Shown: positions 1-64,000 of the stretch, in pieces
Numbering within the stretch: position 1 is the first letter of the stretch
How the letters are laid out: each line of letters starts with the position of its first letter
NCBI RefSeq assembly: GCF_020990385.1
Contig: NZ_CP087598.1
Coordinates: forward strand, 2,175,001 to 2,239,000
Origin: Paracoccus sp. MA
GTDB taxonomy: Bacteria; Pseudomonadota; Alphaproteobacteria; Rhodobacterales; Rhodobacteraceae
DNA: 64,000 bases
Direction of reading: 5' to 3'
Translations under genes and position numbers: made by a program
The notes under the pieces: generated by a model
What the model was told of the DNA's origin: nothing
Database searches by the model: none
The model's input: only the letters and a program-made list of their open reading frames with translations

Positions 1-677
1 CCCTGTCGCTCAGCCTGACCGGCCCCTTCGCCCAGGGCCTCGCGGCCGAGCCCGACAACCTTTGCCTGCGCGCCGCGCGTCTGGCCGGGCGCGAGGCGCG
101 GATCACCCTGGAAAAGAACCTGCCGGTGGCCTCGGGCCTCGGCGGCGGTTCGGCCGATGCGGCGGCGGTGCTGCGCGCGCTGGAGGCCGGGCCCGCGCGG
201 CTGGAAACGCTGGGCGCCGACCTGCCCGCCTGCCTTGCCAGCCGGCCGGTGCGGATGCGGGGCCTGGGCGAGATCCTGACGCCGCTGCCGCCCCTGCCGG
301 CGCTTCATGTGCTGCTGGTCAATCCGGGGCGCGGCCTGCCGACCCCCGCCGTGTTCAGGGCGCTGGCACGGCGCCACAATCCGCCCATGCCCGAACCGCT
401 GCCGGATTTTCCCGACGCCGGCGCGCTGATCGCCTTCCTGCAGGATTGCCGCAACGATCTCGAGGCGCCGGCCATCGCCCTGATGCCGGCAATCTCGGAC
501 TGCCTCGCCGCGATCCGGGCCGAAGGCGCGGCGCTTGCCCGCATGTCCGGCTCGGGCGCGACCTGCTTCGGGCTTTTCGCCAGCGCGGCCGCGGCCGAGG
601 CCGCCCGCGCCCGCATCGCCGCGGCAAATCCCGGCTGGTGGGTGGCCGCATCTGGACTTGCGCCGGCAAAGCTCTAA
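1..677 (+). CDS. ispE: 4-diphosphocytidyl-2-C-methyl-D-erythritol kinase, 3' part
   Basis: This is the C-terminal part of IspE, a GHMP-family kinase that uses ATP to phosphorylate CDP-methylerythritol in the non-mevalonate isoprenoid pathway. The reading frame is open from the first complete codon at base 3, so the start lies upstream of the window. The phosphate-binding motif [13 protein letters not shown] is at bases 123-161, and a late GHMP motif [12 protein letters not shown] lies near the C terminus. dxs and ispA of the same pathway are further along in this window but in a separate operon. Identification is secure; only the N-terminal quarter or so is missing because of the window edge. 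Confidence 0.93.
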
Positions 678-706
678 CCTGCCGTAAAAATCCGAGAGGG
701 GAAACC

Positions 707-1441
707 ATGCTGCGCCTCGGCGTCAACATCGACCACGTCGCCACCATCCGCAACGCCCGCGGCACGCCCTGGCCCGACCCGGTGCGCGCGGCGGAACTGG
801 CCGAAGAGGCCGGCGCCGACGGCATTACCGCGCATCTGCGCGAGGATCGGCGCCATATCTCGGACGCGGATATCGACCGGCTGATGGCTGCGCTGCAACT
901 GCCGCTGAACCTGGAAATGGCCGCGACGGCGGAAATGCAGGCCATCGCCCTGCGCCACCGCCCGCATGCCGTCTGCATCGTCCCCGAAAAGCGCGAGGAG
1001 CGCACCACCGAGGGCGGGCTCGACGTCGCCGGCAACGAAAGCTACCTGGCCGATTTCATCGCCCCCCTGCGCGAGGCGGGCTGCCGGGTGTCGCTGTTCA
1101 TCGGCCACGAGCAGGAGCAGATCGAGGCCGCCGCCCGCATCGGCGCCGCGGTGGTGGAACTGCATACCGGCGCCTATTGCGATTTCGACACCGAGGGGCG
1201 GCTGGCCGAACGCGACCTGGAACTGGAAGCCCTGCGCAAGGGCGCGGCACAGGCGCATCTTCTGGGGCTCGAGGTCCATGCCGGGCATGGCCTGACCTTC
1301 GACACGGTCGGCCCTGTCGCCGCCATCCCCGAACTGCGCGAGCTGAACATCGGCCATTTCCTGATTGCCGAATCGGTCTTTCTCGGCCTCGGCCCGGCGA
1401 TCCGCGAGATGCGCCGCCGCATGGACGCGGCCCGCCCCTGA
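707..1441 (+). CDS. pdxJ: Pyridoxine 5'-phosphate synthase
   Basis: PdxJ condenses 3-amino-2-oxopropyl phosphate with deoxyxylulose 5-phosphate to make pyridoxine 5'-phosphate in the DXP-dependent vitamin B6 pathway. The 244-residue TIM-barrel protein begins LRLGVNIDHVATIRNARGT, the N-terminal signature of the family, and carries the expected TAHLREDRRHI and HAGHGL segments. The ATG at 707 follows a purine-rich GAGAGGGGAAA ribosome-binding region. A longer open frame begins upstream, but it only overlaps ispE. The downstream order acpS-lepB-rnc-era is the usual alphaproteobacterial arrangement. Confidence 0.96.
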   Translation: MLRLGVNIDHVATIRNARGTPWPDPVRAAELAEEAGADGITAHLREDRRHISDADIDRLMAALQLPLNLEMAATAEMQAIALRHRPHAVCIVPEKREERTTEGGLDVAGNESYLADFIAPLREAGCRVSLFIGHEQEQIEAAARIGAAVVELHTGAYCDFDTEGRLAERDLELEALRKGAAQAHLLGLEVHAGHGLTFDTVGPVAAIPELRELNIGHFLIAESVFLGLGPAIREMRRRMDAARP

Positions 1442-1444
1442 TTT

Positions 1445-1466
1445 CTTCGTTGCCCAAATACCCATG
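1445..1466 (-). repeat. GGGTATTTGG dispersed element, copy 1
   Basis: Four bases after the pdxJ stop lies CTTCGTTGCCCAAATACCCATG. Read on the minus strand it gives ATGGGTATTTGG followed by an AACGAAGAAG-like tail. The same core recurs at 4753, 4810, 11284, 26927 and 50274. Function is unknown. It is not followed here by the long GC hairpin seen at the last two copies. Confidence 0.7.
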
Positions 1467-1489
1467 TCACCACAGGACCAACCAGGCGC

Positions 1490-1906
1490 ATGATTCTCGG
1501 CATAGGCTCGGACCTCTGCAACATCGACCGCATCGCCGGGGTGCTGGACCGCCACGGCGACCGCTTCCGGCAGCGGGTCTTCACCGAGACCGAGCTGGCG
1601 CTGGCCCGCCGCCGCCGGCAGGAAGCCGCGACCCTGGCCAAACGCTGGGCCGCCAAGGAGGCCTGTTCCAAGGCGCTGGGAACCGGGCTCGCCATGGGCA
1701 TCAGCTGGCGGGACATGGCGGTCAGGAACCTTTCGACCGGCCAGCCCACCATGCAGCTGACGGGCTGGGCGGCCGAGCGGCTGGCGGCGATGACGCCCTC
1801 CGGCCATCGCGCGCATGTGCATGTGACGCTGACCGACGACCACCCCTGGGCGCAGGCCTTCGTGGTGATCGAGGCGCTTCCCGACAGCGTGAAGACGACG
1901 GCATGA
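1490..1906 (+). CDS. acpS: Holo-[acyl-carrier-protein] synthase
   Basis: AcpS transfers the 4'-phosphopantetheine arm of CoA to apo-ACP, activating it for fatty-acid synthesis. The 138-residue protein has both family signatures: [12 protein letters not shown] at residues 4-15, with the magnesium ligand Asp8, and [15 protein letters not shown] at about residues 52-66, with the second metal ligand Glu57. Length is normal for the family. It lies between pdxJ and lepB, as in many alphaproteobacteria, and is probably co-transcribed with pdxJ. Confidence 0.95.
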
Positions 1907-1981
1907 GGACGGGCACGGCTTGACTTTGCCGTCCCCCGCACCCCATGAACGCGCGACTTGCCGATGAAGGGAATGGCATCC

Positions 1982-2773
1982 ATGGCGAAAAGCGTAGCCC
2001 GCAAGGATGGGGGCATCTGGGAAACCGTCAAGACCATCTTCTGGGCGCTGGTGATCGCGGGGGTGTTCCGCACCCTGTTCTTCCAGCCGTTCTGGATTCC
2101 CTCGGGCAGCATGAAGGACACGCTGCTGATCGGCGATTTCCTGTTCGTGAACAAAATGGCCTATGGCTATTCGCGGGTCTCCTGCCCCTTCGCGCTCTGC
2201 CCGATCTCGGGCCGCATCCTGGGTTCCGAACCCGAGCGCGGCGATGTCGTGGTCTTCCGCCACCCGACGCGGGGCGACGATTTCATCAAGCGGGTGATCG
2301 GCCTGCCCGGCGACCGCATCCAGATGAAGAACGGCGTGCTGTGGATCAACGGGCAGGAGGTGCCGCAGCAGCCCGCCGGCACCTTCACCGAACCCTACGC
2401 GCCGCAGGGCCCGCAGCAGACCCTGCCGAAATGCCGCAACGAGCCGGTGCCCGAGGGCGCGGCCTGCGAAAAGGACCGCCATACCGAGACGCTGCCGAAC
2501 GGGCTGACGCATGACGTGCTGAACATCTTCGACAACGGTCCCGGCGACAACACGGCCGAGTTCACCGTGCCCGAGGGGAATTACTTTTTCCTGGGCGACA
2601 ACCGCGACAATTCCGGCGACTCGCGCTGGCCGGCCGCGGTGGGCGGGGTCGGCATGGTGCCGGCCGAATACCTGATCGGCCGCGCCGACCGGATCATGTT
2701 CTCCTCGGCCGGGAAATCGCTTCTGTATTTCTGGACCTGGCGTCCGGACCGGTTCCTGAAGGCCGTGAACTAA
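1982..2773 (+). CDS. lepB: Signal peptidase I
   Basis: LepB is the inner-membrane serine protease that removes signal peptides from secreted proteins. With the chosen start the protein has 263 residues: a transmembrane helix at about 17-35, the catalytic serine in PSGSM (Ser43), the catalytic lysine in [13 protein letters not shown] (Lys103), and the conserved [11 protein letters not shown] box near the end. Several in-frame starts exist (TTG 1958, ATG 1964, 1973, 1982). The ATG at 1982 is preferred because GAAGGGA lies about 9 bases ahead of it, while the earlier ones lack a convincing ribosome-binding site. Confidence 0.93.
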
Positions 2774-2817
2774 GGGAAGAATTGCCGCGGCGCCCCGCGC
2801 CGTGGCAGGATCGGGAC

Positions 2818-3507
2818 ATGAAGATTTCTGCAGACCTGCGCGCATTCTCGGAACGGCTGGGGCATGAATTCTCGCGCCCCGAATTGCTGCGCCGCGCGCT
2901 CACGCATGGCTCGATCGCCAGCGCCACCCGGCCCGACAACCAGCGGCTGGAATTCCTGGGCGACCGGGTGCTGGGCCTGACCATGGCCGAGGCGCTGTTC
3001 TCGGCCGACCGCGCCGCGACCGAGGGCCAGCTGGCGCCGCGCTACAATGCGCTGGTCAAGGGCGAGACCTGCGCCGCCATCGCCCGCGAGATCGGGCTGG
3101 GCGAGGTGCTGAAGCTGGGCCGGTCCGAGATGATGTCGGGCGGCCGGCGGAAAGAGGCGCTGCTGGCCGACGCCATGGAGGCGGTGATCGCCGCCGTCTA
3201 TCTGGATGCCGGTTTCGAGGCCGCGCGCAGCATGGTGCTGAGGCTCTGGTCCAGCCGGCTGAAGAATGTCGAAAGCGACGCCCGCGACGCCAAGACCGCG
3301 CTGCAGGAATGGGCGCAGGCGCAGGGCATGACCCCGCCGCGCTATCTCCAGACCGCGCGCACGGGCCCGGACCACGCCCCGGAATTCGAGATCACCGTCC
3401 GGCTGGACGACGGCCGCGAGGCCGCCGCCCGCGGCAAGGGCACCAAACGCAGCATCGAACAGGCGGCCGCCGCCGCGCTGCTCGAGCAGATCGAAAGAAC
3501 GACATGA
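2818..3507 (+). CDS. rnc: Ribonuclease III
   Basis: RNase III cleaves double-stranded RNA during rRNA and mRNA processing. The 229-residue protein has the family signature [14 protein letters not shown] at residues 41-54, including the metal-binding acidic residues, a second acidic cluster [15 protein letters not shown], and a C-terminal double-stranded-RNA-binding domain ending in [10 protein letters not shown]. The ATG at 2818 gives normal family length; a TTG at 2782 would add 12 residues that look non-conserved. The stop overlaps the era start (ATGA), so translation of the two is probably coupled. Confidence 0.95.
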
Positions 3508-4415
3508 GCGAAACACGCGCGGGCTTCGTCGCCCTGATCGGCGAGCCGAATGCCGGGAAATCCACCCTGCTGAACCGCATGGTCGGGGCCAAGGTCTCGA
3601 TCGTGACCCACAAGGTGCAGACCACCCGCGCCCGCATCCGCGGCATCGCCATGCGCGGCGCGAGCCAGATCGTCTTCGTCGACACGCCCGGCATCTTCCG
3701 CCCGCGCCGGCGGCTGGACCGCAGCATGGTCAAGGCGGCCTGGGGGGGCGCGGCCGATGCCGACGTGATCCTGCTCTTGATCGAGGCGCATCGCGGGCTG
3801 ACCGACGGCGCGCAGGCGATCATCGACAGCCTGCGCCAGCATGCCGGCCAGACCCCGGTGGCGCTGGTCATCAACAAGATCGACCGGGTGAAGTCCGAGG
3901 CGCTGCTGGCGCTGTCGCAGCAGCTCAACACGGCTTTCGACTTCACCCGCACCTTCATGATCTCGGCCGAAAAGGGCTATGGCTGCGACGACCTGCTGGA
4001 CTGGCTGGCGCAGGAAGTGCCCGAGGGGCCCTGGCTTTACCCCGAGGACCAGGTGGCCGACCTGCCGATGCGCATGATCGCCGCAGAGATCACCCGCGAG
4101 AAGCTGACCCTGCGCCTGCACGAGGAAATCCCCTATCAGCTGACGGTGGAAACCGAACGCTGGGAGGAGAAGAAGGACGGCTCGGCCCGGGTCGAGCAGG
4201 TGGTCTATGTCGCCCGCCCCGGCCACAAGGGCATCGTCCTGGGCAAGGGCGGCGAGACGATCAAGGCCGTGGGCCAGGCGGCGCGGGCCGAGCTGGCCGA
4301 GTTCATGGGCCGCCCCGTCCACCTGTTCCTGCAGGTGAAGGTGCGCGAGAACTGGCTGGACGAAGCCGAGCGCTATAACGAGATGGGCCTCGACTTCCGC
4401 GACGGCGATGCCTGA
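3504..4415 (+). CDS. era: GTPase Era
   Basis: Era is an essential GTPase that binds the 3' end of 16S rRNA during maturation of the small ribosomal subunit. The 303-residue protein has the P-loop GEPNAGKST (residues 13-21), switch motif DTPG, base-specificity motif NKID, and a C-terminal KH RNA-binding domain with [15 protein letters not shown]. It starts within the stop codon of rnc, the typical rnc-era pairing, and overlaps the following DUF1491 gene by 8 bases. Confidence 0.96.
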
Positions 4416-4743
4416 GCCGCGGCTGGCCGCCGGCATCTGGGTCGCGGCCTATCTGCGCCGGCTGGGGCTGGCCGACATCCCGGCCTATGTCGCCCGGCAC
4501 GGCGACGACACCGCGGGCAGCGTGATGGTGAAATGCGCCACGCTGGACGGCCGCGCCAGCCTGTGGATCCGCGAATGGGATTTCGAGACCGACCGGCGGA
4601 TCTGGCTGCGGCTGAACGAGGCCGGTGAGCCCGAGATCGACGCCGAGATCGCCCGCAATGCCGCCCGCGACCCCGACCTGTGGGTGATCGAGATCGAGAG
4701 CCGCGACGGCCGCACCCTGCTGGACGAGGACGGGCTGGCTTGA
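4408..4743 (+). CDS. DUF1491 family protein
   Basis: This 111-residue protein matches the pattern of DUF1491, a small uncharacterised alphaproteobacterial family often found next to era. It contains many acidic and tryptophan residues (SLWIREWDFETDRRIW, DLWVIEIESRDGR), has no signal peptide or membrane segment, and is likely cytosolic. It overlaps the end of era by 8 bases, so it is probably expressed with it. No catalytic motif is apparent, and I cannot assign a function beyond the domain family. Confidence 0.8.
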   Translation: MPEPRLAAGIWVAAYLRRLGLADIPAYVARHGDDTAGSVMVKCATLDGRASLWIREWDFETDRRIWLRLNEAGEPEIDAEIARNAARDPDLWVIEIESRDGRTLLDEDGLA

Positions 4744-4752
4744 ACCGCCCGA

Positions 4753-4777
4753 ATGAGTATTTGGAAAACGGTGAAAG
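4753..4777 (+). repeat. GGGTATTTGG dispersed element, copy 2
   Basis: Starting 10 bases after the DUF1491 stop, ATGAGTATTTGGAAAACGG reads on the plus strand. It matches the element at 11284 read in reverse, with GAGTATTT in place of GGGTATTT. This copy is in direct orientation with copy 3, some 55 bases downstream. Confidence 0.65.
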
Positions 4778-4809
4778 GGTCGGCGGACTCGTCCGGCTTG
4801 ACGGGCAGC

Positions 4810-4833
4810 ATGGGTATTTGGGGAGCAAAGAAG
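4810..4833 (+). repeat. GGGTATTTGG dispersed element, copy 3
   Basis: ATGGGTATTTGGGGAGCAAA followed by GAAG lies in the era-gyrB intergenic region, in the same orientation as copy 2. Two family members side by side upstream of gyrB is the densest occurrence in the window. Confidence 0.65.
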
Positions 4834-4915
4834 CCGGGGTTTGGACCGCTTCCGTGCGCTGGAAGCGTGACGCCGTGCGCATGCCGCACGAACCGCTAAA
4901 TCTTGTGGCTTTCCC

Positions 4916-7412
<2,497 letters not shown>

Positions 7413-7623
7413 GTCGCACCGTCGTCAAATCGCCACAGGCGAATCATCGTTTCTTGTTACAACCTATGGTTTATTGTTGCCATCATGCCGCGCATTGCGC
7501 GACAGAGTGACCCCATCGCGACGCCGTTCTTGCAGCCTGCCGGTTGCAGGGCTAGCAGTTAGGAAATTCGATGCCTCGGGACGCTGCGCCCTGCCGGCAT
7601 CACCATCTATAGGAGATGTGGAC

Positions 7624-8355
7624 ATGTGCGCTGTTTGTGTTAAGACCCCTCGCGCCGCCGCGGTCGCGGCCTCGCTGGTCCTTGGCTCGGCTCTGGCTGC
7701 GAATGCGGGCGGCTATACCCCCCCGGTCGTTGACACCGGCGTCGTGGCCCCGGTCATCGAGGCCGCCCCGGTTGGCGACTGGGCCGGCGGCTATGCCGGT
7801 CTGACGCTGGGCTATGCCTTCGGCGGCGACGACGAGGTCGGCGTGGACCAGCCCGAAGTCGGCACCCCCGCTTCGCTGGAGATCAGCGGGGCGAATGCCG
7901 GCCTGCGTCTCGGCTATCGCTGGCAAAGGGACCGCTGGGTCTTCGGCCCCGAACTGGGCTATGAAGGCGGCAAGATCGAGGACAGCTTCTCGACCGGCGG
8001 CTACGAGGCCGAATCGGAGATCAAGAGTGTTCTCGCCCTGCGCATGAAGACCGGCTATCTGACCGGCAATGACATCCTGGTCTACGGGATCGTCGGCGTC
8101 GCCCGCGCCAAGGTCGACTACCGCGTCGAGGGCGACGGGGACCATGGCCCGATCGCCGTCAACGACTCCTATTCGAAGACCGGCTACATCGTCGGCCTGG
8201 GTGCCGAGAAGAAGCTGACCGAACGCCTGTCGCTGACCGGCGAATACGAATATGCCAATTTCGGCAAGGAAACCCTGGAAGACGGCCTCGGCGCCTCGAC
8301 CCGCGCCACCCCGGATTTCCACAATGTGAAACTGGGTCTGAACTTCAAGTTCTGA
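7624..8355 (+). CDS. Outer-membrane beta-barrel protein (OmpA-like/porin family)
   Basis: This 243-residue protein has a signal peptide ending near residue 27 (SALAANA), then alternating aromatic and polar strands such as AGLRLGYRW, GPELGYEGGKI and TGYIVGLGAEKKL, and it ends LNFKF with the terminal phenylalanine typical of outer-membrane barrels. The size suits an 8-stranded barrel. An ATG with AGGAG 8 bases upstream fixes the start at 7624. A 210-base leader separates it from gyrB, and an intrinsic terminator follows, so it is probably monocistronic. The ligand or adhesive role is unknown. Confidence 0.82.
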   Translation: MCAVCVKTPRAAAVAASLVLGSALAANAGGYTPPVVDTGVVAPVIEAAPVGDWAGGYAGLTLGYAFGGDDEVGVDQPEVGTPASLEISGANAGLRLGYRWQRDRWVFGPELGYEGGKIEDSFSTGGYEAESEIKSVLALRMKTGYLTGNDILVYGIVGVARAKVDYRVEGDGDHGPIAVNDSYSKTGYIVGLGAEKKLTERLSLTGEYEYANFGKETLEDGLGASTRATPDFHNVKLGLNFKF

Positions 8356-8385
8356 TCCGCCGTCCTGATCCGGCTCCACGGATTG

Positions 8386-8413
8386 AAAGGGTCGCCTTCG
8401 GGCGGCCCTTTTT
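8386..8413 (+). terminator. Intrinsic terminator after the outer-membrane protein
   Basis: AAAGGGTCGCC and GGCGGCCCTTT form an 11-base-pair stem (one G-T pair) around a TTCG loop, followed by TTTTTC. It ends the outer-membrane gene and lies just before the tail of the convergent PdeM gene. Confidence 0.85.
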
Positions 8414-8415
8414 CG

Positions 8416-9063
8416 TCAGCGCCGGGCCAGCGGCATGGCGATGGCGCGGGCCCCGCAGGCAACGGCCAGCCCCTGCGGCACCAGCGCGCGCAGTGCCGGA
8501 TCGTCATGCATCAACCCGCCGGTATAGGCGCCGAAGGCCGGCAGCAGCAGATGGTCGCGCCCGATCAGAAAGGCGCGGCGGCGCTCGCCCGCCAGCCGCA
8601 CGGCGGGATGGAAATGCCCGGCGATGTCAGGGCCTTCCGCCGGCTCGTGCCGCAACGCGACGCGGCGCAGGGTCGCACTGTCCGCCACCCGCCCCGGTAT
8701 GCCCGACGGCGCGCCGGGATCGTGGTTTCCGGCGATCCACAGCCAGCCCCGCCCCTGCGCCAGCCGCGCCAGCGAAGCCGCCACCAGCGGGTCCAGCGCC
8801 TCGGCCGCCGCCAGATCGTCGAAACCGTCGCCCAGGCTGACGACGCGCTGCGGCTGCAAAACCGCGATCTCGGCCGCCAGCCGCTCCAGCGTCGCCAGCC
8901 CTTCATAGGGCGGCAAAAGCGGACCGCCGCGCCGGGCCAGACGCTCGGACTTGCCCAGGTGCAGGTCGGCCACGATCAGCCAGCCACCATCGGCCCACCA
9001 CAGCGCGCCCGAGGCCCGCGCCTCAAGCCGCAAACCATGGAAATCAAAGGCGTATCCGCTCAT
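8416..9063 (-). CDS. pdeM: Ligase-associated metallophosphoesterase PdeM
   Basis: A 215-residue calcineurin-like phosphoesterase with metal-binding motifs VADLHLGKSE (residues 31-40), LGDGFDD, GNHD and GHFHPA. This family is recurrently encoded with ATP-dependent ligase, Lhr-type helicase and MBL exonuclease genes and is taken to process DNA or RNA ends during repair. Here it is the last gene of exactly that four-gene set, with an ATGA overlap with the helicase gene. Activity on nucleic-acid ends is inferred from family and context. Confidence 0.88.
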   Translation of the reverse strand: MSGYAFDFHGLRLEARASGALWWADGGWLIVADLHLGKSERLARRGGPLLPPYEGLATLERLAAEIAVLQPQRVVSLGDGFDDLAAAEALDPLVAASLARLAQGRGWLWIAGNHDPGAPSGIPGRVADSATLRRVALRHEPAEGPDIAGHFHPAVRLAGERRRAFLIGRDHLLLPAFGAYTGGLMHDDPALRALVPQGLAVACGARAIAMPLARR

Positions 9064-11489
9064 GCGATCCCTTCCAGCCCGGCCTCGGCCATCAGCGCCT
9101 CGGCCTCGATCTGCGCCAGCCGCTCGCGCCCCTCGCCGCGGATCGGCACCCGGCCGACCTCCAGCAGCAAGGGCGCGGCCATGGGCGAGACCCGGTCGAG
9201 CATCCGATGCTCGCGCCGGGGCGAGCGGTCCAGCATTTCCTCGATCCGGCCGAAATCGACAAGGCCCCGCCCGGCCTCCTCGCCGGTGATGCGCAGCAGC
9301 AGGTGGCCGGGATCGTATTTGCGCAAGGTGTCGTAAAGGATGTCGCTGGAAAACGTCGCCTGCCGCCCGGTTTTCCGCTGCCCGGGCATGTTGCGCTGGA
9401 TCAGCCCGGCGACGGTGGCGACATTGCGGAAGGTGCGCTTCATCACCGCATTTCCGCCCAGCCAGTCGCCCAGGCCCGCCCGCAGCCGCGCCCGATCCAG
9501 CAGCGGCGGCGGATCGCGCAGCGGATCCAGCGACCAGACCAGCAGCGCGTAATCGGTGGACAGGAAACCCAGGGGACCCAGCCCCTCCTCCTCCATCTCG
9601 CGGGTCAGCAGCAGGCCCAGCGTCTGCAGGGCATTGCGGCCGGCGAAACCGTAAAGCGCGAAATGCCACAGCCCGGCATGGGGAAAGCTTTCCGACAGCA
9701 GCAGCCCCGGCTCGGGCAGGGCCGAGACCCGGGCCTGCAGATCCAGCCAGTCGCGGGTCTGCTCCGGCAAGGCCCCATGCCGCGCCGGATCGCCGATCAG
9801 CGCCAGCACGCGATGCGAAAGCTGCGTGGACATGGCCAGCTTGACGCCGGAATAGACCGCGATCTTGGGCTGCCGGGTGGGATCTGGCGTGACCTCGATC
9901 ACCATCTCGCGCATCGCGTCCATGCGCACCACCCGGCCGCCGATCAGGAAGCTGTCGCCGGGGGTCAGGCTGGCGGCGAAGCCCTCCTCGACCTCGCCCA
10001 GCGGCACGCCGCCGCGGCCGCGCAGCCGGACCTTCACCATCTCGGCCTCTACGATGGTGCCGACATTCATCCGCAGCAGCTTCGCCGCCCGCGGGTCGCG
10101 CAGCTGCCACAACCCGTCCCGCAGCATCAGCCGCTGCCAGCGGTCATAGGCACGCAAGGCATAGCCTCCGGTCGCGGCGAAATCCAGGCAGGCATCGAAA
10201 TCCGGCCGCGTCAGGCCGCGATAGGGGCCGGCCGTCACCACCTCGGCATAAAGCGCATCGGCGTCGAAGGGCGCAGCGCAGGCGGTAAGCCCGATATGCT
10301 GGCACAGCACGTCCAACGGCCCCGGTCCGCGCGGATCGCCATCGAGGTCGCGTTCGCGCACCGCCTCCAGCGCCGCGACGCATTCGATCTGCTCGAAGCG
10401 GTTCGCCGGCACGATCCGCGCCTTCGAGGGCGCGTTATAGCGGTGGTTCGCCCGGCCGATGCGCTGCACCAGCCGCTTGACGTTCTTGGGCGCGCCGACC
10501 TGGATCACCAGATCGACGGCGCCCCAGTCGATGCCCAGGTCCAGGCTGCCGGTCGCGACCACGGCGCGCAACTCGCCCGCCGCCATGGCCGCCTCGACCC
10601 GGGCCCGCTGCTCGCGCGCCAGACTGCCATGGTGCAAGCCGATGGGCAGGTTCTCGTCATTCTGGGCCCAGAGCGCCTGGAAGAACAGCTCGGCCTGGGC
10701 GCGGGTGTTGATAAAGATGATGGTGGTGCGGGCCTCGCGGATCGCCGCCAGCACCTCGGGGATGGCATGATGCCCGCCGCCGCCCGACCAGGGCGCGGGC
10801 CGGGCGGTGGGCAGCATGGCGATGTCGGGATCGGGGCCGGGATCGGCCTCGACCACCGTCACCGGCTGCGCGCCCGCCATGAATCCCGCCAAAGCCTGCG
10901 GATCCTCGACCGTCGCCGACAGTCCCGCCACCCGCAACCCGGGCGCAAGCCGCCGCAGCCGGGCCAGCCCCAGCATCAGCTGGTCGCCGCGCTTGCTTTC
11001 CGCCAAGGCATGCAATTCATCCAGGACCACCCGGCGCAAGCCGCCGAAGATCGCCGGCGCCTCGGGATAGCTCAGCATCAGCGCCAGGCTCTCGGGCGTG
11101 GTCAGCAGGATCTCGGGCGGATCGATGCGCTGGCGGCGGCGCTGGCTCTGGCCGGTATCGCCCGTCCGGTCCTCGACCCGCACCCCCAGCCCCAGCTCCG
11201 CCACCGGCCGCGCCAGGTTGCGGCCGATATCGGCGGTCAGCGCCTTCAGCGGCGAGACATAGAGCGTATGCAGGCCCTTTCGGCCTTCTCTGTTTTCCAA
11301 ATACCCATCCGGCCGCGCCGCCTGCGCCAGCTCCACCAGCGAGGGCAGGAACCCCGCCAGCGTCTTGCCGCCGCCGGTCGGCGCGATCAGCAGGCTGTCC
11401 CCCTCGGCGGCCAGCAGCGCCAGCTGATGCGGATGCGGCTGCCAGCCCTGGCGGGCGAACCAGTCCTGGAACGCGGCCGGCAGGATCAC
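9060..11489 (-). CDS. Ligase-associated DEXH-box DNA helicase (Lhr-core type)
   Basis: This 809-residue superfamily-2 helicase has Walker A APTGGGKT (about residues 36-43), Walker B variant VVLDELHAL, motif III SATVEDP, and motif VI RIGRANHRYN, followed by a long Lhr-core C-terminal region. Family members unwind DNA and RNA-DNA duplexes in repair. I place the start at a GTG (11489) whose sequence overlaps the ligase TGA; a longer upstream frame only shadows the ligase gene. Residues about 59-71 (RPDGYLENREGRK) are encoded by a copy of the dispersed GGGTATTTGG repeat and look like an in-frame insertion between the Walker A region and motif Ia. Confidence 0.9.
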   Translation of the reverse strand: MILPAAFQDWFARQGWQPHPHQLALLAAEGDSLLIAPTGGGKTLAGFLPSLVELAQAARPDGYLENREGRKGLHTLYVSPLKALTADIGRNLARPVAELGLGVRVEDRTGDTGQSQRRRQRIDPPEILLTTPESLALMLSYPEAPAIFGGLRRVVLDELHALAESKRGDQLMLGLARLRRLAPGLRVAGLSATVEDPQALAGFMAGAQPVTVVEADPGPDPDIAMLPTARPAPWSGGGGHHAIPEVLAAIREARTTIIFINTRAQAELFFQALWAQNDENLPIGLHHGSLAREQRARVEAAMAAGELRAVVATGSLDLGIDWGAVDLVIQVGAPKNVKRLVQRIGRANHRYNAPSKARIVPANRFEQIECVAALEAVRERDLDGDPRGPGPLDVLCQHIGLTACAAPFDADALYAEVVTAGPYRGLTRPDFDACLDFAATGGYALRAYDRWQRLMLRDGLWQLRDPRAAKLLRMNVGTIVEAEMVKVRLRGRGGVPLGEVEEGFAASLTPGDSFLIGGRVVRMDAMREMVIEVTPDPTRQPKIAVYSGVKLAMSTQLSHRVLALIGDPARHGALPEQTRDWLDLQARVSALPEPGLLLSESFPHAGLWHFALYGFAGRNALQTLGLLLTREMEEEGLGPLGFLSTDYALLVWSLDPLRDPPPLLDRARLRAGLGDWLGGNAVMKRTFRNVATVAGLIQRNMPGQRKTGRQATFSSDILYDTLRKYDPGHLLLRITGEEAGRGLVDFGRIEEMLDRSPRREHRMLDRVSPMAAPLLLEVGRVPIRGEGRERLAQIEAEALMAEAGLEGIA
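11284..11309 (-). repeat. GGGTATTTGG dispersed element, copy 4, inside a coding gene
   Basis: Read on the minus strand, GATGGGTATTTGGAAAACAG then AGAAGG encodes DGYLENREG within the helicase. It is one of the best matches to the family consensus and the only copy found within an intact coding sequence. Its reading direction matches the gene, and it keeps the frame open. Confidence 0.75.
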
Positions 11490-13030
11490 AGCATCGCCTC
11501 GAGCGTTTCCAAGTGGTCCGCCTCGGCTGCCGGCTTGTCCCAGCGGATGCGGCTGATGCGGGGAAAGCGCATTGCCACGCCCGAACGGTGCCGGGTCGAG
11601 CGGTTCAGCCCCTCGAAGGCCACCTCGACCACCAGCTTCGGCGCCAGCGCCCGGACGGGCCCGTAACGCTCGACGGTGTTCTGGCGCACGAAACGGTCCA
11701 GCTCGCGCAGCTCGACATCGGTAAAGCCGAAATAGGCCTTGCCGACCGGCACCAGCTCGCCGCCATCCCACAGGCCGAAGGTGAAATCGGAATGAAAGCC
11801 CGAACGCTTGCCATGGCCCCGCTGCGCATAGATCAGCACCGCATCGACCACCATCGGGTCGCGCTTCCACTTGAACCAGGGCCCGCGCGGCCGGCCGGCG
11901 ACATAGGCGCTGTCGCGGCGCTTGATCATCACCCCCTCGATCACCGCCGCGGGCGGATCGGCACGCAGCGCGGCCAGATCCTCCCAGGTGGCGAAATCCA
12001 GCAGCGGCGAGATGTCGATGCGGGTGCCGAAATCCACCGCCTCCAGCACCGCGCGGCGCATCTCCAGCGGCTCGGCGCGCAGGTCGCGGCCCTCCCACAG
12101 CAGCAGGTCGTAAAGCCGCAAACCCGCCGGATGGCTGGACAGCAGGCCCTTGCCGACGGTCTTGCGGTTCAGCCGCTTCTGCAGCTCGCCGAAGGGCGCG
12201 ACCTCGCCCTCGCGGCGCACGATCAGCTCGCCATCGGCGCTGCCCTCGAACTCCATCGCCTCGACGACGTCGGGAAAGGCATGCGAGATGTCCTCGCCGG
12301 TGCGGGAATACAGCCGCCGCATGCCGCCTTCGCTGACCGCCTGCACGCGGATGCCATCCCATTTCCATTCCGCGAAATACGCGCCGGGGTCCAGCGCGCG
12401 CAGCTCGTCCAGATCGGTCGGCGTGGACAGCATCACCGGGCGGAACGGCGCCAGCGCCGCGCTGTCCGGCCGCGTCCCGCCGCCCAGCCAGCCGAACAGC
12501 GGCCCATAGGGCGGCGCGAGCCCGTGCCAGATCTCCTCGATCTCGGGGACCGAGGGCGCGCCCATCCCCGCCAGCGCCATCCGCGCCATGCGGGCCGAGA
12601 CGCCGACGCGCAGGTTGCCGGTGGCGAGCTTCAGGAAGGCCAGCCGCTCGGACGGGCCCAGCCGGTCCAGCATCGCGGCAATGGCGCCGGGCAGCGCCGC
12701 CTTGCCGGTGCCCTGCAGCAGCGCCACCGCCTGGGACAGCGAAGGATCATCCTCGGCCCCCTCGGGCCAGATCAGCGCGATGGTCTCGGCCAGGTCGCCG
12801 ACAAAATCATAGCTCAGCGCCAGAAGCTGGTCGTCGACCCGCTCGGCCGCCAGCCCGCGCAGAAGCGAGGGCGTGACCCGGCGCAGTTCCAGATCGCCGG
12901 TCAGCGCCGCCAGGGCCCAGCCGCGATCCGGGTCCGGCGTGCGTTCCAGATAGTGCTGCAAAAGCTGCAGCTTGGCATTGCGCGCCGGCGTGAAGGCCAG
13001 CCGTTCCAGCAGGGCGGCAAAGGCCTTCAT
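11486..13030 (-). CDS. ATP-dependent DNA ligase (ligase-associated repair operon)
   Basis: A 514-residue ATP-dependent DNA ligase. It contains the adenylation motif EWKWDGIR with the AMP-accepting Lys223, downstream nucleotidyltransferase motifs (DGELIV, EGVMIKRRDS, WFKWKRD) and an OB-fold C-terminal domain; the N-terminal 200 residues are the helical DNA-binding domain. The gene lies between the exonuclease and helicase genes with overlapping stop and start codons on both sides. It is an accessory repair ligase, distinct from the NAD-dependent replicative LigA. Confidence 0.92.
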   Translation of the reverse strand: MKAFAALLERLAFTPARNAKLQLLQHYLERTPDPDRGWALAALTGDLELRRVTPSLLRGLAAERVDDQLLALSYDFVGDLAETIALIWPEGAEDDPSLSQAVALLQGTGKAALPGAIAAMLDRLGPSERLAFLKLATGNLRVGVSARMARMALAGMGAPSVPEIEEIWHGLAPPYGPLFGWLGGGTRPDSAALAPFRPVMLSTPTDLDELRALDPGAYFAEWKWDGIRVQAVSEGGMRRLYSRTGEDISHAFPDVVEAMEFEGSADGELIVRREGEVAPFGELQKRLNRKTVGKGLLSSHPAGLRLYDLLLWEGRDLRAEPLEMRRAVLEAVDFGTRIDISPLLDFATWEDLAALRADPPAAVIEGVMIKRRDSAYVAGRPRGPWFKWKRDPMVVDAVLIYAQRGHGKRSGFHSDFTFGLWDGGELVPVGKAYFGFTDVELRELDRFVRQNTVERYGPVRALAPKLVVEVAFEGLNRSTRHRSGVAMRFPRISRIRWDKPAAEADHLETLEAML

Positions 13031-14016
13031 TCCGCCTCGTCCTCGTAACCCACCAGCCGCAGCGGCCGGGCGGGGATCTGCGCCAGCTCGCACCAGCGGA
13101 TCACGCCGTCCTCGGCGCCATGCGTGACCCAGACCTCGGCGGGCGCCAGTTCCGCCAGCGTCGCGGTCAGCGCCGGCCAGTCCACATGATCGCTGACGAC
13201 CAGGGGCAGTTCCACCCCGCGCTGCCGCGCCCGCGCCCGCACCGCCATCCAGCCCGAGGCGAAGCCGATCACCGGGTCGCGGAACCGCTGCACCCAGGGA
13301 CTGGCGAAGGCCGAGGGCGGCGCGATCACCAGCTGCGCTGCCACATCCTCGGCGGTGGCCGGCACCAGTGCGCCCAGATCGACGCCGCGGGCCGCATAGA
13401 AATCGCACAGCACCTTCAACGCGCCATGGATGGCGATGGGCGCGTCATAGCCGGCCTCTCGCATCAGGGCGATGACATGCTGCGCCTTGCCCAGCGCATA
13501 GGCGCCGACCAGATGCGGGCGGTCGGGAAACTCGGCCATGCTGGAGAGCAGCTTTTCCACCTGCGTCGCCGGGTCGGGAAAGCGGAACACCGGCAAGCCG
13601 AAGGTCGCCTCGGTCACGAAGACGTCGCAGGGCACCGGCTGGAAGGGCGCGCAGGTCGGGTTCGGCTGGCGCGCGTAATCGCCCGAGACGACGATGCGGC
13701 AGCCCCCCGCCTCGACGGCGATCTGGCTTGAGCCCAGCACATGCCCGGCCGGGTGGAATCCCACGGTGACGCCGCCGATGCGGGTTTCCCCTTCAGCCAC
13801 CTGGACCGAGCCCGCGAAGCCGTCGCCCATGCGCAGCCGCATGATCTCCAGCGTTTCGGCCGTGGCCATGACCGCGCCATGGCCGAAGCGGGCATGGTCG
13901 GAATGGCCGTGCGTGATCAGCGCGCGCTCGACCGGCTTCAGCGGGTCGATATGAAAGCCGCCTTCTGGGCAGAAAAGGCCGGCTTCGGTCGGGAACAGGA
14001 TGGAATCGGCGCGCAT
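13027..14016 (-). CDS. Ligase-associated MBL-fold DNA exonuclease
   Basis: This 329-residue metallo-beta-lactamase/beta-CASP protein has the metal-binding motif HGHSDH (residues 36-41) and downstream motifs PAGHVLGSSQI, VSGDY, SDHVDWP and WVTHG, similar to SNM1-type nucleases. It is the first gene of the leftward exonuclease-ligase-helicase-phosphoesterase operon, so its product probably trims damaged DNA ends before ligation. It overlaps the ligase start by 4 bases. The nuclease role is inferred from the family. Confidence 0.9.
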   Translation of the reverse strand: MRADSILFPTEAGLFCPEGGFHIDPLKPVERALITHGHSDHARFGHGAVMATAETLEIMRLRMGDGFAGSVQVAEGETRIGGVTVGFHPAGHVLGSSQIAVEAGGCRIVVSGDYARQPNPTCAPFQPVPCDVFVTEATFGLPVFRFPDPATQVEKLLSSMAEFPDRPHLVGAYALGKAQHVIALMREAGYDAPIAIHGALKVLCDFYAARGVDLGALVPATAEDVAAQLVIAPPSAFASPWVQRFRDPVIGFASGWMAVRARARQRGVELPLVVSDHVDWPALTATLAELAPAEVWVTHGAEDGVIRWCELAQIPARPLRLVGYEDEAE

Positions 14017-14046
14017 GATCCGAAGATGTAGAACATTTCGTGAAAA

Positions 14047-14520
14047 TCAAGCCGGGGACAGCGGCCGGCCCTCGAAGATCGTCTCCATCGAGAAAACGCC
14101 GGTGACGCGTTCCAGATCCATGTCGGCGATCAGTTGCTTGTAAAGCGCGTCATAGCCCGCCATGCCGCCCACCACCGCCTTGGCCATGTAGTCCCATTCG
14201 CCGCCGATGCGGTGGAACTCGGTGATCTGCGGCAGCGACTCGATCCGGGCGCGAAAGCGCCGCGCCCAGGCGTCGTCGTGATGGCGGGTGCGGATCATGA
14301 TGAACACCGTCAGCCCCAGCCCCAGCGCCGCGGCGTCGATGACCGCGCGGCTGCCTTGCAGCACCCCGGCCTCGGTCAGCCGCTGCAAGCGCCGCCAGCA
14401 GGCGTTCTGCGACAGGCCCACCCGCTCGGCCAGCTCGCGTTGCGACAGGCTGGCATCGCGCTGCAGCAGCGCCAGCAGGCGGTTGTCGATTTCATCAATC
14501 AAGAAAGTTTTATCGTTCAT
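14047..14520 (-). CDS. Lrp/AsnC family transcriptional regulator
   Basis: A 157-residue regulator with an N-terminal winged helix-turn-helix (DIDNRLLALLQRDASLSQRELAERVGLSQ region, about residues 10-55) and a C-terminal RAM ligand-binding domain. Such proteins form octameric complexes that sense amino acids. It is divergent from the class V aminotransferase gene 92 bases away, which is therefore its likely target. The specific effector cannot be read from the sequence. Confidence 0.9.
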   Translation of the reverse strand: MNDKTFLIDEIDNRLLALLQRDASLSQRELAERVGLSQNACWRRLQRLTEAGVLQGSRAVIDAAALGLGLTVFIMIRTRHHDDAWARRFRARIESLPQITEFHRIGGEWDYMAKAVVGGMAGYDALYKQLIADMDLERVTGVFSMETIFEGRPLSPA

Positions 14521-14539
14521 TTGACAACCAAAATACAGG

Positions 14540-14553
14540 ATATCGGCTGATAT
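14540..14553. promoter_or_regulatory. Candidate Lrp-type operator
   Basis: The inverted repeat ATATC-GGCT-GATAT lies in the 91-base divergent gap between the Lrp-family gene and the aminotransferase. It is short and AT-rich in a GC-rich context, as Lrp/AsnC sites often are. No binding is shown. Confidence 0.35.
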
Positions 14554-14611
14554 TAAGAATGATTCCTCGGCCTTTGCGGGTCAAGATGCGCGCATGAAGA
14601 CGAGGAACCCG

Positions 14612-16015
14612 ATGCCGCCTTTCGACAGCTACCTCGCCCGGCTGGGCAACGATCCGATGCAGGTGATCCATGACGGCGTGATCGGCCGCGACGCGGTGAT
14701 CGACGGCCCTTTCGGGCCGCGGCGGATGATCTATGCCGATTACATCGCCTCGGGCCGGGCGCTGCGGCCCATCGAGGACTGGGTGATGGAAAACGTCCTG
14801 CCCTGGTATGCCAACAGCCATACCGAGGCCAGCCATTGCGGCGGCACCATGACCCGGATGCGCCGCGCCGCACGCGAGGCGATCGGCGCGATCACCCATG
14901 CCGGGGCAGAGCATGCGGTGATCTTCACCGGCGCGGGCGCAACGCAGGGCATCAACCGGCTGGTGCACCTGCTGGGCGCGGGGCCCGGCACGACGGTGCT
15001 GATCGGACCTTACGAGCATCACTCGAACATCCTGCCCTGGCGCGAAAGCGGCGCCGAGGTCGTGACCATCCCCGAAGCCGCCACCGGCGGGCCGGATCTG
15101 GCGGCTTTGCAGCAGGCGCTGGTGCGGGCCGAGGGGCCGGTGATCGGCAGCTTCTCGGCCGCCTCGAATGTCACCGGCACGCTGACCGACGTGGCAGAGG
15201 TGACGCGCTTGCTGAAGGCGGCTGGGGCCAAGGTGGTCTGGGACCATGCCGGCGGCGCGCCCTATCTGCCCATCGACATGCGGCTGGGCATGGATGCGGT
15301 GGTGATCTCGCCGCACAAGTTCATCGGCGGGCCGGGCGCCTCGGGCGTCCTGATCCTGCGCCGCGAGGCGGTGATCGCCGACCGCCCCAGCCTGCCCGGC
15401 GGCGGCACGGTGCGTTTCGTATCGCCCGAGAGCCACGACTATGCCCTGTCGCTGGAGGCGCGCGAGGAAGGCGGCACCCCGAACGTGATCGGCGACATCC
15501 GCGCCGCGCTGGTCTTCCTGACCAAGGCCGCCGTGGGTCAGGACGCCATCGACGCGCGCAATGCCGAATGGCTGGCGCTGGGGATGGCGCGGCTAAGGAA
15601 CCATCCGAGGATCGAGCTGCTGGGCAATCCGGACGCGCCGCGCCTGCCCTTCTTCAGCTTCCGCATCCGCGACGGGCGGGGCGGCTTTGTCCATCAGCAA
15701 TTGGCGACGCGGATGCTGTCGGACCTTTACGGCGTGCAGGCGCGCGGCGGTTGCGCCTGCGCCGGGCCTTACGTCCATCACCTGCTGGGGCTGGGCCCCG
15801 AGGATTCGGCCCGGCTGCGCGCCGCCATCCTGGCCGGGGACGAGATCGAGAAGCCCGGTTTCGTGCGGCTGAACCTGTGCTGGGCCGCCCCGCTTGCCGA
15901 AATCGAGGCGATCCTGGACGCCGTCTGCGACCTGGCCGAACGCGCGCCGGATCACCTGGCGCATTACCGCTGCGACCGCGCCACGGCGATCTTCACCCCG
16001 GTGGCGGCGGAGTAG
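14612..16015 (+). CDS. Aminotransferase class V / cysteine-desulfurase-like protein
   Basis: A 467-residue PLP enzyme. The cofactor lysine lies in SPHKFIGGPGASG (Lys236), the PLP-binding aspartate in VVWDHAGGAPY, and a C-terminal GGCACAGPY segment supplies cysteines as in desulfurases and selenocysteine-lyase-like proteins. The ATG at 14612 has AGGA 5 bases upstream; an in-frame ATG at 14594 would add six residues. It is divergent from an Lrp-type regulator, which suggests amino-acid-responsive control. The substrate is not clear. Confidence 0.83.
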   Translation: MPPFDSYLARLGNDPMQVIHDGVIGRDAVIDGPFGPRRMIYADYIASGRALRPIEDWVMENVLPWYANSHTEASHCGGTMTRMRRAAREAIGAITHAGAEHAVIFTGAGATQGINRLVHLLGAGPGTTVLIGPYEHHSNILPWRESGAEVVTIPEAATGGPDLAALQQALVRAEGPVIGSFSAASNVTGTLTDVAEVTRLLKAAGAKVVWDHAGGAPYLPIDMRLGMDAVVISPHKFIGGPGASGVLILRREAVIADRPSLPGGGTVRFVSPESHDYALSLEAREEGGTPNVIGDIRAALVFLTKAAVGQDAIDARNAEWLALGMARLRNHPRIELLGNPDAPRLPFFSFRIRDGRGGFVHQQLATRMLSDLYGVQARGGCACAGPYVHHLLGLGPEDSARLRAAILAGDEIEKPGFVRLNLCWAAPLAEIEAILDAVCDLAERAPDHLAHYRCDRATAIFTPVAAE

Positions 16016-16691
16016 CGCGGCAGGCGACATAGTCGCGCACCAGGGCCACGCGGCGGGGCCGGAAGCTTTCTCCGCCCGGCCGCATGGCCCGGATGCGCGG
16101 GATGTGGAAGGTGCGGAAATCCTGCCGCAGCCGGCAATGCGCCAGCAGCATCATGTGATTGTCGCTGTAGGACATGCCCAGCGGCCAGATCTCGCGCGTG
16201 CTGGCCCGGCCCTGCAGGTCCAGATAGTCGATGATCAGGCTGCGCTCTTCCCACAAAGCCTGACGCAGCAGGGCCATGTCCACCTGCGGACTGGGACGCT
16301 GCGCCGGCTCGCGGAACAGCCGCATGGTGGCGTGCATGGCATGGCGGCCCTGGCTTTCCGGCAGGGTGGCGATGATGCGGGCCATGGCATCCTCGCCCGC
16401 GCGGGTCAGTTCGGGATCGCCCAGCGTGCGCAGGCCCGAGATGGCGAGCAGCAGCGCCTCGATCTCCAGCCGCGAGAAGCTTTGCGGCGGCAGGGCGGGG
16501 TCCTCGGTCAGCGTATAGCCCAGCCCCGCCTCGCCGTCGATCAGCGCGCCGCCGGCGCGCAGCGTGGCGATGTCGCGATAGAGCTGGCGGAGGGAGACGC
16601 CGGTCTCCTCGGCCAGCCGCGCGGCGGTCACCGGCGCGGGCAGGCGGCGCATCGCGTCCATCAGGCGCATCAGCCGGTCGGTGCGGGACAT
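15993..16691 (-). CDS. YafY-type WYL-domain transcriptional regulator
   Basis: A 232-residue protein with an N-terminal DeoR-like helix-turn-helix (MSRTDRLMRLMDAMRRLP, ARLAEETGVSLRQLYRDIATL) and a C-terminal WYL effector domain (SLIIDYLDLQGRAS, PLGMSYSDNHMMLLAHCR). The ATG at 16691 has AAGGTGA upstream. Its end overlaps the tail of the aminotransferase gene by 23 bases. The divergent GST-like gene, about 60 bases away, is the likely target. The ligand is unknown. Confidence 0.86.
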   Translation of the reverse strand: MSRTDRLMRLMDAMRRLPAPVTAARLAEETGVSLRQLYRDIATLRAGGALIDGEAGLGYTLTEDPALPPQSFSRLEIEALLLAISGLRTLGDPELTRAGEDAMARIIATLPESQGRHAMHATMRLFREPAQRPSPQVDMALLRQALWEERSLIIDYLDLQGRASTREIWPLGMSYSDNHMMLLAHCRLRQDFRTFHIPRIRAMRPGGESFRPRRVALVRDYVACRATPPPPG

Positions 16692-16751
16692 GCTGTCACC
16701 TTCTGTCAGGGGGCCGGCCCCATCATGCCCCCGCAACCAAAGGAGGCCAAG

Positions 16752-17345
16752 ATGCTGACCCTATACCATGCCCCGAAAAGCCGCTCTTCCAGCATCCTCG
16801 TGCTGCTGGACGAATTGGGGATCAGGGACAAGGTGGATATCCGCACCGTCACCATCCCGCGCCAGGACGGCTCGGGCGGGCGCGATCCGGCCAATCCGCA
16901 TCCCGAGGGCAAGGTGCCCTATCTGGTCAACGGCGAGGACTGGGTGCGCGAGCGCGGCGCCGTCGTGCTTTACCTGACCGACATGTTTCCCGAGGCCGGG
17001 CTGGGCCCGCTGCCGGGCGACCCGAGGCGCGGCCAGTATCTCAGCTGGCTCAGCTGGTATCAGGGCGTGCTGGAACCGGTCGCGATCCTGAGCTTCTTCA
17101 GGATCGAGCATCCGGCCTTGACCGCGACCCTGCGCGACTACGACACCGCCCTGCAGCGGCTGGACGAGGTGCTGTCGGGGCAGCCCTACCTGCTGGGCGG
17201 CGATTTGTCGGCCGCCGACCTGCTGGTCGCAGGCCTGTTCCTGTATTTCGGCGAAAGCATGCCGCGCACGCCCGCCGTCGACGCCTGGGCGCGGCGGATT
17301 CAGTCCCGCCCCTCGATGGCACGCGCGGCCGAGGGCGACGGCTGA
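16752..17345 (+). CDS. Glutathione S-transferase family protein
   Basis: This 197-residue protein has an N-terminal thioredoxin-fold GST domain (MLTLYHAPKSRSSSILVLLDE; cis-proline region EGKVPYLV) and a C-terminal helical domain with the GST N-capping box-like LLGGDLSAADLLVAGLF. A perfect AGGAGG lies 6 bases before the ATG. It is divergent from a WYL regulator and probably controlled by it. GSTs conjugate glutathione or reduce substrates; the actual substrate is unknown. Confidence 0.85.
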   Translation: MLTLYHAPKSRSSSILVLLDELGIRDKVDIRTVTIPRQDGSGGRDPANPHPEGKVPYLVNGEDWVRERGAVVLYLTDMFPEAGLGPLPGDPRRGQYLSWLSWYQGVLEPVAILSFFRIEHPALTATLRDYDTALQRLDEVLSGQPYLLGGDLSAADLLVAGLFLYFGESMPRTPAVDAWARRIQSRPSMARAAEGDG

Positions 17346-18223
17346 GACGCGGCCGCGGCGGGCAGCTTGGCCAGCTGCACCATCAGGATGCCCGCCGCCA
17401 CGATCATCGCGCCGATCACGTCCGAGGCGCCGAATCGCTCGCCCAGCATCACCGCGGCGATGGCGACGCCGAAGATCGGCGACAGGAAGTGAAAGGTCGC
17501 CGCCCGCACCGCGCCGATGCGGTTCACCAGCCGGAACCACAGCAAGGTCGCGCCGATGCCCGGCACGGCCACGGTATAGGCAAAGGCCCAGAGCAGGCCC
17601 GCGCTCCACGCCACCGGGCGACCCCATTCCATCAGCACCGCCGGGACCAGCAGCAGGACGGCGCCCACCGCCATCTGCAGGCCCACCATCATCATCATGT
17701 TGCGGCTGCCCCCGGCCCCGCGCGCCGCCAGCGTGGCGAAGGTCAGCGCCACCATGCCGATCAGGCACAGGATCACCCCGGGCACGTCCAGCCCGTGCTG
17801 CAGCCGCACCCCCATGATCAGCGTGACGCCGGCCACACCCGCGACCAGCCCGGCCACGGCGATGGGGCGCAGCCGCTCGGCATAGAGCAGCCAGCCCAGG
17901 AAGGCGACGACCAGCGGCATCATCGAGGCGATGATGGCCGAGACCGAGGCCTCGACATATTGCATGGCGACCCAGCTGAACCCGAGGTAGAGCGCGTTCT
18001 GGCACAGGCCGAACAGGACCACCGTGCGCCATTCGCCGCGGCTCAGCCGCCAGCTCTGGCCCATGGCGCGGGCCAGCGGGATCGCCACCAGGGCGGACAG
18101 GCCGAAGCGAATGACCAGCGCGGTCAGCGGCGGCGCGGCCGTGACGATCATGCGTGTCGAGGTGAAGGCCGAGGCCCAGAGGACCGCGAAGCCGAAACCC
18201 ATCAGAATGGCCCTGAAATCCAT
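17300..18223 (-). CDS. EamA/DMT family membrane transporter
   Basis: A 307-residue inner-membrane protein with ten hydrophobic helices arranged as two EamA repeats (GFGFAVLWASAFTSTR; GVTLIMGVRL; YTVAVPGIGATLLWFRLVNRIGA). The family exports metabolites or amino acids. I chose the ATG at 18223, giving MDFRAILMGFG; an upstream GTG would add nine Gly-rich residues. The 3' end overlaps the GST-like gene by 46 bases, tail to tail. The substrate is unknown. Confidence 0.85.
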   Translation of the reverse strand: MDFRAILMGFGFAVLWASAFTSTRMIVTAAPPLTALVIRFGLSALVAIPLARAMGQSWRLSRGEWRTVVLFGLCQNALYLGFSWVAMQYVEASVSAIIASMMPLVVAFLGWLLYAERLRPIAVAGLVAGVAGVTLIMGVRLQHGLDVPGVILCLIGMVALTFATLAARGAGGSRNMMMMVGLQMAVGAVLLLVPAVLMEWGRPVAWSAGLLWAFAYTVAVPGIGATLLWFRLVNRIGAVRAATFHFLSPIFGVAIAAVMLGERFGASDVIGAMIVAAGILMVQLAKLPAAAASQPSPSAARAIEGRD

Positions 18224-18312
18224 CTCGCCCCCCCTGCCCTTGCCCCCCATGGGCTAGCAGATGGGCCGGCGGGCGCAAGGGCCCGGACCGGATCGGCGCC
18301 GGATCGGCGGCC

Positions 18313-18346
18313 GGAAAAGAAAGAAGCCGCGCAGGTCATGCGCGGC
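18313..18346 (-). terminator. Intrinsic terminator after the HU gene
   Basis: On the minus strand, GCCGCGCA and TGCGCGGC form a perfect 8-base-pair stem with a five-base loop, followed by TTCTTTCTTTTCC, about 25 bases after the HU stop codon. Confidence 0.8.
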
Positions 18347-18370
18347 CCCTTATGCGGCGAAAGCCGAAAC

Positions 18371-18670
18371 TCAGGCGTTCACGCTGTCCTTCAGCGCCTT
18401 GGCGATGGTGACCTTGACCACCTTGTCGGCCGGCTTGGTCATCATTTCCTGGGTCTGCGGGTTGCGGACCTGACGCTCGGGGCGGGCGCGGCAGGCGACC
18501 TTGCCGATGCCCGGCAGGGTGACGGCGCCACCTTCGGCAACGGTGCGCGACACGACGGCCGAAAGCGCGTCAAGAGCCGCGGCGGCGGTCTTCTTGTCGC
18601 TGCCCATTTCATCGGCCAGCGTGGCGACGAGCTGAGTCTTGGTCATCGGTTTCGAAGCGGCCTGGGCCAT
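18371..18670 (-). CDS. HU family DNA-binding protein
   Basis: A 99-residue histone-like protein that bends and compacts DNA. It has the usual dimerising N-terminal helices (KTQLVATLADEMGSDKKTAAAALDAL), the GAVTLPGIGKV hairpin and the basic arm around ARPERQVRNPQTQEM. It is slightly longer than typical HU because of about ten extra N-terminal residues. A strong GAGGAGAC ribosome-binding region precedes the ATG. The gene stands alone with its own terminator and a tandem repeat in its upstream region. Confidence 0.92.
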   Translation of the reverse strand: MAQAASKPMTKTQLVATLADEMGSDKKTAAAALDALSAVVSRTVAEGGAVTLPGIGKVACRARPERQVRNPQTQEMMTKPADKVVKVTIAKALKDSVNA

Positions 18671-18741
18671 ATTCTGTCTCCTCGTTGTTCCCCGTTCGGG
18701 AAATTTTCGGACGCCACCTTGGCGGCACGCCTGCCGCTACA

Positions 18742-18776
18742 CAAGCTTTTTCGGCGCAGATCAAGCTTTTTCGGCG
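18742..18776 (-). repeat. 15-base tandem repeat upstream of HU
   Basis: CGCCGAAAAAGCTTG on the minus strand occurs twice with a 20-base period, at 18762-18776 and 18742-18756, in the 151-base gap upstream of the HU start. Two helical turns between copies would place bound proteins on one face of the DNA, so a regulatory site is possible. Confidence 0.6.
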
Positions 18777-18821
18777 GTTTTCCCCAGCAAACGCTGCGAA
18801 ATTCGCCGCCAAAGCGCGGTT

Positions 18822-20306
18822 CTAGAGGAAGGCCGTCTCGTTGAAGGACCTCAACTTGCGCGAGTGGATGCGTTCCAGGGGTGTCGCGCGCAGCTTTTCC
18901 ATGGCGCGGATGCCGATCAGCAGGTGGTTCGCGACCTGGGTGCGATAGAAATCCGTGGCCATGCCGGGCAGCTTCAGCTCTCCGTGCAGCGGCTTGTCGC
19001 TGACGCAAAGCAGCGTGCCATAGGGCACCCGGAAGCGGAAGCCGTTCGCGGCGATGGTGGCGCTTTCCATGTCCAGCGCGATGGCGCGCGACTGCGACAG
19101 GCGCTGCACCGGGCCGGACTGGTCGCGCAATTCCCAGTTGCGGTTGTCGATGGTGGCCACCGTGCCGGTGCGCATGATGCGCTTGAGCTCGTAGCCGTCC
19201 AGCTGCGTGACCTCGGCCACCGCCTCCTGCAGGGCGACCTGCACCTCGGCCAGGGCCGGGATCGGCACCCAGACCGGCAAATCGTCGTCCAGCACGTGAT
19301 CCTCGCGCAGATAGGCATGGGCGAGCACGAAATCGCCCAGGGACTGGCTGTTGCGAAGGCCGGCGCAATGACCGACCATCAGCCAGGCATGCGGGCGCAG
19401 CACGGCGATGTGGTCGGTCGCGGTCTTGGCGTTGGACGGTCCCACGCCGATATTGACCAGCGTGATGCCGTCGCCGTCCGGGCGCTTGAGGTGATAGGCC
19501 GGCATCTGCGGCATCTTGGCGCCGGTGGCGATGATATCCTCGGGGCGTTCCAGGATCTGGTTTCCCGGCGCGACGAAGCCCGTATAGCCCGAATCCGGAT
19601 CGGCCAGCGCGCGGCGGGCGAAGGCCTCGAACTCGTCCACATAGAACTGGTAGTTGGTGAACATCACGAAATTCTGGAAATGCTCGGGCAGGGTCGCGGT
19701 GTAATGCGCCAGCCGGGCCAGCGAATAGTCGACGCGCTGCGCGGTAAAGGGCGCCAGCGGGTGGCTGCCGTCCGGGTTCGGCCCCGCGGTGCCGTTCACG
19801 ATATCGTCGTTCATGGTGTTCAGGTCCGGCACGTCGAAGACGTCGCGCAGCGAATAGTCCAGCACGCCTTCCTGCGGGACGTTCAGGTCGCTTTGCGTCG
19901 CCACGGCGAAATGCACCGGCATCGGCGTGCCGCTGTCGCCGATCGCCACCGCCACGCCGTGATTGCGCATCAGCAGGCCGATCTGCTCGGTCAGGTAGCC
20001 GCGGAACAGGTCGGGCCGGGTGATCGAGGCCGAATAGGTGCCGGGCAGCGCGACATGGCCGAAGGACAGGCGCGAATCCGTCTTGGAATGCACCGGCACG
20101 GTCATGCGCAGTTCCGGGTAGAAGGCGCGATAGCGCGCCGCCGGCCGGCCGCCCTGCAGCGTGGCCAGGAACCGGTCCAGCAGGAAATGCGACGCCCGCT
20201 CGTAAAGCGCGATCAGCTGGGCCACGGCGGCGGCCGGGTCGTCGAAATAGACCCGCTCGGCAGGCTCGGGCGTTTCGATGGGAAGTCTCCGGCGGTCGGT
20301 CATCAT
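18822..20306 (-). CDS. amn: AMP nucleosidase
   Basis: Amn hydrolyses AMP to adenine and ribose 5-phosphate and helps balance adenylate pools. The 494-residue protein matches the two-domain family (an N-terminal Amn-specific domain and a C-terminal nucleoside-phosphorylase fold with [16 protein letters not shown] and [21 protein letters not shown]). Of two adjacent ATGs the first, at 20306, has GGAG five bases ahead. It is divergent from the luciferase-like gene. Length is close to the E. coli protein. Confidence 0.92.
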
Positions 20307-20403
20307 GCGCGCTCTCCAGTTTCGGCGGAGAGTGCCAGCGCCGCCGCGGGCTGGCAAGCCGGCAGCGCAGGCCTTATCTGACAGGGGCAAAGGAGTGATC
20401 CGC

Positions 20404-21390
20404 ATGGAATTTTCCATTCTCGACCTGGCGGTGGTGGCCGAAGGCTCGGACGCGCGGCGGGCCATCGCCAATTCCGTCGCGCTCGCGCAAGCCGCCGAAG
20501 GCTGGGGTTACAGCCGTTTCTGGCTGGCCGAGCATCACAACATGCCCGGCATCGCCAGCGCCGCCACCGCGGTGCTGATCGGCCATGTCGCCGATCATAC
20601 GCAAACCATCCGCGTCGGCGCCGGCGGGGTCATGCTGCCGAACCACGCGCCGCTGGCCATCGCCGAGCAGTTCGGCACGCTGGCGACGATCCACGGCGAC
20701 CGCATCGATCTGGGCCTGGGCCGCGCGCCGGGCGGCGACGGCGCGGTGATGCATGCGCTGCGCCGTTCGATGCAGCGCAACGAGGATTTCCCCAACGACG
20801 TGGTCGAGCTGCTGCGCTATCTGGGCCCGCCGCGCCCCGGCGCCCCGGTGGCGGCGCATCCGGGCGAAGGCACGAACGTGCCGGTCTGGATCCTCGGTTC
20901 GTCGCTCTATGGCGCCAGCCTCGCCGCCGCGCTTGGCCTGCCCTATGCCTTTGCCAGCCATTTCGCGCCGGGCGATCTCGACCAGGCCGTGCAGCTTTAC
21001 CGCGACCGCTTCGAGCCGACCGAATTCGGCACCCGGCCGCGCTTCATGCTGGCGGTGAACGTCATCGCGGCCGAGACCGATGCCGAGGCGCAGCGCCTGC
21101 GCACAAGCCAGATGATCAGCTTCGCCCGGCTGCGGCTGGGCATGCCCGGCCTGCTGCCGCCGCCGGTCGAGGACGTGCTGGACGCGATCCCGGTGCGCAT
21201 CCTGCCCGCCGTCGAGCATGCGCTTTCGGTCAGCGCGGTCGGCGCGCCGGAAACCGTCGCAGCCCGGCTGGAGGAGCTGATCGCCCGCCACCGCCCCGAC
21301 GAGCTGATCCTCGTCGGCAATATCCACGACCAGGCCGCGCGGCACCGTTCCTTTGCCATCGCGGCCGAGATCCTGCGGGGGCGCGCATGA
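20404..21390 (+). CDS. Luciferase-like (LLM class) flavin-dependent oxidoreductase
   Basis: A 328-residue TIM-barrel protein of the bacterial-luciferase-like monooxygenase class, with the family start [12 protein letters not shown], the segment [18 protein letters not shown], and [12 protein letters not shown]. Members use reduced FMN or F420; in this kind of organism FMN is likelier. The ATG at 20404 follows AAAGGAG. The stop overlaps the next gene by 4 bases, so both are likely one transcript. The substrate is unknown. Confidence 0.87.
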
Positions 21391-22247
21391 GGATGCTGGT
21401 CTTCGGTCACGGCTATTCGGCCGGTTTCCTGACGCCCTTGCTGCTGGCCGAGGGCTGGCAGGTCGCCGGCACCACCCGGGAGGCGACGGATCGCGTCGCG
21501 CAGACCGGGGCCGAGCCGCTGCGCTGGCCGGGGCAGGAGGAGGCGCTGCGCGAGGCCATCGCCCAAGCCGACGCGATCCTGGTCTCGGTCGGCCCGGACC
21601 GGGGCGCGGACCCGGTTCTGGCGGCTTTCGGCGCCGAGATCGCCGCGGCGCGGCCGCGCTGGCTGGGCTATCTTTCCACCACCGGGGTCTATGGCGACCG
21701 CGAGGGCGGCTGGGTCGACGAGGAAACGCCCTGCGCCCCCTCGACCCGGCGCGGGCGCGAACGGGTCGCCGCCGAGCAGGGCTGGCAGCGGCTGGCCGCC
21801 CAGCATGGGCTGCCGCTGCATATCTTCCGCCTCGCCGGGATCTACGGGCCGGGGCGCGGCCCCTTCGCCAAGGTCCGTGCGGGCACGGCGCGGCGCATCG
21901 TCAAGCCGGGACAGGTGTTTTCCCGCATCCATGCCGAGGACATCGCGCAGGTGCTGCTGGCCTCGATCCGCGCCCCCCGGCCGGGGGCGATCTACAATGT
22001 CTGCGATGACGACCCGGCCCCACCCGAGGCGGTGATCGCTCATGCGGCGGAACTGCTGGGCCTGCCCCTGCCGCCCGCCGAGGATTACGCCAATGCCGAG
22101 ATGACCCCCATGGCGCGCAGCTTCTATGCCGAGAACAAGCGCGTCGCGAACGACCGCATCAAGCGCGAGCTGGGCGTGAGGCTGCGCTATCCCGACTATC
22201 GCGCCGGGCTGGCCGCGCTGGCCCGCGCCGAGGGGACCCCCGCCTAG
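21387..22247 (+). CDS. SDR-family NAD(P)-dependent epimerase/dehydratase-like protein (YeeZ type)
   Basis: This 286-residue Rossmann protein starts [13 protein letters not shown], a variant glycine-rich nucleotide-binding turn, and has the extended-SDR features STTGVYGD and [14 protein letters not shown]. The canonical YxxxK active site is not obvious (VYGDREGG), which fits the atypical YeeZ-like branch. It overlaps the luciferase-like gene by 4 bases and converges on the SH3 gene, with ends overlapping by 4 bases. The reaction is unknown. Confidence 0.8.
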
Positions 22248-22864
22248 CGGGCGATCGTGCAGCAGCCCGTCAGCATGCGCGAGGGCTGCTCCTGCCCGTC
22301 CAGGATCACGCTGACCGCCAGCGCATGGCCGCGGTCCGACATGCCGTCCGAACATTGCTCGGGCCGCAGGAAGGCGGTGAGCCGGCCCTTGTCGTCGCCG
22401 GCGATGATGCCGCGCGTCGGCTCCCCCTCGATGCCGCGATCCATGACCTTGCGCAGCGAAAGCTGGCGCTCGGGTTGGTCGGGCTCGCTGAAGACCAGCC
22501 CCTTCTGGACCGTCTTGACCGACCAGAAGGGCTCGGTCCCGCTGCATTGCAGCGACAGCGGCAGCTCGGCTGGCTTCCAGACCGTGGCCTGCGGCTTGAG
22601 AAAGCGCAACGCCACCCAGCCCGTGGTCTCGCCCACGTTCACGAGGCCCCATTTGCCCGAGGCGTCGCGGTCCAGCAGCTCGACCCCCTTGGCGGTCGAG
22701 GCGAGCCGGCCGATGATCTTGGCCTGTCCATGCGGCGCCTCGCGCACGTTCAGCTTGTCCCAGGTCTCGACCACGGTGACGTCGAACAGGTTCGGAAGAT
22801 AGTCCTGCGCCTGCACCGCCAGCGGGGCGGCAAGCACGAGGCCGGTCAGAAGGATACGCAGCAT
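22244..22864 (-). CDS. Periplasmic SH3-domain protein
   Basis: A 206-residue protein with a signal peptide (MLRILLTGLVLAAPLAVQAQ), a bacterial SH3 domain at about residues 28-90 (VVETWDKLNVREAPHGQAKIIG, WGLVNVGETTGWVALRFL), and a C-terminal domain that includes cysteines in LQCSGTEPFW, PEQCSDGMSD and LTGCCTI. SH3 domains of this sort often bind peptidoglycan. The ATG at 22864 has GAGAGG five bases upstream. It lies 9 bases beyond dxs on the same strand. Confidence 0.75.
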   Translation of the reverse strand: MLRILLTGLVLAAPLAVQAQDYLPNLFDVTVVETWDKLNVREAPHGQAKIIGRLASTAKGVELLDRDASGKWGLVNVGETTGWVALRFLKPQATVWKPAELPLSLQCSGTEPFWSVKTVQKGLVFSEPDQPERQLSLRKVMDRGIEGEPTRGIIAGDDKGRLTAFLRPEQCSDGMSDRGHALAVSVILDGQEQPSRMLTGCCTIAR

Positions 22865-22873
22865 TGTCACCTC

Positions 22874-24796
22874 TCAGGCACGTTTCGCCAGCGCCACGCC
22901 CAGAACCTCCAGCACCTTGGCCTCGATATCGGGGGCGGACATGCGGGCGCAGCGATACATGGCCTCGGGGCTGGCATGGTCGATGAATGTGTCGGGCAGC
23001 ACCATCTGGCGGAAGCGCAGCCCGCCGTCGAAGACGCCCTCGTCGGCAAGCAGCTGCGCGACCAGGCTGCCGAAACCGCCGACCGCACCCTCTTCGATGG
23101 TGATCAGCGCCTCATGCGTGCGGGCAAGGCGCAGGATCAGGACGCGGTCCAGCGGCTTGGCAAAGCGGGCATCGACCACCGTGGGCGTGATCCCGCGCGC
23201 CAGCAGCGCCTCGCGCGCCCGCATGACCTCGGCCAGCCGGGTGCCGAAGGACAGGATGGCGACGCGCTTGCCCTCGGCCATGACGCGGGCCTTGCCGATC
23301 TCCAGCACCTCGCCGCGTTCGGGCATCTCGACCCCGGTGCCCTCGCCCCTGGGATAGCGGAAGGCGATGGGGCCTTCGTCATGGGCGGCGGCGGTGGCGA
23401 CCATATGCACCAGCTCCGCCTCGTCGGCGGCGGCCATGACCACGAAGCCGGGCAGGTTCGCAAGAAAGGCAATGTCATAGGCGCCGGCATGGGTGGCGCC
23501 GTCGGCCCCGACCAGACCGGCGCGGTCGATGGCAAAGCGCACCGGCAGGCGCTGGATCGCCACATCATGGACGACCTGATCGTAGCCGCGCTGCAGGAAG
23601 GTCGAATAAAGCGCGCAGAACGGTTTCATCCCCCCCGCCGCCAGCCCGGCCGAGAAGGTCACGGCATGCTGCTCGGCAATGCCCACGTCGAAGCAGCGGC
23701 GCGGAAAACGCTCGGCGAAGAGGTTCAGCCCGGTGCCGTCCGGCATGGCGGCGGTGACGGCGACGATGCGGGCGTCGCGGCTGGCCTGATCGACCAGCGC
23801 CCGGGCAAAGACCGAGGTATAGCTGGGCGCGTTCGACTTGGCCTTGGCCTGCGCGCCGGTCTCGACATCGAATTTCGCCGTGGCATGGCCCTTGTCGGCG
23901 GCGCGTTCGGCCGGGCCGTAGCCCTTGCCCTTCTTCGTCACGGCATGGATCAGCACCGGCCCGGTGGCCCGTGCCTTGACGGTGCGCAAGAGCGGCAGAA
24001 GCTGGTCGAGGTCGTGGCCATCGACCGGGCCGATATAGGAGAAGCCCAGCTCCTCGAACAGAGTGCCGCCGACGGTCATGCCCTTCAGCATCTCCTTGGC
24101 GCGGCGCGCCCCCTCCTGCAGCGAGGGCGGCAGGAAACCCACGGCGCCCTTGGCCACGGCCTTCAGGTCCTGGAACGGCCCCTCAGCATAAAGCCGGGTC
24201 AGATAGCGCGACAGCGCCCCGGTGGGCGGCGCGATGGACATCTCGTTGTCGTTCAGCACCACGAACAGCCGCTTGCCCAGGTCGCCCGCATTGTTCAGCG
24301 CCTCGAAGGCCATGCCCGCGCTCATTGCGCCGTCGCCGATCACCGCGATGGCGTCGCCCGGATCGCCGCCGAGTTCGCGCGCCATGGCGAAACCCAGCGC
24401 CGCGCTGATCGAGGTCGAGCTATGACCGGCCCCGAACGGGTCATAGGGGCTTTCCGACCGCTTGGTGAAACCGGAAAGGCCGTTTTCCATACGCAGCGTG
24501 CGGATGCGGTCGCGGCGCCCGGTCAGGATCTTGTGCGGATAGCACTGATGGCCCACGTCCCAGATGATCTTGTCGCGCGGCGCGTCAAAGACCGCATGCA
24601 GCGCCACAGTCAGCTCGACCACGCCCAGCCCGGCGCCCAGATGGCCGCCGGTGACGGAAACGGCGCTGATCGTCTCGGCCCGCAGCTCGTCGGCAAGCTG
24701 CCGCAGTTCGCGATCCGACAGATCCTTCAGGTCGGACGGCAAGGCCACCCGGTCCAGGATCGGCGTCGAAGGGCGGTCGGAAGTCTCTTGGGTCAT
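22874..24796 (-). CDS. dxs: 1-deoxy-D-xylulose-5-phosphate synthase
   Basis: Dxs condenses pyruvate and glyceraldehyde 3-phosphate in the thiamine-diphosphate-dependent first step of the non-mevalonate pathway; its product also feeds PdxJ. The 640-residue protein has the thiamine-binding [18 protein letters not shown] motif, the [16 protein letters not shown] segment, the transketolase pyrimidine-binding region ([13 protein letters not shown]) and a C-terminal transketolase domain. It follows xseB and ispA on the same strand, the classical order for these genes. Confidence 0.97.
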
Positions 24797-24821
24797 GGCT
24801 TGCCCCTCTCCGGGCGGGCTG

Positions 24822-25685
24822 TCAGGCGTCGCGCTCGATAACGAAACGCGCGAGCTGCCGCAAGTTTCCTGCGGCCTCGCCATAGGGATCAAGGGCGGTT
24901 TCGGCATCGCGGACCAGCTGGCGCGCCTGGTCCTGCGCGCCCTGCAGGCCCAGCAGCGACACGAAGGTCGCCTTGTTGGCGGCGCCGTCCTTGCCGGTGC
25001 GCTTGCCCGTCTCAGCCTCGGTGCCGGTCACGTCCAGGATGTCGTCCTGGATCTGGAAGGCAAGGCCCAGGCGGCGGGCATAATCCGCCAGCGGGCCGGG
25101 ATCCTCGCCGGCCATGACCGCGCCGGCAGTGGCCGAGAACTGGATCAGCGCGCCGGTCTTGGCCTGCTGCAGCCGCGTGATGGCGGCAAGGTCCAAGGGC
25201 TCGGCGGCGGTCTCGGCGGCGATGTCCAGCGCCTGGCCCCAGACCATGCCGCCCCCGCCGACCGCCTCGGCGAAGCCGCGCACCAGCGCCAGCCGCCTTT
25301 CGGGCGCGCCGATCCGCGGATCGGCCAGCAGGCCGAAGGCCAGGGCTTGCAGCGCGTCGCCGGCCAGGATCGCGGTCGCCTCGGACCAACGCAGATGCAC
25401 GGTGGGCAGGCCGCGCCGCAGGTCGTCGTCGTCCATCGAGGGCAGGTCGTCATGGACCAGGCTATAGGCATGCAGCGCCTCGACCGCCGCCGCGACGGGC
25501 AGCGCCGCCGGGTCGGCCAGGCCGAACAGCCGCGCCGATTCCATCACCAGGAAGGCACGGATGCGCTTGCCGCCGGTGCAGGCATAGCGCATCGCATCGG
25601 TCAGCTCCCCCTCGGGCAGGCCGGCCATGGCCTCGTCCAGCGCGGTCTGGACCTGCGCCTTCACCTCGGCAAGGCGGTCCCGCAT
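24822..25685 (-). CDS. ispA: Polyprenyl (farnesyl/geranylgeranyl) diphosphate synthase
   Basis: A 287-residue trans-prenyltransferase that elongates allylic diphosphates with IPP. The first aspartate-rich motif is [15 protein letters not shown] and the second is QDDILDVTG, with [11 protein letters not shown] at the IPP-binding region. Placement between xseB and dxs supports farnesyl diphosphate synthase (ispA) rather than a carotenoid-type GGPP synthase, though product length cannot be read with certainty. The ATG overlaps the xseB stop by one base (TGATG). Confidence 0.9.
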
Positions 25686-25921
25686 CACAGCCCCTCGGCC
25701 GGAACGGTCCCGTCGGGCTGGCCGTTGGCCGCCAAAGTGATCTTTTCCACCCGCTCCTCGGCCTCGCGCAGGCGCTTGTCGCAATGCGCCCGCAGGGCCG
25801 CACCGCGCTCGTAGAGCTTGATCGATTCCTCCAGCGTCGCCTCGCCGTGCTCCAGCCGGCCGACCGTCGCCTCAAGCTCTTTCATCGCCTCCTCGAAGGA
25901 CATGTTCTCGATCTCGGTCAC
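25685..25921 (-). CDS. xseB: Exodeoxyribonuclease VII small subunit
   Basis: A 78-residue protein with the compact helical pattern of XseB (MSFEEAMKELEATVGRLEHG, LEESIKLYERGAALRAHCDKRL). It combines with XseA to form exonuclease VII, which degrades single-stranded DNA. xseA is not in the window. The gene is overlapped at both ends, by 4 bases with the deacetylase-like gene and by 1 base with ispA, so translation is probably coupled. Confidence 0.93.
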   Translation of the reverse strand: MTEIENMSFEEAMKELEATVGRLEHGEATLEESIKLYERGAALRAHCDKRLREAEERVEKITLAANGQPDGTVPAEGL

Positions 25922-26835
25922 GCGGCAGTCTCCCTCAGCACATCGACATGGGCGCGCGCCGAGCGGCCCAGAGCGGCGAGATCATAACCGCCTTCCAGCG
26001 CCGATACCACCGGGGCCGAACAGGCCGCCGCCGTGTCGCAGATCATCCGGGTGATGGCGGTGAAATCCGCCTCGCGCCACATCAGCGCGGCGAGGGGATC
26101 GTCGGCATGGGCGTCGAACCCGGCCGAGACCAGCACCAGCTGCGGCCGCCAGGCCGCGACCCGGTCGCAGATCGCCCGCCAGGCCGCGCGCGCCTCGTCC
26201 CCGCCGCTGCCCGGCGCCAGCGGCATGTTGACGATCTGGCCATGCGCACCCCGCTCCGAGGCCGCGCCGGTGCCGGGATAAAGCGGAAACTGATGCGTCG
26301 AGGCGAAGAGCGCGCGTTTCTCCTCCCACAGCACGTCCTGGGTGCCGTTGCCGTGATGCACGTCGAAATCCAGCACCGCCACGCGGTCCAGCCCGTGATG
26401 GTCCAGCGCCCGCAAGGCCCCGATGGCGACCGAGGAAAAGATGCAGAAGCCCATGGCCCGCGCCCGCTCGGCATGATGTCCCGGCGGGCGCATGGCGACG
26501 AAGGCGTTGGGCGCCTCGCCCGCCAGCACCGCATCGACCGCCGCGCAGACCCCGCCGACGGCATGGCGCGCGGCTTCCAGGCTGCCGGGCGACAGATAGG
26601 TGTCGGAATCCAGCATCATCCAGCCCTCGGCCGGCGATTTCCGGCGCAGCCCGGACAGGTATTCCGGCGGATGGGCGCGCAGGATGTCCGCCTCCGCCGC
26701 CTCCGGCGCCTCGCCCCGGACCAGGTCAAGCCCTCCCAATGCGTCCAGGACGGCATCCAGCCGCGCCACCTGTTCAGGATGGCTGGGCGGCGTCACATGC
26801 AAGAGCCCCGAGGGGTGCGTATAAAGCAAGGTCAT
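25918..26835 (-). CDS. Histone-deacetylase-family hydrolase
   Basis: A 305-residue class II HDAC-like/acetylpolyamine-amidohydrolase protein. Zinc and catalytic motifs are present: RPPGHHAERARAMGFC, DFDVHHGNGTQD, SAGFDAHADDPLA and ALEGGYDL. Bacterial members deacetylate polyamines, acetoin-pathway proteins or other acetyl-lysines; the substrate is unknown here. The ATG at 26835 gives MTLLYTHPSGLLHVTPPSHPE, the normal N terminus. It is the first gene in the xseB-ispA-dxs operon. Confidence 0.88.
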   Translation of the reverse strand: MTLLYTHPSGLLHVTPPSHPEQVARLDAVLDALGGLDLVRGEAPEAAEADILRAHPPEYLSGLRRKSPAEGWMMLDSDTYLSPGSLEAARHAVGGVCAAVDAVLAGEAPNAFVAMRPPGHHAERARAMGFCIFSSVAIGALRALDHHGLDRVAVLDFDVHHGNGTQDVLWEEKRALFASTHQFPLYPGTGAASERGAHGQIVNMPLAPGSGGDEARAAWRAICDRVAAWRPQLVLVSAGFDAHADDPLAALMWREADFTAITRMICDTAAACSAPVVSALEGGYDLAALGRSARAHVDVLRETAA

Positions 26836-26926
26836 CGGCCAAGGATTATGTGCGGCTTTCCCGCGCGGCAAGCCAATCTTGCGCGACCGGCCCGATCCCA
26901 TGGCGACCACCCCGCCGGAAACCCCG

Positions 26927-26985
26927 TCCTTCTCCGTTTTACAAATACCCTCGGGGGTCCGGGGGCAGACAGCCCCCGGCGCAAC
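26927..26985 (-). repeat. GGGTATTTGG dispersed element, copy 5, with hairpin
   Basis: On the minus strand, 16 bases after the mtaB stop, comes the perfect 8-base-pair hairpin CCGGGGGC-TGTCT-GCCCCCGG (26959-26979), then ACCCCCGAGGGTATTTG and a TAAAACGGAGAAGGA tail. The position suggests a 3'-end processing or termination element, but there is no U-run directly after the stem. The long version is nearly identical to copy 6 at 50274. Confidence 0.75.
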
Positions 26986-26994
26986 GGCGAAGGA

Positions 26995-28257
26995 TCAGAC
27001 CGTCAGCCGCTGACCGTCATGGCCGGCGATGCGCAGCTCCATCAGCGTGCCCTCGGGCATGTCGCGCTGGAAGGCCACCTCGGTGAAATGCTCCGTCCGC
27101 CCCAACCGCGGCCCCTCGGTCAGCACCATGCGCATCTCTCCGACCTGCGCGGCCAGATGCCGGGCCAGCGCCGCGTCGCCCGCCGCACGCAGGCGCGCCG
27201 CACGTTCCTTGATCGCCGGGCCCGGCACGCGCGGCATCCGCGCCGCCGGGGTGCCCTTGCGCGCCGAATAGGGAAACACATGCAGGAAGGTCAGGCCGCA
27301 ATCCTCGACCAGTTTCAGGCTGTTTTCGAACATCGCCTCGGTCTCGGTCGGGAAACCGGCGATGATGTCGGCGCCGAAGACGATTCCCGGCCGCAGCTTG
27401 CGCGCATCCTCGCAGAAGCGGATGGCGTCGTCGCGCAGGTGGCGGCGCTTCATCCGCTTCAGGATCATGTCGTCGCCGGCCTGCAGCGACAGGTGCAGAT
27501 GCGGCATCAGCCGCGGCTCGCTGGCGATGGCCAGCATCAGGTTCTCATCCGCCTCGATCGAATCGATCGAGCTGATGCGCAGCCGCGGCAGGTCCGGCAC
27601 CAGCCGCAGGATGCGCATGACCAGGTCGCCCAGCCGCGGCGTCCCCGGCAGGTCGGCCCCCCAAGAGGTCAGGTCGACACCGGTCAGCACCACCTCGTTG
27701 AAGCCGCGGTCCCGCAGCCGCTTGATCTGGTCCACCACCACGCCCGCGGGCACGGAGCGCGAATTGCCGCGGCCATAGGGAATGATGCAGAAGGTGCAGC
27801 GATGATCGCAGCCGTTCTGCACCTGCACATAGGCGCGGTGCCGGCCGAAGCCGTCGATCAGATGGCCCGCCGTCTCGCGCACGGACATGATGTCGTCGAC
27901 CTGCACTTTCTCGGTCTCGCCGATCAGGTCGGGGGCCTGCATCGCGGCCCAGGTCGCCGGCTGCATCTTTTCATGGTTGCCGATGACGCGGCTGACCTCG
28001 GCCATGGCGGCGAAGGTCTCGGGCTCGGTCTGGGCGGCGCAGCCGGTGACGATGACCGGGGCGCCGGGATTCTCGCGCGCCAGCCGCCGAATCTCCTGCC
28101 GGGCCTTGCGCACCGCCTCGGCGGTCACCGCGCAGGTGTTCACGATCACCGCGCCTTGCAGCCCGGCGGCCTCGGCCATCTCGCGCATCGCCTCGGTCTC
28201 ATAGGCGTTCAGCCGGCAGCCGAGGGTCGCGAAAACGGGCGGCTTCAGGTCCTTCAT
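26995..28257 (-). CDS. mtaB: tRNA (N6-L-threonylcarbamoyladenosine(37)-C2)-methylthiotransferase
   Basis: MtaB converts t6A37 to ms2t6A37 in tRNAs that read ANN codons. The 420-residue protein has the N-terminal MTTase cluster cysteines (TLGCRLN, NTCAVT, TGCAAQ), the radical-SAM CxxxCxxC motif in NGCDHRCTFCIIPYG, and a C-terminal TRAM domain (MRMVLTEGPRLGRTEHFTEV). Its ATG overlaps the dapF stop. A longer open frame upstream only covers dapF. The tRNA-Lys(UUU) gene nearby encodes a plausible substrate, though that adjacency may be chance. Confidence 0.94.
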   Translation of the reverse strand: MKDLKPPVFATLGCRLNAYETEAMREMAEAAGLQGAVIVNTCAVTAEAVRKARQEIRRLARENPGAPVIVTGCAAQTEPETFAAMAEVSRVIGNHEKMQPATWAAMQAPDLIGETEKVQVDDIMSVRETAGHLIDGFGRHRAYVQVQNGCDHRCTFCIIPYGRGNSRSVPAGVVVDQIKRLRDRGFNEVVLTGVDLTSWGADLPGTPRLGDLVMRILRLVPDLPRLRISSIDSIEADENLMLAIASEPRLMPHLHLSLQAGDDMILKRMKRRHLRDDAIRFCEDARKLRPGIVFGADIIAGFPTETEAMFENSLKLVEDCGLTFLHVFPYSARKGTPAARMPRVPGPAIKERAARLRAAGDAALARHLAAQVGEMRMVLTEGPRLGRTEHFTEVAFQRDMPEGTLMELRIAGHDGQRLTV

Positions 28258-29081
28258 CCCCGCCAGACCCCGTCGAAGACATGCGCGGTCGGCCCGGTCA
28301 TCCAGACCCCGTCCTCGCGCCAGTCGATCTCCAGCACGCCGCCCGGCACGTTGACCTTGACCCGCCGCCCGGTCAGCCCGCGCCGCGCCGCCGCGACCAC
28401 CGCCGCGCAGGAGCACGAGCCCGAGGCCAGCGTGATGCCGGTGCCGCGTTCCCAGATGCGCAGCACGATCTCGCTGTCCGAGACGACCTGCACCAGCTCG
28501 ACATTGCTGCGTTGCGGGTAAAGCGGATGATGTTCGTGCGCGGGGCCGAAGCGTTCCAGGTCGACCGCCGCGGCGTCTGGCACGAAGAAGGTCATGTGCG
28601 GGTTGCCCATCCCCGTCGCCACCGGATCGCCTTCGATGGGCAGGTGCAGCGTATCGACATCCTCGGCCAGCGGGATCCGGGCCCAGTCTAGGACCGGCGC
28701 GCCCATATTGACGCGAGTCAGGCGATTGCCCGCATCCTCGGCCGCGAGCACGGCATGGTCGGTGGCGAGCCGCAGGGCCGAGGCGCCCGATTCGTCCATC
28801 AGGAAGCGGGCCACGCAGCGCGTGGCATTGCCGCAGGCGGCCGAAAGCGAGCCGTCGGCGTTGAAGAACACCAGCCGCGCATCGGCATTCTCGCCGGGGA
28901 GGATGACGGCCATCTGGTCGAAGCCGACGCCGCGATGGCGGTCGGCGATGGCGGCCACGGTCGCGGCATCGGGCAGCGCGCCCGAGCGGCGGCCGTCGAT
29001 CACCACGAAGTCGTTGCCGAGCCCGTGCATCTTCATGAAGGGCAGAGGGGCGCTCTGGCCGGGGTTTTGCTGGTGTTCCAT
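28254..29081 (-). CDS. dapF: Diaminopimelate epimerase, active-site variant
   Basis: DapF interconverts LL- and meso-diaminopimelate for lysine and peptidoglycan synthesis, using two cysteines as acid and base. The 275-residue protein has KMHGLGNDFVVID and the first catalytic cysteine in SAACGNATRC (Cys83). In the second active-site loop, where ACGSGAC is usual, the sequence reads ASGSCSC: the expected cysteine position is Ser220, with extra cysteines at 223 and 225. The rest of the fold is intact and the gene is coupled to mtaB, so it is not obviously decayed. The enzyme name is secure; the catalytic detail needs attention. Confidence 0.9.
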   Translation of the reverse strand: MEHQQNPGQSAPLPFMKMHGLGNDFVVIDGRRSGALPDAATVAAIADRHRGVGFDQMAVILPGENADARLVFFNADGSLSAACGNATRCVARFLMDESGASALRLATDHAVLAAEDAGNRLTRVNMGAPVLDWARIPLAEDVDTLHLPIEGDPVATGMGNPHMTFFVPDAAAVDLERFGPAHEHHPLYPQRSNVELVQVVSDSEIVLRIWERGTGITLASGSCSCAAVVAAARRGLTGRRVKVNVPGGVLEIDWREDGVWMTGPTAHVFDGVWRG

Positions 29082-29178
29082 GGCGGTGACATACTCCTGC
29101 CGGAAAGATTCTGCCAGAGGCGGCGATTTTTCCGCTTGACCCTGTCCGCCGCCGACCGTAGTTAGCCCCCCGTGCGAT

Positions 29179-29254
29179 GGGCCCGTAGCTCAGTTGGTAG
29201 AGCAACTGACTTTTAATCAGTGGGTCACAGGTTCGAATCCTGTCGGGCTCACCA
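29179..29254 (+). tRNA. tRNA-Lys (anticodon UUU)
   Basis: A full cloverleaf with encoded CCA. The acceptor stem GGGCCCG pairs with CGGGCTC (one G-U pair), the anticodon stem-loop is ACTGA-CTTTTAA-TCAGT with anticodon TTT, and the T loop is TTCGAAT. Prophage-like genes follow within 120 bases, so it may be an integration site, though I see no second copy of its 3' end. Confidence 0.97.
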
Positions 29255-29371
29255 CTGAATTTCCTTACATGACAAGCGGTTACGAGAAATTGCCTGCGAG
29301 GCGGTTTCTGCGCTAACAATGTGCCAGCGGACAGCCAGCGGACATTTTCACGGCGATGCCCTGGCTCGAAT

Positions 29372-30172
29372 CTACCGCCATCGCGTCGCGCGCCAACCGG
29401 CGGCGATAGCCTCGGCCTCGTCGCAAAACCAGCGCTCGCCCCTGCTCTCATCGATCCGGGTCTTGGCATAGGCTGGCGACCAGGGCGTGTGATAGATCCG
29501 CTCGCCCTTGTTCGAGATGTTGCCCTTGATCGGACAGCCCTCGGGCGCCTCTGCGGCAGCCCGCGCCCAGCGGTCGGCGCGATACTCCCAGGCGGGCAGA
29601 GATTCGCTCTGCCAGACGCCCCGCCCGGCGGCGCGGGCCATGCGCTCAGCATCGGCATAGTCGTCGGAATAGCGCAGGTAGGCCCAAGCGAGGCCTCGCC
29701 CGACTATCTCGCCGCCCAGATCCATACCCGCGGCATGGCAACGCGCAACGATCCGCCGGTAGGCATCGATATCGAGCGGCACGCATTCCACGACCTGATC
29801 CCTGACCATCTCGGCCATGGCCTCGGTGGCAACCTCGCCGCAGTTCCATTTCCGTCCGCCGCTCTTGCTGCACTGCTGGCCCTGCTCGGGTGCGTCGATG
29901 CCGTGAATGCGGATGGCAACCGGGCCGATCTTGAGCGTGTCGCCGTCCACCACCGCGGCACGGCCGACAATCAAAGGGCTATCGTCAGTCGCGGCCCAGG
30001 TGACGGCGGGCATCGCCAGGAGCGCGCCAACGACCAAAGCCCTAACCGCTGCGATTCCCGCGATTGTCGCGATTCTGCCGCGCGCATCAGAGGAAAAATC
30101 GCGAGAATAGCGATAATCGCAACGGCCCGCCGCCAGGATTGCGGCGGAGAGCGTGGCCCGTCGATCAACCAT
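29372..30172 (-). CDS. Thermonuclease (staphylococcal-nuclease-fold) family protein
   Basis: The SNase domain runs from IVGRAAVVDGDTLKIG to GRGVWQ. Catalytic elements are visible: RIHGIDAPEQG supplies the first arginine and the glutamate, and DIDAYRRIVARC the second arginine. A hydrophobic stretch ALVVGALLAMPAVTWAA precedes the domain and looks like a signal peptide, so export is likely, but it lies about 45 residues into the 266-residue protein. The true start may therefore be internal; the ATG at 30172 is the best ATG and overlaps the preceding small gene by 8 bases. Context is prophage-like. Confidence 0.75.
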   Translation of the reverse strand: MVDRRATLSAAILAAGRCDYRYSRDFSSDARGRIATIAGIAAVRALVVGALLAMPAVTWAATDDSPLIVGRAAVVDGDTLKIGPVAIRIHGIDAPEQGQQCSKSGGRKWNCGEVATEAMAEMVRDQVVECVPLDIDAYRRIVARCHAAGMDLGGEIVGRGLAWAYLRYSDDYADAERMARAAGRGVWQSESLPAWEYRADRWARAAAEAPEGCPIKGNISNKGERIYHTPWSPAYAKTRIDESRGERWFCDEAEAIAAGWRATRWR

Positions 30173-30428
30173 CGCAGGTACAGCCGACGCCTTTGCGGCA
30201 TTGCTTGTCCCGGCTGATGCAACTGTCACCGCAGGCTTTGCCCTTGCTGCACATCTTACAGCAGGCGGCATCCAGAAGGGCCGCATCAGGGCCTCTGAGG
30301 TCCAGCAGGCGTTGCCGGGCGTCCTGGATGTCCTCTGCCGTAAGGGCCCCGAGGACGGGCGCGGCGCCGTCATTCGCGAAGGAGGGAAGGGAAAAGGAGA
30401 CGAGGAAAGCAATGAGGAAAGGGCGCAT
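30165..30428 (-). CDS. Small exported cysteine-cluster protein
   Basis: An 87-residue protein with a clear signal peptide (MRPFLIAFLVSFSLPSFA), a short acidic helical linker, and a C-terminal block with nine cysteines in about 33 residues: ACCKMCSKGKACGDSCISRD followed by KQCRKGVGCTCDG. The spacing suggests a disulfide-knotted or metal-binding module. It is translationally adjacent to the thermonuclease gene (8-base overlap), so the two may act together outside the cytoplasm. I recall similar CGDSCIS modules in proteobacterial proteins but cannot assign a function. Confidence 0.65.
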   Translation of the reverse strand: MRPFLIAFLVSFSLPSFANDGAAPVLGALTAEDIQDARQRLLDLRGPDAALLDAACCKMCSKGKACGDSCISRDKQCRKGVGCTCDG

Positions 30429-30682
30429 CGGACTTCTTAACGATTTGTTAACCTTTTCCTGATAAGCGGCTTTCCGCCGATTCGCCAAGAAGCAGGAGCA
30501 GTCGCCTGGGCCTCTGGATCAGCCGCGCGAGACGGCGGTGCGAGGCCCGGATTGTCAATCGGCACGCAACTTTGACCCCCTTTCGGCGCCCAATAATGAC
30601 CCCGCTTGGTCAGCACGGGTAGCTGGCCCGATGCGGTGTAGCCTCCATACAGCGCAACCGGATCGGGCCAGCGGCGTCTCGG

Positions 30683-31411
30683 TCATTCCCGCGTCTTGAA
30701 GCGCCAGCTCTCGTTGCCGGTCTCGACGATGTCACAGTGATGGGTCAGTCGGTCGAGGAGCGCCGTTGTCATCTTCGCGTCTCCGAAGACGGTCGGCCAT
30801 TCGCCGAAGTCGAGGTTCGTCGTCACGATGATCGAGGTGCGTTCGTAAAGGCGACTGATGAGGTGGAACAGGAGCTGGCCACCCGTCTGGGCGAACGGCA
30901 GATATCCCAACTCGTCGAGGATCAGGAAGTCGAGGCGGCACAGGAGATCCGCAGTGCGTCCCTGTCGGTCGGCGCGGGCTTCGGCGTCCAGCTTGTTCAC
31001 CAGGTCCACGACGTTGAAGAAGCGGCCGCGCTTGCCACGGCGGATGCAGGCCCGGGCGATGCTGACGGCAAGGTGGGATTTGCCGGTCCCGGTGCCGCCG
31101 ATGAGGACGACGTTACGCTGATGCTCGAGGAACTCTCCGGAGGCCAGATCGCGCACCAGCGTTTCGTTTACGGGCGTGTCTTCGAAGCTGAACTCGTCGA
31201 CTTCCTTGGCCAAGGGCAGCTTGGCGATGGTCATCTGGTATTTGATCGAGCGAGCTTGTTTCTCGCTGATCTCGGCGTTCAGCAGGTCGCCCACGATTTG
31301 CTGCGGTTCGTGCTGTCGCTTCACCGCCGTGGCGATGATCTCATCGTAGGCGGCCTTCATGCCGTAGAGCTTCAACTGGCCCATCGCGTCCAGCACCTGT
31401 GATCTTTCCAT
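30683..31411 (-). CDS. istB: IS21 helper ATPase IstB
   Basis: A 242-residue AAA+ ATPase of the DnaC/IstB type that remodels target DNA for the IstA transposase. Walker A is GGTGTGKSH, Walker B is [11 protein letters not shown], and sensor motif [11 protein letters not shown] follows. It is intact and of normal length. Its start overlaps the end of istA by 71 bases in another frame, which allows coupled translation. Confidence 0.95.
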
Positions 31412-32909
31412 GGCGGGGTCTCCTGAGGCTGTCGTAGCGTTTGCAGTCGGCCACGGGCTCGCAGGTCAGGCGCAACGCGTCCGGCGTGGCGATGGTCAAC
31501 GGAGGTGGTGGCTCGCGATGTCGGGCCAGGATGTTCAGAACGACCGATGCCGCCGGGGCGCCTTCGGTCAGGGCCTCGACGCAGGCAGCCTCGACGGCTT
31601 CCAGTCCATCCGTTGGGATCATGCTCAGGATCTGGACCATCTGACGGTCACCGTTCGGCACGCGCCCCAGCTTACGCTGGACGCGTCGTATCGCCGGCGG
31701 CAGTTCCCATTCCTTGAAGGGAGCGCCGTTTCGAAGGGCGCCGGGCTTGCGGGCCAGCACCGGGATGTAGTGCAGCGGGTCATAGATGGCCTTGTCGCGC
31801 CCGAAGGCGCGGTCGTGCCGGCCGACGATCTTGCCGTCCTGCCAGACCTCGACCCGCTCGGCATAGGCGCGGATCTCGACCGGACGGCCGACGGCGCGAC
31901 CATCGACCGAGTAGCGGTTCTTGTCGAACCTAACGAGGCAGGTCTTGGACACCGAGGCCGGCACGGCATGGAATCCGTCGAAAGGGCCGACGTAGGGCAC
32001 CAGGCTCGCCCGCTCATCCTGGAACACGTCCCAGATTGTCCGATCACGCAATTCCTGGTGCGGATGGGCCTTGGCCCAGGCAATACAGCGATCCTGAAGC
32101 CAGGCGTTGAGTTCCGCGTAGCTCTTGAAGCGCGGCCGCGGCACGAAGAACCGCCGCCGGACAACGCCAACCTGGTTCTCTACTTGTCCCTTCTCCCAGC
32201 CGGACGCGGGGGTGCAGGCGACGGGATCGACAAGGTAGTGTCCGCACATCTGCTGGAACCGGCGATTATACGCGCGGTCGCGGCCGACGAAGATCGTGTC
32301 CACCGCCGTCTTCATGTTGTCGTAGATCCCACGCGCACAGGCGCCGCCGAAGAAGGCAAAGGCCTTGTCATGGGCATCGAACACCATTTCCTGCGTCTCT
32401 CGCGGGTAGGCCCGGACGAACAGCATCCGGCTATGACAAAGCCGGACGTGAGCCACCTTCACCGTGGTGGTCACGCCGTCGATCAGAACGACCTCGTGAC
32501 TCCAGTCGAACTGGTAGGCTTCACCCGGATCGAAGCTCAGTGGCACATAGGCGGCGGCTGACGCTTCCTGCTCCGCCTGCGACCACGAAGCCGCATAGCG
32601 TCGGACCGCGTCGTAGCCGCCGTCATATCCGAGGGCCCTGAGCTCTTCGAAAATCCGGATGCGGGTCAGCCGCTCGCGCTTCGGCTTGCGCGCATTCGCC
32701 GCCAGCATCTCGTCGAGCTTGCCTTTCCAGGGACCGATCTTCGGCTGCGGTTGGACGGTTCGCTCGTAAGTCATCTCCGTTGCGCCGGACCGGATCACCT
32801 TCCGAACCGTGTTCCGCGATACCCGCAGCTCTCGGCAGATATGCTTGATCGACTTCTTGTCCTGGAAATACGCCCGGCGGATCTTCGCAATCGTCTCCAC
32901 AACCAGCAT
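31341..32909 (-). CDS. istA: IS21 transposase IstA
   Basis: A 522-residue DDE transposase. It begins with a helix-turn-helix ([20 protein letters not shown]), then the catalytic core: [18 protein letters not shown] and [10 protein letters not shown] provide the D, D and E. The C-terminal beta-barrel region is present ([20 protein letters not shown]). Apparently intact. The C-terminal 20 or so residues are encoded within the istB start region. Confidence 0.95.
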
Positions 32910-33021
32910 CCCACACTGTGCCCCCCGATAGCCTCGGAGGCATCATGACCATCAGCGTAAGGGGGTCATTTTTGGAAGCCGATTACCCCGTTACGGGGTC
33001 AATTTTGCACGCCGGTTCACA

Positions 33022-33244
33022 GGCATGGGCGCGCATTGGGCTCCGCTACGGCGTCATCGCACTCGCGATCCTGCTGTTCCTGCTTTCCCTGCGCCGCTCC
33101 GGCGAGCGCGCCGGCCGACTGACCGAGCAGCTCGAAACCATGGAGAAAACCTATGACGCCCAAAAGCGAATGCTCGAGGCAGCGGCGCGCCGTCCTCGTT
33201 CTCGCGACGATCTGGCTGAGCGGCTGCGCGACGGTCGGTTCTGA
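33022..33244 (+). pseudogene. Rz-like i-spanin, 5' end replaced by IS21
   Basis: The frame directly right of the IS encodes AWARIGLRYGVIALAILLFL then LSLRRSGERAGRLTEQLE and EAAARRPRSRDDLAERL: one N-terminal transmembrane helix followed by a coiled coil, the layout of phage Rz-type inner-membrane spanins. Its natural start is gone; the frame is open back into the IS end, so a chimeric protein could still be made. It overlaps the Rz1-like gene in another frame, the classical nested arrangement. Confidence 0.7.
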
Positions 33245-33401
33245 CGGTAGCGGGCCAGGGGCGTGTCCGCCGGTCGTCGAGTACAGTAGGAAGTTCCAGG
33301 CGCGAGCGGCAGGGGAGCTGGACCTCCTGCCGGAGGGCTCGGCGATCGCAGAGATGATGAGCGACTATGCGGTGTTGCGGGAACAGGCGCGGGTGTGCTG
33401 A
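33153..33401 (+). CDS. Rz1-like outer-membrane lipoprotein (o-spanin)
   Basis: An 82-residue protein with a basic N terminus, hydrophobic segment and lipobox (RRAVLVLATIWLSGCATVG), so the cysteine is probably lipidated. The remainder is short and includes CPPVVEYSRKFQARAAGELD. Its start lies 92 bases inside the Rz-like frame, matching Rz/Rz1 pairs of double-stranded-DNA phages, where the two proteins span the periplasm to fuse membranes at lysis. The remainder of the lysis cassette (endolysin, holin) is not seen here. Confidence 0.7.
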   Translation: MTPKSECSRQRRAVLVLATIWLSGCATVGSDGSGPGACPPVVEYSRKFQARAAGELDLLPEGSAIAEMMSDYAVLREQARVC

Positions 33402-33422
33402 TCCTCCGGCACTTGTCGCGGA

Positions 33423-34781
33423 TTACGCGTCGCGCCCGGCGCCGAACCTGGGGCTATCGGTCGGCAAGATGAGTGATGCCTCTAAGCCGGAGGTTGCGCC
33501 AGGTCGCGGCGATTTCAGAACGAGCGAGCTTCCGATCCGGTTGGCGATGGCGGCGACGATGGCGAGGCCAAGCCCGCTGCCATCGGTGCTTGCGTTCGCC
33601 CGTTCGAAACGTGCCGTCAGGCGGTCGAGCATCTCGCGCGGCACCACGGGACCATCGTTAGCGACAACGAGGCGGCCGTCCGCCGTCAGCGTCACCTCGA
33701 CTGCCAGATTCTCCGCCCCGTGACGGAGGGCGTTCTCCACAAGGTTCCGGCACAGGATGGCGAAGGCATCGGGGTCGATGTCCGACTGGACAGCCGCGTC
33801 GGGAAGAGTGAGCCCAATGCGGCCAGGCGCGGTCGCGCGTCCGAGATCGTCCACCACCACACGGGCGACCGCCCTCAGGTCGGCGCTCCGGTCCATCCGC
33901 AGCCGCCCGCCTTCGGCCCGCGCAAGCTGCATGAGGCGTTCGGAAAGCCGGGTCAGGCGCTTGAGCGTCGCCTCAATTTCGGCGGCACGCACTTCGGTGG
34001 CCGGCTCGTGCGTCTCCGCCCTCAGCCGCTGCGCCTGAGCGATTGCTCCGGCCAGCGGCGTTCTCAACTCGTGGGCCGCGTTCGCGGCAAAACTGCGCTC
34101 GGCCTCGAACGCCGCGCGCAAGCGGGCCAGAAGGCCGTTGAGCGTCTTGGCCAGTGGACCAATCTCCGTCGGCAGATCGCTGGCAGGAACCTCCGACAGG
34201 TCGCGGGCGCCGCGCGCCTCCAGCCGAGCACGGAACCGACGCAGCGGATCGAGGCTGAAGCGAACGGCAAGAATGATCGCCACCAGCGCGATCGGCAGCA
34301 CGATGAGCAGCGGCAGGCCGAGGCCCATCTGGATCTCCCGCGCAACCGACGCGCGATGGGCCAGCGGCTCGGCCACGGTGATCCGGATCGTGTCCTGAAG
34401 CGCTGCATCGCTGTAGAACCGGTGGGTGGCGGTCTGACGGAAACCGGGTCCGTCCCAAGGCGGGAACACGGCAGGGTCGGCCGCATGAGATTGCAGCAGG
34501 ATGCGCCCCTCGCCATCGCGCACGAGGTAGGTGAAGAACTCGTCGTGCTCCCGGATGGGCGCGAGCCGCTGCGTCACGCCCTGATCTTCGCGGCCCACGA
34601 TATCGGTCACCGCCAGCGGGAGGATGCGTTCCGCTGTCTCCTGCAGGGCGCTGTCAAAGACCTCGTCCAGCTCGCCCCGGACGATTACGGCCGTCACCGT
34701 CGCAGCGAGCAGCCACAGCACCGTCAGCGCCAGGCCGAGCGACAGGCCGAGTCGGCCCTGAAGGCTCGCGGGCCATCTCAT
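33423..34781 (-). CDS. Two-component sensor histidine kinase (QseC/PmrB-like)
   Basis: A 452-residue inner-membrane kinase. TM1 is at about 8-33 (LSLGLALTVLWLLAATVTAV), a periplasmic domain of about 130 residues follows, then TM2 (LGLPLLIVLPIALVAIILAV), HAMP-like linker, H-box NAAHELRTPLAG with the phospho-accepting histidine, N-box NLVENALRHG and G-box DGSGLGLAIV. Its ATG overlaps the response-regulator stop. The pair faces the PepSY/cytochrome genes across a shared 144-base gap, so those are probable targets. The signal is unknown. Confidence 0.92.
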   Translation of the reverse strand: MRWPASLQGRLGLSLGLALTVLWLLAATVTAVIVRGELDEVFDSALQETAERILPLAVTDIVGREDQGVTQRLAPIREHDEFFTYLVRDGEGRILLQSHAADPAVFPPWDGPGFRQTATHRFYSDAALQDTIRITVAEPLAHRASVAREIQMGLGLPLLIVLPIALVAIILAVRFSLDPLRRFRARLEARGARDLSEVPASDLPTEIGPLAKTLNGLLARLRAAFEAERSFAANAAHELRTPLAGAIAQAQRLRAETHEPATEVRAAEIEATLKRLTRLSERLMQLARAEGGRLRMDRSADLRAVARVVVDDLGRATAPGRIGLTLPDAAVQSDIDPDAFAILCRNLVENALRHGAENLAVEVTLTADGRLVVANDGPVVPREMLDRLTARFERANASTDGSGLGLAIVAAIANRIGSSLVLKSPRPGATSGLEASLILPTDSPRFGAGRDA

Positions 34782-35437
34782 GATTTGCCGAGCCTGTAGC
34801 CCATGCCGCGCTCGGTCTCGATGACCGAAGCCCCGAGCTTCTTGCGCAGGCGGCTCACATGGACCTCGATGGTGTTGCTCTCCACCTCCGCGTCGAAGGC
34901 GTAAAGCTTCTCCTCCAGCTGTGCCTTTGACAGCAGCTGACCGGGGCGCGCGAGAAAGGCTTCGAACAGCGCCCATTCCCTTGCGGTCAGTTGCACCGGC
35001 TTGCCGTCGCGGTGAACGCTGCGGGCGGCAAGATCGATTTCCAGCGGCCCGTGGGTGACGATGGGGTTCGGGTTGCCGCTGTAGCGTCGAGCGACAGACC
35101 CGATCCGCGCGGACAACTCAGCGAGATCGAAGGGCTTCACGAGATAATCGTCGGCGCCCGCGTTCAGCCCCTCGATCCGGTCCGACACCTGGTCGAGCGC
35201 GGTCAGGATGATGACCGGCGTCACGTCGCCCTGCGCGCGCAAGCCTTTGAGGAACCCGATCCCGCGACCGTCCGGCAGCATCAGGTCGAGCAGGATCAGG
35301 TCGTAAGACGTGGATTTCGCAGCGCCGCCGGCCGCATCGAGGCGCATCACCCAATCGACCGACTGCCCATCGGCCGTGATCTGGTCGCGCACCGCCGCGC
35401 CAAGCACCGTGTCGTCCTCGATCAGCAGGATGCGCAT
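34778..35437 (-). CDS. OmpR/PhoB-type response regulator
   Basis: A 219-residue regulator. The receiver domain has acidic pocket IEDD, phospho-acceptor Asp51 in LLDLMLPDG, and switch lysine in YLVKPFD. The C-terminal winged-helix domain has LTAREWALFEAFLARPGQLL and VESNTIEVHVSRLRKKLG, closest in flavour to QseB/PmrA. It is followed by its kinase with ATGA overlap. A 49-nt element repeated at two promoters in this cluster is a good candidate binding site. Confidence 0.93.
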   Translation of the reverse strand: MRILLIEDDTVLGAAVRDQITADGQSVDWVMRLDAAGGAAKSTSYDLILLDLMLPDGRGIGFLKGLRAQGDVTPVIILTALDQVSDRIEGLNAGADDYLVKPFDLAELSARIGSVARRYSGNPNPIVTHGPLEIDLAARSVHRDGKPVQLTAREWALFEAFLARPGQLLSKAQLEEKLYAFDAEVESNTIEVHVSRLRKKLGASVIETERGMGYRLGKS

Positions 35438-35481
35438 CCTCGTCCCCGTCCTCTTCCGATGACCCTCCATGATCCGTCTGG

Positions 35482-35530
35482 CTGACAAGAAGCTGAAGCG
35501 GGTGGCTGCGTCCCTTCAGGCTGCCGTCAG
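35482..35530 (+). promoter_or_regulatory. Bipartite cluster operator, copy A
   Basis: CTGACAAGAAGCTGAAGCGGG, then 13 bases, then TCAGGCTGCCGTCAG. The same two blocks with the same 13-base spacing recur at 36658 (18 of 21 and 12 of 15 positions identical). It lies between the divergent regulator and PepSY genes, about 50 bases before the latter. AAGCTGAAG and the later CTTCAG/CAGCTT give partial dyad character. Probably the response-regulator box. Confidence 0.7.
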
Positions 35531-35581
35531 CTTCGCCGCGCATGAATTTCGTCAAGATGGCCGCAGCGAGGAGTTTGGCCC

Positions 35582-35902
35582 ATGAAGAAGACATTGACAA
35601 TTCTCGGCTTTCTCGCGGTCTTTCCGGCCGGTGCCGCGCTGGCGGACGACGACTGCTTCGTGCCGATGGCCGACTGGCAGCCGCGCGACGCCGTCGCCCG
35701 GCTGGCCGAGGAGAACGGCTGGACGGTGCGCCGGATCAAGATCGACGACGGCTGCTACGAAATCGACGGCCGCGACGCCGAGGGGCGCCGGATCGAGGTG
35801 ACCGTTCATCCGGCGACGCTCCAGGTGATCGAGTTCGAATACGAGGACAAGGACGACGGCGATCGCCCCCGCCGGGATCGCGAAGCAGGCGACGATGACT
35901 GA
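35582..35902 (+). CDS. Small periplasmic PepSY-domain protein
   Basis: A 106-residue protein with a signal peptide (MKKTLTILGFLAVFPAGAALA), a PepSY fold (DAVARLAEENGWTVRRIKIDDG, CYEIDGRDAEGRRIEVTVHP) and an acidic tail (FEYEDKDDGDRPRRDREAGDDD). Two cysteines lie at DDDCFVP and DGCYE. The acidic tail could bind cations. It overlaps the cytochrome gene by 8 bases, and a bipartite operator lies upstream. PepSY proteins of this size often accompany QseBC-like systems and b561 cytochromes. Confidence 0.8.
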   Translation: MKKTLTILGFLAVFPAGAALADDDCFVPMADWQPRDAVARLAEENGWTVRRIKIDDGCYEIDGRDAEGRRIEVTVHPATLQVIEFEYEDKDDGDRPRRDREAGDDD

Positions 35903-36566
35903 CGCAATCTCACACCAGGCGCCAGAGATGAACACGGCGCCGAGCAGCAAGGTCCGTGTCTGGGATCCGCTGGTCCGGGTTTTCCATTGGGGTCTGGTCG
36001 CGGCCTTCGCGACCGCATGGCTGACTGCGGACGAGCTGCAACCTGTCCACGAGGTCGCAGGCTATACCGTCGCCGGACTTGTGGCCTTCCGGCTGGTCTG
36101 GGGCCTCATCGGCAGTCGCTACGCGCGCTTCGCCCAGTTCCTGAAAGGCCCCCGCGAGACGCTGGCCTATCTCGGGGACATGACCCGCGGACGCGAGCGG
36201 CGCCACCTCGGCCACAACCCGGCGGGCGCGGCGATGGTCGTGGCGCTGCTGGTCACGCTGTCCGGGACGGCTTTCACCGGCTGGCTCATGGAGGATGAGG
36301 CCCGTCTGGCGATACTTCCGTCCATGCCCGCAATTGTGGCGCTCGCCTGGGCCGACGACGACGGCGACGAGCGGGAATACGGCGGGCGGGGCGAGATCGA
36401 GGGACCGCTGAAGGAGGTCCACGAGACGCTCGCCAACCTGATGCTGCTGCTTGCCGCGCTGCATGTTGGCGGCGTCGTCCTAGCCTCCTTCAGGCACCAC
36501 GAGAACCTGGCGCGCGCCATGGTGACGGGCGACAAGCGCGGCGCCGGTCCCGGCGACATCGCCTGA
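35895..36566 (+). CDS. Cytochrome b561-type diheme membrane protein
   Basis: A 223-residue protein with about four transmembrane helices and conserved histidines in RVFHWGLVAAFATAW, VHEVAGYTVAG, VHETLANLMLLLAALHVGGV and FRHHEN that would ligate heme b. It carries electrons across or within the inner membrane, typically linking the quinone pool to a periplasmic partner. It is translationally coupled to the PepSY gene and ends at a terminator. Confidence 0.87.
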   Translation: MTDAISHQAPEMNTAPSSKVRVWDPLVRVFHWGLVAAFATAWLTADELQPVHEVAGYTVAGLVAFRLVWGLIGSRYARFAQFLKGPRETLAYLGDMTRGRERRHLGHNPAGAAMVVALLVTLSGTAFTGWLMEDEARLAILPSMPAIVALAWADDDGDEREYGGRGEIEGPLKEVHETLANLMLLLAALHVGGVVLASFRHHENLARAMVTGDKRGAGPGDIA

Positions 36567-36608
36567 CGGCACCTAACCCCAAGGCCGACCGTCCCTTCGG
36601 TCCCGCCT

Positions 36609-36637
36609 GGCCTCGCCCTCACGGGCGGGGCCTTTTT
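36609..36637 (+). terminator. Intrinsic terminator after cytochrome b561
   Basis: GGCCTCGCCC and GGGCGGGGCC form a 10-base-pair stem with a TCAC loop followed by TTTTT. It separates the PepSY-b561 unit from the Asp-repeat/DUF2271/ApbE unit, which then has its own operator copy. Confidence 0.85.
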
Positions 36638-36657
36638 CGTCCGAAGCCGCTCTCTTC

Positions 36658-36706
36658 CTGACGGCAAGCTGAAGCGGGAATCGCCGACGCGTCAGGAAGC
36701 CCTCAG
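36658..36706 (+). promoter_or_regulatory. Bipartite cluster operator, copy B
   Basis: CTGACGGCAAGCTGAAGCGGG, 13 bases, TCAGGAAGCCCTCAG; matches copy A at 35482 in both blocks and in spacing. It lies 46 bases before the Asp-repeat gene and after a terminator, as expected for an independently initiated but co-regulated operon. Confidence 0.7.
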
Positions 36707-36752
36707 GTCGTGTCTCCAGATTGTCCTCAGCAGATGACAAGGAGACCCTGCC

Positions 36753-37130
<378 letters not shown>

Positions 37131-37168
37131 ACCGCTCCGAAGTTCCTCTCCGAACAAGGATCCATACG

Positions 37169-37639
37169 ATGAAATCGCTTCTCGCCACGCTCGCGCTGAC
37201 CACGGCGCTGACGCTCCCCGGCCTCGCCATGGCGCGTCCGGTGACGCTCACCACGATCCTCAACAATTACGGCGGCGACGGGGCCTATCTCGCGCTCTAC
37301 GTCACCGACACCTCGGGCGCCTATGTCGGCAGTCTCTGGATGGCTGGCGGCAAGTCCAAGTACTACGAGCACCTCAGCGACTGGTACCGCGCCACCGGCG
37401 GCGACACCGCGCAGGTGAACGGCATCACCGGCGCCAGCGTCGGCGCGGGCCGCACGCTCGAGATCACGCTCGACCTGGCCGACGCGCTCTTCGACGCGGG
37501 CTACACGCTCCACATCGACGCGGCCGTCGAGGACATGCGCGACAGCCCGAACGAGGTGGCCGTCCCGCTCACGACCGACGGCGCCGGCACGCCGGTGCAG
37601 GGCCGCCGCTACATCGCCAGCTTCGCCTACGACATGTGA
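37169..37639 (+). CDS. DUF2271 periplasmic protein, candidate FMN carrier
   Basis: A 156-residue protein with a signal peptide (MKSLLATLALTTALTLPGLAMA) and a DUF2271-type beta-rich domain (SLWMAGGKSKYYEHLSDWYR, VPLTTDGAGTPVQGRRYIASF). Residues 85-94 read GITGASVGAG, which resembles the [S/T]GA[T/S] sequence to which ApbE attaches FMN in NqrC/RnfG-type proteins. With apbE two genes downstream, covalent flavin at Thr87 or Ser90 is a reasonable hypothesis. The following PepSY-reductase gene begins 12 bases after its stop. Confidence 0.8.
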   Translation: MKSLLATLALTTALTLPGLAMARPVTLTTILNNYGGDGAYLALYVTDTSGAYVGSLWMAGGKSKYYEHLSDWYRATGGDTAQVNGITGASVGAGRTLEITLDLADALFDAGYTLHIDAAVEDMRDSPNEVAVPLTTDGAGTPVQGRRYIASFAYDM

Positions 37640-37650
37640 GGAGCGGGGCC

Positions 37651-39858
37651 ATGATCCGTGCACTCCATCGCTGGCCGGGTCTTCTGGCCCTTGCGCTCGT
37701 CACCATCCTGAGTCTGAGCGGCGCGGCGCTGTCGGTCTTCCCAGCGGCCGAACGGCTTGCCGCACCGCAGGCGGAAGCCGGACTGACCGTCGCCGCCCTC
37801 GCGGACCGCATCCAGACGGTCTATCCGGGCGTCGAGCAGATCCGCCGATCACCCTCGGGCCGGATCACCGCCTACTGGTTCGACCAGGGCGCGCCGGGCG
37901 CTGCCGTGATTGACCCGGTGACCGGTGAGGGCGTGGCCTCGGCCGACCCGAACCAGGCCGAACGCTGGCTCACCAACCTGCACCGGTCGCTGTTCCTCGG
38001 GGACGGCGGGCGCATAGCCATGGCTGCAGGGGCTGCCGCGATGCTGATCCTCTCGCTCTCCGGTGCGGCGCTGGTCGCGCGGCGGACGGGCGGCTGGCGG
38101 CACTGGTTCGCGCGCCTGCGCGGTCCGCTCGCGGGCAGGCTGCACGTCGAGATCGCCCGGATCGCCGTCGTCGGCTTCGTTCTGTCTTCCACGACCGCCC
38201 TCTGGATGACGGCGTCGACCTTCGATCTCCTGCCGGATGGCAGCGCCATCCCGGCCATGCCGACCGAGGTCAGTGGAGCGACGGGGTTTGCGCCGGACCG
38301 AATGGCCACGCTGCAGCAGACGCCCGTCGCCGAGTTGCGCGAACTGAGCTTTCCCTATCCCGGCGACGCGACGGACGTGTTCACGCTCAAGACCGACCGG
38401 GGCACCGGCTATCTCGACCAGGGCGACGGAGACCTCCTGGCCTGGGCCGACCTCACGGGATGGGAGCGCGTCTCGGAGACCATCTACATGCTGCACACCG
38501 GACAGGGCGCGGCGACGCTCGGCCTGGTGCTCGGCCTCATGGCGCTCGGCGTGCCCGCGATGGGCGCGACCGGCGTGCTGATCTGGCTCGCCGGGCGGCG
38601 CGGTCGGCCGCGCATCCGAGGCAATCAGCCCGCGGGACGTGCCGAGACGATCCTGCTCGTCGGCAGCGAGGGCGGCAGCACCTGGGGATTTGCGGCCACG
38701 CTCCACACCGCACTGACGCAAGCCGGGCAGAAGGTACACACAGCACCGATGTCGGCCTTCGCGCCAGAACGCTACGCTACGGCCCAGCGGATCATCCTGC
38801 TCGCCGCAACCTATGGCGACGGCGCGGCGCCCGCCTCGGCGAAGGGCTTTCTCGAGCGGCTAAACGCTTCCGACAGGGCGCCGGACATTTCTCTGGCGGT
38901 GCTCGGCTTCGGCGACCGCAGCTTTCCGGCCTATTGCGCCTTCGCAAGGGACGTCGCGGCAGCGGCGCAGGCGAAGGGTTGGCCCGAGCTTCTGCCGCTC
39001 GACACAATCGACCGGCAATCGCCGCAGGATTTCGCGCGCTGGGGCCGGGCGCTCGGAGACGTGCTCGGCATTGCGCTCGAACTGACGCACCAGCCGGTCC
39101 AGCCGCAAACGACCACGCTGACCCTCGTCTCGCGGCGCGACTACGGCGCTGAGGTGCAGGCCCCGACGGCGATCCTCCGCTTCGCGTTTCCCCGCGTCTC
39201 GCTCGGGCAACGGCTGCTCGGGGGCGGGTTCGCACGGTTCCAGGCGGGTGACCTGATCGGCATTCTGCCCGAAGGCGGGACCGTCCCGCGGCTCTATTCG
39301 CTCGCCTCTGGGCGCCGCGACGGCTTCATCGAGATCGTGGTCAAGAAGCATCCCGGCGGCCTCTGCTCGGGTCAGCTCACAGCGCTGGAACCTGGCGACA
39401 CGGTGAGCGCCTTCTTGCGCCCCAACCCCGGTTTCCGTCCGGGGCGGAGCCGGGCGCCCCTGATCCTGATCGGCGCAGGGACCGGCATCGGGCCGCTAGC
39501 GGGCTTTGTGCGCGGCAATACGCGCCGCAGGCCGATCCACCTGTTCTTCGGCATGCGCCATCCCGACAGCGATTTCTTCTACGGCGAGGAGTTCCCCGGA
39601 TGGCAGGACGAAGGGCGTGTAAGCCGGCTGGTCACCGCCGTCTCGCGCGGGGCGCGTCCCCATTACGTCCAGGACGCGCTGCGCAGCGAGGCCACTCAGG
39701 TCGCAGAGCTCATCCGCAATGGCGCGCGCGTGATGGTCTGCGGCGGACGGGACATGGCCGCCGGCGTGGCCGAGGCGCTGGCCGAGATCCTCGCACCGGC
39801 CGGGCTGACGCCGGCGGTCCTGAAGGCGGAGGGGCGGTATGTCGAAGATGTCTACTGA
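37651..39858 (+). CDS. PepSY-flavodoxin-NADPH reductase transmembrane fusion
   Basis: A 735-residue protein. The N-terminal third is a PepSY-associated transmembrane unit with about four helices (ALALVTILSLSGAALSVF; MAAGAAAMLILSLSGAALVA; IAVVGFVLSSTTALWM; LGLVLGLMALGVPAMGATGV) and periplasmic loops. It is followed by a flavodoxin-like FMN domain (ILLVGSEGGSTWGFAATLH) and a ferredoxin-reductase domain with FAD motif PRLYSLAS and NADPH motif LILIGAGTGIGPLAGFVR, ending RYVEDVY. Electrons from cytosolic NADPH would pass FAD to FMN to the membrane unit. ATG 37651 has GAGGAG upstream; the stop overlaps apbE by 20 bases. Confidence 0.88.
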   Translation: MIRALHRWPGLLALALVTILSLSGAALSVFPAAERLAAPQAEAGLTVAALADRIQTVYPGVEQIRRSPSGRITAYWFDQGAPGAAVIDPVTGEGVASADPNQAERWLTNLHRSLFLGDGGRIAMAAGAAAMLILSLSGAALVARRTGGWRHWFARLRGPLAGRLHVEIARIAVVGFVLSSTTALWMTASTFDLLPDGSAIPAMPTEVSGATGFAPDRMATLQQTPVAELRELSFPYPGDATDVFTLKTDRGTGYLDQGDGDLLAWADLTGWERVSETIYMLHTGQGAATLGLVLGLMALGVPAMGATGVLIWLAGRRGRPRIRGNQPAGRAETILLVGSEGGSTWGFAATLHTALTQAGQKVHTAPMSAFAPERYATAQRIILLAATYGDGAAPASAKGFLERLNASDRAPDISLAVLGFGDRSFPAYCAFARDVAAAAQAKGWPELLPLDTIDRQSPQDFARWGRALGDVLGIALELTHQPVQPQTTTLTLVSRRDYGAEVQAPTAILRFAFPRVSLGQRLLGGGFARFQAGDLIGILPEGGTVPRLYSLASGRRDGFIEIVVKKHPGGLCSGQLTALEPGDTVSAFLRPNPGFRPGRSRAPLILIGAGTGIGPLAGFVRGNTRRRPIHLFFGMRHPDSDFFYGEEFPGWQDEGRVSRLVTAVSRGARPHYVQDALRSEATQVAELIRNGARVMVCGGRDMAAGVAEALAEILAPAGLTPAVLKAEGRYVEDVY

Positions 39859-40819
39859 GCTGACGAGGCACGCCCTGAATGGGGCGACCATGGGCACGCG
39901 CTGGTCGGCGCTGTTCTTCGCAGGGCCCGGTCTCGACACGGCGGCGATCCGCACGGCGCTGCAGGCGGCCGTGGACGAAGTGGACGGACAGATGTCGACC
40001 TGGAAGCCCGACAGCGGCCTGATGCGGCTCAACGCGGCGCCGGTGGGCGAATGGATCGCGCTTCCCGCGCGGCTCGCCGAGGTGCTGCGACTCGGCCTAA
40101 AGATCGGGCGCATATCCGGCGGCGCGTTCGACATCGGCATGGGTGACGCGGTGACGGCCTGGGGGTTCGGGCCGAAGACGGCCGCGCCCGAGGGCATCCG
40201 CGCCGCGATGAAAACCCCGCGCCGCCCGGCGGATCAGGCTCTGGAGTTCGAAGGCGACCGCATCTGCAAGGTCGCTCCCATAGCGCTGGATCTGAACGGC
40301 ATAGCCAAGGGCTACGGCGTGGACCGTTTGGCCGAAACCCTGCGCGATTACGGGATCGCCGACGCCCTCGTCGGGGTCGATGGCGAGATGCGCGCGATGG
40401 GTCTCCGGCCTGACGGCGAGGCCTGGAGCATTGCGGTCGAGGCGCCGGACGCGGAACGCCGGACGCCGCATTCGATCCTCGCGCTGCAGGATGCCGCCGT
40501 CGCCACCTCCGGCGATTATCGCCACTGGGTCGAGGTTCAGGGACGACGCCTGTCGCACACAATGGACCCGAGGCGCGGTGCGCCGCTGATCGCATCGCCG
40601 GCCTCCGTCACCGTCGTTGCCCGCAGCTGTGCCGAGGCCGATGCCTGGGCGACGGCGCTCATGGTGCTCGGTCTCGGCAAAGGGGCCGAACTCGCAAGAA
40701 AAGAAGGGCTCGACGCCCTGTTCCTCTTGCGCGAAGATTGCGGGAGCGTGAGGGGCGTGGGAGTCGGACGACTTTTTTCCGAAGAGCCAGCGGCGATTAC
40801 CCCTGCAGAGGGGAGATAG
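39839..40819 (+). CDS. apbE: FAD:protein FMN transferase (ApbE family), no visible signal peptide
   Basis: A 326-residue ApbE-family protein that would transfer FMN from FAD to a threonine or serine of a target protein. Family features: GATMGTRWSALF at the start, LDLNGIAKGYGVDRLAETL, the catalytic-region VGVDGEMRAMG, and SGDYRHWVE...LSHTMDPRRGAP. Unlike most bacterial ApbE proteins it has neither a signal peptide nor a lipobox, and the start (GGAGGGG before ATG 39839) leaves no room for one. The DUF2271 gene in this operon is the obvious candidate target. Confidence 0.88.
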   Translation: MSKMSTELTRHALNGATMGTRWSALFFAGPGLDTAAIRTALQAAVDEVDGQMSTWKPDSGLMRLNAAPVGEWIALPARLAEVLRLGLKIGRISGGAFDIGMGDAVTAWGFGPKTAAPEGIRAAMKTPRRPADQALEFEGDRICKVAPIALDLNGIAKGYGVDRLAETLRDYGIADALVGVDGEMRAMGLRPDGEAWSIAVEAPDAERRTPHSILALQDAAVATSGDYRHWVEVQGRRLSHTMDPRRGAPLIASPASVTVVARSCAEADAWATALMVLGLGKGAELARKEGLDALFLLREDCGSVRGVGVGRLFSEEPAAITPAEGR

Positions 40820-40824
40820 GCCGC

Positions 40825-42732
40825 ATGGAGACGACAAGGACTGACCGCTTCAAGACCGCTATCCTGCTCATTGCCGCGACCGGCCTGTTTGCGGGACTTG
40901 CGTTCTACTTTTCCGGCCGACCCAACGCTGCGAACCTGATCTGGATCGCCGGCGTCGTTCCAGCGCTCGCCGCGCTCGTGGTCGAGATCCTGCGCAGCCT
41001 GCGCTCCGGCGAGGTGGGCCTCGATATCGTCGCAGCGCTGTCGATGTCGGCGGCGCTCGTCTTCGGCGAGACCCTCGCCGCGGCGGTGGTCGCGGTGATG
41101 TATTCCGGCGGCACATTCCTCGAAGCCTTCGCCGAAGGCCGCGCCCGGCGCGAGATGCACGACCTCCTCTCCCGCGTGCCGCGGACCGCGACCCGGCACC
41201 GCAACGGCGGGCTGGAGGAGATCCCGCTCGACCACATCGCGCCCGGCGACCGCCTCCTGATACGTCAGGGCGACGTGGTGCCGGTGGACGGCACGGTGGC
41301 CTCGGAGACGGCCTTCGTCGACACCTCAGCGCTGACGGGCGAGTCCCTGCCAGTGCGCCTCGCCCACGGCGCCGAAGCCATGAGCGGCTCCACAAACGCA
41401 GGCGAGGCGTTCGATCTGACGGCGACGAGAGAAGCCAAGGACAGCACTTATGCCGGGATCGTCCGGCTGGTCGAGGAGGCGCAGGCCTCGAAGGCGCCGA
41501 TGTCGCGGCTGGCCGACCGCTGGTCGCTGGGCTTTCTCGCGGTCACGGTCAGCATCGCCTTCGCGGCCTGGTGGTTCACCGGCGATCCAATCCGGGCCGT
41601 CGCCGTGCTCGTTGTCGCCACGCCCTGTCCGCTGATCCTCGCCGTGCCGGTGGCGCTGGTGGCCGGGCTGTCGCGTGCCGCGCATTTCGGGGTGCTGATC
41701 AAGGGCGCGGGACCGCTCGAGACGATGGCGCGCATCCGAACGCTGATCCTCGACAAGACCGGCACGCTGACGGACGGCCGGCCGCAGATCGTCTCGATCG
41801 ATAGCCACGACGGGATGGCGGAGGACGACATACTGCGCCTCGCTGCAGCGCTCGACCAGGCGTCCAAGCACCCCGTGGCGCAGGCCATCGTTGCGGCCGC
41901 GAAGGCGCGCGGCTTCACGCTGCCGGTTCCGTCGGACGTGGCTGAGATCCCGGGTGAAGGCGTCGTGGGCCATGTCGAGGGCCGGAAGGTCATCGTCGGT
42001 GGCGACGGCTTCGTGGCCGCGCGCGTGGGGCGCCAGCCGGGCGATCATTCCGCCATTGCCGCCGGTTCGGTTCTCGTCGCCGTCGCCGTCGACGGGCAAA
42101 TGGCAGGGCACCTCGTGATGTCCGATCCGCTGCGCGAGGGTGCGGGCGCCATGCTCGACGGTCTGCGCCGCGAGGGCATCGCGCGTATCCTGCTCGCCAC
42201 CGGCGACCGCGCGGACGTGGCTGAGCGCGTGACCGAGGGGCTTGGCCTCGACGGGCTGCGCGCCGGGCTCACGCCCGACCAGAAGGTTCTGCTGGTTCTC
42301 TCCGAGCGCAAGCGCGGGCCCGTGATGATGGTGGGCGACGGCGTCAACGACGCGCCGGCTCTCGCAGCGGCCGATGTGGGTGTCGCGATGGGCGCACGCG
42401 GAGCCGCTGCATCGGCGGAGGCGGCAGACGTCGTGCTGCTCGTCGACCGTATCGACCGGCTCGGGCCGGGGATCGAGATTGCGCGCGGTGCGCGCCGCAT
42501 CGCTGTCGAAAGCGTTGTCGCCGGAATCGGCCTGTCGGTCATGGGCATGATCGCCGCGGCTTTCGGCTATCTCACTCCGGTGCAGGGGGCGCTCCTGCAG
42601 GAGATCATCGACGTCGCCGTGATCCTGAACGCCCTGCGCGCGCTGCGCATCGCGCCCCATGAGCCCACTATCCCGAATCCAAAGGCTGTCTCCTCCGGGC
42701 AGGCCGACATCGCGCAAGGAGCCACGCCATGA
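40825..42732 (+). CDS. P1B-type heavy-metal-transporting ATPase with TPC motif
   Basis: A 635-residue ATPase without N-terminal HMA domains. Phosphorylation site DKTGTLT (Asp310), TGES loop, SKHPVAQ nucleotide-binding motif and GDGVNDAPAL hinge are all present. The metal-binding membrane motif is ATPCPLIL (Thr266-Pro-Cys268) rather than CPC, which puts it outside the classical copper/zinc groups; TPC-type members have uncertain substrates. ATG 40825 lies 5 bases after the apbE stop. It presumably exports or imports a transition metal related to the cluster function. Confidence 0.88.
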   Translation: METTRTDRFKTAILLIAATGLFAGLAFYFSGRPNAANLIWIAGVVPALAALVVEILRSLRSGEVGLDIVAALSMSAALVFGETLAAAVVAVMYSGGTFLEAFAEGRARREMHDLLSRVPRTATRHRNGGLEEIPLDHIAPGDRLLIRQGDVVPVDGTVASETAFVDTSALTGESLPVRLAHGAEAMSGSTNAGEAFDLTATREAKDSTYAGIVRLVEEAQASKAPMSRLADRWSLGFLAVTVSIAFAAWWFTGDPIRAVAVLVVATPCPLILAVPVALVAGLSRAAHFGVLIKGAGPLETMARIRTLILDKTGTLTDGRPQIVSIDSHDGMAEDDILRLAAALDQASKHPVAQAIVAAAKARGFTLPVPSDVAEIPGEGVVGHVEGRKVIVGGDGFVAARVGRQPGDHSAIAAGSVLVAVAVDGQMAGHLVMSDPLREGAGAMLDGLRREGIARILLATGDRADVAERVTEGLGLDGLRAGLTPDQKVLLVLSERKRGPVMMVGDGVNDAPALAAADVGVAMGARGAAASAEAADVVLLVDRIDRLGPGIEIARGARRIAVESVVAGIGLSVMGMIAAAFGYLTPVQGALLQEIIDVAVILNALRALRIAPHEPTIPNPKAVSSGQADIAQGATP

Positions 42733-43430
42733 GCCGCCTCTCGCATTCCGAAATCCACATGGTGCATCGCATCGGCTGGCTGCGGGCCGCCGTTCTCGGA
42801 GCCAACGACGGACTGGTGTCGACTGCGAGCCTCGTTGTCGGCGTCGCCGCGGCAGGATCGGGAAAGCCGGAGGTCCTGATCGCGGGGCTGGCTGGCCTCG
42901 TGGCCGGTGCGATGTCCATGGCGGCAGGAGAATACGTCTCGGTCAGTTCCCAGACCGATGCGGAACAAGCCGATCTTGCCCGCGAGACCCGCGAGCTGGC
43001 GGAAACGCCTGAGGCAGAGCTCGAGGAGCTCACCCGGATCTACGTTGACCGGGGGCTGGATCGCGACCTGGCGGAGAAGGTGGCCCACCAGCTGACCGAA
43101 CGCGACGCGCTCGGATCGCATGCCCGCGACGAACTCGGCATCTCCGAGACCGTGACGGCACGCCCGATCCAGGCGGCGCTGGTCTCGGCTCTAACATTCG
43201 CCCTGGGTGCGGTCGTTCCGCTGATCGTCGTTCTATTGGCGCCCGAAACGTCGATCGCGCTGTTCGTGGCGGCATCGACGATCGTCGGCCTTGCGGTCCT
43301 CGGCGGTCTGGGCGCCTCCGCCGGCGGCGCTGGTGTCGTTCGGGGCGCCGCGCGGGTCACCCTCTGGGGCGCTCTCGCAATGGCTGCGACAGCAGCGGTG
43401 GGAGCGGTGTTTGGCGTCACGGTTGGGTAG
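42729..43430 (+). CDS. VIT1/CCC1-family metal (Fe/Mn) transporter
   Basis: A 233-residue protein with five hydrophobic helices. It has the family signature WLRAAVLGANDGLVSTASLV near the N terminus, GAMSMAAGEYVSVSSQ, and a cytosolic acidic helical insert (AETPEAELEELTRIYVDRGL) that in relatives binds metal. VIT proteins move ferrous iron or manganese out of the cytosol. It overlaps the ATPase gene by 4 bases and is the last gene of the operon, before a terminator. Confidence 0.9.
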   Translation: MSRLSHSEIHMVHRIGWLRAAVLGANDGLVSTASLVVGVAAAGSGKPEVLIAGLAGLVAGAMSMAAGEYVSVSSQTDAEQADLARETRELAETPEAELEELTRIYVDRGLDRDLAEKVAHQLTERDALGSHARDELGISETVTARPIQAALVSALTFALGAVVPLIVVLLAPETSIALFVAASTIVGLAVLGGLGASAGGAGVVRGAARVTLWGALAMAATAAVGAVFGVTVG

Positions 43431-43512
43431 CAATTATTGGGTTTCTGGGTGGAGAAGGTTGGATTTGAGGCCCATCCCCTCCGCCACTTGCCCTCGCGAA
43501 AGCGTTCTCCCG

Positions 43513-43534
43513 ATCCGGCTGCGGCCGGATTTTT
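43513..43534 (+). terminator. Intrinsic terminator of the flavin/metal operon
   Basis: ATCCGGC-TGCG-GCCGGAT forms a 7-base-pair stem followed by TTTTT, 83 bases after the VIT stop. Confidence 0.8.
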
Positions 43535-43636
43535 CCGTTGTTTTCGAGGGTTATGCGGGAGGGGCTCTTAACCGGCCAACGCCCCAACGGGCGCGCACGC
43601 GTTCTCTCCGGGCCGATATTCTCCGGACCTGTTAAC

Positions 43637-43705
43637 CGGACACTTTCCGGTTATGCCGTGTAAGTGTCCGTTTTTGTGATATATTGCGCCCGCGCTGACA
43701 CTTAA
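43637..43705. repeat. AAGTGTC inverted-repeat cluster in an AT-rich gap
   Basis: CGGACACTT (43637), TAAGTGTCCG (43661) and GACACTTAA (43697) are alternately oriented copies of one motif. The first two make a 9-base inverted repeat, and the last two enclose 28 bases as TGTC-N28-GACA. The layout recalls recombinase crossover/res sites or a repressor operator. It lies at the junction between the operon terminator and the decayed right flank. The rest of the 43431-43759 gap shows no gene. Confidence 0.5.
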
Positions 43706-43759
43706 CCTTTGGAATGGCACACGCCTGCCGCGCGCCGCTCAAATCGAAAAAAGAACGGC

Positions 43760-44936
43760 TCAGACCAAGTAGTCCGACGCATGCGCCCCCTCATATAGCG
43801 CTTTGATGGATGTGGCAGCCAAGACTGCTGCACGCGTTGCCGCTTCCTTCAGGTCAAGGACCCTGAATGTATCGCCGATCTTCGCGACCGCATCTATCCG
43901 TCTATACTGGTCGCCGAAGCGTTCTGCATACTGGGCAAGGCCCTTCAACTTTGGGATGGCATCACCGAACTGGATGCCGTGCGGATCAACGATGTCTGCC
44001 GTGAATGTGCCGTCGCCTTGTTGACCGAAAAACACGAAGTCTGGCCGCACGATCTTCGGCTCCCCGCCATCATCATAGATGATCCCAAGCGAGTCCTGGC
44101 TGGCGCGCGACGGGTTACGATACCATGCGACGGTGCCTGAACGCCCAAGCTCAGCTCGGACCACTTCGCCCTCCCAGGAATTGAAATCCTCGGGGAACAA
44201 GCCCTGCTCATCACAGAGAAGATGTCTCTCGAAGGTCGGGAGGGGTGTTTCGGTGCCGTTCGCCTCGCGGATTGTGGTCGCCTGCATCCATGATGTCGGG
44301 CGAGCGAGGTCCACATCCATCGGATTGGCGCTCATCTCTCTGATCTGGCGATAGACGTCCTGGCGTTCGTCGGACAGATCCTTGATCTCGACGCGGAACC
44401 GGGTGAGCCACTGATTGGCGAGCTTCTCGGCTTCAGCCTCGAGCGTTTCACGAACCTGTGGGACCAGGCCCAAGGCTGCGATACTGACATGCGCGTCCAT
44501 GAGCGCCGTTTCCATGTCGTCGGTTTTGCCTTCGTTCCGAGCGAGGTAATCGCTGTATGTCGTTGCAAGATCGGGGCTGATCGCCCGACCGGCACGGCGG
44601 TAGGCGTCCTCGATGACGGCGTAGTCAGCCTCTTCCAGAAAGTCGTCGAAGGTCATCGCGCCGCCCTTCAGGTCGGCTTTCAGGCTCTTGCCCTCGACTG
44701 TCATGACAGATTTTCGGGCGGCCTCAATTTCGGTCTTGAAGCGCGCGCGGATGCCGTTCAGCACTTTGTGCATTTCTGAATGGGCCAGCTTCCCCGCATC
44801 TGGCAGCAGGCCATCGACCGCCAACTCGTGTGCGAGAGAAGTCAGCCGCTTTACAGGGCGCGCATGCCGCTTCGGCAGCGTCTGTGACGGAAGTGCAAGC
44901 AGCTTGTCCCAGACACCCTCGGGGATTGCCGGGTTA
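43760..44936 (-). pseudogene. Type III restriction endonuclease (Res), 3' fragment
   Basis: About 390 codons of open frame, entering from the IS edge. The segment GTVAWYRNPSRASQDSLGII, IVRPDFVFF, IVDPHGIQFGDAIPKLKGLA and VLDLKEAA matches the C-terminal nuclease region of type III Res/DEAD-box restriction subunits. The helicase part and start are missing: the frame hits a stop at the IS junction (reading NPAIPEGVWDKLL just inside). No Mod gene is present, so the system is dead here. Confidence 0.75.
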
Positions 44937-44938
44937 GG

Positions 44939-45298
44939 TCATGTTGACAAATGGCGGAGCCAGAGCCTGATGCAGGCGACGTCGACGAAGCCAAGGAAGC
45001 TTTCGGCGGTTTTGTCGTAGCGGGTTGCAAGGCGGCGGCTATTTTTCAGCTTGTTGAAGCAGCGCTCGACCATGTTGCGCAGGGTGTAGATGGTCATGTC
45101 GACAGCCTTGCGCACCCTTCGGTTCCTTCGCATCGGTATCATGGGCAGGGCGTTGCGGCTCTCGATGTCTTCCCGAATTTTATCAGAGTCATAGCCCCTG
45201 TCGGCGACCAGAACTGCTGGTTGCGGCAGGTTGTCGGCCATCACCATATCATAGCCGGTGTAGTCGGAATCCTGCCCCGGCGTGATCTCGGTCCTCAT
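44939..45298 (-). CDS. IS427-like transposase, second frame (orfB)
   Basis: A 119-residue C-terminal half with ADRGYDSDKIRE and the DDE-type YxxR-like segment RNMVERCFNKLKNSRRLATR, typical of IS5-family catalytic ends. Its stop codon lies within the terminal inverted repeat. It is most likely expressed as a fusion with the first frame through a -1 shift at A-AAA-GGG-GG (about 45393-45405 on the minus strand), after which the frame reads GTPKEALGRSRGGFSTKIHL into orfB. Confidence 0.88.
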   Translation of the reverse strand: MRTEITPGQDSDYTGYDMVMADNLPQPAVLVADRGYDSDKIREDIESRNALPMIPMRRNRRVRKAVDMTIYTLRNMVERCFNKLKNSRRLATRYDKTAESFLGFVDVACIRLWLRHLST

Positions 45299-45720
45299 CG
45301 GGAGGCCTGCGCCGTTGACGCGGAGATGGATCTTGGTCGAGAAGCCACCTCTCGAACGGCCAAGAGCCTCTTTCGGAGTCCCCCTTTTGCGCCCGCCGCA
45401 TGATGATGGGCGCGGATCACAGTGCTATCAACCATCTGGAGCTTGTCTGGCGCGATCCCAGCGTGGTTCAGCGCATCCAGGATATCCTCCCACAGTCCCG
45501 CCAAAGTCCAGCGGCGGAACTGACGGTAGACCGAGGACCACTTGCCAAACTCTTCGGGCAGATCGCGCCATGGCGCACCAGTCCTTGCGATCCAGAATAT
45601 ACCATTCAGAACAAGACGATGGTCCGCAGGTTTCCGCCCGTTAGGGTGCCGGACGGCACGAATGAAGCCCTCGAAGAAGGTCCACTCATCGTCGGATATC
45701 AGGTTGCGTGCCAAGTTCAT
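45295..45720 (-). CDS. IS427-like transposase, first frame (orfA)
   Basis: A 141-residue N-terminal half: LISDDEWTFFEGFIRAVRHP, NGIFWIARTGAPWRDLPEEF and MVDSTVIRAHHHAAGAKGG, all standard for the IS427 group. The last 30 residues diverge because the conserved frame continues in orfB after a slippery A-AAA-GGG-GG tract. The two-frame structure with a programmed shift is known for this group, so this is not necessarily decay. Confidence 0.88.
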   Translation of the reverse strand: MNLARNLISDDEWTFFEGFIRAVRHPNGRKPADHRLVLNGIFWIARTGAPWRDLPEEFGKWSSVYRQFRRWTLAGLWEDILDALNHAGIAPDKLQMVDSTVIRAHHHAAGAKGGLRKRLLAVREVASRPRSISASTAQASR

Positions 45721-45789
45721 CTCCCACGTAGAGATGAGCTTGAATCATAGGACGACTGCCAGAGGAATCCCTTTTGTCAACACGACCTA

Positions 45790-46230
45790 GGACGTGGGTC
45801 GTAATCGCCGCATTTTACCGGATCGGGCTGCGTATGGCCGGGCAGCCGGGGCATCAGCATCCGCCCAAACGTACCAAAGAGCCGCTCATCGGTACCGCGC
45901 AGTTCGGCGCATTTTACCGGGGCAGATTCCATGGCCGCTGCCATATCATTGGCCCGCTCGATGGATCCGGTCGCGATGAAGTTGGAACCGGTATCGGTGG
46001 CGATGGTCATCGGGCGACCACACTGATGCCATGCCCCCTGAGCACCGCAGGCGCGCGCCAGAGCGGACTTGTCGGAAACGACCATTTCCAGCAGTTTCCT
46101 GAACTCTTCCGCCGATGGTGCGGCAGCGATCCGCAGGCCGAGGATGCATCCCGAAGCAACATCAATGGCGACGCAAACCCACTCACCTCCAACGTTTCCC
46201 GCGGTTGATCGGGCGACGGCAGCTTCCGCG
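45790..46230 (-). pseudogene. Remnant of a DDE (rve/Mu-type) transposase
   Basis: The minus strand reads GGEWVCVAIDVASGCILGLR, AAAPSAEEFRKLLEMVVSDK, GRPMTIATDTGSNFIA and AELRGTDERLFGTFGRMLMP, a core resembling integrase-type transposases with aspartate and glutamate residues at plausible positions. There is no proper start, the C-terminal part is cut by the IS427-like element at 45787, and upstream sequence is not recognisable. Probably debris of an older mobile element. Confidence 0.6.
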
Positions 46231-46507
46231 TCAAGGCCAGCCCTGAAGCCGCCGCCCGCAGAAGCAGGAAAACAGCCGCCCAGCCATCACCCGCCAACCA
46301 TATTCTCAAGATGGGGCAGTTCTCGGTGAGAAAGCCGGGTCGCCTCTCAGGGGAAATCAGCAGGCAAAGGCCCGGTCCTGGTTCCGAATCGCCTGCATCG
46401 TTAATTTACGGAAAACTCGCTAGTTTTTATCGTGTAAAAATCGCTTGGAATCCGCTATGATGAATTCGTCGCGCAGCCCACGCGCTGCCGGTTTCGGAGG
46501 ATCTGAA

Positions 46508-46684
46508 ATGACTAGCAAGCCAGACAGAAGCCAAGTGAAACAGGCGGTGTTTGACGAGCGCCGCCAGCTCAGGGGGGCGGCCAATATGCTGGACGACAGC
46601 GCCGCCATCGACGAACGTCAGGAACTGGCCGTCCTGCGCCTGACGGAAACCTGGGAGCGTCGCTATGACGCGCTGGGCAGGTGA
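46508..46684 (+). CDS. Small charged protein of unknown function
   Basis: A 58-residue protein, MTSKPDRSQVKQAVFDERRQ onward, rich in Arg, Glu, Asp and Leu and predicted helical; it has no signal peptide or membrane helix. The support is a perfect GGAGG seven bases before the ATG and an AT-rich upstream stretch (TTTTTATCGTGTAAAAATCG) in otherwise GC-rich DNA. An in-frame ATG at 46445 would be longer but lacks such a site. No family is recognised. Confidence 0.5.
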   Translation: MTSKPDRSQVKQAVFDERRQLRGAANMLDDSAAIDERQELAVLRLTETWERRYDALGR

Positions 46685-47123
46685 CAAGGCTCCGCGAAAG
46701 CCTTCTCGGCGGGGGCGCCATGCCCCTGCCAACAACAGTGAGGGCGCGACGCGACGATCATGCCAGCTACCCGGCCCGCCGGCTGCATCGGTTCCGGCCC
46801 AGCAGGCAGCGCAATCCGGTGCGGATCGCTCCGCCGGAAGCCATAAGCCTTGCAGCGGACCGGGTGGCCTTGGCACGCTGACGGTCAAAGGCGTGAAGCG
46901 GCGGCCCATCGGGAGATGGAGCAACCGCGCAAAATTCCTGGGGCAGATGCTCTGCATCGGCCGTCCTGCGCATCGCCCGAGCCCTGACGGACGCCAAGGA
47001 ACACCTCGACCGCTTCCATTGCAAAGCCGCCCATAAATTCACCCGGCCGGCGCGGAAATTGGAAAAGGGCGGGCAAGACCGGAAGGCCCATCGAAACCCT
47101 CTGGCGATCTGGAAGGAAAGCAA
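46685..47123. other. 439-base gap without a supportable gene
   Basis: High-GC sequence open in several frames, none with a recognisable domain plus ribosome-binding site. A plus-strand frame near 46950-47120 reads helical text (RIARALTDAKEHLDRFHCKA) without a start. Possibly decayed coding sequence from the end of the accessory region. Confidence 0.4.
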
Positions 47124-47199
47124 TGGTAGGCCCGGAGGGACTCGAACCCCCAACCAAGGCGTTATGAGCGCCCTGCTCTGACCATTGAGCTACAGGCCC
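47124..47199 (-). tRNA. tRNA with anticodon CAU, probably tRNA-Ile2
   Basis: The cloverleaf on the minus strand starts GGGCCTGTAGCTCAATGG and ends CGGGCCTACCA with encoded CCA; the anticodon loop CTCATAA gives CAU. The D-arm and variable-loop sequence (CAATGGTCAGAGCAGGGCG; TTGGTTG) resembles bacterial tRNA-Ile(CAU), whose C34 is modified to lysidine by TilS, more than elongator or initiator tRNA-Met. A Met assignment is possible but less likely. Confidence 0.85.
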
Positions 47200-47383
47200 T
47201 GACCGGCGACACCATTGATCGAGCCGGCCGCCCGCGTCAAGGATCGGATCGCCCCGGCCAGCCGGAAAATGCCGCAACCCGCGCCTTCGGCAAACCCCTT
47301 GATCCGGCGCAGCACCTGTGGGCTGATAGCGCATGAAGCCGCAAGCCGCGGCCCGCCCGCAGCACGAAACCGGAGTTCCGATC

Positions 47384-48319
47384 ATGTCAAGAACCACGCC
47401 GCTGTCCCTGCTCGCCCTTGCCCTGGCCGCCACGCCCGCCCTGGCCGAGGATCCCGCCAGCTGCCGTACGGTCCGCTTCTCGGATCCGGGCTGGACCGAT
47501 ATCACCGCCACCAATGGCGTCGCCACCGCCCTGCTGCAGGGACTGGGCTACCGGCCCGATATCCGCACGCTCTCGGTGCCCGTGGGTTATGAGGCGCTGA
47601 AGAACGGCGATACCGATGTCTTCCTGGGCAACTGGATGCCGGCCCAGCAGAGGTTCCGCGACGACCTCGAAGCCTCGGGCAAGACCGAAGAGCTGGTGCA
47701 GAACCTGGAAGGCGCCAAGTTCACCCTGGCGGTGACCGATGCCGCCGCCGGGCTGGGCGTCGCGGATTTCGCCGATCTCGATGCGCATAGGGACGCCTTC
47801 CAGGGCAAGATCTACGGCATCGAACCCGGCGCGCCTGCCAACCAGACCATCCAGGCCATGATCGAAGCCGACAAGTTCGGCCTCGGCGACTGGGAGCTGG
47901 TCGAATCCAGCGAACAGGGCATGCTTGCCCAGGTGCAGCGCAACGATGCCGTCAGGACGCCCTCGGTCTTCCTGGCCTGGGCGCCGCATCCGATGAACGT
48001 CACGCTGAACATCACCTACCTGTCGGGCGGCGACGAGGAGTTCGGCCCGGATTACGGCGGCGCCACCGTCCACACCCTGGCCCGCAAGGAATGGGTCGCC
48101 GCCTGCCCCAATGCGGCGAAGCTGTTCAGCCAGCTGGTCTTTACCGTCGATCAGGAAAACATGCTGATGGCCAATATCCTCGACGAGGGCGCGGATGCCA
48201 CCGCAGCCGCAAAGGACTGGATCAGCCAAAATGCCGAGACGGTGGCGAAATGGCTTGACGGCGTGACCACGCTGGACGGAAAACCCGGTGCGGAAGCAGT
48301 CATGGCATCGGTGAACTGA
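47384..48319 (+). CDS. choX: Choline ABC-transporter substrate-binding protein
   Basis: A 311-residue periplasmic binding protein with signal peptide (MSRTTPLSLLALALAATPALA). It matches the ChoX type: CRTVRFSDPGWTDITATNGV, FLGNWMPAQQ, IEPGAPANQTIQAMIE and VFLAWAPHPMNV contain the tryptophan and tyrosine residues expected of the aromatic cage that binds the quaternary ammonium. ATG 47384 has GGAG upstream. No permease or ATPase genes (choW, choV) are in the window. betC follows directly, so choline-sulfate-derived choline is a likely link. Confidence 0.9.
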   Translation: MSRTTPLSLLALALAATPALAEDPASCRTVRFSDPGWTDITATNGVATALLQGLGYRPDIRTLSVPVGYEALKNGDTDVFLGNWMPAQQRFRDDLEASGKTEELVQNLEGAKFTLAVTDAAAGLGVADFADLDAHRDAFQGKIYGIEPGAPANQTIQAMIEADKFGLGDWELVESSEQGMLAQVQRNDAVRTPSVFLAWAPHPMNVTLNITYLSGGDEEFGPDYGGATVHTLARKEWVAACPNAAKLFSQLVFTVDQENMLMANILDEGADATAAAKDWISQNAETVAKWLDGVTTLDGKPGAEAVMASVN

Positions 48320-49816
48320 TTGAAGAAACCTAATATTCTGGTCGTCATGGCCGATCAGCTGTCGGGGGTGCTGTTCCCCGACGGCCCGGCCGAATTCCTG
48401 CATGTGCCGCATCTGCGCCGGCTGGCGGAGCGTTCGACCCGCTATGCCAACTGCTACACCGGCAGCCCGCTTTGCGCGCCCGGACGCGCCAGCTTCATGT
48501 CCGGGCAGTTGCCGCGCCGCACCCGGGTCTATGACAACGCGGCCGAGTTCTGCTCGGACATCCCGACCTATGCCCATCACCTGCGCCGGGCCGGCTATCA
48601 CACCTGCCTGTCGGGCAAGATGCATTTCGTCGGCCCCGACCAGCTGCACGGTTTCGAGGAACGGCTGACCACCGACATCTACCCGGCCGATTTCGGCTGG
48701 ACCCCGGATTACCGCAAGCCGGGCGAGCGCATCGACTGGTGGTATCACAACCTGGGTTCCGTGACCGGCGCCGGCGTGGCCGAGATCACCAACCAGTACG
48801 AATATGACGACGAGGTCGCCTATCACGCGACGCGCAAGCTCTACGACCTGGCGCGCGGCGGCGACGACCGGCCCTGGTGCCTGACCGTCAGCTTCACCCA
48901 TCCGCACGACCCCTTCGTCGCCCGCCGCAAATATTGGGATCTCTATGAGGGCATCCCGGAACTGGGACCGCCCGAGGCGATCCCCTACGAGCGGATGGAC
49001 CCGCATTCGCAGCGGCTGATGGATGCCAGCGACTGGCGCGGCCTCGAGGTCACGCCGGATCACATCCGCCGCGCCCGCCAGGGCTATTTCGCCAACATCT
49101 CCTATATCGACGACAAGCTGGGCGAGATCCTGGACGTGCTGGAGCGCACCCGGCAGGAGGCGATCGTGGTCTTCCTCTCCGACCATGGCGAGATGCTGGG
49201 CAGCCGCGGCATGTGGTTCAAGATGAGCTTCTTCGAGGGCTCGGCGCGGGTGCCCTTGATGATCGCGGCCCCTGCCATGGCACCCGGCCGCGTGGAGACG
49301 CCGGTCTCGACCATCGACGTGCTGCCGACGATCTGCGACCTCGCGGGGATCTCGATGGCCGAGGTCGCGCCCTGGACCGACGGCCGCTCGCTGGCGCGGG
49401 GCGCCGAGGGGCGCGGGCCGGTGGCGATGGAATACGCGGCCGAGGGCAGCGTCGCGCCGCTGGTCTGCCTGCGCGACGGCGACTGGAAATACATCGCCTG
49501 CGCCGCCGACCCGGAAATGCTCTACAACCTGGCCGAGGATCCCGAGGAACGGCAGAACCGCGCCACCGACCCGGCGGCGGCCGAGGTGCTGGCACGGATG
49601 CGCGCCATGGCCGGCGAACGCTGGGACCTCGCCGCCTATGACGCCGAGGTGCGCGAAAGCCAGGCCCGGCGCTGGGTGGTCTATGAGGCGCTGCGCAACG
49701 GCGCCTATTTCCCCTGGGATTACCAGCCGCTGATGAAGGCTTCGGAACGCTACATGCGCAACCACATGGACCTGAACGTGCTCGAGGAATCCAAGCGATT
49801 CCCGCGGGGCGAATGA
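48320..49816 (+). CDS. betC: Choline-sulfatase
   Basis: BetC hydrolyses choline-O-sulfate to choline and sulfate, supplying osmoprotectant precursor, carbon and sulfur. The 498-residue protein has the sulfatase signature LCAPGRASFMSG, where Cys52 would become formylglycine, metal ligands MADQ near the start and FLSDHGEMLG later, and the choline-sulfatase C-terminal extension. The start appears to be a TTG directly abutting the choX stop codon, suggesting re-initiation. The stop overlaps the next gene (ATGA). Confidence 0.92.
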   Translation: MKKPNILVVMADQLSGVLFPDGPAEFLHVPHLRRLAERSTRYANCYTGSPLCAPGRASFMSGQLPRRTRVYDNAAEFCSDIPTYAHHLRRAGYHTCLSGKMHFVGPDQLHGFEERLTTDIYPADFGWTPDYRKPGERIDWWYHNLGSVTGAGVAEITNQYEYDDEVAYHATRKLYDLARGGDDRPWCLTVSFTHPHDPFVARRKYWDLYEGIPELGPPEAIPYERMDPHSQRLMDASDWRGLEVTPDHIRRARQGYFANISYIDDKLGEILDVLERTRQEAIVVFLSDHGEMLGSRGMWFKMSFFEGSARVPLMIAAPAMAPGRVETPVSTIDVLPTICDLAGISMAEVAPWTDGRSLARGAEGRGPVAMEYAAEGSVAPLVCLRDGDWKYIACAADPEMLYNLAEDPEERQNRATDPAAAEVLARMRAMAGERWDLAAYDAEVRESQARRWVVYEALRNGAYFPWDYQPLMKASERYMRNHMDLNVLEESKRFPRGE

Positions 49817-50241
49817 TGGTCCCGCTCTCCTCCGGCCGCTATGCCACGATCCGCCTGCGGCCGGGCGAGGACCCGCTGGCGGCCCTGCGCGCCCTGCAGC
49901 GCCGGACCGGGGCGCCGGCCATGGCGCTGGTCACCTGCGTCGGCAGCCTGACCCGCGCCATGATCCGCCACGCCAACCGGCCGGGAGGCACCTGCCACCA
50001 GGGCCATTTCGAGATCACCGCGCTGACCGGCACCATCGACCCGGCCGGCCAGCACCTGCATCTGACCATCGCCGACGGCGAGGGGCGGGCCTTCGGCGGC
50101 CACCTCCTGCCGGGCTCGGCGGTCCATACCACGGCCGAGATCGTGGTGCTGATCCTCGACGACCTCACCTTCAGCCGCGCGCCCTGCCCGCTTTCCGGCC
50201 ATGACGAGCTGGTCATCCGGCCGGCCGCCGGACAGGAATAG
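49813..50241 (+). CDS. PPC/DUF296 domain protein
   Basis: A 142-residue protein with a plant-and-prokaryote-conserved (PPC, DUF296) fold: YATIRLRPGEDPLAALRALQ, CVGSLTRAMIRHANR, GHFEITALTGTI and LHLTIADGEGRAFGGHLLPG. Prokaryotic members are small trimeric proteins of uncertain role, some suspected to bind DNA or small ligands. It is translationally coupled to betC, so a part in choline-sulfate metabolism or its regulation is possible. No AT-hook is present. Confidence 0.82.
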   Translation: MMVPLSSGRYATIRLRPGEDPLAALRALQRRTGAPAMALVTCVGSLTRAMIRHANRPGGTCHQGHFEITALTGTIDPAGQHLHLTIADGEGRAFGGHLLPGSAVHTTAEIVVLILDDLTFSRAPCPLSGHDELVIRPAAGQE

Positions 50242-50273
50242 CCGCCGCCGGGCCAGGACCCCGGCCTGGCTGC

Positions 50274-50324
50274 GCTTCTTTCTTGAGAAATATCCTCGGG
50301 GGTCCGGGGGCAGACGGCCCCCGG
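50274..50324 (-). repeat. GGGTATTTGG dispersed element, copy 6, with hairpin
   Basis: On the minus strand, 9 bases after the stop of the acyl-CoA synthetase remnant, the hairpin CCGGGGGC-CGTCT-GCCCCCGG (50304-50324) is followed by ACCCCCGAGGATATTTCTC and an AAGAAAGAAGC tail. The hairpin and following 16 bases are almost identical to copy 5 at 26927, also just after a minus-strand stop. Confidence 0.75.
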
Positions 50325-50333
50325 TCCGGCGGT

Positions 50334-50457
50334 TCAGGCAAGGACGCGGGCGAAATCCTGGCGCAGCAGATTCTTCCGCACCTCGCCCTTGCCGTTGCGC
50401 GGCAGTTCCGCGCCCGGCCAGCAGCGCCATCAGGGCACCGTAAAGCGGAATGCCCAT
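50334..50457 (-). pseudogene. Acyl-CoA synthetase remnant with large internal deletion
   Basis: On the minus strand an ATG opens MGIPLYGALMALLAGR, similar to the N terminus of AMP-forming acyl/malonyl-CoA synthetases. Straight after, in a different frame, the sequence reads AELPRNGKGEVRKNLLRQDF then ARVLA and a stop, the universal C-terminal motif of that family with the catalytic lysine (NGKGEVRK). Roughly 1.4 kb of typical coding sequence is missing between them (based on family length), leaving both ends joined out of frame near 50410. Confidence 0.75.
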
Positions 50458-50602
50458 TACCGGCTTCCTCCCTGCCTGTCAGGCCCCTGTTCCGGCCAAG
50501 GCCCGCGCGCGCGTAAGGCCGTTTCGTGACCCCGCGTCGCGGCGGGAACCCGCCAGCCCGCGCCGGCGTTGCGCCCCGTCATCAGTCAACAAGGATCCCG
50601 CC

Positions 50603-51172
50603 ATGTCCGACCTGCTTGTCATCGCCTTCGACGACGAGGCGACCGGCTTCGAGCTGCGCACCGAACTGGTCAAGATGCAGAAGGAATACCTCATCGAGCT
50701 CGAGGACGCGGTGGTCGTCACCCGCCCCTCGGCCGAGGACATCCAGCTGCATCAGGCCGTGAACCTGACCGCCGCGGGCGCGCTTGGCGGCGGCTTCTGG
50801 GGCACGCTGGTCGGGCTGATCTTCCTCAATCCGCTCTTGGGCGCCGCGGTGGGCGCGGGCGCCGGCGCCATCGCCGGCAAGCTCTCGGATATCGGCATCA
50901 ACGACGATTTCATGCGCGATCTGGGCCAGTCCATCCCGCCGGGCGGCTCGGCCGTGTTCATCCTGGTGCGCAAGATGACCGCCGACAAGGTGCTGGCGCG
51001 GCTGGAAGGCTTCCACCTGCGCGGCCGGGTGCTGCAGACCTCGCTGCCCGAGGCCGAGGAAGAGCGCCTGCGCGAGGCCTTCGCGGGCGGCAGGCTGGGC
51101 GCGGCGCTCGGCGTGCCGCAGATCGATCATCCCGCGCCCGCGGGCACGACGGCGCCCCCGGGCTCGGCCTGA
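50603..51172 (+). CDS. DUF1269 membrane-associated protein
   Basis: A 189-residue protein of the DUF1269 type. A soluble N-terminal domain (MSDLLVIAFDDEATGFELRT, LEDAVVVTRPSAED) precedes a glycine-rich hydrophobic hairpin (AAGALGGGFWGTLVGLIFLN, GAAVGAGAGAIAGKLSDIGI) and a C-terminal domain (GSAVFILVRKMTADKVLARL). AAGGAT lies ahead of the ATG. Family function is unknown; stress-related membrane roles have been proposed. It stands alone before mtgA. Confidence 0.82.
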   Translation: MSDLLVIAFDDEATGFELRTELVKMQKEYLIELEDAVVVTRPSAEDIQLHQAVNLTAAGALGGGFWGTLVGLIFLNPLLGAAVGAGAGAIAGKLSDIGINDDFMRDLGQSIPPGGSAVFILVRKMTADKVLARLEGFHLRGRVLQTSLPEAEEERLREAFAGGRLGAALGVPQIDHPAPAGTTAPPGSA

Positions 51173-51211
51173 CGCTTGACGCAAGGGGCATGGGCGTGAC
51201 AGGACGCCTCC

Positions 51212-51970
51212 ATGCCCCGACGCATGGAAACCCTTGACGACCCCGAGGCGCTGACCGAGGCGCCGACGACCCGCGCCCGCCGGCGCTGGCGGCCGCTGCG
51301 CCGCGCGGCGCTGTGGCTGGGGTCCTGGCTGCGCTGGATCGGCTTGCGGCTTCTGGGGCTGATGGCCGTGCTGGTGCTGCTGTTCTCCTTCGTCAACCCG
51401 CCGACCACCTGGACCATCATCCAGGGCCAGCGCGAGTTTCCCGGCCGGGCGGCGCGGCAATGGGTCGATCTGGATCGCATCTCGCCCCATATGGTGCGCG
51501 CCGTGGTCGCCGCCGAGGATGCCAATTTCTGCAACCACTGGGGTTTCGACATGGTCGAGATCCGCCGGGTCATCGCCTCGGGCTCGTCGCGCGGCGCCTC
51601 GACCATCACCCAGCAGACGGCCAAGAACGTGTTCTTGTGGCAGGGGCGCAGCTGGCCGCGCAAGGTGATGGAGACGGTCTATACGCCGATGATCGAGGCG
51701 CTCTGGTCCAAGCGCCGCATCGTCGAGGTCTATCTGAACATCGCCGAATTCGGCCGCGGCGTCTTCGGCATCAAGGCGGCGGCCGAGCATTACTTCCAGA
51801 CCACGCCCGACAAGCTGACCCTGCGCCAGTCGGCGGCCTTGGCCTCGATCCTGCCGGCGCCGCGAACGCGCAACCCGCAGACTGGCTCGGCCCGCACCCG
51901 CTCGATCGTCAGCGGCGCCGAGACGATCCGGGCGGATGGCCGCGATTTCTGCCTGAGGTTGCCGCGCTGA
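51212..51970 (+). CDS. mtgA: Monofunctional peptidoglycan glycosyltransferase
   Basis: MtgA polymerises lipid II into glycan strands without transpeptidase activity. The 252-residue protein has a cytoplasmic basic N terminus, one transmembrane helix (LLGLMAVLVLLFSFV, about 47-61), and the GT51 domain with catalytic glutamate in AAEDANFCNHWGFD (Glu102), then RGASTITQQTAKNVFLW and YLNIAEFGRGVFGIKAAAEH. A start at 51224 (METLDD) is also possible. Confidence 0.92.
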   Translation: MPRRMETLDDPEALTEAPTTRARRRWRPLRRAALWLGSWLRWIGLRLLGLMAVLVLLFSFVNPPTTWTIIQGQREFPGRAARQWVDLDRISPHMVRAVVAAEDANFCNHWGFDMVEIRRVIASGSSRGASTITQQTAKNVFLWQGRSWPRKVMETVYTPMIEALWSKRRIVEVYLNIAEFGRGVFGIKAAAEHYFQTTPDKLTLRQSAALASILPAPRTRNPQTGSARTRSIVSGAETIRADGRDFCLRLPR

Positions 51971-52055
51971 TCCGCCCATGCCCGCCATGGCGGTTGAAAC
52001 CGGGCGCCCCGGGGCGTATCAACCGGAAGCCCGAGAACGAACCGGTTTTCCCCTG

Positions 52056-52745
52056 ATGAACACGCCCTCGCCCAGTTCCACGATCCGCCTTTACCATGTC
52101 GCCCTGTCGCCCTTTTGCCGCAAGGTCCGGCTGGTGCTGGCCGAAAAGCGCATCGAGGTCGAGCTGGTCGAGGACCGTTTCTGGGAACCGGGCTCGGAAA
52201 TCATGCGCCGCAACCCGGCAGGCAAGCTGCCGGTCCTGCGCATGGACGGGCGGCTTCTGGCGGAAAGCCAGGCGATCTGCGAATACCTGGACGAGATCCA
52301 GCCGCAGCCCTCGCTGATGCCGTCCCTGCCGGCCGAGCGTTACGAGGTGCGCCGGCTCTGCGCCTGGTTCGACGACAAGTTCAACGCCGAGGTGACCCGC
52401 CCGGTGATGACCGAACGGGTCTGGAAGAAGGTCATGCGCCTGGGCTACCCGGACAGCCGCACCGTCAAGGCCGGCCTGTCGGCGATCCGCTATCATCTCG
52501 ACTACATGAAAAGCCTGCTGGAACACCGCCGCTGGCTGGCGGGCGACGTGATGACGCTGGCCGATTTCGCCGCCGCGGCGCATCTGTCCTGCCTCGACTA
52601 CATCTCGGACGTGGACTGGACCCATTCGGCCGAGGTGCAGGAATGGTATGCCAAGATCAAGTCGCGGCCGGCCTTCCGCAGCCTTCTGGCCGACCACCTG
52701 CCGGGCGTCCACCCGGCGCCGCATTATGCGCTGCTCGACTTCTAG
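52056..52745 (+). CDS. Glutathione S-transferase family protein
   Basis: A 229-residue GST with the N-terminal thioredoxin-like domain ([50 protein letters not shown]) and all-helical C-terminal domain ([20 protein letters not shown]). SPFC provides a possible catalytic cysteine, as in omega/beta-type GSTs. The start at 52056 lacks a strong ribosome-binding site. The end overlaps queG by 20 bases. Substrate unknown. Confidence 0.87.
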
Positions 52746-53778
52746 GCCGACCGACCCGGCGGAGATCCGTTCCCGGCTGGAACAGCAGGCGCGGGCCGAG
52801 GGTTTCTCGGCCCTTGGCATTTGCGCCCCCGACGCCAACCCGCAACTGCCCGAGCGGCTGGCCGCCTTCCTGGAACGGGGCCGGCACGGCCAGATGGGCT
52901 GGATGGCCGAGCGCGCGCATTGGCGCGCCTCGCCCGCCAGCCTCTGGCCCGAGGCGCGCTCGGTCGTCATGCTGGCCGAGCTCTACACGCCCGAACACGA
53001 CCCGATGGAGGCCATCCGCCGCAAGGATCGCGGCGCGGTCAGCGTCTATGCCCAGGGCAAGGATTACCACGACCTGGTCAAGAAGCGGCTGAAGCGCCTT
53101 GGCGGCTGGCTGGTCGGGCTGACCGGCTGCGAGATCAAGGTCTTCGTCGACACCGCCCCGGTGATGGAAAAGCCGCTGGCGCAGGCGGCAGGGCTGGGCT
53201 GGCAGGGCAAGCACACCAACCTGCTGTCGCGCGAGCTGGGCAGCTGGTTCTTCCTGGGCGCGATCTTCACCACGCTGGACCTGCCGAAGGATGCGGCGGA
53301 ACGCTCGCATTGCGGCTCGTGCAGGGCCTGCCTCGACGCCTGCCCGACCGGGGCCTTTCCGGCGCCCTACCAGCTGGACGCGCGGCGCTGCATCTCCTAC
53401 CTGACCATCGAGCACAAGGGGCCGGTGGACCCCGAACTGCGCCCGATGCTCGGGAACCGCATCTATGGCTGCGACGATTGCCTGGCCGCCTGCCCCTGGA
53501 ACAAGTTCGCCCAGGCCGCGACCGAGCTGCGCTATCACGGCCCGCACGGCGCCCCGGCGCTGGCCGAGCTGGCGCAGCTTGACGATGCGGGCTTCCGCGA
53601 GCGTTTCTCGGGCAGCCCGATCAAGCGCATCGGCCGCGACCGCATGGTGCGCAATGTTCTTTACGCCATCGGCAATTCGGGGCTTGCGCATCTGCGGCCG
53701 CTGGCCGAATCCTTGCAGCATGACCCCGACCCCGCCGTTGCCGATGCGGCACGCTGGGCCTGCGAACGATTGCCATGA
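52726..53778 (+). CDS. queG: Epoxyqueuosine reductase
   Basis: QueG performs the last step of queuosine tRNA modification, reducing epoxyqueuosine with cobalamin and two 4Fe-4S clusters. The 350-residue protein has the N-terminal cobalamin-binding region ([20 protein letters not shown]), ferredoxin-like cysteines [14 protein letters not shown] and [10 protein letters not shown], and C-terminal HEAT-like repeats. The only ATG that fits is 52726, inside the end of the GST gene. Its stop overlaps the next start (ATGA). Confidence 0.92.
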
Positions 53779-54716
53779 TCCACACGCACCCAAGCCCGCT
53801 GCGCGGCATCCTGCTCAAATGCCTTAGCGTGCTGGTGTTCACCATCATGGCCTCGATCGTCAAGGCGACCGCCGAGGGCGGCTTGGGCGTGCCGCCGGGC
53901 CAGCAGGTCTTCTTCCGCTCGTTCTTCGCCATTCCGGTGATCCTGCTCTGGCTGGCCTTCCGGCATGAGCTGGGCGTGGGGCTGAAGACCTTTCGGCCGA
54001 TGGGGCATTTCTATCGCGGCATCATCGGCACCGCCGCGATGGGGCTGGGCTTCTGGGCGCTGGCGCTGCTGCCCTTCCCCGAGGTCACGGCCATCGGCTA
54101 TGCCGCGCCGCTGCTGACGGTGATCTTCGCCGCCATGTTCCTAGGCGAGGACGTGCGGCTGTTCCGCCTGTCCATGGTGGTGCTGGGACTGGTCGGCGTG
54201 GTCATCGTGCTGTCGCCGCGGCTGAGCTTCGGCGCCGACATGGGCTACAAGGAAAGCCTGGGCGCCATGGTGACGCTCTCCGGCGCCGCCTGCGCGGCGC
54301 TGGCGCAGATCTTCGTGCGCAAGCTGGTGCAGGAGGAGCGGACCTCGGCCATCGTCTTCTGGTTCTCGGTCACATCGACGCTGCTCGGACTGCTGACCAT
54401 TCCCTTCGGCTGGGTGATGCCGGATGCCGGGACGGCGGCGCTGCTGGTGACCATCGGCCTTCTGGGCGGGCTGGGGCAGATCCTGCTGACCTCGGCCTAT
54501 CGCTATGCCGACGCCTCGCTGGTGGCGCCCTTCGAATATGCCTCGATGCTGCTGGCGCTGCTGATCGGCTGGTCCATCTTCGACGAGGCGCCGACGCTGG
54601 TCATGCTGGCCGGCGCGGCGCTGGTCATTACCGCCGGCATCCTGATCATCTGGCGCGAGCGACAGCTGGGGCTGGAGCGCAACCGCCAGCGCAAGGCCAT
54701 GACCCCGCAGGGCTGA
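53775..54716 (+). CDS. EamA/DMT family membrane transporter
   Basis: A 313-residue inner-membrane protein with ten hydrophobic helices in two EamA repeats ([80 protein letters not shown]). Exporters of this superfamily move amino acids, purines or other metabolites; the substrate is unknown. Translationally coupled to queG. It differs from the EamA gene at 17300 and is not a recent duplicate by eye. Confidence 0.87.
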
Positions 54717-54717
54717 T

Positions 54718-54749
54718 CAGGGCGGGGCCGGGTCAGGGCGGGGCCGGGT
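54718..54749. repeat. 16-base tandem duplication at a gene end
   Basis: CAGGGCGGGGCCGGGT occurs twice in perfect tandem, then a partial third CAGGG, between the convergent EamA and sulfotransferase genes. The minus-strand unit contains TGA, so the duplication supplies a back-up stop for the sulfotransferase. Confidence 0.75.
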
Positions 54750-56143
54750 CAGGGTTGGCCGCCGAAGCCGAAGGCGACGTAATCGCGCAGATAGGCCTTC
54801 TTCGCCGCGCCGCGCAATTCCTGCTCGTTCAGGAAGTCCGGGAAGGGCTCCGGGTCCGGGAAATCGGCCGGCGCCTTGATCCCGGCGCTGGCGGCAAGCC
54901 AGGACAGGTCGCGCGGCAGGTCCGATTCGCGCAGCAGCATGTCGGGGGCGCCGAAGCGTGCGAAACCCGCCAGCACCTCGGACTGGCTGGCCCAGCCGGG
55001 ATAGGTCGGCAGCGTGGTCTGGCCGTTCAGGTTGCGGCGCAGGAAGTCCAGGAAGGCCGCGAACAGCTCGGCCTTGCGGCCCTGGTCCAGCGCGCCCAGC
55101 TCCGGATCCGGCGGCAGGGCGACGCGATGGATCTGCCGCATCAGCTGGCGCAGCTCGGCATTGCGGCCGCCGATCAGTGATTCGAAGGCCGCCCAGGCGC
55201 GCAGCAGCGGGTGGCGCAGCACGGTGAAGCTGCGATGGCCGACATGCTGCCGCTTCCATTGCCGCAGGCTGTTCTGGTTGAAGTCGCCGACGACCTCGCC
55301 CATGCCGCGCAGCCAGCGCGTCACGCTGTCCGCAGGCCCGCCCTTGACCGGCATGAAGATCAGCCCCCTGCCCGCCTCGGCCCCCAGGAACGAGGGCACC
55401 GCCGGGCCCTTCCTCGGCTCGAAATTCGGGATCTTGCGCAGCATGAACGGGTCGAGCCGCGCCAGTTCCGCCTGCATCTCGTCGAAATTCTCGACCTTCT
55501 CGGACAGTTCGCGCGGGTTCTGCGGCACCTGGTCGCTGGCCGGCTCGACCCGTTTCAGGTCGGTGCGGCCCAGCCAGTGCAACAGGCCGGTCATCACCTC
55601 GGCATCGCGCAGGTCCTCGTAGCCCAGCCAGAAACCGGCCTGGCCGGTCACCTGCAGCCGGTGCATGACCTTCAGCTGGAACTCCTCGATCTCGCCCGCC
55701 ACCTGCCGGAACTCGGCGCCGTCGAAGCGCACGGCGGCGGGAATCGGCGTCTCGGTCTCGTTGAGCTTCCACTGGTTGGTGGCCCGCGCCAGCGCGGTCG
55801 AGACATAGCTGTCCACCGGGTTGCGGGTCAGGATGATCTTGGCGCAGGCCCGGTCCTCGATGATCGCGTCGAAGACCCGCGGGTCGTGGTCGTGGAAATA
55901 GCGGAACCCCGGCAGGTGGTTCGGCTTGTCGAAGATCGCCGCCAGCAGCCGGTGCGGATCGGCCTCGCGCTCGGCCATGGTGATGCCCTTGAGCTCGTCC
56001 TTGTCGGGCCAGCCCATCATGTAGGGGTTGAAGGCCTCGCCGAAGCAGGTGACGCGCTTGATGGCGTTCAGCGTCGCCTCGAGCAGGTTCGAGCCGGTGC
56101 GCATCTCGGCGAAGATCACGAAACTGCGGAAAGACTGGGTCAT
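54749..56143 (-). CDS. Double-domain sulfotransferase
   Basis: A 464-residue protein. The N-terminal half is a NodH/Stf0-like sulfotransferase: EMRTGSNLLEATLNA fits the 5'-phosphosulfate loop for PAPS, and IILTRNPVDSYVSTALAR the 3'-phosphate site. The C-terminal half repeats a similar pattern (LIFMPVKGGPADSVTRWL; FTVLRHPLLRAWAAFESL), suggesting a second, possibly degenerate sulfotransferase-like domain. It is the last gene of a three-gene operon with two glycosyltransferases, so it probably sulfates an extracellular or capsular glycan. Confidence 0.78.
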   Translation of the reverse strand: MTQSFRSFVIFAEMRTGSNLLEATLNAIKRVTCFGEAFNPYMMGWPDKDELKGITMAEREADPHRLLAAIFDKPNHLPGFRYFHDHDPRVFDAIIEDRACAKIILTRNPVDSYVSTALARATNQWKLNETETPIPAAVRFDGAEFRQVAGEIEEFQLKVMHRLQVTGQAGFWLGYEDLRDAEVMTGLLHWLGRTDLKRVEPASDQVPQNPRELSEKVENFDEMQAELARLDPFMLRKIPNFEPRKGPAVPSFLGAEAGRGLIFMPVKGGPADSVTRWLRGMGEVVGDFNQNSLRQWKRQHVGHRSFTVLRHPLLRAWAAFESLIGGRNAELRQLMRQIHRVALPPDPELGALDQGRKAELFAAFLDFLRRNLNGQTTLPTYPGWASQSEVLAGFARFGAPDMLLRESDLPRDLSWLAASAGIKAPADFPDPEPFPDFLNEQELRGAAKKAYLRDYVAFGFGGQP

Positions 56144-57840
56144 GGCGCGGTTCTTTCATGGACGGCGGCGGTCGGCGGGTCGGGATCGGTGGCGGGGAAA
56201 TCCCCCATCAGCTGCGGGCGCAGCCCGGCATTGCGCAGCCTTTGCAGGAACCGCCCCATGCCGGCGATGTCGCGCATCGGCGGCAGGTCGGCCGCGGCCT
56301 CGGGCTCGCCGCCCAGCCGCTGCAGGATGCTGCCCAGCACGGCCGAGGGCCGGGCGCAGAAATCGGCCAGGTCCCAGATCTGCGTCTGCGCCTTGAGCCA
56401 GACCGAATTCAGCGCCTCCATCTGCGCCAGTTCGGTGCGCTGCAGGATGGCCGCGACGCGGCGGATGTCGTCGAATGGCATGTCGGAATGCAGAAGCGGC
56501 ACCGCCCAGGCACCGGTGACCACGAAGATGCGCGCATTGGGATCGGTGGCGAGGAACCAGTTCATCTCCTGCCCGTCGCGCGGGCTGAACTGCCAGACCT
56601 GCATGCGCGTGGCGATGCGGATCAGGTTGGCCAGAAAGCCGCGCTGGTCCAGGTCGCGCAGCGGGGCGCTGTCCGAAAGCGCCCCCGGCCCGATCGGCCG
56701 GCGGCCGGCGAATTCCACGCCATGCACCGCGAAAAGATGGCCATGCACATCGGCGTCGATCCGGCTGGCCAGCCAGGTTTCGAAGCCGGGAAACAGGTCG
56801 GTGAAGCCCTGGAACATGGCATAGGGTGCCGAGGTCTTGCCGTTCTCGCGGTCCTTCAGCGGAAAGCGGCTCTGCATGTAAAGCCCGGGCCGGCCCAGCC
56901 GGCGGCGCGCGACTGCATGGCTGATGATGCGGTCCACCCGCTCGGGGCGCGGCTCGGCGGCGGACGGTTGCGCGCCGTCGCCAGGGGGGAAATGGTCGTG
57001 CAGCCGACCGGCGCCGCGCCAGATCTTGCGGGCGATGAAGCAGCGCGATTGCTGCAGGATCTCCAGGTGGTCGTCGTAGAAGATATAGGGCTTGCCCTGG
57101 TTGTCGAACTTGGCCAGCGTCAGCGAGCGGCTTTCGATCCTCATCGAATGCCGCCGGGCAAGGGTCTGGAAATAGCTCTCGTCCGGGATCCAGACCCGGG
57201 CGAAATAGCGGTCGAACTCGGCCCGGCGCGGGTCGGTCAGGATGGCCTGCAGCGTGGCCCGGGTCAGGCACCACCATTGCGAGCCCAGATGCGGCACCAG
57301 CCCCTGCGGGATGCGCCGCCTGTAGCCCAGCCGGCGCTGCAATTCGACATAGCGGTCGAACAGCTTGCGCCGGCGCCGGAACGAGAAGGGAAAGCGCAGG
57401 GTGAAGCGTTCCTCGTTCAGCCCGCCGACGGTCCAGCCGACATCCTCGGCGGTGACGCTTTCGATGAAGTCGCGCGTCGGATGCAGCGCCAGATAGGCGC
57501 AAAGATCCTGCACCGGCCGCAGGGGCAGGCAGGCGCCCGAGACGACCAGCACATGCGTGACCTCGCGGAACCTGTCCAGCAGCAGGCCGGCGGCGTCCTG
57601 GGTGGCGCGCACCAGGCTGAAGGTGCCCCATTCGCAGGGATGGCGCCGGCTGAACAGCACCTGCCGCAGGTCGGCAAGGTCGGCCTGCATGGTCTCGACC
57701 GCATCCGCAGGCGCCTTGGCATCGACATGGACCGCGACCGCCGCCCCGCCCTGGGCCCAGACCCGGGCCATGCGCGCGGCGATGGGCAATTCGTCATGGC
57801 ACAGCATGACCACGCCCAGCCTGACCGTCCCGCCGCTCAT
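56140..57840 (-). CDS. GT14-like (core-2/I-branching type) glycosyltransferase
   Basis: A 566-residue protein. Residues 1 to about 260 match bacterial core-2/I-branching beta-1,6-N-acetylglucosaminyltransferase-like enzymes: VRLGVVMLCHDELPIAARMA, VAVHVDAKAP, HVLVVSGACLPLRPVQDL, SQWWCLTRATL and RVWIPDESYFQTL. The remainder (about 300 residues) is an uncharacterised C-terminal domain, seen in my recollection only with such Rhodobacterales enzymes. ATGA overlaps join it to the genes on both sides. No signal peptide, so it acts at the cytosolic face. Confidence 0.8.
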   Translation of the reverse strand: MSGGTVRLGVVMLCHDELPIAARMARVWAQGGAAVAVHVDAKAPADAVETMQADLADLRQVLFSRRHPCEWGTFSLVRATQDAAGLLLDRFREVTHVLVVSGACLPLRPVQDLCAYLALHPTRDFIESVTAEDVGWTVGGLNEERFTLRFPFSFRRRRKLFDRYVELQRRLGYRRRIPQGLVPHLGSQWWCLTRATLQAILTDPRRAEFDRYFARVWIPDESYFQTLARRHSMRIESRSLTLAKFDNQGKPYIFYDDHLEILQQSRCFIARKIWRGAGRLHDHFPPGDGAQPSAAEPRPERVDRIISHAVARRRLGRPGLYMQSRFPLKDRENGKTSAPYAMFQGFTDLFPGFETWLASRIDADVHGHLFAVHGVEFAGRRPIGPGALSDSAPLRDLDQRGFLANLIRIATRMQVWQFSPRDGQEMNWFLATDPNARIFVVTGAWAVPLLHSDMPFDDIRRVAAILQRTELAQMEALNSVWLKAQTQIWDLADFCARPSAVLGSILQRLGGEPEAAADLPPMRDIAGMGRFLQRLRNAGLRPQLMGDFPATDPDPPTAAVHERTAP

Positions 57841-58862
57841 GCCCAGTTCCCCTTGGAGATCAGCCCCAGATCCTCGAGCTGGCGCCAGTCCTGCAGCTCG
57901 CAGGATTCCTCGCACCAGAAATCCGGGTCGTCCCGCAGCCCGGCGTGATAGGCTAGGTATTCCTGGCTGTTGGCGTAATGCTGGCGCCGGGTCAGTTCCT
58001 CGGCGGATTTCTCGACGAAGGTCGACAGGAACTTGGCGTGAAGCAGGCAGCCCGAGGCCTTTTCGCCGCCATTCTCGTCATAGACCATGTTCAGCGAGCG
58101 CGGCAGCAGCATATGGGTCGAGCTGACATAGGCATGCCCCCTTTCCCAGCGGACCAGCGGGATCTTGTTCAGCGCCGGGGCGCTTTCGGGGTCGTCCCGG
58201 AAGAAAGCCCGCGCCCGCGGCCCGCCCTGGATCCAGAGATTGCCGTATTCGCCGTTCTTGCGGATGGCGTAATTGGCCGGATCGAACCAGCGCGCGATCT
58301 GGAACGGGTCCTGTCCGGCGCGATAGGGCTGCGCGGCCAGCGAGCCCTTGGGATACATGTCCAGCAGCATGGCCGAGAACGAGCGGATGTTGCTGGCATC
58401 CAGCCAGTCGGTCAGCGCCTGCAGGGGCCGGGTGTCGTGATGCGGATAGACCAGGAACTCGTCGGGATCGACGGTCAGGCACCAATGCCCGCTGCCATGC
58501 CGGCGCAGCAGCCCGTTCATCCAGTCCATGCCGAAGCGCGAGGCCTTGTAGCTGGCGCGGGTCAGCCAGACCGAGACATCCTCCTGCTGGCCCAGATAGT
58601 CGCGCCCGCCATCCTCCGAGCCGTTGTCGACCACCAGGAAATGCCGGACACCCATCGCCCGGTAGTAGTCCAGGAACCAGGGCAGGCGCGGCGCCTCGTT
58701 GCGCATGACCATGAACAGCAGGATATCGCCCGGCCGGATGCGCGCGGTGCGGTCCCATACCGGCCGCAGCCGGCGGCGACGGCGAATCGCGCGCCCCAGC
58801 AGCCATTGACGGCGGGCGCGAAGCATCAGCTTTCGCCTGATAATCCTGAACGGGCGCGGCAC
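57837..58862 (-). CDS. GT2/GT92-like glycosyltransferase
   Basis: A 341-residue protein with a basic N terminus and a GT-A fold: LLFMVMRNEAPRLPWFLDYY, FLVVDNGSEDGG and the metal-binding WCLTVDPDEFLVYP. This pattern fits the family-2/92-like transferases found with polysaccharide genes. First gene of the three-gene operon that ends with the sulfotransferase. Donor and acceptor sugars are unknown. Confidence 0.82.
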   Translation of the reverse strand: MPRPFRIIRRKLMLRARRQWLLGRAIRRRRRLRPVWDRTARIRPGDILLFMVMRNEAPRLPWFLDYYRAMGVRHFLVVDNGSEDGGRDYLGQQEDVSVWLTRASYKASRFGMDWMNGLLRRHGSGHWCLTVDPDEFLVYPHHDTRPLQALTDWLDASNIRSFSAMLLDMYPKGSLAAQPYRAGQDPFQIARWFDPANYAIRKNGEYGNLWIQGGPRARAFFRDDPESAPALNKIPLVRWERGHAYVSSTHMLLPRSLNMVYDENGGEKASGCLLHAKFLSTFVEKSAEELTRRQHYANSQEYLAYHAGLRDDPDFWCEESCELQDWRQLEDLGLISKGNWA

Positions 58863-58887
58863 GGACCTTCTTTACCTTTTACCGGCG

Positions 58888-60117
58888 TCACATAGCGGCA
58901 ACGGTCAGGTCGCGCAATGTGTGACACAACCCAGCGTAGCAAAGCCGGAAATGCCCTTGCCAGTCCGGCACCGGCAGGGGCGGCAGCCGCCGGGCCGGCG
59001 CGCCGGCCAGCCGCGCCACCTCGGCCGCCCAGTCGGCCGGGGCGTCCGGGGACAGCCAGGTCGCGTAATCGCCCAGCATTTCGCGCGCCGCCGGCAGGGG
59101 GCTGGCCATGACCGGCACGCCGCGGCCGGCGGCCTCGGTCAGGGGCAGGCCGAAGCCCTCGGCCCGGCTGGGCATCAGCAGCCCGTGGCTGCGGCCGATC
59201 AGCGCGGCCACCGCGCCGTCGTCCAGGTCGCGCAGCTCGCGCACCGGGCCGCCGGGCGGCAGGCGGTCGAGCCGGGCAAAGACCTCGCGGTTCTCCCAGC
59301 CGCGGCGGCCGATGATGAACAGCTGCGGCGGCCGCGCCTGCATCTGCCAGGCGTCCAGCAGCAGCGCGTGGTTCTTGCGCGGCTCGATGGTGCCCAGGGT
59401 GACGAAGAACGGGCGCGACAGGTCCAGATCCGCCGGCAGCCCGGCAGGGTCGGGCGCCGCCAGCCGGGTGCCGATGGGCGCGGCGATGATCGCCGCGCGC
59501 CCCGGCAGCCCCAGCCGCCCGCGCCAGCGCAGCACGTCGGCGCGCGTCGCCGCCGAGACGGTCAGGATCAGTTCGGCCTGTTCCAGCGCGGCCGTGAAGC
59601 GGGCGCGGAACTTCTCCGCCTGCCCGGCGCGGGTGAATTCGGGATGATCAAGCGGGATGGTGTCGTGGATCAGCACCGCCCGCCGCAGAGGGCGCAGGTT
59701 CGCAAGCAGGCCCGGCAGCAGATTGGCATGGCCGACATTCACATAGGCTGCCGGCCCCAGATGCGCCTGCGCCGCGCGGCCAAGGCCCCTGCCCTGGCGC
59801 CCGGCCCGCACCAGCGCCATCCGGCGCAGCGCCGCCTCAGCCCGCGCGGGCAGGGTGCGCCGGCCGCGCAGCCGGTCCAGCAGGTCCGGCGGCGGCAGAT
59901 CGTCCAGCGCCCCGCCCAGCCACCGCAGGATCGCCGCGCCGGCGCGGGGCGGCAGCAGCAGCTGGCCGCGCCGCACCCGGCACAGCAGCAGATGCGGGCG
60001 GTCCTGCAGATGGGCCAGCCATTCGGCCTCTACCCGGTCGATGCCCGTCGCCGGGCCGCCGCCAAGCCGCGAGATCAGCCGCGAGACATCCAGCACGATC
60101 GCCGGATCAGGCCTCAT
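58888..60117 (-). CDS. GT4 family glycosyltransferase
   Basis: A 409-residue GT-B protein. The C-terminal donor domain has FFVTLGTIEPRKNHALLLDA, LFIIGRRGWEN and the E-x7-E motif in PSRAEGFGLPLTEAAGRGVP. The N-terminal half holds VLIHDTIPLDHPEF. It probably transfers a sugar nucleotide-derived residue during exopolysaccharide assembly. Its start overlaps the galE end by 11 bases. Confidence 0.87.
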   Translation of the reverse strand: MRPDPAIVLDVSRLISRLGGGPATGIDRVEAEWLAHLQDRPHLLLCRVRRGQLLLPPRAGAAILRWLGGALDDLPPPDLLDRLRGRRTLPARAEAALRRMALVRAGRQGRGLGRAAQAHLGPAAYVNVGHANLLPGLLANLRPLRRAVLIHDTIPLDHPEFTRAGQAEKFRARFTAALEQAELILTVSAATRADVLRWRGRLGLPGRAAIIAAPIGTRLAAPDPAGLPADLDLSRPFFVTLGTIEPRKNHALLLDAWQMQARPPQLFIIGRRGWENREVFARLDRLPPGGPVRELRDLDDGAVAALIGRSHGLLMPSRAEGFGLPLTEAAGRGVPVMASPLPAAREMLGDYATWLSPDAPADWAAEVARLAGAPARRLPPLPVPDWQGHFRLCYAGLCHTLRDLTVAAM

Positions 60118-61105
60118 ATCCGCCGTTCTGGTGCCAGCGCCAGGCGTCGCCGATCATCTGCGGCAGGGTCGAGCGCGCCGGGTTCCAGCCCAGCACCGAG
60201 ACCGCCTTCTCGCTGCCCGAGACCAGCTTGACCGCATCGCCGCCGCGGCGCGGCCCCTCGGTCAGCGGCACCGCGCGGTTGGTGACATGCCGGGAATGGT
60301 CGATCACCTCGCGCACCGAAAAGCCGTTGCCGGTGCCCAGGCAGAACACCTCCTGCCCGCCATCGGCGACCTTGCCGTCCAGCAGGTATTGCAGCCCCAG
60401 CACATGCGCGTCCACAAGGTCCATCACATGGACATAGTCGCGGATGCAGGTGCCGTCCGGCGTCGGGTAGTCGGTGCCGTGGATGGTCAGCGCCGCGCGC
60501 TTGCCGTCGATGGCGTCGAGGATCAGCGGGATCAGATGCGTCTCGGGCTGGTGGAACTCGCCCACCTCGGCATCCGGGTCGGCGCCGGCCACGTTGAAAT
60601 AGCGGAAGATCACCGAGCGCAGCCCGTCCGAGGCGCCGAAATCCTTCAGCATATCCTCGATGGCGCGCTTGGAGGCGCCATAGGCGTTCAGCGGCGTCTG
60701 GGGCGTCGTCTCGTCCAGCACCACGCCGTCATGGTCGCCATAGGTGGCGCAGGTCGAGGAAAAGACGAAGTTCCGCACCCCCGCCGCCAGCGCCGCCTCG
60801 ATCAGGTTGAGCGAGGCGCAGACATTGCCGCGCCAATACCTGCCCGGCTCGCGCATGGCCTCGCCGACCTGGCTCAGCGCCGCGAAATGCATCAAGGCGA
60901 CAGGGTGGTGACGGGCCAGAACCTCGTCCAGCCGGGCACGGTCCAGCAGGTCGCCCTGCTCGAAAGGCCCGAACTTCACCGCCTGGCGCCAGCCGGTGCA
61001 GAGATTGTCGTAGGTCACAGGCTCGAAGCCCGCCGCCCGCAACGCCTTGCAGGCGTGCGAGCCGATATAGCCCGCGCCGCCCGTCACCAGAACCCTGTCG
61101 GCCAT
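60107..61105 (-). CDS. galE: UDP-glucose 4-epimerase
   Basis: GalE interconverts UDP-glucose and UDP-galactose. The 332-residue extended SDR has the NAD-binding VTGGAGYIGSH near the start, SSTCATYGD, the catalytic YGASK, RYFNVAGADPD and TCIRDYVHVMDL. It is placed after galU on the same strand, giving the path from glucose-1-phosphate to UDP-galactose for the adjacent glycosyltransferases. Confidence 0.94.
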   Translation of the reverse strand: MADRVLVTGGAGYIGSHACKALRAAGFEPVTYDNLCTGWRQAVKFGPFEQGDLLDRARLDEVLARHHPVALMHFAALSQVGEAMREPGRYWRGNVCASLNLIEAALAAGVRNFVFSSTCATYGDHDGVVLDETTPQTPLNAYGASKRAIEDMLKDFGASDGLRSVIFRYFNVAGADPDAEVGEFHQPETHLIPLILDAIDGKRAALTIHGTDYPTPDGTCIRDYVHVMDLVDAHVLGLQYLLDGKVADGGQEVFCLGTGNGFSVREVIDHSRHVTNRAVPLTEGPRRGGDAVKLVSGSEKAVSVLGWNPARSTLPQMIGDAWRWHQNGGYEA

Positions 61106-61110
61106 TCGGG

Positions 61111-62001
61111 TTATTCCGCCGCCTTGCGCATCGCCAGGACGTCGGAAAGATAATCCGCGAATTCACCCTTGAGGTCGTCGCGCGCCAGGCCGAAGGCCAC
61201 GGTCGCCTGCAGGAAGCCGGCCTTCGAGCCGCAGTCGAACCGCTGGCCGCGGAAGCGCAGGCCATAGACGTCGCGGCCCTCGGCGATCTCGTCGGCGATG
61301 GCGTCGGTCAGCTGGATCTCGCCGCCCGAGCCCTGCTTGAGCTTGTTGAGGTTGGCCAGCACCGACGGCGCCAGGATGTAGCGGCCGATCACCGCAAGGT
61401 TCGAGGGCGGGTTTTCCTTGGGCTTTTCCACCATGCCGCGGGCGCGGACGATGGCGCCCATGTCCTCGGCCACGTCCAGAACGCCATAGGCCTGGGTCTT
61501 TTCGGCCGGCACTTCCATGGTGGCGACCATGCTGCCGCCGGTTTCCTGATAGGCCTCGATCATCTGCTGCAGGCAGGGCGGCTCGCCCATGATGACGTCG
61601 TCGGTCAGGATGACGGCGAAGGGCTCGTCCCCGACCAGGCGGCGGGCGCACCAGACGGCATGGCCAAGACCCAGCGCCTTGTGCTGGCGCACATAGGCGA
61701 TGGCGCCCGAATCCATGTTGGTCGAGCGCAGGATGTCCAGAAGCTCGGTCTTGCCGGATTTCTTCAGGCTCGATTCCAGCTCATGGGCATGGTCGAAATA
61801 ATCCTCGAGCGCGCCCTTGCCGCGCGAGGTGACAAAGATGAACTCCTCGATCCCCGCGGCGCGCGCCTCGTCGATGGCGTATTGGATCAACGGGCGATCC
61901 ACCAAGGTCATGATCTCCTTGGGAATGCTCTTCGTGGCGGGTAGAAAGCGGGTGCCCAGTCCAGCCACGGGGAAGATGGCCTTGGTGACTTTGCGCGTCA
62001 T
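61111..62001 (-). CDS. galU: UTP-glucose-1-phosphate uridylyltransferase
   Basis: GalU makes UDP-glucose from UTP and glucose-1-phosphate. The 296-residue protein has the nucleotide-binding FPVAGLGTRFLPATKSIPKE segment (GxGTRxLPxTK), VDRPLIQYAIDEA, LTDDVIMGEPPC and EIQLTDAIA, with the expected GSKAGFLQA near the end. The 147-base region upstream is the likely promoter for the galU-galE-GT4 set; galE begins 5 bases after its stop. Confidence 0.95.
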   Translation of the reverse strand: MTRKVTKAIFPVAGLGTRFLPATKSIPKEIMTLVDRPLIQYAIDEARAAGIEEFIFVTSRGKGALEDYFDHAHELESSLKKSGKTELLDILRSTNMDSGAIAYVRQHKALGLGHAVWCARRLVGDEPFAVILTDDVIMGEPPCLQQMIEAYQETGGSMVATMEVPAEKTQAYGVLDVAEDMGAIVRARGMVEKPKENPPSNLAVIGRYILAPSVLANLNKLKQGSGGEIQLTDAIADEIAEGRDVYGLRFRGQRFDCGSKAGFLQATVAFGLARDDLKGEFADYLSDVLAMRKAAE

Positions 62002-62148
62002 GAATTCGGTCTCCTGATTTCTGCGCCAACGGCCCGGAGGTTATCCCTCTTTGTCGACGCCTGCGCAACAAGCGCCTGGTTGGCCCAGTCGTTCCTAAAA
62101 AATGTTAAAGCGAGTCAATTCTGCCGTTTGCGGCAATATTCTGCTTGT

Positions 62149-63369
62149 TCACCCCCGGCGTCTAGGCAAATTTCCCCGCTCGCGCAAAATGCGCGCGGTC
62201 TTGCTCAGAAATATGACAGGCGAATCTCCGGGGCGCGACGCGCCCCAAAGCCCGCCGCGCTGTTCCCACCAGCCGCCCGGGACCAGAGTCAGCCGATGCG
62301 GCAGGAAACTGGGCGTCAGCAGCAGCAGCGCCGCCAGCCGCCCCTCGGCCACCGCCCGCGCCGCGCGGGCGCGCAGGGCGCGGGCCTGCCAGTGCCAACC
62401 GGCCAGGAACAGCGGCTCCTCCGCCAGGCCCGCCGCCACGCGGGGCATCGGCCGGAAGGCCGGCGGCGCGGCCCGGTCCCAGACCGGCGGCGCGGGCGCC
62501 GGGCCCTGCCCCTCGGCCAGGCCGCGATCCAGCGTCGCCAGGATCGTCCGGACCCTGAAGGGATCGAGCCGCCCCGCCACCATATGCCGCAGCAGCCGCC
62601 GCCGCTGGCTGTCGCGCAGCCAGCCCGGATCGCCGCCATGCCGCGCGGCGAAGATCGCGGCAGAGCGGCCGATGGCGGTCAGGTCGCACGGCACGCCCGC
62701 CTCGCCCCGGTCCGCGCCGGGCGCGACGCCATGGATAACCTGCGCCGCCGGGACCACCGCCGTCAGCCCCTGCGGAAAGCGCGCCGCCATGCGCAGGTTC
62801 ACGTCGCTTTCGTCCAGATGATAGGCAAAGGCCGGGTCGAAGCCGCCGATGGCGACCAGCGCCTCGCGGCGAAAGCCGCAATTGGTGCCGATGGTGCTGA
62901 CCGGGCAGCCGTCCTTCGGCCCGAGCAGGGCGGTTCCGGCAACTTCCAGCGGCAGGGCGCGGCCCGAGGGCGCGATCCGCTCGGCCCGGACCTGCCAGCG
63001 CAGGCCGTCGGGGCCGCGGGTGAAGCCGGTGGCGGCGATCACGCGCGGATCGGCAAGGGGCGCGGCCAGCGCCTCGGCCCAGCCCGGCTCGGCCAGCGCG
63101 TCGTCGTCGATGAACAGCACCGCCTCGCCCGCCGCCAGCGCCAGCCCCTCGTTGCGGGCCGCCGAGACATTGGCGCGGTCGAAGGCCAGCCGCTTCAGCG
63201 GCAGGTCGGGGCGGATGCCGGCCGCGGCCGGATCGGCCACCAGCACGATCTCGAAATCCGGGTGGGTCTGGCCGGCCAGCGCGGTCAGGCAACGCTCCAG
63301 CGCCTGCGGCCGGTGGCGCGAGACGACGACGATGCTGGTCCTGGGCGCCCGGCCGGGCCGCTGCGGCAT
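62149..63369 (-). CDS. GT2 family glycosyltransferase
   Basis: A 406-residue protein with a GT-A domain: TSIVVVSRHRPQALERCLTA, FEIVLVADP, NVSAARNEGLALAAGEAVLF followed by IDDDA (the DxD-like metal site), and CGFRREALVAIGGFDPAFAY. The C-terminal 150 residues are an Arg/Ala-rich extension. ATG 63369 overlaps the kdsB stop by one base, so it is co-transcribed with kdsB. A role in lipopolysaccharide or capsule glycosylation is likely. Confidence 0.83.
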   Translation of the reverse strand: MPQRPGRAPRTSIVVVSRHRPQALERCLTALAGQTHPDFEIVLVADPAAAGIRPDLPLKRLAFDRANVSAARNEGLALAAGEAVLFIDDDALAEPGWAEALAAPLADPRVIAATGFTRGPDGLRWQVRAERIAPSGRALPLEVAGTALLGPKDGCPVSTIGTNCGFRREALVAIGGFDPAFAYHLDESDVNLRMAARFPQGLTAVVPAAQVIHGVAPGADRGEAGVPCDLTAIGRSAAIFAARHGGDPGWLRDSQRRRLLRHMVAGRLDPFRVRTILATLDRGLAEGQGPAPAPPVWDRAAPPAFRPMPRVAAGLAEEPLFLAGWHWQARALRARAARAVAEGRLAALLLLTPSFLPHRLTLVPGGWWEQRGGLWGASRPGDSPVIFLSKTARILRERGNLPRRRG

Positions 63370-64000
63370 CAGGCGATGCCCATGCGGCTCATCATCGCCT
63401 CCAGCTTGGGCACGTCCGAGGGGTTGTTCAGTTCCCAGAACTCGCGGCCCTTCGCCTCGACCTCGACGCAAAGGATGCGGCGGCCGCGCTCCAGGAAGCG
63501 CAGCTGCTCAAGCCCTTCCAGCGCCTCCAGCCGGCCCTCCTCCCAGGTCGGGTATTCGGCCAGCGCCCCGGGGCGATAGGCGTAGACGCCGACATGGTGA
63601 TAGACCGGCGTCGGGTCGCTGGGACCGAAATCCGCGCCGGCATAGGGGATCACTTCCTTCGAGAAATACAGCGCCCGGCGGTCATGGCCGAAGACCGCGG
63701 TGGTGCCGCCGACGCGGCCCGCCACCCGGTCGGCGATCAGGTCCGAGCGCATGGCCCCCGAGCAGCGCAGCACCGGGGTCGCCACGTCGGCGCCGGGATC
63801 GGCCTTGAGCCCGGCCACCAGCTCCTCGACGAACCAGGCGGGGGTCAGCGGGGCATCGCCCTGCAGGTTCACCACGATCTCATGCGTCAGCCCCAGCTTC
63901 GCCACCGCCTCGGCGCAGCGTTCCGTGCCGTTGCGGGCGGCAGTCGAGGTCATGGCGACCTCGGCCCCGAAGCCCTCGGCATGGTCGCGGATGCGCTCGT
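63369..64000 (-). CDS. kdsB: 3-deoxy-manno-octulosonate cytidylyltransferase, 3' part
   Basis: KdsB activates Kdo as CMP-Kdo for lipopolysaccharide core or capsule synthesis. The frame runs off the window's right edge, so the N terminus with the CTP-binding loop is missing. Visible motifs are VAMTSTAARNGTERCAEAV, IVVNLQGDAPLTP (the usual form is QGDEPL), HHVGVYAYRPGAL and LEALEGLEQLRFLERG. The protein is coupled to the GT2 gene downstream. The QGDAPLT variant could indicate a relative acting on another ulosonic acid. Confidence 0.85.
   Translation of the reverse strand, partial: ERIRDHAEGFGAEVAMTSTAARNGTERCAEAVAKLGLTHEIVVNLQGDAPLTPAWFVEELVAGLKADPGADVATPVLRCSGAMRSDLIADRVAGRVGGTTAVFGHDRRALYFSKEVIPYAGADFGPSDPTPVYHHVGVYAYRPGALAEYPTWEEGRLEALEGLEQLRFLERGRRILCVEVEAKGREFWELNNPSDVPKLEAMMSRMGIA

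Follow-up and report, generated by a model that had tools for sequence, protein, structure and literature searches.

A presumed mobile gene cassette combining a two-component pair, flavin/heme electron transfer and metal transport in Paracoccus sp. MA

PepSY-like flavinylation clusters have been defined as a gene for a PepSY_TM protein (PF03929/PF16357) that is clustered with ApbE, FMN-bind, DUF3570 or DUF2271 genes (Meheust et al. 2021, eLife, PMC8238504). According to the part of this paper available to us, such clusters are widespread and little tested in function, occurring in thousands of genomes, most with DUF2271; 167 of them carry VIT1, PepSY clusters of Shewanella and Caulobacter are Fur-repressed, and PepSY/VIT clusters were interpreted as serving iron uptake. 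A PepSY_TM protein may also be a copper reductase (PMC13038864). Regulatory modules with PepSY proteins are likewise in print: in the available parts of the reports on DbfQRS/BqsRS-type modules (PMC12714742, PMC12666569), a small PepSY gene lies beside those of a regulator and a kinase, the BqsS kinase is stimulated by Fe(II), its Vibrio orthologue DbfS shows no response to iron, and DbfQRS responds to envelope integrity (both PMC12714742). The ferrosome (fez) system with its FezA/B/C gene set was weighed as a further candidate by its published description alone (PMC11334425, available part).

The window, i.e. the whole stretch of DNA analysed here, comprises 64,000 nucleotides of Paracoccus sp. 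MA (GCF_020990385.1, contig NZ_CP087598.1, positions 2,175,001 to 2,239,000). Open reading frames together with Pfam and NCBIfam matches bear out the set of ten tightly packed genes at 33423-43430 that had been described in an initial annotation (Table 1). The kinase and regulator genes diverge from the PepSY_2 and b561 genes, which overlap by 8 bp; further downstream, the gene for the PepSY_TM-flavodoxin-FAD/NADPH reductase fusion (PepSY-FNR), for which a GTG at 37636 is an alternative possible start, overlaps apbE by 20 bp, a gap of 5 bp separates apbE from the ATPase gene, and the latter overlaps the VIT gene by 4 bp. The kinase likely starts at the ATG at 34781, overlapping the end of the regulator gene, and a longer open reading frame from 34976 is probably not the gene.

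Table 1 Features of the locus, in positions of the window.
Feature	Position	Strand	Details
Sensor histidine kinase	33423..34781	-	452 aa; 2CSK_N sensor domain; Pfam and NCBIfam
OmpR-family response regulator	34778..35437	-	PmrA/QseB-like, under equivalog cut-offs; Pfam and NCBIfam
Candidate response-regulator box 1	35481..35498	+	GCTGACAAGAAGCTGAAG; direct repeat, 11-bp period
Candidate box 2	35514..35531	-	opposite strand, towards regulator/kinase genes
Small PepSY_2 protein	35582..35902	+	106 aa; PF13670, E 5.6e-28; signal-like N-terminus (by eye)
Cytochrome b561-type membrane protein	35895..36566	+	PF01292
Candidate box 3	36657..36674	+	CCTGACGGCAAGCTGAAG; begins 96 bp 5' of second gene block
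Asp-repeat protein	36753..37130	+	125 aa; conserved tail NPAPAGTVAPPQNGLFGNGAPPQVQVN formed by the C-terminal 27 residues (37047-37127)
DUF2271 flavin carrier	37169..37639	+	156 aa; PF10029; TGAS at residues 87-90 (37427-37438)
PepSY_TM-flavodoxin-FAD/NADPH reductase fusion	37651..39858	+	735 aa; PF03929; conserved H6, H111, H165, H282
ApbE FMN transferase	39839..40819	+	326 aa; PF02424; N-terminus not hydrophobic
P1B metal ATPase	40825..42732	+	635 aa; TPCPLI (T is residue 266), QEIID (from 592)
VIT family iron/manganese carrier	42729..43430	+	233 aa; PF01988, E 1.3e-67
Presumed mobile cassette	33022..43630	.	widest span, united over all relatives, of DNA also found in other genomes

With PF03929, PF10029 and PF02424 all above cut-off, the locus belongs to the PepSY-like flavinylation clusters, with which it shares a PepSY_TM protein with an NAD-binding domain, DUF2271 and ApbE, as well as the VIT1 that is present in some of them. 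Beyond the clusters in the available text of PMC8238504, it holds a dedicated two-component pair with its repeat, PepSY_2, a b561/ferric-reductase-like gene, a tail protein and a P1B ATPase; the terms "P-type ATPase" and "b561" are absent from the main text of that paper. It also differs from these clusters in that the window ApbE lacks a signal-like start, and none of 80 ApbE relatives exceeded 2.0 in N-terminal hydropathy, the only measure applied, with 7 more judged by eye.

The DUF2271 protein has a signal-like start (by eye), and all of its 80 relatives share its [ST]GA[ST] flavinylation motif (GITGASVGAG in the window protein). The reductase half of PepSY-FNR consists of the flavodoxin and FAD/NADPH domains of the cytochrome P450 reductase (NADPH diflavin) type. 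Its heme half combines a PepSY_TM domain with the fold of the siderophore reductase FoxB (7ABW), the latter according to a second aligner only, which ranked FoxB first, as Foldseek gave no significant E-value; a search by sequence found no PDB match for this half, and the identity to FoxB is 17%. Four histidines (H6, H111 and H282 in 81 of 81 rows, H165 in 80) would fit two predicted, FoxB-like hemes. Unlike FoxB, this heme half is joined in one protein with an NADPH diflavin reductase, and its gene adjoins that of a flavin carrier. An extra flavinylation site in PepSY-FNR, SGATG (208-212), was dropped, since its alanine is found in 6 of 81 rows and is thus not conserved. The diflavin-reductase half and the FoxB-like half with its four conserved histidines support the transmembrane path over NADPH, heme and flavin that had initially been proposed.

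The kinase is QseC/PmrB-like, scoring below the equivalog cut-offs (NCBIfam). It carries an ExxE motif (E37-x-x-E40) after the first hydrophobic stretch, which is perhaps common among QseC-like sensors, and also R77-x-H79-[DE]-E81; both are well conserved in 74 rows (E37 95%, E40 88%, R77 96%, H79 96%, E81 99%). The sensors of DbfQRS/BqsRS-type modules, as far as described in the available reports, have the ExxE in common with the window kinase, and the window likewise has a small PepSY gene next to those of regulator and kinase; the window pair differs in diverging from a redox and metal-transport operon. In 63 of 70 loci the divergent promoter contains a direct repeat with the consensus CTGAC-N6-CTGAAG, and 57 of 68 loci have one about 95 bp 5' of the second block of genes; a candidate box lies on the + strand of the tail-protein gene, 5' of it, in 59 of 68 loci. 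Among 13 more distant loci, eight have the strict repeat and five do not (L016, L018, L023, L028, L166). From the repeat at both promoters, which is evidence for one regulon as claimed initially, we conclude that both gene blocks look, by their sequence, like one regulon under one private switch, whose regulator would bind the CTGAC-N6-CTGAAG boxes. Five exact matches are located elsewhere in the genome. Two of the four whose surroundings were inspected (C2:385674 was left out) resemble the consensus, one within a type I modification-like gene and the other upstream of a CBS-like gene, both judged by eye, and we make no claim that the regulon extends to other genes.

A broadly similar gene order was found in 80 loci of named relatives, and kinase and regulator are present in 73 of 75 loci; the cassette occurs in many bacteria of sea and soil, on plasmids as well as on chromosomes. 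When 25000-50000 of the window was compared, the DNA of 33022-43630 was found again at 88-96% identity in other surroundings, including plasmids, many of which were typed as conjugative, whereas the flanks had no match to the relatives. The recurring order and the bounded shared DNA rule out a chance assembly of the ten genes, which look, on the level of the DNA, like a mobile cassette and would have been transferred as one unit. Several parts are exchanged between loci. The slot before DUF2271 harbors one of two interchangeable forms, the Asp-repeat protein (46 of 68 loci), for which a profile search gave no Pfam match, or a PepSY_2 form (22 of 68), both ending in the same 27-residue tail, and the b561 gene is swapped in other loci for that of a ferric-reductase-like FAD/NAD protein (PF01794 in two of these replacements). 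The gene set, its recurrence in other surroundings, the shared repeats, the conserved motifs and this interchange of parts were computed directly.

Of the 72 related loci that could be tested, 26 have an ATPase gene and then a VIT gene after apbE. A restriction of this arrangement to the present strain, which the initial annotation had named as an argument against a single system, is thereby excluded. Among the 72 loci, 31 have a TPC pump and three a P1B-4-like pump in the slot that follows apbE; neither ATPase nor VIT directly follows apbE in 33, and 22 have no VIT, TPC or SPC ATPase anywhere in the fetched stretch. Where ATPase and VIT are present, their spacing is nearly constant across different genera. 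Ten further loci contain ATPase remnants in this slot, which suggest that the set is older and has been lost in part; a thirteenth ATPase match, in L067, was rejected as an opposite-strand copy. In 196 genomes of the order, PepSY-FNR lies near a VIT or metal-ATPase gene at 15 of 35 places, with about 0.2 expected for each, and this excess over chance sustains the proposed metal linkage. A TPC ATPase lies near neither PepSY-FNR nor VIT at 21 of 34 places, and in a phylum sample of 299 genomes with nine PepSY-FNR places an ATPase adjoins PepSY-FNR only in G000 and one relative. Among 11 further core stretches, two have a VIT gene (L157, L164), and three also lack kinase and regulator.

The window ATPase is 54% identical over 607 aligned positions to an ATPase of S. 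meliloti pSymA, which we take to be Nia, a P1B-5 ATPase; both have TPCPLI, and we take the TPC in TM4 as the P1B-5 motif, so that the window protein, as close kin of Nia with TPC, would be assigned to this class. Only some P1B-5 ATPases have a C-terminal hemerythrin domain. The relatives from pSymA and Cupriavidus carry it, and the ATPases of L028 and L029 have a hemerythrin domain; the window ATPase lacks it, Pfam and NCBIfam having detected neither a hemerythrin nor an HMA domain there. In the VIT protein, D27, M64, E86, E89, E97 and E100 align with the same residues in the solved VIT1 (6IU3), where this Asp, Met and four Glu presumably act as the metal site; in distinction from VIT1, the window carrier is bacterial and lies within a presumed two-component regulon.

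We tentatively favor, with somewhat less than even confidence, a horizontally transferred cassette, switched by its two-component pair, that responds to metal stress outside the cytoplasm, most likely from ferrous iron, with Fe(II)-type export and detoxification and NADPH-driven periplasmic reduction, where metal identity, direction, signal and periplasmic buffering are what we infer. The small PepSY_2 protein probably modulates the kinase, which would activate the regulator; the latter would then turn on both gene blocks from the CTGAC-N6-CTGAAG boxes. ATPase and VIT carrier would export Fe(II) from the cytoplasm, and perhaps Mn, Co and Ni as well, while PepSY-FNR would pass electrons from NADPH over FAD, FMN and a pair of b hemes to the flavinylated periplasmic DUF2271 protein, and the b561 or ferric-reductase-like protein may provide a second electron path. 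The exported electrons would maintain iron in the periplasm in its reduced state or bring ferric iron back into solution, and the Asp-rich or PepSY_2 tail protein would keep the metal close to the redox carriers. The pairing of an electron exporter with iron-export-type pumps under an apparent single switch suggests that the redox module, so far read as an aid to iron uptake, may in this form serve iron removal. Counting against the favored explanation, the transporters are far from universal, given the 33 loci with neither directly after apbE, the strict repeat is absent in five of the 13 more distant loci, a signal-less ApbE fits poorly with a Sec-exported flavin carrier, and the available texts describe an iron-unresponsive DbfS (PMC12714742) and an uptake reading (PMC8238504). 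We regard as doubtful a bolder version, mobile iron detoxification by Fe(II) export coupled to powered periplasmic reduction, in which the switch co-expresses the NADPH-to-flavin exporter, an interchangeable P1B-4/P1B-5 pump and VIT, and the acidic tail protein would be a periplasmic metal relay that docks by its 27-residue tail.

In the uptake reading of Meheust et al., the flavin/heme module would reduce periplasmic ferric iron and VIT would import the Fe(II); the VIT1-bearing and the Fur-repressed clusters in the available text and the FoxB-like half of PepSY-FNR speak for it. We consider this unlikely here, since none of the ten window proteins gave a TonB-receptor or Feo-type Pfam match and none was annotated in the stretches inspected, and since the sharing of the repeat by both promoters would rather implicate the two-component pair. 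In addition, P1B ATPases are exporters, and the VIT-like MbfA exports iron. The same machine could also confer tolerance to Ni, Co, Mn or Cu, with the electrons reducing Cu(II) or another oxidised metal; we give this little credence, because iron and manganese are the known metals of VIT carriers and because the cassette ATPase has TPC and not the CPC that marks Cu(I) pumps. On the other side, P1B-4 pumps have broad specificity, other ATPases (35-37% identical to that of the window, class unassigned) are located close to several core loci of the same genus, the title of a reference on S. meliloti Nia names Ni and Fe, and the possible copper reductase is a PepSY_TM protein (PMC13038864).

Quite improbable in our view is a general periplasmic redox or envelope-stress module to which ATPase and VIT were added as passengers from a metal-resistance plasmid, although 33 of 72 loci have the core without them, the TPC label changes at least 13 times on the PepSY-FNR tree, with five changes forced by well-supported branches (a quick tree, L036 and L059 being mislabelled), and DbfQRS responds to the envelope. 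The near-constant spacing after apbE across genera, the older set indicated by the ATPase pieces and the P1B-4-like pump in the same slot in three loci argue against passengers.

Overall, the earlier interpretation is partly supported, with regard to electron path, regulon and metal linkage; its claim of a wholly undescribed system does not, as PepSY-DUF2271-ApbE clusters, some with VIT1 (PMC8238504, available part), and PepSY two-component modules (PMC12714742, available part) are in print. New here are the apparent mobile-cassette character, the shared repeat at both promoters, the pump variants after apbE, the tail common to two slot forms, the b561 swap and the ApbE without a signal-like start. 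Handles offered by the cassette are its well-defined DNA repeat, the candidate metal site of its kinase, its transporters as hints to a metal, and its swappable parts; it is a concrete cargo for conjugative plasmids of marine bacteria and includes a conserved 27-residue peptide tail without a Pfam name. If true, the reading as mobile detoxification would reverse the standing uptake view of PepSY-DUF2271-VIT clusters, at least for this form.

The ten genes for which the initial annotation had proposed a two-component-controlled electron export linked to metal handling are present as described (ORF and family matches) in a genome of 4.47 Mb in three contigs. The minus strand encodes a 2CSK_N kinase and an OmpR-type regulator, and the plus strand carries, in this order, PepSY_2, b561, an Asp-repeat ORF, DUF2271 with a GITGASVGAG motif, a PepSY_TM-flavodoxin-FNR fusion (PepSY-FNR), ApbE, a TPC-type P1B ATPase and VIT. 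The genes overlap at PepSY_2/b561 (8 bp), FNR/ApbE (20 bp) and ATPase/VIT (4 bp), and 5 bp separate ApbE from the ATPase.

The kinase, the redox genes and the transporters probably form one regulon, for which repeats upstream of the genes, as candidate regulator sites, provide the strongest evidence. The divergent intergenic region contains two direct repeats on opposite strands (consensus CTGAC-N6-CTGAAG). Counting both strands, 63 of 70 intergenic regions of these related loci contain SCTGA-N6-SCTGA, against a mean of 0.1 over 200 letter shuffles. Ahead of the second block (Asp-repeat gene onward), the pattern occurs in gene orientation in 59/68 loci, and in 57 of the 59 it begins 92-97 bp before the assigned start. 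The strict pattern is present in 8 of 13 more distant loci. A longer pattern matches the window's own genome exactly at 8 places, 3 of them at the cassette (reversed control: 1). A good repeat copy elsewhere in this genome, at 5102 of stretch L149, is followed after about 180 bp by a CBS-like gene (by eye).

The relatives mapped are the best 80 of at least 570 confirmed loci, with at least 70% identity to the query, and hence biased to near kin. Kinase and regulator are found in 73 of the 75 loci with sufficient upstream DNA. The membrane electron-carrier slot (n = 75) holds b561 in 40 loci (31, and 9 of a second type) and a ferric-reductase-like protein in 16; our search panel recognised nothing there in 19. 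In 72 loci the DNA extends 2.8 kb or more beyond ApbE, and there this gene is followed by a TPC ATPase and then VIT in 26, by a TPC ATPase alone in 5, by an SPC/HEGGT ATPase, by its motif presumably P1B-4, in 3, by VIT without ATPase in 5, and by neither in 33, while 50 of the 72 contain VIT or a TPC or SPC ATPase anywhere in the fetched stretch (cut-off P1B-4 kin included). When 32 loci without a slot ATPase were re-searched, ATPase-like pieces appeared up to about 220 bp past ApbE in 12; in L056 and L071 the piece is merely ended by the contig edge. Since ten loci (L044, L051, L062, L070, L076, L098, L101, L103, L104, L110) show apparent ATPase remnants directly after ApbE, some of them weak single pieces with E values up to 2e-4, the pump may have occupied this slot from early on and been lost frequently. 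A quick PepSY-FNR tree, with two rows mislabelled, contains many state changes.

Across 196 genomes of the order, 10 of 35 PepSY-FNR places have the ATPase within 15 kb, 14 have VIT and 15 have either, with about 0.2 each expected by chance under uniform placement. However, 21 of 34 ATPase places in these genomes are near neither partner, which counts against linkage. Also against it, in a phylum sample (299 genomes, 9 PepSY-FNR places) the ATPase adjoins PepSY-FNR only in the window's own genome and one relative, and 11 further core stretches include VIT in 2, in one of which an ATPase piece of 59 residues separates ApbE from VIT. In loci beyond the near kin, the linked genes also occur in different arrangements, which comprise VIT about 1.3 kb past ApbE on the opposite strand (Rhizobium leguminosarum), VIT and a P1B-4-like ATPase upstream (Shinella), a hemerythrin-domain TPC ATPase one small gene away from the kinase (Cupriavidus), and VIT1/CCC1 directly after PepSY-FNR in a Salmonella plasmid stretch, in which ApbE was not found. 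Loci of Shinella, Kaistia, Brucella tritici and Rhizobium (L027, L082-L084, L087, L089) carry an MgtC/DUF4010-type gene between the core and the VIT/P1B-4-like pair or a cut-off ATPase. A second VIT gene of the window's own genome (contig C1:919667-920341, stretch L153) shows 56% identity, and the 12 kb around it gave no match to any other cassette gene.

Comparing window positions 25000-50000 with seven relatives, nucleotide matches (88-96% identity) were limited to cassette DNA. The match is split in two pieces in L012; L032 and L033 lack the b561 gene and have a ferric-reductase-like gene at its position. The first 60 residues of the IS21-like pair recur in an ORF at about 1662000 of contig C2 of the window's own genome. 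PepSY-FNR relatives (E <=1e-40) occur in 99 plasmid-collection records, of which 70 are typed conjugative, but 38 belong to Pseudosulfitobacter. Two plasmids, one each from Celeribacter and Paracoccus, carry the cassette near repC. DUF2271 matched in 9 of 37 same-genus genomes (own genome counted), at 10 places, of which 3, window counted, have TPC ATPase and VIT and one ends at a contig edge. From these observations we infer that the cassette was transferred as one unit.

Features of the cassette region and nucleotide matches (window coordinates)
Feature	Position	Strand	Remark
IS21-like istA/istB pair	30683-32909	-	left of cassette, by eye
Cassette	33423-43430		ten genes
Conserved tail	37047-37127		
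ApbE gene	39839-40819		
IS5-like transposase pieces	44939-45720	-	right of cassette, by eye
Match to L034	33022-43557		single piece
Match to L035	33022-43402		single piece
Match to L036	33044-43630		single piece
Match to L038	33406-43439		single piece
Match to L032 (Mesorhizobium) and L033 (Labrenzia)	33299-35906, 36653-43477		

Of the 80 loci, 68 encode, ahead of DUF2271, a protein with a 27-residue C-terminal tail (consensus NPAPAGTVAPPQNGLFGNGAPPQVQVN; residues NGLF 99% each). In 22 of these 68 proteins a PepSY_2 domain forms the body; the body of the other 46 is acidic and in most cases rich in Asp, with a longest Asp run of 3 to 24 (median 9). Searching a large protein set, 633 of 709 candidates matched the tail at E <=0.01, and the best 120 include proteins with and without PepSY_2. 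Our interpretation is that a single functional slot is filled by either of two acidic bodies, with a tail that may serve in docking. The tail common to Asp-rich and PepSY_2 proteins has no Pfam name.

A hydrophobic start is absent from ApbE in all 80 loci (L031-L110) and, by eye, from seven other ApbE proteins, whereas the N-terminus of the presumed substrate DUF2271 resembles a Sec substrate (by eye); a signal-less enzyme fits poorly with an exported-looking substrate. Two more ApbE genes are present in the window's own genome.

Our literature search, which mostly covered sources outside subscription journals, found no account of this cassette. Accessible portions of a study of Zur in Caulobacter place DUF2271 and a P-type ATPase at separate loci, the main text of PMC8238504 contains neither "P-type ATPase" nor "b561", and the available text of PMC5513947 names heavy metal detoxification genes on roseobacter plasmids without detail. 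In the kinase, E37 (95%), E40 (88%) and R77, H79 and E81 (96-99%) are conserved across 74 rows. According to excerpts of PMC12666569, an ExxE site binds Fe(II) in BqsS; since the reporter of a Vibrio relative did not respond to iron (PMC12714742, in part), the conserved ExxE is only suggestive as a hint of Fe(II) sensing.

The window ATPase contains TPCPLI and QEIID motifs. It shares 54% identity with the hemerythrin-domain ATPase of S. meliloti pSymA, which we take to be Nia, and in alignment with the solved VIT1 the window VIT retains an Asp, a Met and four Glu residues of that protein. Bacterial iron efflux classes, as given in the review PMC7762939, include PfeT, FrvA, CtpD, PmtA and Nia (which the review places in P1B4) as well as the VIT-like MbfA. 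Based on these classes and the ATPase and VIT likeness, the best reading is that an Fe(II)-like metal would be exported, against the uptake reading in PMC8238504.
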